Source of the DNA: a virus
Virus record (IMG/VR): IMGVR_UViG_3300042373_000015
Coordinates: 1 to 24,186 of that record
Length of the DNA: 24,186 nt
Strand: one strand, 5' to 3'
Both the position numbers and the translations under genes were made by a program. This document shows positions 1 through 24,186 of the stretch, piece after piece. A model generated the notes under the pieces. It ran no database searches. It had not been told where the DNA came from and worked only from the letters and a program-made list of their open reading frames with translations. Each line of letters starts with the position of its first letter. Position 1 is the stretch's first letter.

Positions 1-66
1 GGCATCAAAATTCGCGGTACTGGTTGCGCCACTAAAGGCGTGATGGCTCGGGGCCCAATGGCATGA
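1..66 (+). CDS. C-terminal end of a small conserved phage protein (partial)
   Basis: Frame 1 is open from the left edge to a TGA at 64-66 and encodes 21 residues. The tail contains RGTGCATKGV followed by RGPMA. Gly/Arg/Lys-rich tails of this kind, with an RGxGxATKG core, end short uncharacterised proteins encoded just upstream of the adaptor gene in many podovirus-like genomes; that is recall of the family and was not tested here. The stop overlaps the next start in an ATGA arrangement (63-66), which argues for a translated, co-transcribed gene. The start and most of the protein lie outside the window, so no function can be given. Confidence 0.7.
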   Translation, partial: GIKIRGTGCATKGVMARGPMA

Positions 67-719
67 ATTACGCTGCTCTCAGCGACGCTATTCAAGCGTA
101 CACAGAAAATACGGACGCAACTTTTATTGCAGAGATACCTGTGTTCGTTCAACAGGCTGAGCAGCGTATATACAACACCATTCAGTTCCCTTCACTGCGT
201 AAGAACGTAACGGGTTCCACCACAAACAACAACAAGTACTTGGCTTGCCCCTCGGACTTTTTGTCTGTGTATTCGCTGGCGTTGGTAGATGCTTTGGGGA
301 ACTACGAGTACTTGTTAAACAAGGATGTGAACTTCATCCGACAGGCGTATCCAAACCCCAACGACAAGGCGATACCCAAATACTACGCCCTGTTTGGTTC
401 GCAGTCCAACGACGCAAACGAGCTGACCTTCATCTTAGGCCCAACGCCGGATGCCACTTACGTGGCTGAGCTGCACTATTTCTATTATCCCGAGTCTATT
501 GTGACCGCAAGTACAACATGGCTGGGCGACAATTTTGATAGCGTATTGCTTTACGGTTCGTTGGTTGAGGCCTACACCTACATGAAGGGTGAGCAGGACA
601 TGATGGCGTTGTATAACGGCAAGTACCAAGAAGCCCTTGCACTAGCCAAACGCCTTGGTGATGGCCTCGAACGTCAGGACGCTTATCGTTCTGGTCAATA
701 CAGACAAGCGGTAACTTGA
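63..719 (+). CDS. Head-tail adaptor protein, SU10 adaptor-like
   Basis: The 218-residue product looks like the adaptor that forms a ring under the portal in SU10-type podoviruses. An N-terminal helical stretch (about 1-45, with QQAEQRIYNTIQFPSLR at about 30-46) is followed by a beta-rich core with the landmark YLACPSDFLSVYSL near 59-72 and PKYYALFG near 105-112. A C-terminal helical part contains LLYGSLVEAYTYMKGEQD and YNGKYQEAL. Length and motif order agree with the family. The start overlaps the upstream stop (ATGA), and a GGGGC run lies just before it. The next gene starts two bases after the stop, so it is the first complete gene of the structural operon seen here. The family assignment comes from motif recognition; ring formation is family knowledge. 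Confidence 0.8.
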   Translation: MNYAALSDAIQAYTENTDATFIAEIPVFVQQAEQRIYNTIQFPSLRKNVTGSTTNNNKYLACPSDFLSVYSLALVDALGNYEYLLNKDVNFIRQAYPNPNDKAIPKYYALFGSQSNDANELTFILGPTPDATYVAELHYFYYPESIVTASTTWLGDNFDSVLLYGSLVEAYTYMKGEQDMMALYNGKYQEALALAKRLGDGLERQDAYRSGQYRQAVT

Positions 720-720
720 T

Positions 721-1167
721 ATGGCACTACAACAAACAGCAACTACGTCGTTTAAAGTTGAGCTCCTTCAGGGGGTCCACAACTTTGGGCCAACGTCTGC
801 GGACACATTTAAAGTGGCCCTGTACACAGCCGCTTCTAATATTGGCCCCACCACAACGGTGTACACCACATCGAACGAAGTTGTTGGCGCTGGATACACG
901 GCTGGTGGTAACACACTGGTCATTACGACCAGCCCGATAGCGTCGAACAACTCTAGCTCCGTGCCCACTGCGTACATAAGCTTTGCCAATACATCTTGGA
1001 CAAGTTCAACTTTCACGGCTCGCGGTGCATTGATCTACAACAGCACAGAAGGCAACAAGTCTGTGGCTGTGTTGGATTTTGGCGCGGACAAGACCGTGAG
1101 CAACGACACTTTTCAAATCATCTTCCCAACTGCCGATGCCAACAGCGCCATCGTGCGCATCTCGTAA
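721..1167 (+). CDS. Conserved beta-rich virion protein, family not named
   Basis: The 148-residue protein is rich in Thr, Ser, Val and Ala with almost no charged helical segments, as expected of an all-beta virion component. Visible landmarks are SFKVELLQGVHNFG at about 10-23, DTFKVALY at about 28-35, a GAGYTAGGNTLV stretch near 59-70, and RGALIYNSTEGNKSVAVLDFG in the second half. This pattern recurs in small structural proteins placed after the adaptor in many phages, but I do not know an established name or function. No good Shine-Dalgarno site precedes the ATG, which lies two bases after the adaptor stop, so translation is probably coupled. A decoration, tail or fibre-base role is possible. 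Confidence 0.7.
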   Translation: MALQQTATTSFKVELLQGVHNFGPTSADTFKVALYTAASNIGPTTTVYTTSNEVVGAGYTAGGNTLVITTSPIASNNSSSVPTAYISFANTSWTSSTFTARGALIYNSTEGNKSVAVLDFGADKTVSNDTFQIIFPTADANSAIVRIS

Positions 1168-1176
1168 GGACACATC

Positions 1177-1755
1177 ATGGAACACAGCAAAGCCGTAGAC
1201 AGCGTTACCGCAGGCCTGATTACCCAGCGCAGCGGCAGCGAGCGCATGGGCGCTGGCGGCGTATTCACCGTCACTTGCGTGGGCGCAGATGGCCAAGAGA
1301 AGTGGTCTGACACCTTCCATAACCTTGTGGTCAATCAAGGTCTGCAAGACATGAACAGCAAGTACTTCAGTGGTTCCGCATACACTGCTACTTGGTACTT
1401 GGGTTTGGTGCAAGGCCCCGGCTCCGGTACAACATTTGCCGCCGCTGACACACTGGCCTCACACGCAGGCTGGACAGAGTTGGTCCCCGGCACAGCCTAC
1501 ACAGGTAACCGCAAAGCAGTGACATTTGGTACAGCCACCACGGCTGATCCATCAGTGATCTCCAACAGCGCCTCTCCTGCTTCGTTTGCCATGCTGGTAA
1601 ACGGTACGGTGGTTGCTGGTGCTCTGCTCTCCAGCGTGGCAACGGGCACATCCGGCATCTTGTTCTCGGCAGGCGACTTTACTGGCGGCGACAAGACCGT
1701 GGACAGTGGCGACACACTGAACGTCACGTACTCCTTCTCGCTCGACGCAGCCTAA
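1177..1755 (+). CDS. Conserved small virion protein, family not named
   Basis: The product has 192 residues. Positions about 27-60 read as a beta-strand pair followed by LVVNQGLQDMNSKYFSG, and the centre carries WYLGLVQGPGSG and AAADTLASHAGWTEL. The second half repeats the general layout of the preceding protein: a hydroxyl- and glycine-rich strand series with FAMLVNGTVVAGALL, ending in DTLNVTYSFSLDAA. I recall similar proteins beside the adaptor in other phages but no assigned function. The SD site TAAGGA (1165-1170) contains the previous gene's stop codon and lies 6 bases from the ATG. The similar layout suggests this protein and its upstream neighbour have related roles in the capsid or tail; this is inference. 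Confidence 0.68.
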   Translation: MEHSKAVDSVTAGLITQRSGSERMGAGGVFTVTCVGADGQEKWSDTFHNLVVNQGLQDMNSKYFSGSAYTATWYLGLVQGPGSGTTFAAADTLASHAGWTELVPGTAYTGNRKAVTFGTATTADPSVISNSASPASFAMLVNGTVVAGALLSSVATGTSGILFSAGDFTGGDKTVDSGDTLNVTYSFSLDAA

Positions 1756-1766
1756 CGGGACGTGCG

Positions 1767-2483
1767 GTGTTTGGTGATGTCACTTTTGCCCAAACACCCT
1801 TCGCCGCGCTAGGCGGGAACACGTTCGCCGTCGCACAGGATGAGACGGCCACTGCAACTTCGTTGGTGGATGTTTTAAGTTTATTACGCGGCGCACGAAT
1901 TGATGAAGCCGTAACGGGCCAAGCCGCACAGACGGCGACAAAGATCGCGGTTGCCAATCAATCGGAATCCGCAACGGCAACAAGCGTGCAATCGGCCATT
2001 GCCGTCATGTTGGCAAATGTTTTGGAGCAGGCTGGAGCCACTGACGCCCAGACAGCCATTGGCACTTTGTTGGCCGCTCAAGTTGAATCTGTTTTTGCCG
2101 CCGCAGCGCAGGCCGCAGGCGCTACATTTTTTGTTGCGCAAGCAGAGGCGGCTACTGGCACTGACAGCGCTGCGGGGGGGTTGTTGATTTTTGCGGCGAT
2201 TGCAGAGAGCGCCACCGGCACAGCAATCCAAGTAGCGCAGATCAGCGTGAATGCGTCAATTGCAGAGGTGGTCAGTGCCCTAGATATATTGGGTGTCCTC
2301 AAAATCGCCAACGTGTATCTAACAGGGGTGCAGCTCACAATCAGCATCGGCGGGGTGCTGGTGTGGGGGGTAATTGACGACAATCAGAACCCAAACTGGC
2401 AAAATATCGTGAATGCGCAAGGCAGCGGCTGGGTCGTCATCAACGACAGCCAAGTCCCCGGCTGGAACAACCTGCCATCGTAA
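1767..2483 (+). CDS. Repeat-containing virion protein with Trp/Asn-rich C-terminus
   Basis: The 238-residue product starts at a GTG (1767) twelve bases after the previous stop, with a GGGA just upstream; no ATG is available in frame nearby. Residues about 20-180 form degenerate repeats of roughly 20 residues whose core reads like A-Q-x-E-[ST]-A-T-[AG]-T-[DS], for example QDETATATS, QSESATATS, QAEAATGTD and IAESATGTA. The last 42 residues contain a two-fold Trp/Asn motif: VIDDNQNPNWQNI and VINDSQVPGWNNL. Proteins with these repeats and this tail occur in tail-fibre regions of environmental phages as far as I recall. The regular spacing suggests a fibrous or beta-solenoid shaft, and the location next to the fibre genes agrees. 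The function is unknown. Confidence 0.65.
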   Translation: MFGDVTFAQTPFAALGGNTFAVAQDETATATSLVDVLSLLRGARIDEAVTGQAAQTATKIAVANQSESATATSVQSAIAVMLANVLEQAGATDAQTAIGTLLAAQVESVFAAAAQAAGATFFVAQAEAATGTDSAAGGLLIFAAIAESATGTAIQVAQISVNASIAEVVSALDILGVLKIANVYLTGVQLTISIGGVLVWGVIDDNQNPNWQNIVNAQGSGWVVINDSQVPGWNNLPS

Positions 2484-2492
2484 GGAACCAAA

Positions 2493-3908
2493 ATGGCTTT
2501 AGTCCTCAAAGATCGCGTCAAAGAAACCACTACCACAACTGGCACGGGCACAGTAACCCTCGGGGGTGCGGCGGCAGGCTTTCAGTCATTTGTTGTCATT
2601 GGGAATGGCAATACCACGTACTACGCAATTGTGGATGCGGCAACGGGAGACTGGGAAGTAGGTATTGGCACGTACACCTTATCGGGCACCACGTTGTCCC
2701 GTACTACGGTACTGTCCTCAAGCAACAGCGGGGCGCTGGTAAATTTTTCTGCGGGGACAAAAGACGTTTTTTGTACTTACCCAGCGGAACAGGCGGTTAC
2801 GCTTAACGACGCTCAGACGTTGACCAATAAGACTTTAAACAGCCCCACACTGGTAACGCCAGCCTTGGGTACACCTGCATCGGGTGTGGTGACAAACCTG
2901 ACAGGCACAGCGTCCATCAACATTAACGGTACTGTGGGCGCTACAACAGCAAACACCGGCAAGTTTACAACCTTGACCGCAGCGGGCAACACCATCCTGA
3001 GCAACGTCAACGTGATTGGTGCAAGCTACGACAGTGTGTCTTTCTCTGTTGCAGGTGAAGAGCTCACAGCTCACGGTATATTTTTTAGCCCTGACGGATT
3101 TCGGATGTACATATCTGGAACTACTGGAGATGATGTAAACGAATATCGTTTGTCTACGGCATGGGTTGTTTCATCTGCGGTGTATTCCACTGTTTTTTCT
3201 GTTTCATCGCAAGATACAACCCCGCAAGGTTTGTATTTCCGTGCCGATGGCACAAAAATGTATGTTGCTGGCGCTGCAAATGATTCTGTGTTTCAGTACA
3301 CACTCAGCACGCCTTGGTCGGTTGCAACAGCGTCTTACGACAGCATTTCTTTTTCTTTTGCAGGACAAGAAACAACCCCTACTGGAATTTTCTTTAAGCC
3401 CAACGGTCTGTCAATGTACATTGTTGGGCAAACAAATGACACTATTTATCAGTACACATTGTCAACTGCTTGGAATGTGTCAACAGCCACGCTTTTGCAA
3501 TCGTTTTTAGTGTCAGGTCAAGAACTTACGCCCTCTGACTTATCATTTACTGGTGACGGTTCTCGGATGTTTGTTTTGGGTACAACAGGTGATGACATTA
3601 ACGTCTACAACCTGACAACGCCTTGGGACATCAGCACATCAGCATTTGTAGGCGTGTTCAGTGTTTCTGGTCAAGATACAAGTCCCGTAGGTTTATACGT
3701 TAAGCCTGACGGCACAAAGATGTATATGGTTGGTTCGGCCAACGATGCCGTATTCCAATACACAGTACCAAGCATTGACATCCAACTGACTGGCCCAACT
3801 TCTGTTGCGGCTTTGGACGTACAACAAGACTTGATTGTCTACGGCAACACTCAGGCTTATAAAATCACAGCAACCGCATATACTGGAATCAACGGAGGAA
3901 CCTTCTAA
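2493..3908 (+). CDS. Tail fibre protein with five propeller-like repeats
   Basis: The 471-residue protein is modular. Residues 1-105 (beginning MALVLKDRVKETTTTTGTG, with a WEVGIGTYT stretch) look like an N-terminal virion-attachment domain widespread in phage fibres. A linker at about 108-176 contains QTLTNKTLNSPTL and KFTTLTAAGNT. Residues 178-427 hold five tandem repeats of about 51 residues, each with a [GD]-[IL]-x-F-x-x-x-G-x-x-M-[YF] core and a Y-x-L-[ST]-T-x-W end. Such units form beta-propeller blades in other proteins, so this is probably the receptor-binding head. A short tail ends at NGGTF. The ATG follows TAAGGA, whose TAA is the upstream stop, and the stop overlaps the next ATG (TAATG). 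The repeat region is visibly richer in T-ending codons than neighbouring genes, suggesting an acquired module. Confidence 0.75.
   Translation: MALVLKDRVKETTTTTGTGTVTLGGAAAGFQSFVVIGNGNTTYYAIVDAATGDWEVGIGTYTLSGTTLSRTTVLSSSNSGALVNFSAGTKDVFCTYPAEQAVTLNDAQTLTNKTLNSPTLVTPALGTPASGVVTNLTGTASININGTVGATTANTGKFTTLTAAGNTILSNVNVIGASYDSVSFSVAGEELTAHGIFFSPDGFRMYISGTTGDDVNEYRLSTAWVVSSAVYSTVFSVSSQDTTPQGLYFRADGTKMYVAGAANDSVFQYTLSTPWSVATASYDSISFSFAGQETTPTGIFFKPNGLSMYIVGQTNDTIYQYTLSTAWNVSTATLLQSFLVSGQELTPSDLSFTGDGSRMFVLGTTGDDINVYNLTTPWDISTSAFVGVFSVSGQDTSPVGLYVKPDGTKMYMVGSANDAVFQYTVPSIDIQLTGPTSVAALDVQQDLIVYGNTQAYKITATAYTGINGGTF
3024..3773 (+). repeat. Five tandem ~153-base units encoding propeller-like blades
   Basis: The units cover residues 178-229, 230-280, 281-332, 333-383 and 384-427 of the fibre protein. 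Each includes a hydrophobic strand, a [GD]-[IL]-x-F-x-x-x-G-x-x-M-[YF] block, a G-x-[TA]-[GN]-D-x-x-x-x-Y block and a terminal T-x-W stretch. Units 1 and 4 share GTTGDD, while units 2 and 5 share a G-x-A-N-D-x-V-F-Q-Y block. Five blades is a low count for a closed propeller, so the fold could be open, closed by oligomerisation, or not a propeller. The repeat boundaries are mine. Confidence 0.8.
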
Positions 3909-4831
3909 TGGCTGCATCAGGCTTCACACCAATTCAACTCTACCGCACGACCACGGCGGCTGCGGTTCCAGTTAACACCAATCTTGCTGACGGCGAACTT
4001 GCCATCAATACGACTGACGAAAAGCTGTACTTTAAGAACGCCGCTGGCACCGTGAAGCTGTTGGCTTCGACCGCTGGTGCTGCCGGGGGCCTGACCTACA
4101 TTTACACAACAACGCCAGTAACCGCCACAGACAATCAGGGTATCTTGGCTGACACTTCGGGCGGCGCATTCACCGTGACGCTGCCTGCTTCGCCTTCTGT
4201 CGGCAATCAAGTGGTTGTCGCTGATGCTGGCAATTCATGGGGCACAAACAACCTTACCGTGGGCCGTAATGGTTCAACCATCGGTGGTTTGGCTCAAGAC
4301 CTTGTTTGCGACATTTCCGGGGTTAGCGTTCAGTTTGTGTATGACGGCTCGACTTGGGAGGTTTATGCACAGATTGGTGCAAATGGCGGTGATGCAGTCA
4401 CGCTGAATGGCGTTCAAACACTGACCAACAAGACCCTTACAGACCCTTTGTTGCTGCTCGGCGGGACAAACGGCACATTAGGTCAGGCGCTTGTGTCCCA
4501 AGGTGCAGGGGTAGCCCCGGCATGGTCTGCTGTTAGCGGTGGTGGCGCTAGTGCTTGGGTCAACTTTAACGGAACGGGTACAGTCGCCATTAGGGCATCA
4601 TTTAACGTGAGCACCATCACTGACGTTGGTGTTGGCAATTACACAGTAAACCTTACTAACCCTATGGTAGACGGTAATGGTTGCGCTGTGGGAGCGGCTC
4701 GAAATTTTGGAGTTGCGGGGTCTTATTGCTCTGCGGGAACTCAGGCCGCAGGCACTGCGTTTATAAACACCTACAGCATTCCAAGCACTCTAGCAGACGT
4801 TAACTATGTGGCAGTTGCATTGTTTAGATAA
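3908..4831 (+). CDS. Tail fibre protein
   Basis: The 307-residue product has a typical fibre N-terminus at about 10-54 (LADGELAINTTDEKLYFKN, then GTVKLLAS). A beta domain at about 61-155 contains TVTLPASPSVGNQVVV, VGRNGSTIGGLAQD and VYDGSTWEV. A linker at about 166-182 contains VQTLTNKTLTDP, and a C-terminal domain at about 215-307 begins AWVNFNGTGTVAIRASFNVS. That last domain is a recurrent fibre tip in phages. Its ATG overlaps the previous stop (TAATG, 3906-3910), with GGAGG just upstream. The central domain is shared with the product at 5292-5663. It probably works with the neighbouring fibre genes in receptor binding; which protein forms the tip cannot be told from sequence. Confidence 0.72.
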   Translation: MAASGFTPIQLYRTTTAAAVPVNTNLADGELAINTTDEKLYFKNAAGTVKLLASTAGAAGGLTYIYTTTPVTATDNQGILADTSGGAFTVTLPASPSVGNQVVVADAGNSWGTNNLTVGRNGSTIGGLAQDLVCDISGVSVQFVYDGSTWEVYAQIGANGGDAVTLNGVQTLTNKTLTDPLLLLGGTNGTLGQALVSQGAGVAPAWSAVSGGGASAWVNFNGTGTVAIRASFNVSTITDVGVGNYTVNLTNPMVDGNGCAVGAARNFGVAGSYCSAGTQAAGTAFINTYSIPSTLADVNYVAVALFR

Positions 4832-4835
4832 GGAG
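4829..4835 (+). promoter_or_regulatory. TAAGGAG ribosome binding site merged with stop codon
   Basis: The stop of the 3908 fibre gene (4829-4831) forms the first three bases of a full anti-SD complement, five bases before the ATG at 4841. Terminating ribosomes would sit on the next gene's start signal. The same arrangement occurs at several other junctions in this block. Confidence 0.75.
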
Positions 4836-4840
4836 ACTCA

Positions 4841-5047
4841 ATGTCAAACTACAGAATAATTTACCCAAATGACGCCGACGGCGTTTCTGTAATTGTTCCT
4901 GCTCCCGGTATTGAACAATCGGAGGCCTTGAAATCAGTACCTGTTGGCAAGCCGTATTTGATAGCACACGTAGACGACATCCCAGCAGAACGGACATTTC
5001 GCAATGCTTGGCAAGCTGATTTTACAAACGCACCTTTGAAGACATGA
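4841..5047 (+). CDS. Small conserved protein of the fibre region
   Basis: The 68-residue product begins MSNYRIIYPNDADGVSVIV and contains PVGKPYLIAHVDDIP followed by ERTFRNAWQADFTNAP. I recall short proteins of this pattern (an N-terminal RI-Y-x-N/T-D strand, a GKPY block and an RTFRNAW block) beside tail-fibre genes in many phages, always without an assigned function. A strong SD site, TAAGGAG (4829-4835), includes the preceding stop codon. It forms a pair with the next gene, which starts one base after this stop. It could be a fibre chaperone or a small virion protein; the sequence does not decide. Confidence 0.65.
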   Translation: MSNYRIIYPNDADGVSVIVPAPGIEQSEALKSVPVGKPYLIAHVDDIPAERTFRNAWQADFTNAPLKT

Positions 5048-5048
5048 C

Positions 5049-5288
5049 ATGATCACAGTCAACCTAAACAAAGCAAAAACAATCAGTCATGATCTTCGCA
5101 GGCAAAGACGCGCAGAGGAATTTGCGCCGCTTGATGAGGTCATCATGAAGCAAATTCCCGGCACAGATGTGCAGGCCGTGGAGGCGCAGCGTCAAGCGGT
5201 CCGTGACAAGTATGCGGCACTTCAGTCCAGCATTGATAGCGCCGAAGACCCAAACGCGTTACTAACCATCTTGCAAGGCACGGAGTAA
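5049..5288 (+). CDS. Small conserved protein, partner of the preceding gene
   Basis: The 79-residue product is charged and mostly helical, with RRQRRAEEFAPLDEVIMKQI at about 17-36, then PGTDVQAVEAQRQAVRDKYAA and a short acidic tail. I recall the EFxPxDxxIxxQIPGT block as common in small phage proteins next to the RTFRNAW-type protein encoded upstream, so the two may be a functional pair. The ATG lies one base after the upstream TGA with no clear SD site, so expression is probably by coupling. No membrane segment or catalytic motif is visible. The function is unknown; a fibre-assembly helper is one possibility. Confidence 0.65.
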   Translation: MITVNLNKAKTISHDLRRQRRAEEFAPLDEVIMKQIPGTDVQAVEAQRQAVRDKYAALQSSIDSAEDPNALLTILQGTE

Positions 5289-5291
5289 CAC

Positions 5292-5663
5292 ATGGCAATA
5301 CTCTCAAACATCATCACCCCATCCAACGTCCTGACTGCGACCAACACGCAGACGGTGACGAACAAAACCCTGACAAGCCCTGTCATTACGCAGAACATTC
5401 AGGTCATCAGCGGCAACACAACGGCTGTCCGGTCGCGCACCTATGTGTTCACAGCCACATTGACGCTTACGCTGCCATCGTCTCCCGCTGCTGGCGACAC
5501 GGTGAGTATTGTGAACTCCTCTGGCACAACAACAGCAGTTATTGGGCGCAACAGCAGCAACATCATGTCTTTGGCTGAAGACATGACAGTGGACAAGGCG
5601 GCTGGAGCCAGCTTTACTTTAGTCTACGCAGACGCAACTCGCGGCTGGGTCATCAATCTTTAA
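5292..5663 (+). CDS. Stand-alone fibre domain protein
   Basis: The 123-residue product starts with a short linker carrying TQTVTNKTLTSPVI (about 19-32), the same motif found in both fibre proteins upstream. Residues about 47-123 form a domain with LPSSPAAGDTVSIVN, IGRNSSNIMSLAEDM and VYADATRGWVINL. This matches the order of motifs in the central domain of the 3908-4831 fibre (LPASPSVGN, VGRNGSTIGGLAQD, VYDGSTWEV). It therefore looks like a separately encoded copy of one fibre domain, without N-terminal anchor or tip. GGAG precedes the ATG. It could be a fibre subunit bridging the adjacent glycine-rich protein to the tail; this is inference. Confidence 0.68.
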   Translation: MAILSNIITPSNVLTATNTQTVTNKTLTSPVITQNIQVISGNTTAVRSRTYVFTATLTLTLPSSPAAGDTVSIVNSSGTTTAVIGRNSSNIMSLAEDMTVDKAAGASFTLVYADATRGWVINL

Positions 5664-5667
5664 GGAG
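5661..5667 (+). promoter_or_regulatory. TAAGGAG ribosome binding site merged with stop codon
   Basis: The stop of the 5292 gene (5661-5663) is the start of a full anti-SD complement seven bases before the ATG of glycine-rich protein 1 (5675). This is one of the strongest translation start signals in the window and suggests high, coupled expression of the adhesin. Confidence 0.75.
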
Positions 5668-5674
5668 AAAACAC

Positions 5675-6430
5675 ATGAGTCTTTTAAGTTCTTTTTCGCC
5701 TTTTTCTGGTGGTGGCAGTGCCCCTACGGTGACAACTTACACATCGGGTACGGGTACATTTACGCCCTCTGTAAATAACGCTAGATGTGTTGTGTTTGTT
5801 CAAGGTGCTGGTGGTGGCGGTGGACGCTGTAGTAACGCCCAAGACGCGGGAGCGGGAGGAGGCGGTGCTGGCGGGATGGCGACGGCTGAATTACGCATTC
5901 CCATAGCAGGCGTTCCTTATTCAGTTGGAGCCGCTGGAGTGGGGTCTACTACTTCAAATACAGCAGGTACGGCTGGCTCAAAAACAGTGTTTGCGACAAT
6001 CACAGCACTTGCAGGCAATGGTGGCGCTGTTTTTGCTGGGGGCATTGGGGCCTATATCGGCTTAACCACATCTCCTAATTTCGCTGGCGGCCTTGGTTAT
6101 GCTGGGGGAGGAGGCGCACGCGGGGGAGGCGCCGCATCAAGCGGATTTATTGGTTCTGCACTAAATTTTGCTCCGACAGACGGTCAAACTGGAACTGCCT
6201 CAGGCGGCACACCTAACTCATCTTCGGGCGGGGGTGGAGGTGGAGGTGATTCGTATTTTGGCAGGGGCGGTGCAGGAGGCAACGGGGGCGCAGGAAGCAC
6301 TGGAGGTTCTGGTGCAGCGGGTGCTGGGTACGGTTCCGGGGGCGGAGGAGGCGGTGCTTCATTTGGTACGTCAGGCAACGGCGGCAACGGCGGGAGTGGC
6401 TACATTGAAATCTGGGACTTTGGAGCATAA
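5675..6430 (+). CDS. Glycine-rich adhesin-like tail protein 1
   Basis: The 251-residue product opens with a strand pair, TTYTSGTGTFTPSVNNARCV at about 21-40, then runs into glycine-rich loops: AGGGGG, GAGGGGAGG, GGGGARGGGA, SSGGGGGGG and GGGGGGASFG. Short strands such as ATAELRIPIAGVPYSV separate the loops, and it closes with SGYIEIWDFGA. This fits the glycine-rich domain of phage tail and surface proteins (Gly_rich_2-like), and it recalls the polyglycine-II adhesin tips of T-even phages, though homology to those is not claimed. The SD site TAAGGAG (5661-5667) includes the previous stop. It is followed two bases later by a small protein gene, a layout repeated at 7665-8849. Confidence 0.7.
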   Translation: MSLLSSFSPFSGGGSAPTVTTYTSGTGTFTPSVNNARCVVFVQGAGGGGGRCSNAQDAGAGGGGAGGMATAELRIPIAGVPYSVGAAGVGSTTSNTAGTAGSKTVFATITALAGNGGAVFAGGIGAYIGLTTSPNFAGGLGYAGGGGARGGGAASSGFIGSALNFAPTDGQTGTASGGTPNSSSGGGGGGGDSYFGRGGAGGNGGAGSTGGSGAAGAGYGSGGGGGGASFGTSGNGGNGGSGYIEIWDFGA

Positions 6431-6432
6431 AC

Positions 6433-6831
6433 ATGGAACGATACGCACAACTTTCAGGCAACACGATTGTCAATGTCATCGAATCCGAGACAGACCCAGA
6501 CGGTATCAACGGCAACTGGATTGCTTGCGGCAATGCTGGCCCCGGCTGGACTTATGATGGCAGCACGTTTAACTCTCCTGCGCCTGAACCAGAAGTTCGC
6601 CACATCACAGTCGGTTCTTTCTTTGACCGCTTTGGCGACCAGAAGTGGCCCATCCTTGCTGATGCCAACGCATCGGTTCAGGCGCTCATCAAAGATGCCA
6701 GCGTTCGTTCCTACATCAACCTTGACGATCCACAAGTGCTGACGGGCTTACAAATGGTGCAGAGCGCTGGACACAACATCGACCCCACTGCGATAATCAC
6801 CGCACCCATCCAACCTGAAGAACGCCCGTAA
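6433..6831 (+). CDS. Small protein following glycine-rich adhesin 1
   Basis: The 132-residue product has an N-terminal strand, MERYAQLSGNTIVNVIESET, a central segment with GNWIACGNAGPGWTYDGSTF, and a C-terminal helical part with FFDRFGDQKWPILADAN and DASVRSYINLDDP. The first half resembles small tail-fibre-associated phage proteins that begin with a YAxxxxxxVxxVI strand and often include WxxDG or GWxYD. The second half could be a binding or chaperone region. GGAG in the end of the previous gene serves as SD site. The partner gene at 8535 follows the second glycine-rich protein in the same way and has a similar N-terminal strand. The function is unknown; adhesin assembly is plausible. Confidence 0.65.
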   Translation: MERYAQLSGNTIVNVIESETDPDGINGNWIACGNAGPGWTYDGSTFNSPAPEPEVRHITVGSFFDRFGDQKWPILADANASVQALIKDASVRSYINLDDPQVLTGLQMVQSAGHNIDPTAIITAPIQPEERP

Positions 6832-6840
6832 GGACTACCC

Positions 6841-7656
6841 ATGTCAAGCACCTTTTCCAACCTCAAATTTGAGCTGATCGGCAACGGTGAGCAGTCGGGC
6901 ACTTGGGGAACCACAACCAACTCCAACATCGGCACGGCCATCGAGCAAGCCATTGTGGGTATGGCCACACTGGACTCCGGTGACTTCTCCACCAACGTCT
7001 GCACTTTGACGCTGGCCAACACCACGGCTGCACAGGACGCTCGGGCTTTGTGCTTGAACATTGCTGCTGGCGCGGTATCCGCTGCGGGCACGATCAACGT
7101 CCCGGCCATCCAGAAGCCCTATATCGTCATCAACGGCTCCAGCTTCACAGTCACCGTGAAGGTCTCAGGCCAGACCGGCGTGGCAGTTCCTGCTGGCAGA
7201 CGCGTAACGGTGTACAACAACGGAACAGATACAGCTCCGCAGCTTACGTGGTTGCCTTCGGCCACAGTGAACAACACCAAAGAGATTGTCACCGTCTCCG
7301 CCACGGTTGCAACTGGCACGGTGAACTATGACGCAGCCACCCAGTCAGTGCTGTACTACACCTCCAATGCGTCGGCAAACTGGACGGTGAACATCCGGGC
7401 CTCAAGCTCGGCAACGCTGGACTCTACGTTGAACGTGGGGGAATCCCTAACGATTGCGTTCTTGGTGACGCAGGGCGCGACAGCGTACTACAACAGCGCT
7501 GTGCAAGTGGACGGTTCTGCTGTAACGCCAAAATGGCAAGGTGGATCGGCCCCATCTTCTGGCAACGTGTCCAGCGTGGATACGTACTCGTACACAGTCA
7601 TCAAGACCGCATCGGCCACCTTCACGGTTCTGGCCTCCTTGACGCAGTTTAAGTAG
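6841..7656 (+). CDS. Fibre-like virion protein, conserved family
   Basis: The 271-residue product begins with a strongly conserved phage block, FSNLKFELIGNGEQSGTWG, followed by TTTNSNIGTAIEQAIVG (about 5-40). A beta-rich middle contains RALCLNIAAGAVSAAGTINV, VYNNGTDTAP and SVLYYTSNASANWTVNIR. The C-terminus has VQVDGSAVTPKWQGGSAP and ends with YSYTVIKTASATFTVLA and a short tail. This N- and C-terminal combination recurs in tail-fibre regions as far as I recall, with no biochemical function known to me. TAAGGA (6829-6834) is both the preceding stop and the SD site, 6 bases from the ATG. It leads the last adhesin cassette before the lysis genes. Confidence 0.68.
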   Translation: MSSTFSNLKFELIGNGEQSGTWGTTTNSNIGTAIEQAIVGMATLDSGDFSTNVCTLTLANTTAAQDARALCLNIAAGAVSAAGTINVPAIQKPYIVINGSSFTVTVKVSGQTGVAVPAGRRVTVYNNGTDTAPQLTWLPSATVNNTKEIVTVSATVATGTVNYDAATQSVLYYTSNASANWTVNIRASSSATLDSTLNVGESLTIAFLVTQGATAYYNSAVQVDGSAVTPKWQGGSAPSSGNVSSVDTYSYTVIKTASATFTVLASLTQFK

Positions 7657-7664
7657 GAGCCGAC

Positions 7665-8528
7665 ATGCCTTTAGTTTCCACGTTTGGCTCTGCGTCTTCT
7701 CGCGGCTTTGGCTTTTTGTCAGGCGGTCGCCTGCTGGATGTCGAGTACCTGCTTGTGGCAGGTGGTTCCGGTGGCAGGTTTGTTTTCGGTACGCCGGGTG
7801 CCGGTGGTGGGGGCGGCGCAGGTGGATACGTAGCAAGCACAGTTACCTTAGTTGGGTCCAACACTATTACTATTGGCGCTGGGGGACAGTACGGTTTTAA
7901 CGGGGGTCAAGGTCAGTTAATTGGAAAAACTATAAACCTTAACGTAAATGGTGGGGGTAGTTTTAATACGGGCGGTTCGGGAGCTGGCGGTTCATTTAGC
8001 GACCCAACGGGCGTAGTGGGGACGGTAGGCCAAGGTAACAACGGCGGTAATGCGTACATTGCTGGCGGCTCAGACCACAACGGCGGTGGTGGTGGTGGCG
8101 GTAAAAGTGCCGTAGGTGCAGTGGGTAATGTCTCGGGGTTAAACGTCAACGGCGGAAATGGCGCTAACGGCCTTGCTTGGCTCAACGGCACTACGTACGG
8201 TGGCGGTGGCGGTGGTGGCGCAAATGCAGCAACCGGAAGCTCTTATACGCCTCAAATCGGTGTAGGCGGTACAGGCGGCGGCGGTAACGGCGGTAGGTCA
8301 AAAGGCGTGGGGCTTGCAGATACCCAGACAAACGGTACGATAAACACAGGCGGCGGGGGTGGCGGTAACTCGGAATTTACAGGCACCTTTACTGGCCAAG
8401 GCGGTTCGGGTATTGCCATTATTCGATACCTGAGCGCAGTGCAAAAAGCATCTGGAGGGACCGTCACTACGGCTGGCGGGTACTACTACCACACGTTCAC
8501 TTCTTCAGGCACGTTCACTGTTTCTTGA
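7665..8528 (+). CDS. Glycine-rich adhesin-like tail protein 2
   Basis: The 287-residue product has an N-terminal strand, LLDVEYLLVAGGSGG at about 23-37, then many glycine loops (GAGGGGGAGG, NGGGGGGGKS, TYGGGGGGGAN, GGTGGGGNGG, TGGGGGG) separated by short strands such as SNTITIGAGGQYGFNGG. It closes with GSGIAIIRYLSA and then GGYYYHTFTSSGTFTVS. The HTFTSSGTFTV strand at its C-terminus corresponds to the strand found at the N-terminus of glycine-rich protein 1, so the two copies are in different register. The SD site is TAGGAG (7654-7659), merged with the previous stop. A host-recognition role is likely from domain type and position, but untested. Confidence 0.7.
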   Translation: MPLVSTFGSASSRGFGFLSGGRLLDVEYLLVAGGSGGRFVFGTPGAGGGGGAGGYVASTVTLVGSNTITIGAGGQYGFNGGQGQLIGKTINLNVNGGGSFNTGGSGAGGSFSDPTGVVGTVGQGNNGGNAYIAGGSDHNGGGGGGGKSAVGAVGNVSGLNVNGGNGANGLAWLNGTTYGGGGGGGANAATGSSYTPQIGVGGTGGGGNGGRSKGVGLADTQTNGTINTGGGGGGNSEFTGTFTGQGGSGIAIIRYLSAVQKASGGTVTTAGGYYYHTFTSSGTFTVS

Positions 8529-8534
8529 GGCAAC

Positions 8535-8849
8535 ATGGCACATTTTGCGCAAATCGACCAAGACGGACTTGTCACGCAAGTGGCGGTGATTGACCAAGCG
8601 ACTTTGGATACGGGGCTTTGGGGTCCTGTTCAGTCGTGGGTTCAGACCAGCTACAACACACATGGCGGGGTCTATTACACCCCCAACACAGGCACACCCG
8701 ACCCAGACCAGTCAAAAGCGCTTCGCAAAAACTACGCTGGTATTGGTTTTACGTACGATGCTGCCCGTGATGCGTTTATCCCACCCAAACCCAAAGGTGA
8801 TGGCTGGGTGCTCGACGAGTTTTCCTGTCTGTGGGTGCAGCCCACATGA
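8535..8849 (+). CDS. Small protein following glycine-rich adhesin 2
   Basis: The 104-residue product begins MAHFAQIDQDGLVTQVAVID, continues with WVQTSYNTHGGVYYTP, and ends with LRKNYAGIGFTYDAARDAFI, PPKPKGDGWVLDEFSCLW and VQPT. The segments WVQTSYN, KNYAGIGFTYD and DAFIPPKP are recurrent in small proteins at the end of tail-fibre blocks in environmental phages, but no function is assigned to my knowledge. It parallels the 6433-6831 gene in position and N-terminal strand. The preceding stop is part of TGAGG, which can serve as SD site. Its own stop overlaps a possible 29-codon ORF (ATGA, 8846-8849). Confidence 0.7.
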   Translation: MAHFAQIDQDGLVTQVAVIDQATLDTGLWGPVQSWVQTSYNTHGGVYYTPNTGTPDPDQSKALRKNYAGIGFTYDAARDAFIPPKPKGDGWVLDEFSCLWVQPT

Positions 8850-8935
8850 GCGCCCTAATAACCGGACCGTACCTGCGGGAAAAGGCGGTGCTGGCAGACC
8901 ATCGTATCCGGTTAACGTCTGCCCCAAACAACTGA
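8846..8935 (+). CDS. Possible 29-residue peptide
   Basis: An ATG at 8846 overlaps the previous stop (ATGA) and opens 29 codons to a TGA at 8933-8935, nine bases before the lipoprotein start. The product begins MSALITGPYLREKAVLADHR and has no membrane segment or motif. It fills what would otherwise be the longest gap of the region, about 95 bases, and the ATGA overlap is the coupling device used elsewhere here. There is no independent SD site. Without homologues to compare it could equally be non-coding spacer holding the lipoprotein leader, so I rate it as tentative. Confidence 0.35.
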   Translation: MSALITGPYLREKAVLADHRIRLTSAPNN

Positions 8936-8944
8936 AAGGCTCCC

Positions 8945-9532
8945 ATGAAACTGATCGCCCTCATTCTCACCGCGCTGTCCCTGACGGGCTGCGCAACCAA
9001 CGAATACGCAGCCTACGCTGATATTCACAAAGCGCAATCTCAAGCGCAAGTTGCCCGTTACAAAGCGCTCTCTGACATCGCGGCGCAAGGCGATACTGCG
9101 GCCAAGGTTGCTGCTGTCATGTCCTTGCAAATGGGTGCGGTTCAAAGCCAAACCCAAGTTGCAGCGCCCAAGTCTTTTGGTGACCACCTGCTTCAGTGGA
9201 CTGCCGTGTTGCTGCCAACCGCAACGCAGATTTACAGCGTGGGCAAACAAGCTCAGGTCGGCATTGCGCAGAGCAACAACGCCCGTGATCTGGGTGTCAG
9301 CACAAACGCTGCCTTTGTTGGGATAGCTGGCAAGATTCAAGCACCCGCAGCCAACGTGACCACCACGAACACCACGACCACAACAACCAACACCGACAGC
9401 ACGCACGCTCCGACTGTTGTTACTCAGCCTGCGCCAATTGTTGTGACTCAGCCTGCTCCGATCACGATCACGCAGCCAGCCCCAGTGATTGTGCCAACGA
9501 CCACCCTGACCTGCACAACCGGACCTTGCTGA
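8945..9532 (+). CDS. Phage lipoprotein at the start of the lysis cassette
   Basis: The 195-residue product has a short signal sequence and a lipobox, LTGC, with the lipidated Cys at position 16, followed by Ala-Thr, which fits outer-membrane sorting. Residues about 20-70 are helical and Ala/Gln-rich (HKAQSQAQVARYKALSDIAA). A less polar segment at about 78-100 includes LLQWTAVLLPTATQIYSVGK. From about 138 it turns Thr- and Pro-rich, with three VTQPAP-type repeats (158-181), ending in a Cys pair (CTTGPC). Its place before the holin and endolysin suggests a role in outer-membrane disruption or surface exclusion. It lacks the C-terminal membrane segment of a unimolecular spanin and no Rz-like partner is evident. 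AAAGG precedes the ATG. Confidence 0.72.
   Translation: MKLIALILTALSLTGCATNEYAAYADIHKAQSQAQVARYKALSDIAAQGDTAAKVAAVMSLQMGAVQSQTQVAAPKSFGDHLLQWTAVLLPTATQIYSVGKQAQVGIAQSNNARDLGVSTNAAFVGIAGKIQAPAANVTTTNTTTTTTNTDSTHAPTVVTQPAPIVVTQPAPITITQPAPVIVPTTTLTCTTGPC
9416..9487 (+). repeat. Three 24-base repeats encoding VTQPAP-type units
   Basis: In-frame units at 9416-9439, 9440-9463 and 9464-9487 encode VVTQPAPI, VVTQPAPI and TITQPAPV in the lipoprotein. The DNA units differ mainly at third codon positions, so the protein repeat appears to be under selection rather than freshly duplicated. They form a stiff Pro-rich stalk near the C-terminus. Confidence 0.85.
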
Positions 9533-9627
9533 TGAAAGACTGGGCTGTTGCATTTATTGCTGCGGTCCTTCTTGTTGGGCTCATCGTCTGGTGCGCCCGT
9601 ATTTTTATTGGAGTGATATATGGTTGA
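9532..9627 (+). CDS. 31-residue single-span membrane peptide
   Basis: The ATG at 9532 overlaps the lipoprotein stop, and 31 codons follow to a TGA at 9625-9627. The peptide begins MKDWAVAFIAAVLLVGLIVW and ends with a short CARIFIGVIYG tail. Residues about 4-20 form one hydrophobic span, and the charges are few (Lys2, Asp3, Arg23). The following gene starts at 9620 inside its last codons, so the three genes are translationally linked. Small membrane peptides in this position can be pinholin-like, holin regulators or minimal spanin components. Nothing in the sequence decides, and the GTA-type holin downstream makes a main holin role unlikely. Confidence 0.6.
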   Translation: MKDWAVAFIAAVLLVGLIVWCARIFIGVIYG

Positions 9628-10075
9628 CCTTACCAAAGCCATTGGAGCTGTTGCCGCCAGTGTTGCTGCGTTAGGTGGCAGCTACACCCTTGCCGACAAG
9701 TTTGGTTTGCTTGACAGGGCCATCATTGAGTGGACTCCTGAGCATTTCAAAATTGTGGCCGAGGCTGGCAAGCCCATCAACGTCACGGTTGCGCGGATTA
9801 AAAAACGTGACGACTGCTCTGTTGAGAGTTTTACGCCAAGCATTCGTGATGCAGCAGGTATGGTGCATGAGGCAACCACCACCGCAAGCAAGTTCAGTGG
9901 TCCGGCGGGGCCTGAAATTGACACGTTTACATACGAACTCACAATGGTGGGGAAAGAGAAAGTTGCCAGTGGTAAAGCAACTCTGCTGGCGACCATCAAG
10001 TACAAGTGTCCTGAAGGGGAGCGCGTTGTGCAGTATCCCCGCCACACCAACCTGAGTTTTGACTTAAAGGGGTAA
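9620..10075 (+). CDS. Membrane-anchored protein of the lysis cassette
   Basis: The 151-residue product has one N-terminal hydrophobic segment (AIGAVAASVAALGG at about 7-20, continuing weakly to 30). A soluble domain follows, with FKIVAEAGKPINVTVARIKK, two cysteines at about 66 and 133 that could pair, and strands such as DTFTYELTMVGKEKVASGKA. The anchor could also be an uncleaved signal, so the domain would lie in the periplasm. GGAG (9610-9613) precedes the ATG, which overlaps the end of the upstream peptide gene. I do not recognise the family. By position (between lipoprotein and holin) it may take part in envelope disruption or lysis control; it lacks the coiled coil typical of an Rz-type i-spanin. 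Confidence 0.65.
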   Translation: MVDLTKAIGAVAASVAALGGSYTLADKFGLLDRAIIEWTPEHFKIVAEAGKPINVTVARIKKRDDCSVESFTPSIRDAAGMVHEATTTASKFSGPAGPEIDTFTYELTMVGKEKVASGKATLLATIKYKCPEGERVVQYPRHTNLSFDLKG

Positions 10076-10080
10076 TTGAT

Positions 10081-10578
10081 ATGGATTGGCTCAAACAAAT
10101 CGCACCTACCATTGCCACAGCGATGGGTGGTCCACTGGCGGGTATGGCTGTATCGGCCATCTCTAAAGCCATCGGCGTTGACCCTGACAAAGTGGGAGAC
10201 ATGATCAGCAACAACAAGCTGTCTGCCGAGCAGATCGCACAGGTCAAGATTGCCGAGATTGAGCTTCAGAAGCAGGCGCAAGAGTTGGGCTTAAACTTTG
10301 AGAAGCTGGAAGTTGAAGACCGCAAGTCAGCACGGGAGATGCAGGCCACCACCCGCAGCCTGATGCCGCCCCTGCTTGCTGGCGCTGTGACCATTGGGTT
10401 CTTTGGCATCATGGTGATGATGTTTTTCAACCAGATCGACAGCGGTAACCCCGCAATCTTGATGATGCTGGGCAGCTTGGGGACGGCGTGGACGGGCATC
10501 ATTGCCTACTACTTCGGCTCCTCTGCTGGATCGCAGGCCAAGACCGACCTTCTTTCAAAAGCTGGAGCCGCTAAATGA
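10081..10578 (+). CDS. Holin, GTA-type three-transmembrane family
   Basis: The 165-residue product matches the GTA_holin_3TM pattern. A weakly hydrophobic Gly/Ala-rich N-terminal segment (about 9-32) is followed by a charged helical region with AEIELQKQAQELGLNFEKLE (about 58-77). The family signature DRKSAREMQ lies at about 80-88, and two strong spans follow at about 94-116 and 125-145, ending in YYFGSSAGSQAK. The protein would open the inner membrane to the endolysin encoded next. AAAGGGG upstream of the ATG is a strong SD site. The stop overlaps the endolysin start (ATGA, 10575-10578), as expected for co-timed lysis genes. Family membership is recognised from motifs; topology is inferred from hydrophobicity read by eye. 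Confidence 0.85.
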   Translation: MDWLKQIAPTIATAMGGPLAGMAVSAISKAIGVDPDKVGDMISNNKLSAEQIAQVKIAEIELQKQAQELGLNFEKLEVEDRKSAREMQATTRSLMPPLLAGAVTIGFFGIMVMMFFNQIDSGNPAILMMLGSLGTAWTGIIAYYFGSSAGSQAKTDLLSKAGAAK

Positions 10579-11165
10579 CCGAAGACCAACTCAAAGAGAT
10601 GCACATCGACCCGTCTTGGCTGGAGCCATTGACGGCAGCGTTTCAGCGTTTCGACATCAGCACTCCCGAGCGCCAAGCAGCGTTCATCGGCCAGTGCGCC
10701 CACGAGTCTGGCAACTTCAAAACTTTGCAAGAGAACTTGAACTACAGCGCCAAAGGGCTGCACGCTACTTGGCCAAGCCGCTTTGCATCAGAAGAAGCTG
10801 CGCAGCCATTCCATCGCAACCCCGAGAAGATTGCCAACAAGGTCTACTCTGGCCGGATGGGCAACACCGACGAGGGCGATGGCTGGAAGTACCGTGGCCG
10901 GGGCCTGATCCAGTTGACCGGCAAGGACAACTACCGCCTTGCCTCTGACGCCTTGGGGGTGGACTTTGTGGCCGAACCTGAGCTGGTGCTGTCCAAGGAA
11001 TACGCTGCCCTGACCGCTGCTTGGTACTGGAACAAGCGCGGCCTGAACAAGGAGGCCGATGCCAAGGACTTCACAGGGATGACAAAGAAGATCAACGGTG
11101 GGACAATCGGGCTTGCAGACAGGGTTGCGCATATCAACAGCGCCCTCAACGTCTTAACAGCTTGA
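10575..11165 (+). CDS. Endolysin, glycoside hydrolase family 19 (chitinase-like lysozyme)
   Basis: The 196-residue product is a single-domain GH19 enzyme that would cut the glycan chains of peptidoglycan. The likely general acid is Glu44 in AHESGNF, with Glu53 in LQENLNYS as the probable second carboxylate. The family block GWKYRGRGLIQLTGKDNY lies at 103-120 and ITGxxNY-like packing is followed by AWYWNKRGLN near 153-162. The C-terminal KKINGGTIGLADRV is also typical. No signal peptide is visible, so export should depend on the holin encoded just upstream. The start overlaps the holin stop and GGAG lies upstream. No cell-wall-binding domain is present. The catalytic residues are assigned by family pattern only. 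Confidence 0.9.
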   Translation: MTEDQLKEMHIDPSWLEPLTAAFQRFDISTPERQAAFIGQCAHESGNFKTLQENLNYSAKGLHATWPSRFASEEAAQPFHRNPEKIANKVYSGRMGNTDEGDGWKYRGRGLIQLTGKDNYRLASDALGVDFVAEPELVLSKEYAALTAAWYWNKRGLNKEADAKDFTGMTKKINGGTIGLADRVAHINSALNVLTA

Positions 11166-11173
11166 GGTAATTC

Positions 11174-13033
11174 ATGCCACTTTCCAAGATACTGTTCAAA
11201 CCGGGAGTCAACCGGGAAAACACCCGTTACACCACCGAAGGCGGCTGGTACGAGTGCGACAAAATCCGCTTCCGTCAAGGTAATCCCGAGAAGATCGGCG
11301 GTTGGACCCGGTTCAGCCCGGACACGTATCTTGGCGTGTGCCGCTCCTTGTGGAACTGGGTTACGCTGGGCGGGAATAATCTGATAGGCGTTGGCACGAA
11401 CATCAAGTTCTACATTAACCAAGGCGGGCAGTATTACGATGTCACCCCCCTGCGCAGCAGCCCTACCATCAACAACAACCCGTTTGTGGCCACACTTGGC
11501 TCCAGCGTCATCACCGTAACAGACACTGCGCACGGGGGCATTACCGGCGACTACGTGACTTTCAGCGGGGCCACAGGTCTTGGCGGAAACATCACAGCGG
11601 CTGTTCTTAACGCTGAGTACGTCATGACGGTGGTGGACGCCAACACGTACACAGTGAACACCGGAGTCTCTGCAATTGCTGCGGACGTTTCAGGTTCGCC
11701 GGGCGGCGGCGCTTCAGTTGTTGCGAATTATCAAGTTTCTGTTGGTCCCGAGTTTGAAGGCCCGCTTGTTGGCTGGGGCGCTGGAGGTTGGGGGCTTGGC
11801 CCGTGGGGTACAGGTGTGCCATCGGTGTCTCCACTGCGTCTTTGGAACCAGTACAACTACGGAGAAAGTCTTCTGTACGGCCCTCGGGGCGGGGGTATTT
11901 ATTACTGGGACGCAGGGACAGGCGTGGGTACAAGAGGCGTTAACCTGACCGTTACTGGTGACACCGATACACCGCTTTTTCAAAACGTTTTGATCGTGTC
12001 GGACGCTTCCCGGTTTACCTTGTGCATGGGCACCAACGACTACGGCAGCGCGACACTGGACCCTATGCTGATTCGCTGGTCTGACCAAGAAAACTTCAAC
12101 GTGTGGACCCCACAGATCACCAACCAAGCAGGTAGCCTGCGAGTGTCGCACGGCTCTGAAATTATCACGGCCATCCAGACCCGACAAGAAATTGTGGTAT
12201 TCACGGATCAGGCGCTGTACTCCTTGCAGTACCTCGGACCGCCTTACGTCTGGGGTTCTCAGTTGCTCGGGGATAACGTCTCGATTGCTGGGCCAAATGC
12301 GGTTGCGCTGGCGTCAGGCGTGGTCTACTGGATGGGTGTGGACAAGTTCTACGTGTACGAAGGCCGAGTTCAGACGCTCAACTGCGACCTGCGCCGTTAC
12401 GTGTTCAACGACTTCAACCAAGATCAAGCTGCGCAGGTTTTTGCAGGGACAAATGAAGGCTTCAACGAGGTCTGGTGGTTTTACTGCTCCGCAAACTCAA
12501 CGCAAGTTGACCGGTACATTGTGTACAACTACCTTGAAAAGATTTGGTATTACGGCAATATGAGCCGCACTGCTTGGCTGGACTCAGGGCTGCTGTCGTT
12601 CCCCTTGGCGGCGACCTATGTGAATAATCTGGTCAACCATGAAGATGGAGTAGATGACAACATTGCGGCAGCACCTGCTCCGATTGCAGCTAACATTTCG
12701 TCTTCTGAGTTTGATATTGGCGACGGCCACAACTTTGGTTTTGTGTGGCGCATTTTGCCGGATATTACCTTTGACGGTTCATCAGAAAGCCCTGTTCCGC
12801 AAGTCACTATGACGTTGCAGGGGTTATCAAACTCGGGTTCGGGTGTGCAGACATCGGCTGGGCAAGCGGTCATTAAGGGCAGCACGTACGTGGTCACGGA
12901 AGAATTTACTGGCCAGATTTACACTCGCGTGCGCGGGCGGCAGATGATCTTCAAAATTGACTCTAACCAACTTGGAACGACATGGCAGCTCGGGGCACCC
13001 CGAATAGATGTTCGTCCTGATGGACGTAGGTGA
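11174..13033 (+). CDS. Tail nozzle / DNA stabilisation protein, P22 gp10-like
   Basis: The 619-residue product begins with a conserved structural block: FKPGVNRENTRYTTEGGWYE, then CDKIRFRQGNPEKIGGW (about 8-45) and LWNWVTLGGNNLIGVGTNIK. A small beta domain (about 97-180, with VITVTDTAHGGITGDYVTFS) looks inserted. The rest is beta-rich with many Trp, Tyr and Gly residues (WGAGGWGLGPWGTG, LWNQYNYGESLLYGPRGGG, RWSDQENFNVW, IVYNYLEKIWYYG), as in the propeller-like bodies of gp10-type nozzle proteins. These proteins form the hexamer below the adaptor that closes the DNA channel. Separation from the adaptor by fibre and lysis genes is unusual in textbook phages but does not change the assignment. 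TGAGG at the previous stop is the SD site. Confidence 0.72.
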   Translation: MPLSKILFKPGVNRENTRYTTEGGWYECDKIRFRQGNPEKIGGWTRFSPDTYLGVCRSLWNWVTLGGNNLIGVGTNIKFYINQGGQYYDVTPLRSSPTINNNPFVATLGSSVITVTDTAHGGITGDYVTFSGATGLGGNITAAVLNAEYVMTVVDANTYTVNTGVSAIAADVSGSPGGGASVVANYQVSVGPEFEGPLVGWGAGGWGLGPWGTGVPSVSPLRLWNQYNYGESLLYGPRGGGIYYWDAGTGVGTRGVNLTVTGDTDTPLFQNVLIVSDASRFTLCMGTNDYGSATLDPMLIRWSDQENFNVWTPQITNQAGSLRVSHGSEIITAIQTRQEIVVFTDQALYSLQYLGPPYVWGSQLLGDNVSIAGPNAVALASGVVYWMGVDKFYVYEGRVQTLNCDLRRYVFNDFNQDQAAQVFAGTNEGFNEVWWFYCSANSTQVDRYIVYNYLEKIWYYGNMSRTAWLDSGLLSFPLAATYVNNLVNHEDGVDDNIAAAPAPIAANISSSEFDIGDGHNFGFVWRILPDITFDGSSESPVPQVTMTLQGLSNSGSGVQTSAGQAVIKGSTYVVTEEFTGQIYTRVRGRQMIFKIDSNQLGTTWQLGAPRIDVRPDGRR

Positions 13034-13036
13034 CAC

Positions 13037-13348
13037 ATGGGACAGAAAAACGTCAGAGCGCCTCTCCTACCGATTGCCCCGGTACAATACGACGCGCAGT
13101 TCATAAATCAGCTACTGGGTATTTTGCGACTGTATTTTAACCAATTGGACAACGCGGGGCCAATGGCCGCTTCCACCCAGCGTGTGGACGGAGAAATTGT
13201 GGCGGCTCTGAGTTTTATCCAACCAAACCCCGCAGTGCCGAACACGTTCACAATTAGCTTGCCAACGCAGGCTGATTTGAGTAATCTCCGAGTGGGCGAT
13301 GTCTACTACGATACCGCCGCTGGCAACGTACTGAAAGTAAAAGTATGA
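13037..13348 (+). CDS. Small conserved virion-region protein
   Basis: The 103-residue product has a short N-terminal tail, a helix with FINQLLGILRLYFNQLDNAG at about 23-42, and a beta C-terminal half with PNTFTISLPTQADLSNLRVG and DVYYDTAAGNVLKVKV. Small proteins with the LRLYFNQLDN helix and a final VYxDTxxxxxLKV strand lie next to the nozzle-like protein in many related phages as far as I recall; I know no function. AGGTGA, in part the previous stop, precedes the ATG. The stop overlaps the cupin start (ATGA). A minor structural or assembly role is likely. Confidence 0.7.
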   Translation: MGQKNVRAPLLPIAPVQYDAQFINQLLGILRLYFNQLDNAGPMAASTQRVDGEIVAALSFIQPNPAVPNTFTISLPTQADLSNLRVGDVYYDTAAGNVLKVKV

Positions 13349-13695
13349 ACATAGACGAAATTAGTGCGGACCCTAAGTACAAAAAAATTGATCTTGACTA
13401 TGTTGAGCTAGTCGAAGTAGACGGCATTTGGGTTCGTTCTTATACAATTCCAAAAGCTAAGTCTGTTCTATCTCAACATGTCCATACCCACCCACATATT
13501 ACGTTGGTATCGCACGGCGCAGTAGAAGCTTGGCAAGATGGCGAGTCTATGGGGCGCTTTGATGCCCCTGCGGTTATTACAATTCCTGCGGGCAAGAAGC
13601 ACGCATTCATGGCGCTGACTGACAATGTGGTGCTGTGCTGTTTACATAATCTTCGCGGCACGGGACTAGAGTCGCCAGAAATCAAGGAGTTCTGA
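13345..13695 (+). CDS. Small cupin-domain protein
   Basis: The 116-residue product has a single cupin barrel. Motif 1 is a histidine cluster, QHVHTHPHITLVSHG, with His45, His47, His49, His51 and His57, followed by the conserved Gly58. Motif 2 is PAGKKHAFMALTDNVV with Pro81, Gly83 and His86. Enough His residues for a metal site are present, but the usual Glu of motif 1 seems to be His or Thr, so the metal and chemistry cannot be predicted. No membrane segment or signal is visible. The ATG overlaps the previous stop, and an AAGGAG for the next gene lies near its end. Its codons look more A/T-rich than those of flanking genes. A cupin in a virion-gene operon may be a structural barrel rather than an enzyme. 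Confidence 0.78.
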   Translation: MNIDEISADPKYKKIDLDYVELVEVDGIWVRSYTIPKAKSVLSQHVHTHPHITLVSHGAVEAWQDGESMGRFDAPAVITIPAGKKHAFMALTDNVVLCCLHNLRGTGLESPEIKEF

Positions 13696-13696
13696 C

Positions 13697-15610
13697 ATGC
13701 CAATGGCTCTTATATTTGCTGAAGCCGCCGCCGCTGAAATTGCAGCCGCTGCCGCCGCCGAAGCCGCAGCAGTCACCGCTGCCGAAATTGCCGCTGCCGA
13801 AGCCGCTTCCGTCGCCGCCGCCGAAGCCGCTAGTACTGCTGCCGCGCAAACCGCCGCCCAAGCAGCCGCCCAACAGGCCGGTACACAAGCTGGCATTATG
13901 GGAATCGAAGGGGCTACCGCAAACGCTGCGCCTCTTACAGCAGAGGCAACTCAAGCCGCTGCTATGAATTCTGGTTTCCCTACGGTTCAGGCTACCTCGG
14001 CAGCGCCAAGCGCGGGTATTCAGGGTATTCAGGGCCTTCAAGGGACTTCAGCTGAATCTCTTAACCTTGCAGCGCAACAACAAGCGGCTGCACTAGCTCC
14101 ACCTCCTGCGCCTTCTGCGCCTCTTGCGCCTATTGCGCCTCCTGCGCCGCCACCCTCCGCTCCATCGCCTATGGGCATAGACGGTCAAATTCCAGCCAAT
14201 CAATTTATCGAGCCCGGTTCAGGCGGCATAAACAGTATGGCGAATGAAATGGCCAACGCTAATCTAACCGCTAATGTCCCGCCCCCTTCCGCACTTGAAG
14301 TCGGCATGGACAAGGCTATGAAGTTCGCGGAGAAGAACCCGCTTATGGCAATGTCGGGCGCGTACATGGGCGCTAGCGCTCTAGGGCTTTTGAACCCCTC
14401 CGCCGCTACGTTCAACGATAGTAAATACAGCGGCCCACTATCTAAATATAGGTTGTCACCTGATTTTCAGCCGGGCCGTGCTAACCCCGCAGATTTTCAA
14501 TACACGCCCCGCTACGCGGAAGGCGGCGTTATGGGCATGGGCGCTATGCCGCAGCAGTCCAACGACGTTCAAGTAGGCTACAACGAAGCTCAGGCTTTAA
14601 CGCCCAACAACGGCCAGATGTATGCTAGCGGCGGGCAGATTAATCTGCAAGGCACTTTCGACGTAGGTGATGGCGGAGGGAGTAGTGGCGGGCAATTCGG
14701 TCAGGCAGGTGCCAACGGGTATCAGGCCGTAGGTAGTGGCTTTGGCGGCGGCAACATGGGCGGTATAGGCGGGGGCGGCAGTCTTGGCAGCATGGGCGGT
14801 TACGACCCTCAGTCTGTTGCGGCAAACCCTCAAGGTTTTTTGCAGCATTTGCAACAGGTGCGGCAGCATCAAGAAATGCAGCAGATGCAAAATCCGTATG
14901 CTCGAATGGGCCAATTACAAGGCATGGGTTTGCCGAGTAGGCCAAACATGGCTACGGAGGAGATGGGGATAATGAACATGAGGGGCCTGGGGTTTGACAA
15001 AGGCGGGCAAGTAGCTAGCTATGCTAAAGGCGGTAGTCTGACCGACTCTATCGAACAGTATCAAAAAATGTTGGCGGGCGATCCTATGAAAGCTCCCGCA
15101 GTGTCTCGTGATGTGGGCATCTACCGCGACGAAGACCCAGATACTCGTTATCAAGATGCGCTGACCGCTGCGCAAATTCGTCAGTCCAAGATCAATCAAC
15201 GCGCCTACGTCACCCCTCCCGCAGCTAAACGCCCAACGCCTATGGGTCAGTTGCAAATGGCTTCAGTTAAGCCTAGAAAACGAAACGATGATGACGTTGA
15301 AGCGGCGCAAGGCGGTATCATGCACTCTAGTTTGGGCGGTTACGCTGCTGGCGGAAACCCACGACTGCTGAAAGGCCCCGGCGACGGCATGTCGGACAAC
15401 ATCCCTGCAACTATTAATGGACGCCAACCTGCTCGGCTTGCTGACGGTGAGTTTGTTATCCCTGCTGATGTGGTGTCACATCTGGGTAACGGCTCCACGG
15501 AAGCTGGCGCTAAACAACTTCATGCAATGATGAACAAGATACGCAAAGCGCGTACTGGTAACTCAAAGCAAGGCAGGCAGATCAACCCCAGAAAATACCT
15601 GCCTAAATAA
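13697..15610 (+). CDS. Ala-rich virion protein, candidate internal or tail protein
   Basis: The 637-residue product is modular and of low complexity. Residues 8-61 are an Ala/Glu repeat predicted to be a long helix. Residues about 130-158 are Pro/Ala-rich. The middle is Gly- and Met-rich with the recurrent motif Y/F-[AD]-x-GG at Tyr273, Tyr309, Phe433, Tyr442 and Tyr549. The last 80 residues contain a conserved phage block: GPGDGMSDNIPATI, RQPARLADGEFVIPADVVSH, then HAMMNKIRKARTG. That C-terminal block is widespread in phage proteins of this region as far as I recall, of unknown function. AAGGAG (13684-13689) precedes the ATG at 13697; the Met at codon 3 is an alternative. It is likely ejected or part of the internal core, judging from its position before the GNAT-like and Gln-rich genes. 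Confidence 0.68.
   Translation: MPMALIFAEAAAAEIAAAAAAEAAAVTAAEIAAAEAASVAAAEAASTAAAQTAAQAAAQQAGTQAGIMGIEGATANAAPLTAEATQAAAMNSGFPTVQATSAAPSAGIQGIQGLQGTSAESLNLAAQQQAAALAPPPAPSAPLAPIAPPAPPPSAPSPMGIDGQIPANQFIEPGSGGINSMANEMANANLTANVPPPSALEVGMDKAMKFAEKNPLMAMSGAYMGASALGLLNPSAATFNDSKYSGPLSKYRLSPDFQPGRANPADFQYTPRYAEGGVMGMGAMPQQSNDVQVGYNEAQALTPNNGQMYASGGQINLQGTFDVGDGGGSSGGQFGQAGANGYQAVGSGFGGGNMGGIGGGGSLGSMGGYDPQSVAANPQGFLQHLQQVRQHQEMQQMQNPYARMGQLQGMGLPSRPNMATEEMGIMNMRGLGFDKGGQVASYAKGGSLTDSIEQYQKMLAGDPMKAPAVSRDVGIYRDEDPDTRYQDALTAAQIRQSKINQRAYVTPPAAKRPTPMGQLQMASVKPRKRNDDDVEAAQGGIMHSSLGGYAAGGNPRLLKGPGDGMSDNIPATINGRQPARLADGEFVIPADVVSHLGNGSTEAGAKQLHAMMNKIRKARTGNSKQGRQINPRKYLPK
13718..13879 (+). repeat. Ala/Glu codon repeat at the N-terminus of the 13697 protein
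   Basis: About 54 codons (residues 8-61) are mostly GCC, GCT and GCA with GAA at irregular intervals, giving units such as AAEAA. The DNA is an imperfect repeat of short GCCGCCGAA-like blocks. Glu becomes rarer and Gln commoner towards the end. The stretch should form an extended helix; it may be prone to slippage in length between relatives. Confidence 0.8.
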
Positions 15611-15612
15611 AC

Positions 15613-16020
15613 ATGCCTTTCTACCAAATTAGCCCCAATCAGATGCCAGAAGTATGGCCCGTCGCCGCTCCTCTTTTGCAAAAAGCAATTGACCTTGACC
15701 CAAATGAGATAACTATTGAACAGGTTGAGTACGCAGTGCGTACAGGGCGCACTTACTTGGTGGTGTGGGAAGAGCCGGGCGAGGGTATAACAGGCGCAGC
15801 GGCGGTGGACTTTATTGACTACCCACGCGAGAGAATTGGTCACGGCAATTTGATGGGCGGCAAAGGAATTATGCGCCCACACGTTATTGAAGAGATGTAC
15901 AAATGGATGAAGCTGCACGGGGCTACTAAAGCGCAAGTGTGGGCTAGAGGTTCCTTGGTTAACATGTACGAGAAGTTTGGGCTGGAAGTTACCCATCAAG
16001 TAATGAGGATTAAATTATGA
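15613..16020 (+). CDS. Degenerate GNAT-like protein
   Basis: The 135-residue product has the general order of an acetyltransferase fold. Strands at about 47-53 (TYLVVWE) and 60-68 (TGAAAVDFI) are followed by a GxGxLMGGKGI stretch (78-86), helix VIEEMYKWMKLHG (91-103), strand KAQVWA and a final block NMYEKFGLEVTHQVMRIKL, resembling the Y-x-x-x-G-F motif B of GNATs. The canonical Q/R-x-x-G-x-G/A pyrophosphate loop is not clear, so enzymatic activity is doubtful. Some podoviruses place an acyltransferase-like protein beside their internal virion proteins, and the position here agrees. There is no strong SD site; the start lies two bases after the previous stop. The stop overlaps the next ATG (ATGA). 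Confidence 0.6.
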   Translation: MPFYQISPNQMPEVWPVAAPLLQKAIDLDPNEITIEQVEYAVRTGRTYLVVWEEPGEGITGAAAVDFIDYPRERIGHGNLMGGKGIMRPHVIEEMYKWMKLHGATKAQVWARGSLVNMYEKFGLEVTHQVMRIKL

Positions 16021-18959
16021 TCATCGTAAGCAAATTTGATGGCTACACCAGAGACGGTATTCGTCGTCTTTACATGGGTGGCGGTGGCGGTGGCGGACAG
16101 ACAACATCGACTGTTCAGAACACAAACATCCCTGAGTACGCAAGGCCGTATGTTGAGACCATGCTGGGGGCGACCCAAGAACAGCTGTTTCAGGGCAATA
16201 GAACTCCTGTTACTACGGACCCGAACACAGGCGAGACCACGGGCGGCGATTTTAATATTACCGGGTTTAAGCCGTATCAAGCCTATGGTGGTCAATACGA
16301 CGCTCAAGGTAATCCTGTATTAGGTCCTGACGGTAAACCTATATATGACGCTGGTAAAGCCATCGCTGGGTTCCAGCCCATGCAAGAAACAGCTCAAAAA
16401 GGTATTGCTGGGCTTCAGATGCCGGGCGAGTTTGGGCAAGCTAGTGGCATCACACAAGCCGCTGCGCAGAACGCTCAGAATATGGGCTACCGGGGCGAAT
16501 ACGCGGGTAATCAATTTCAAGCGCCGGGGCAGTTTAATGCGCCGCAGCTTAACCAGTACCAGATGGGTCCGGCTGAGCGGGTAAACACAAAGTCATTTAC
16601 GGACGCGGGGACTGCCGATGCGTACATGTCGCCGTACATGCAAAAGGTTGTAGGCATGCAGCAACGCGAGGCTACTCGCGCATCCGAAATTCAGCGTAAC
16701 CAGAACCAAGCACAGGCGGTGGGCCAAGGCGCATTTGGCGGGTCTCGCCAAGCCATCATTGAGGCTGAGCGGCAGCGCAATCTGGGTACGCAGCTTGGCG
16801 ACATTCAGGCAACTGGCTCACAGGCAGCGTTCCAGCAGGCCCAGCAGCAGTTCAACGCGGAGCAAGGTATTGGCTTGCAGGGGCAGATGGCCAACCAAGG
16901 CGCGGGCTTGACCGTGGGCCAGCAAAATCTTGCCGCGCAGCTCGGCATTCAACAGCTTGGGGAACAGTCTCGTCAGTTTGGTGCAGCTCAAGGTATGACC
17001 GCTGCGCAACAACGCGCGCAATACGGCTTGGCGGCTAACCAACTGAATGCTCAGCAACAACAGTTCGGCGCTACATACGGACAGAACGCAAACGCTCAAG
17101 CGCTTGCTGCGGCCAACCAACTTGCGGGCATCGGCCAACAGGGGCTTACTGCGCAGCAGGGCATCTACGGCTTGCAGAACCAAGTGGGCGCACAACAACA
17201 AGGTCTGGAACAGCAGAAAATCAATCAGGCCATGCAGGACTACGCCAACGCGCAGCAGTACCCCCTCATGCAGTTGGGCACTATGTCTAACATGCTGCGC
17301 GGGTTGCCAATGCAGGCGGCTACGACTAACCAATATCAGGCTGCGCCTAACCAGCTTTCACAGGCTATCGGCACGATTGGCGCGGGTACTTCTATCTTCA
17401 ACGCCATGAAACCCGGCGGGGCTGCGGGCGGCTTGCCTAGCGAGTTTAAATACGCGAAGGGCGGCGGCATCATGTCTTACGACATGGGTGGTGAAGTTGA
17501 GGAACAGCTTGAAAGCATGGACGAAAAAGGTTTGGCGGCTCAAGCCAAAGAATCTTCTAGCCCGTCTATCCGCAAGATGGCGCAACGCCTGCTCCGTGAG
17601 CGTCAGATGAGCAAGCAGCCACAAGGCACAGGCCCTATGGGCGTGCAGTATCAAGCTCCGATGCCTGCTATGCGTGCTGGCGGCATCATCGCCTTTAAGA
17701 CAGGCGGCGGCGCTAATGAAGAAGGCGGCGAGGAAGAAGCCAGAATCGGCATGGAAGAGCGGCTTGCTACGCCTCCTACTATGGGCGGTATCATGGGCGC
17801 GGCTCCAGTTGCGCCAGCTGCGCCTCCTCCCCCTACGGCTGGGCAGGCAGTGCAGCGGAACGCTGCTCTTCCCGAGTTTATGAGAGCTGATTACGAAGCG
17901 GCGGAAAAGCGCGCTGCTGCGCCGCTATCTGATTTTATGGCTGAGCGTAGAACAGCGATGCAAGAGGCTGGCGTAGCGGATATGGCTGAAGGCCAGCAAA
18001 AACAACGTGCTGAGTTGATGGCTGAAAAAGCTGGTATGAAGGAGGAGAAAGACCGCCAGAAATACATGCGCTTGGCCGAGTTTTTTGCAGCTTGGGGGTC
18101 AACCCCCGGCCCAACACTTGTCGCCGGTTTGAACGCCTTGCAAAAGACCGTACCCAACATTATTTCTGACGAGAAAGAACAGAAGAAGGCGCAACGCGAG
18201 ATTAACAAATCCATCGCTGATTTGGATAACGCTACACGCCTTGAGAAGCGCGGCGAAGTCGATGCGGCTATGCAGCTCAAACTGAAGGCCGCTGAAGACA
18301 TGAAGAAGCTGAACGAGAAGTTCATTGAATATCAATCACAACGCGCGCGGGATGAAGCGCAAGCCAAGACATCTAAATACAGCGTTGATACACAGGCTGG
18401 GACATCTAGGTATGTTGCTGACACGCAGTTCCGTAGTGAGCAGCTGCGGGCTAACACTTCGCGCCTTGATCGGTTGGCCTCCCGTGCAACTGCGGACGAC
18501 AACAAAGCTTTTGGGCAGTACCAGACTGCGGTAAACCAAGAACAGCGCGTGATTGCTAAGATTATCGATCAGGCGAAGCTGCTTGAGAAAGATTACGAAA
18601 CAATCAAAACAGCTGAAACGCAAGCTGCCGCTAAAGATGGCGCGATGGACCCAAGGCTTGTCCCCGGCTATGAAGCGGCTAAAAAGAAAATTGCTGATCA
18701 AGAAGCCGTCTGGAACAAGCAAAAAGAGGCTGCCGCGAGAGATACTGAGTTGGCATATAGTCGAGTCCGTATCAAGCCAGAAGCTGCCCCTGCGGCGGCT
18801 GGGTCACCGACTCCGGCTCCGGCTGGTGGTTTAGAGACAGGGGATTTCCCCGCTCCTACAGCAGCGCATATCGCCGCGTTGAAGGCTAATCCCTCGCAGC
18901 GAGAAGCGTTTGATAAAAAATTTGGGCCCGGCGCGGCGAATGAATATTCAGGAAAATAA
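16017..18959 (+). CDS. Large Gln-rich internal (ejection) virion protein
   Basis: The 980-residue product has a short N-terminal part (SKFDGYTRDGIRRLYMGGGG) and a conserved IPEYARPYVETMLG block. A Gln/Ala-rich region follows at about 215-430, with AFGGSRQAIIEAERQRNLG at about 240 and many GLxxQQxxLxxQ-like units. The middle holds the Y-A-x-GG motifs (Tyr479 and Phe560). A long charged helical C-terminal half (about 620-915) ends in PTAAHIAALKANPSQREAFD and KKFGPGA. This arrangement is typical of large internal proteins of environmental podoviruses that may be ejected with DNA. The ATG at 16017 overlaps the previous stop and has GAGG upstream. The Met at 16074, beginning the glycine run, is an alternative start. 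No enzymatic motif is seen. Confidence 0.7.
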   Translation: MIIVSKFDGYTRDGIRRLYMGGGGGGGQTTSTVQNTNIPEYARPYVETMLGATQEQLFQGNRTPVTTDPNTGETTGGDFNITGFKPYQAYGGQYDAQGNPVLGPDGKPIYDAGKAIAGFQPMQETAQKGIAGLQMPGEFGQASGITQAAAQNAQNMGYRGEYAGNQFQAPGQFNAPQLNQYQMGPAERVNTKSFTDAGTADAYMSPYMQKVVGMQQREATRASEIQRNQNQAQAVGQGAFGGSRQAIIEAERQRNLGTQLGDIQATGSQAAFQQAQQQFNAEQGIGLQGQMANQGAGLTVGQQNLAAQLGIQQLGEQSRQFGAAQGMTAAQQRAQYGLAANQLNAQQQQFGATYGQNANAQALAAANQLAGIGQQGLTAQQGIYGLQNQVGAQQQGLEQQKINQAMQDYANAQQYPLMQLGTMSNMLRGLPMQAATTNQYQAAPNQLSQAIGTIGAGTSIFNAMKPGGAAGGLPSEFKYAKGGGIMSYDMGGEVEEQLESMDEKGLAAQAKESSSPSIRKMAQRLLRERQMSKQPQGTGPMGVQYQAPMPAMRAGGIIAFKTGGGANEEGGEEEARIGMEERLATPPTMGGIMGAAPVAPAAPPPPTAGQAVQRNAALPEFMRADYEAAEKRAAAPLSDFMAERRTAMQEAGVADMAEGQQKQRAELMAEKAGMKEEKDRQKYMRLAEFFAAWGSTPGPTLVAGLNALQKTVPNIISDEKEQKKAQREINKSIADLDNATRLEKRGEVDAAMQLKLKAAEDMKKLNEKFIEYQSQRARDEAQAKTSKYSVDTQAGTSRYVADTQFRSEQLRANTSRLDRLASRATADDNKAFGQYQTAVNQEQRVIAKIIDQAKLLEKDYETIKTAETQAAAKDGAMDPRLVPGYEAAKKKIADQEAVWNKQKEAAARDTELAYSRVRIKPEAAPAAAGSPTPAPAGGLETGDFPAPTAAHIAALKANPSQREAFDKKFGPGAANEYSGK

Positions 18960-18961
18960 AA

Positions 18962-21900
18962 ATGGCTAATTTTTTCGACCAGTTTGATACTGTTAGTGAA
19001 AAAGAAAAAGAGCCATCTGGAAACTTCTTTGATCAGTTTGACGTAAAGCCCAAAGAAGCGCCTAAAGCTGCGGCTCCTGCTCCTACAGAAGACAAGGAGA
19101 TGATCCCGCTCCTGCGGCAAGCTGCTGACGTACCGCTCAAGGTCGGTTCCGGCGTAGTAACTGGTGTCCGCATGATCGCTGACGCCTTTGGTGCGGACAG
19201 TGGCGTGGGCCAGAACTTGCGGGGCGTAGAAGACTACATCGCCGGTCTGTATAGCGCGCAGTCCAAGAAGGACAGCAAAGAGATCAGCCGCATCATGAAG
19301 GAAGCGGAAGATAAGGGCGTTCTCGAACAGGTCGTAGCTGGAGCCAAAGCGTTCTCCGTTGCGCCTGTGGATATGCTTGCCAGTGCGCTTGGTACTAGCG
19401 CCCCTGCTATTGCTGCTGGATTGATGACTACGCTTGCTAGTGCTCCTGCTTTAGTTGGTTTGGGTGTTACTAGCGCTGTAGGCGCATTGATGGGTGCGGG
19501 TACGGTCAAAGGCTCTATCTACGAAGCCACTAAACAAGCGCTTGCCGAGAACACCAAAATGTCTCCCAAGGAGATTGAAGCCCGCGCGGTTCTTGCGCAA
19601 GAGTACGGCGGCCAAAACTTGGATCAGATTTTGATGGGGGCTGCGATAGGTACGATTGGTGCTCGGACAGGTGTTGAACCGGCCCTTGCGCGGCAGCTTG
19701 CCAAAGGGATTGCGACTAAGGAAGCCACTAAAGAGGCCGTTAAACAGAACGCCATAAAAGAAACCGCCCTTGCCGCTGAGCGTGGTGTGGTCAAGCAAGG
19801 CGCTATTACAGCCGGTAAAGAGCTTGCCACTGAATTCCCCCAAGGCGCGCAAGAACAGTTGGCGCAGAACATCGCATTGCAGCGCGAAGGTCTTGATGTC
19901 CCTACGATGCGTGGCGTAGTTGGTCAAGGCACGTTGGAAGGTCTTGCTGGTCTTGGTATGGGGGCTGTGACAGGTGGGCGCGAAGCGGCTAAAGCTAGAC
20001 GCGAGTTGGCTGAAGATGCTACTAAGGGTGGCAATATCTCTGGCCAATTCACCACTGCCAAAGAAGAACAACAACGCGCTGGCGTTGGCTTCAGCCAAGA
20101 GAATGCTGACCTACTGATGCCTGCTTCCGACGCGGCAGGTGCTCCTCTTGTTGCTGGCGTTACTAAACCAGACGTTACTGAAACCGCTGCGCCGCCCGCC
20201 GAGACTAAGGCTAAGAAACCTAAGACAACAGGCGTCGCGCTAGACACTGTTGAAGCCGCCGCTGACTATGTGCAGGCGCTGGATGCTGGCACTAAAAAGC
20301 CAAACACAATGCAGGTAAATGCATTGATGAAGAATTTAGGCATTACTCCTCCCGAAAAAGGAGAAGGTTATTTAGGCCGCTCAGTTGCGGCGGTTAAAGC
20401 GCATCTTGCACAACAAGGAGCACCCGATGCTACAGGAACTAACATCGACGCAGGTGGAACAGGCGCTGGAGTGGATACACTCGCCGCTCCAGCTCAGCCC
20501 GCCGCAGGGGCTGGAGGACCTCAACCCGGTGGAATGGTATCTACTGGAGCAGTTGCTCAACCAAATCTGGGTGGAGCAGGCGCACAGCCCGCTGCACTGA
20601 ACGCTGGCACGCAACGCCTTATCACTGACGAGCTGCAAGATGGCGTTACCCCTGCGGAGCTGGTCACTAAATACGGTAGTACGCCAGAGCTTGCTACCAG
20701 CGTCGACACCTTTATTAAATCTCTACCACCTCAAGGAACTCCAAGTGGCCCTGCGACCTCTGAAACCCAGCAAACAGAAACGAAAAAACAAGAAGCACCA
20801 GCTGCCGGACCAGCTGCCGGAACAGCAGTAACGCCTAAGAAGATTGAGGACCTGTCTCCTGAAGTGCAGGCAGAAGTCGCGCGTCGTCAAGCTCTTATTG
20901 CAGAGATTGAAATGGACAATAGGGACGCCTCCAAGGAAAAACGTTTTCTCAATAGTTTTCTGGCTAAGCAGGGCGTCACAGGTACATTGTCTGCGCGCCG
21001 CGAGACTAAAAGCGTTGAAAAAGATTTCTTGGAAGAAGGCGACCTGCCGTATGCGGTGGAAGGCGAAGAAGCAACCGGCGTAGCGCTAGATCGAGAGCGC
21101 GTGCAAGCGTACAAAGAGTCTTTGACTGACGAAAAGGGCAAGGCTAGAACTATTCCTGATTACGATATCAGCGAAGGCGATCAGCAGTTGTACAACGAGA
21201 TGCGGGAAGAAATTAACCCACAGGTTAAAGCCGCGAATGAGAAACGTAACGAGCTTGTTGCTGCATATGAGGCTGCTATTGACGCATATGATCAAGCAAA
21301 AGCGGGCACGGAAGAAGATGCGGCGTTTAAAGCGGTAAATGCCGCAGAAGATGCGCTGGAAGAACACGGTCCTGTCCAGCGTGAGCTGCCTGAGTACTCA
21401 AAGAAATTTGCTGCCGACTATAAAGACGTTTACTTTGGCAACATCTCGGCTGGTCCGTTGGTCAACGGCAAGAGAACGTTTGGTAGTAGCAGGCGTGAAC
21501 ACCAAAAAGCCGCCGCAGCTTTACAAGCGTATCTACAGAAAACAGGCGGCAGTAACAAGGAGCAGCTTACTGCTGAGCAGCGTCGCGCCGTCAACCAATA
21601 CGAAGAAGGCCGCAGCGATTACAGCAAGATGTTTGGCATAGAGCTTCCAAGCTGGCCCAAATTGACCAAAGAGCAAAAAAACATCTTCTTGGAAACATTG
21701 GGGCTGACAAAAAAGTCTAAAACTGCGCCTACGCTGGCAGGCGCGCAGCAGACTATTGCTTTTAGAAAACTCGCTAATCAGCTTGCTCAAGACAACAGTC
21801 AGTTGACTGAGGGCGAGAAGCGCGAGAAGCAGAACATCATTGACCGCCAAGAGCAGGTGCGCAAAGAATCGGAAGCGCAACAGGAACGAGACCGTAAAGC

Positions 21901-24186
21901 TCGTGAAGATATTGACCGCACCAAAGGGTCTGGTAGTACCTTGCCTAGTAACGTCATCCAGATGGTCATGAACAATGACTTGCAGGGCGTTTTGAAGTAC
22001 ATGAGCGAAGTTAAGTTGGGCATTAATGCATCGCCTACTAAACGGATCATGAAGGCAGTGGCGGAATCTCTCTACGCCATGAAGCTCAACACCAAGATTG
22101 TAATTGTTGAGTCTAAAGATATTGACGGCGACCTGGCGCAGTACGATCCGGCCAAAGACATTATTTATGTGTCCCGAGAAGGTTTGAGCGTCAACACAAT
22201 CCTGCACGAGATCGTCCACGCTGGCACGGTCAAAGTCATCAACGAGTATTTGTACGGTAACAGAGGCTCCTTGTCTCAGTTGCAGTTGAACAGTATCCGC
22301 CAGTTAGAGCGGATCATGGAAGAGACTCGGGGTTCACTTGAAGCGGACCATCCTGATGCGTATAAAGACTTGTTTGAGTTTGTGTCCTATGCATTGACCA
22401 GCGATCAGTTCCAAAAAGATTTACAGGACGAAGCTGATGTAAGTCGTTTGCAGCGCTCTGTGGATAAAGTACCTCCCAAAGTGCCGTATGCATGGACTTA
22501 TAGCCCAGAAGAAATTCGCAAAAATTTGCCTGAGTCTAGATCAAAATGGTCTAAATTTAAAATGGCAATTGCGGGCATCCTTAAAGTACGTAATACCTAT
22601 TTGACAAGAAGCGGAAAATTAGACAAAGCTGCGGACATTAACTACGTGATGGAGATTGCAGCGGCGTTTGAAGACATCCTCGTCAAGCCAACTGAGCCGA
22701 TCTACCTCCCATTACTACCGGCAGTAACGCCTAAAGGCAAGAAGGGTGCGGCTCCTGCCGCAGCGCCTAAACAGGCGGAAGAGTTCCGCGAGTCTGGGCT
22801 GTATGACAAAGATGATTCATACAAGTTGAGTGAGCGTGAGAATCCGACTAAGCAAACCTCCGCGTTCTACAAGATGTTCACTACCCGTGAAGGTTGGAGA
22901 AACATCACTCGTGTAGTGCAGGACAAGAGCTATGCGTCACGTAGCCTGTTCACCAAGCTTGATAGAGCAGGCAAGATCAACCGTGACATGTCCGGCACGT
23001 TCAACAACTGGGAAGAACAAGGCGATCTGTCTACAGGCGAAGCACGTCAGTTCTTGACCGACTACTTGCAAGAGCCGTTGGATAACGTGCGTCAATCTTT
23101 CCAAGAGTGGATTAAGTTGACTGACAAGAAAACCGACGAGGCGCTGACCGAGTTCCATAAAATTGTGGAGATGTTCCACGAGCCAGAGCGCCGCATGGCT
23201 AAGTGGGTTACTTCCGTGCCTCTCAGCAAGACACAAAACCTGATGCAAAACGGCAAGCCTATTAGCGCGGCTGAACGACGCATCGCCATTCTTGGTGACC
23301 AACGCAACGGCACTCCCGGTTTGATTCACAAAGTCGAATTGACCCAACAGCAGAGGCAGGCGCTGTGGCAAGAACTATCAACCCTTGCTAAAGCGCCAAA
23401 AGATGGCGGTCACGCTGACCCAATGGGCGATAGCCCACGCATCACTGAAGAAATGCGCAAGCGTTTTGCAAAGCCGGGGTCGAAGCACAAAGGTATCGAC
23501 ATCAACATGGACGCGCCGATTTACAACGTGCTTGGTATTGAGCAGGCCACGGTAAATAAACGCATGGCGGAATATAAGGCTAAGAGTCCAGAAGAGCGCG
23601 CGGCCATTGAGAAGATTCTTGCCGAATCTAAAACGCTGAGCGACGCCACAGCGGAGCTTAACCAGATCGGTAACTACTGGTCGTCGCCTGTGTCCAATCT
23701 GGTAGGCATGTACAACTACCAATACTACATGCCGTTCAAAGGTCTGTCTAAGCACAGCAAGAGCGACGAGCTAGTCGACCCTGACAGTCACGGTAAAGAA
23801 CTGCAAGAACAAGAGCATGCAGCGGATGGCCGGTTCAAGACCTCTGACAATCCTATCTTGCAGTTGATTAACGACGCATACAGATCAGCGGGCCGCGCGG
23901 GCCGCCGTAACTACACGCAGGCGATCAAGAATGCTCTTAAGCCAAACAAATACAACCCTACGGGCACGGACGTGCTCCCCGGCGAAGTCATCAACACAAT
24001 TAAATTTGAAGAGCGCAACACCACCGACATGTCGAAGTACAAAGGTGGCGCAAACATCTTCCATTACAACGCCGATGGTTCTGTAGACATCATTCGTATC
24101 AGAGACCCAAAGATTCTGAACGCGCTGCGCTACACTTTCCGTGACGCATCCCCGTTGCTAGACCTTGCAAACTCCATAACTGGTTT
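18962..24186 (+). CDS. Giant polyvalent virion protein with metallopeptidase domain (3' end missing)
   Basis: The frame opens at ATG 18962 (AGGA upstream) and runs without a stop to the right edge, 1741 complete codons. The N-terminus carries NFFDQFD twice (3-9 and 21-27). A Gly/Ala-rich hydrophobic stretch lies at about 135-180. Residues about 400-640 are Ala/Pro/Gly-rich linker, followed by charged helices. A zincin-type metallopeptidase domain lies at about 1020-1150. It has the active-site HEIVH (His1082, Glu1083, His1086) after VSREGLSVNTIL, and an EFVSYALTS block whose Glu1139 is a good third ligand. This matches the MPTase-PolyVal type. Helical regions follow, and the segment at the edge (IRDPKILNAL, SPLLDLANSITG) looks like the start of a large polyvalent protein-associated domain. 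Such proteins are injected with phage DNA and act against host defences or proteins; the target here is unknown. Confidence 0.75.
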   Translation, partial: MANFFDQFDTVSEKEKEPSGNFFDQFDVKPKEAPKAAAPAPTEDKEMIPLLRQAADVPLKVGSGVVTGVRMIADAFGADSGVGQNLRGVEDYIAGLYSAQSKKDSKEISRIMKEAEDKGVLEQVVAGAKAFSVAPVDMLASALGTSAPAIAAGLMTTLASAPALVGLGVTSAVGALMGAGTVKGSIYEATKQALAENTKMSPKEIEARAVLAQEYGGQNLDQILMGAAIGTIGARTGVEPALARQLAKGIATKEATKEAVKQNAIKETALAAERGVVKQGAITAGKELATEFPQGAQEQLAQNIALQREGLDVPTMRGVVGQGTLEGLAGLGMGAVTGGREAAKARRELAEDATKGGNISGQFTTAKEEQQRAGVGFSQENADLLMPASDAAGAPLVAGVTKPDVTETAAPPAETKAKKPKTTGVALDTVEAAADYVQALDAGTKKPNTMQVNALMKNLGITPPEKGEGYLGRSVAAVKAHLAQQGAPDATGTNIDAGGTGAGVDTLAAPAQPAAGAGGPQPGGMVSTGAVAQPNLGGAGAQPAALNAGTQRLITDELQDGVTPAELVTKYGSTPELATSVDTFIKSLPPQGTPSGPATSETQQTETKKQEAPAAGPAAGTAVTPKKIEDLSPEVQAEVARRQALIAEIEMDNRDASKEKRFLNSFLAKQGVTGTLSARRETKSVEKDFLEEGDLPYAVEGEEATGVALDRERVQAYKESLTDEKGKARTIPDYDISEGDQQLYNEMREEINPQVKAANEKRNELVAAYEAAIDAYDQAKAGTEEDAAFKAVNAAEDALEEHGPVQRELPEYSKKFAADYKDVYFGNISAGPLVNGKRTFGSSRREHQKAAAALQAYLQKTGGSNKEQLTAEQRRAVNQYEEGRSDYSKMFGIELPSWPKLTKEQKNIFLETLGLTKKSKTAPTLAGAQQTIAFRKLANQLAQDNSQLTEGEKREKQNIIDRQEQVRKESEAQQERDRKAREDIDRTKGSGSTLPSNVIQMVMNNDLQGVLKYMSEVKLGINASPTKRIMKAVAESLYAMKLNTKIVIVESKDIDGDLAQYDPAKDIIYVSREGLSVNTILHEIVHAGTVKVINEYLYGNRGSLSQLQLNSIRQLERIMEETRGSLEADHPDAYKDLFEFVSYALTSDQFQKDLQDEADVSRLQRSVDKVPPKVPYAWTYSPEEIRKNLPESRSKWSKFKMAIAGILKVRNTYLTRSGKLDKAADINYVMEIAAAFEDILVKPTEPIYLPLLPAVTPKGKKGAAPAAAPKQAEEFRESGLYDKDDSYKLSERENPTKQTSAFYKMFTTREGWRNITRVVQDKSYASRSLFTKLDRAGKINRDMSGTFNNWEEQGDLSTGEARQFLTDYLQEPLDNVRQSFQEWIKLTDKKTDEALTEFHKIVEMFHEPERRMAKWVTSVPLSKTQNLMQNGKPISAAERRIAILGDQRNGTPGLIHKVELTQQQRQALWQELSTLAKAPKDGGHADPMGDSPRITEEMRKRFAKPGSKHKGIDINMDAPIYNVLGIEQATVNKRMAEYKAKSPEERAAIEKILAESKTLSDATAELNQIGNYWSSPVSNLVGMYNYQYYMPFKGLSKHSKSDELVDPDSHGKELQEQEHAADGRFKTSDNPILQLINDAYRSAGRAGRRNYTQAIKNALKPNKYNPTGTDVLPGEVINTIKFEERNTTDMSKYKGGANIFHYNADGSVDIIRIRDPKILNALRYTFRDASPLLDLANSITG

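Follow-up and report, generated by a model that had tools for sequence, protein, structure and literature searches.

A predicted gluzincin-like metallopeptidase domain in the giant polyvalent-type protein of an uncultured podovirus and its relatives among podophage ejection proteins

Phage polyvalent proteins with zincin-like MPTase domains, that of N4 included, have been described by Iyer et al. 2017 (PMC5512222), together with an HExxxH variant of the zincin site; LPD38 was restricted in that study to phage-type polyvalent proteins, and three options were given for the peptidases: processing of their own protein in the head, the same after entry, or action on host targets. The HExxH motif of N4 has been reported again (PMC8472413, PMC12633501), and the recombinant N4 virion RNA polymerase has been purified at full length; in its solved structure the C-terminal domain, which bears HExxH and restrains the polymerase, is still attached (PMC12633501). 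For phage PhiM1, TEP residues 268-528 have been presented as an endolysin/exotransglycosidase-like domain, and no protease or HExxH is mentioned in that paper (PMC11440229). In the Bcep22-like Burkholderia phage JC1, the DarB-like protein gp69, which has 4515 aa and LPD38, was detected in purified virions by mass spectrometry with 51 unique peptides (PMC9144972).

We have analysed a stretch of 24,186 bp (the window), which is the whole of the IMG/VR virus record IMGVR_UViG_3300042373_000015 and whose features are listed in Table 1. The giant ORF at its 3' end (18962-24184, plus strand) starts with ATG and encodes 1741 aa with no stop codon before the window edge, just as the original prediction had described it; because the window is the whole record, the ORF is truncated by the end of the contig. 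The closest full-length relative (L110) has 2380 aa, the relatives range over 2.0-2.5 thousand residues, and the alignment of L110 to the window protein reaches L110 residue 1755. By this comparison, about 600-625 residues are probably missing from the C terminus of a protein with a full length of about 2370 aa. LPD38 (PF18857) is found at the end of most full-length relatives scanned, L090, L091 and L110 among them, and LPD39 in the rest; the comparison suggests that the missing part of the window protein includes the polyvalent-protein domain LPD38. In the N-terminal module, residues 68-336 match G032 (tblastn, E 2e-30) and residues 54-174 match G041, and hydropathy analysis gave a single hydrophobic stretch at residues 147-182 (19400-19507).

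Table 1. Features of the window and the evidence on which each assignment is based.
Feature	Position	Strand	Evidence
Tail adaptor protein	63..719	+	PF24175 SU10_adaptor, E 4e-24
GH19 endolysin, lysis cassette	10575..11165	+	PF00182
Head-closure/stabilisation (hub) protein	11174..13033	+	phrog_3287, E 5e-58
GNAT-like protein, 135 aa	15613..16020	+	Position of annotated acetyltransferases in CRP-902, JC1
980-aa protein, probable second internal/ejection protein	16017..18959	+	Cassette position
Giant ORF, 1741 aa, incomplete	18962..24186	+	ORF call; full-length relatives L110, L090, L091
N-terminal module, residues 54-340	19121..19981	+	tblastn matches, hydropathy
Predicted metallopeptidase (gluzincin-like) domain, residues about 995-1175	21944..22486	+	Profiles A1, A4; AlphaFold2; Foldseek ranking
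DIIYVS edge strand, residues 1066-1071	22157..22174	+	Sequence; model strand 83-86
HEIVH, residues 1082-1086	22205..22219	+	Conservation; model helix 93-113
EFVSYALTS, residues 1139-1147	22376..22402	+	Conservation; model helix 153-162
Mostly low-confidence linker, residues 1251-1320	22712..22921	+	pLDDT
Conserved helical module, residues 1291-1741, incomplete	22832..24184	+	tblastn, alignments, AlphaFold2

No significant match to the giant protein was found in Pfam, PHROG or NCBIfam, nor was any obtained by tblastn of its full length against 50,697 phage records or with the peptidase stretch alone as a query for close relatives. A Pfam comparison, which had been proposed as a check of the zincin assignment, gave no model at E 10 or better for residues 1000-1300, and the cut-off of the Pfam family MPTase-PolyVal was not reached. 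Pfam matches to DUF3106 and LEA_5 in the C-terminal part were below the cut-offs and were taken as composition noise. Since the direct searches were empty, relatives could be reached only through the hub protein and through alignments: the hub protein (11174-13033) as a query gave 80 IMG/VR contigs, including two with a collinear giant protein (L090, 2277 residues; L091, 2447 residues), and alignments A1 (peptidase) and A2 (C-terminal region) gave 80 and 79 loci, respectively. In other contigs, the giant protein of the same slot often has one HExxH and at times extra domains, such as ART-PolyVal and DUF7178 in L092:7266-15935 and a GHKL-type ATPase domain with an HELAH site in L099:4365-12149. 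A scan of 84,980 species genomes gave two weak relatives only (L276 and L277, both MAGs), compared with more than 150 viral contigs, and the family seems to be rare or absent in integrated prophages.

The HEIVH motif, the upstream D-I-I-Y-V-S and the EFVSYALTS block are located exactly where the original prediction had placed them. HEIVH is the sole HE..H in the giant protein of the window, for which about 0.01 HExxH are expected by composition. The 72 aligned relatives all have His1082, Glu1083, His1086 and Glu1139 (72/72), and nearly all have Phe1140; the four active-site residues are again invariant in all of the 78 unique domains found by motif scans; the scan patterns for the latter included HExxH, so that the conservation of the His residues and Glu1083 is partly built in, while Glu1139 was not required. 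The possibility that the His and Glu residues vary freely, which had been named as grounds for dropping the assignment, is thus at odds with both sets. To remove the motif bias, the A2 set had been made, in which relatives were picked by their C-terminal region only; of its 79 loci, two are truncated before the peptidase region, leaving 77. One HExxH just upstream of the C-terminal region, followed by a Glu-bearing helix sequence, was found in 76 of the 77 (the regular expression for the second helix missed nine of these, in all of which the Glu was seen by eye), and the 76 include clearly divergent peptidase sequences in the same place (L208, L214, L239, L250, L251 and L254). The remaining relative (giant ORF of L267) has HESLGH, an example of the HExxxH variant, in the same slot, and this distribution shows that HEIVH is not a product of chance. 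His1082, His1086 and Glu1139 are the predicted zinc ligands and Glu1083 the predicted general base.

The AlphaFold2 model built with the 72-sequence alignment has a mean pLDDT of 84, most of the peptidase reaching about 90 or more, and a domain-only model from 43 sequences agrees with it (mean pLDDT 86.7, pTM 0.77). In model numbering (residue number minus 984), the order is helix 41-55, strands 61-64, 75-78 and 83-86, helix 93-113 with HEIVH, helix 122-142 and helix 153-162 with Glu1139. The HEIVH helix thus follows a three-stranded sheet and Glu1139 lies on the second helix after it, which agrees with the earlier expectation of a motif on an active-site helix; the order matches that of the zincin domains of polyvalent-protein peptidases (PMC5512222), apart from one extra helix between the active-site helices here. 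In a Foldseek search of PDB with the domain-only model, the best match (E 0.076, probability 0.87) was below significance, as were all of the first 12, nine of which are selecase or jannalysin (minigluzincins) and one SPRTN. These best structural look-alikes (PDB 4qhi and 4jix for selecase and jannalysin, 6mdw for SPRTN) are, unlike the window protein, small free-standing cellular proteins or domains. The same search with a 757-residue model was uninformative, while structure matches of the larger model in BFVD were large polyvalent, internal core and N4-type virion polymerase proteins, including the internal core protein of Ralstonia phage RSB3 (E 2e-3) and the virion RNA polymerase of Vibrio phage phi 1.

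Profile searches pointed specifically to podophage ejection proteins. The A1 profile, constructed from three sequences, matched 9sfn chain G, a phiKMV-type internal virion protein, in PDB with E 7e-6. With the A4 profile of 43 sequences, three of the 177,635 PDB sequences were matched below E 0.01, all of them podophage ejection proteins: 9sfn chain G residues 413-516 (phiKMV-type gp37, E 1e-11), N4 virion RNA polymerase (E 6e-5) and 8vb2 chain A residues 377-478 (PhiM1 tetrameric ejection protein gp48, with LHEAAHAKT, E 3e-4), and the next match was projannalysin (E 0.17). A profile made from IMG/VR sequences only was searched against fetched phage proteins, and the match took in the HExxH of each of the following: phiKMV gp37 (L272:3768-7781, HEAVHAAT at residue 423), the N4-like polymerases of Presley, RD-1410W1-01 and Pantoea phage G19 (E 1e-10 to 3e-16 in a small search) and a crAss-like protein. 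In PHROGs, residues 415-563 of phiKMV gp37 are linked to the virion RNA polymerase family (2.5e-17). The crAss-like protein (cr4_1, L273:7116-12527), which contains HEILHAAT, is interrupted by 18 in-frame stops when read with code 11, and this suggests stop recoding. By the residue invariance, the predicted fold and this homology together, the zincin-type core that had been proposed is well supported, and the HEIVH domain is almost certainly a zincin (gluzincin-type) metallopeptidase domain.

These proteins differ from the window protein in their other parts. In phiKMV gp37 and PhiM1 gp48, which have the same functional position, the homologous stretch contains HExxH and a downstream Glu, whereas both proteins are half as long as the window protein and are labelled endolysin-like or "with endolysin domain"; no LPD38 or C-terminal module was found in phiKMV gp37, unlike in the window group. 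From the sequence comparison, what has been termed an "endolysin-like" domain in the PhiM1 and phiKMV ejection proteins is apparently this peptidase under another name, and a limited literature search gave no paper that treats either domain as a metallopeptidase. The metallopeptidase region of N4 gp50 (residues 2130-2448, C1 in PMC12633501) is homologous to the window domain, but N4-like polymerases have an RNA polymerase domain that the window protein lacks. Identification of the window protein as a virion RNA polymerase was rejected: no polymerase domain was found, and vRNAP_dom models, which do match RD-1410W1-01, miss both the window protein and L110.

Downstream of the peptidase, pLDDT falls below 50 at residues 1251-1272 and 1297-1319, with a gap between the two stretches. 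In the helical module beyond, HEPERR (1406-1411), R1440, Y1584, Y1589 and G1623 are invariant or nearly so, and there are further conserved polar residues; the polar residues could form a second active site or an assembly surface. A profile of the module gave no match to N4-like polymerases or gp37. The LPD38 part is common to the giant protein of Vibrio phage K249, which is without HExxH. The description of residues 1290-1740 as effector-like was not borne out, since this is a conserved helical module tied to LPD38 with no recognisable effector, and only the metallopeptidase and, from the full-length relatives, LPD38 were recognised as distinct domains. Identity to the window protein changes abruptly between the two modules: L112 and L113 have 70-74% identity over the peptidase and 26-27% just past residue 1291, whereas L115, L120, L122 and L199 have 39-44% over the peptidase and 84-91% past it. 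The switch is at about residues 1230-1290 (window 22650-22830), near the predicted flexible linker. The peptidase and the C-terminal module have thus been swapped as units between relatives, with some peptidase always retained.

The gene order in the window is adaptor, tail fibres, lysis genes with the GH19 endolysin, hub, cupin-like protein, 637-aa protein, GNAT-like protein, 980-aa protein and giant protein, so that a protein of at least 1741 aa lies beside late genes, with hub, adaptor and endolysin upstream. This order, the size and the LPD38 of the relatives, together with the MPTase assignment by profile homology, support the original view that a giant protein of the polyvalent type closes a podovirus-like structural operon. 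The hub protein has 38% identity to the "stabilization protein" of Phage DSL-LC04, and no family match was found for the 135-aa GNAT-like protein in Pfam or for the 980-aa protein in Pfam and PHROG. The putative internal virion proteins at 13697-15610 and 16017-18959 both have YA(E/K)GG-type motifs, and the former has IPATINGRQPARLADGEFVIPADVVSHLG near its C terminus. A protein of the tail-fibre region (2493-3908) contains about five propeller-like repeats (GxxFKPDGxxMYIxGxxxDxVxQYTLSTPW) and has weak Pfam matches to SGL and beta-propeller. Two cultured relatives by the hub protein, Roseobacter phage CRP-902 and Phage DSL-LC04, have the hub followed by an ejection cassette in the equivalent place, that of DSL-LC04 ending in a "DNA transfer protein"; no HExxH was found in the large ejection proteins of these two phages that were checked, and the peptidase domain is therefore dispensable for some phages with this cassette. 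In JC1, the same order ends in gp69, a giant LPD38 protein as in the window group; by the published account on which this comparison is based, gp69 has helicase, methylase and transglycosylase domains and its domain table contains no metallopeptidase (PMC9144972). From synteny and the homologues, the giant protein of the window is probably a virion component that is ejected.

As the explanation for the whole locus we consider it probable that this is the largest ejection protein of an uncultured podovirus, with a gluzincin-like peptidase acting in delivery. The polyvalent-type protein of about 2370 residues would consist of an N-terminal helical and hydrophobic part, the metallopeptidase, the helical module and LPD38, with one Zn held by His1082, His1086 and Glu1139 and with Glu1083 as base. 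It would most likely be packed in the head alongside its 980-aa neighbour, probably uncleaved, and exit with the DNA, and the peptidase would probably stay inactive until it has been ejected and has refolded in the envelope or cytoplasm. The best-supported target would be the ejection machinery itself, with cuts in the protein's own linkers or in partner ejection proteins that release or remodel modules. What we infer here about packaging, ejection, zinc binding, activity and target draws on sequence, models and analogy with described phages. Since the N4 polymerase was solved intact, constitutive self-cleavage is unlikely in N4, and by analogy the peptidase, if active, is probably latent until after ejection; among the options of Iyer et al., we modestly favour self-processing after entry.

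Weighed against this, an injected effector that cuts host proteins (e.g. defence or envelope-stress proteins) early in infection is the main alternative, which we judge unlikely. Such a role was proposed for some polyvalent peptidases by Iyer et al. 2017 (PMC5512222), and the same-slot relatives L092 and L099 carry other host-acting domains, but a host-directed effector should come and go with its variable targets, yet a peptidase is present in 77 of 77 relatives. Its constant presence, even though its sequence is exchanged, favours a built-in delivery step over an optional effector, and action on itself or on partners rather than on host proteins has, in our estimate, not quite an even chance. 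A metal-bound structural element without proteolysis would fit the uncleaved state of the recombinant full-length N4 protein (PMC12633501), and we found no report of activity in the literature consulted on these proteins; however, Glu1083 is as invariant as the ligands, and a purely structural site needs no general base. This makes the structural reading rather improbable, and the domain is likely to be an active peptidase.

The lack of any lysozyme or transglycosylase domain in the giant protein and the endolysin-like label given by others to ejection proteins with homologous domains might be taken to mean that the domain is a wall- or envelope-opening endopeptidase replacing the transglycosylase of T7 gp16-type proteins. 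We hold this to be quite improbable: in phiKMV and PhiM1 the neighbouring ejection protein carries a lysozyme-like domain of its own, and HExxH gluzincins are not known to act as peptidoglycan endopeptidases. A chance HEIVH in a helical coat-like protein, which the missing Pfam, PHROG and NCBIfam matches might have allowed, is refuted by the conservation test and has, in view of the low expected number, the invariance, the predicted fold and the specific homology, a negligible probability.

The general idea of zincin-bearing polyvalent proteins dates from 2017, and the window protein joins that kind: as in the proteins of Iyer et al., a giant late-gene protein in the window group combines HExxH and a Glu in a later helix with LPD38 near the C terminus. 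It differs from the described types in that it matches no Pfam metallopeptidase model, its module 1291-1741 corresponds to no named LPD and no second enzymatic domain is recognised. What is new is the protein family itself, for which LPD38 is the only match in Pfam, PHROGs and NCBIfam, the module exchange within it, and the direct connection made to the ejectosome proteins of phiKMV type and of PhiM1, whose structures are solved. As a tentative extension, which we think more doubtful than the proposal for the window protein, a zincin might be a common built-in part of podophage ejection machines (N4-like, phiKMV-like, PhiM1-like, crAss-like and the window group), latent in the virion and switched on by refolding after ejection, when it would cleave ejection proteins or the envelope at a single defined step.

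A conserved metallopeptidase shared among podophage ejection machines bears on what their largest proteins do once inside the cell. The homology also suggests that "endolysin-like" is the wrong label for the ejection proteins of PhiM1 and phiKMV. Since several ejection machines have the peptidase and some of them are solved in PDB, a direct test is feasible, by looking for the metal site in the maps and by changing one glutamate.
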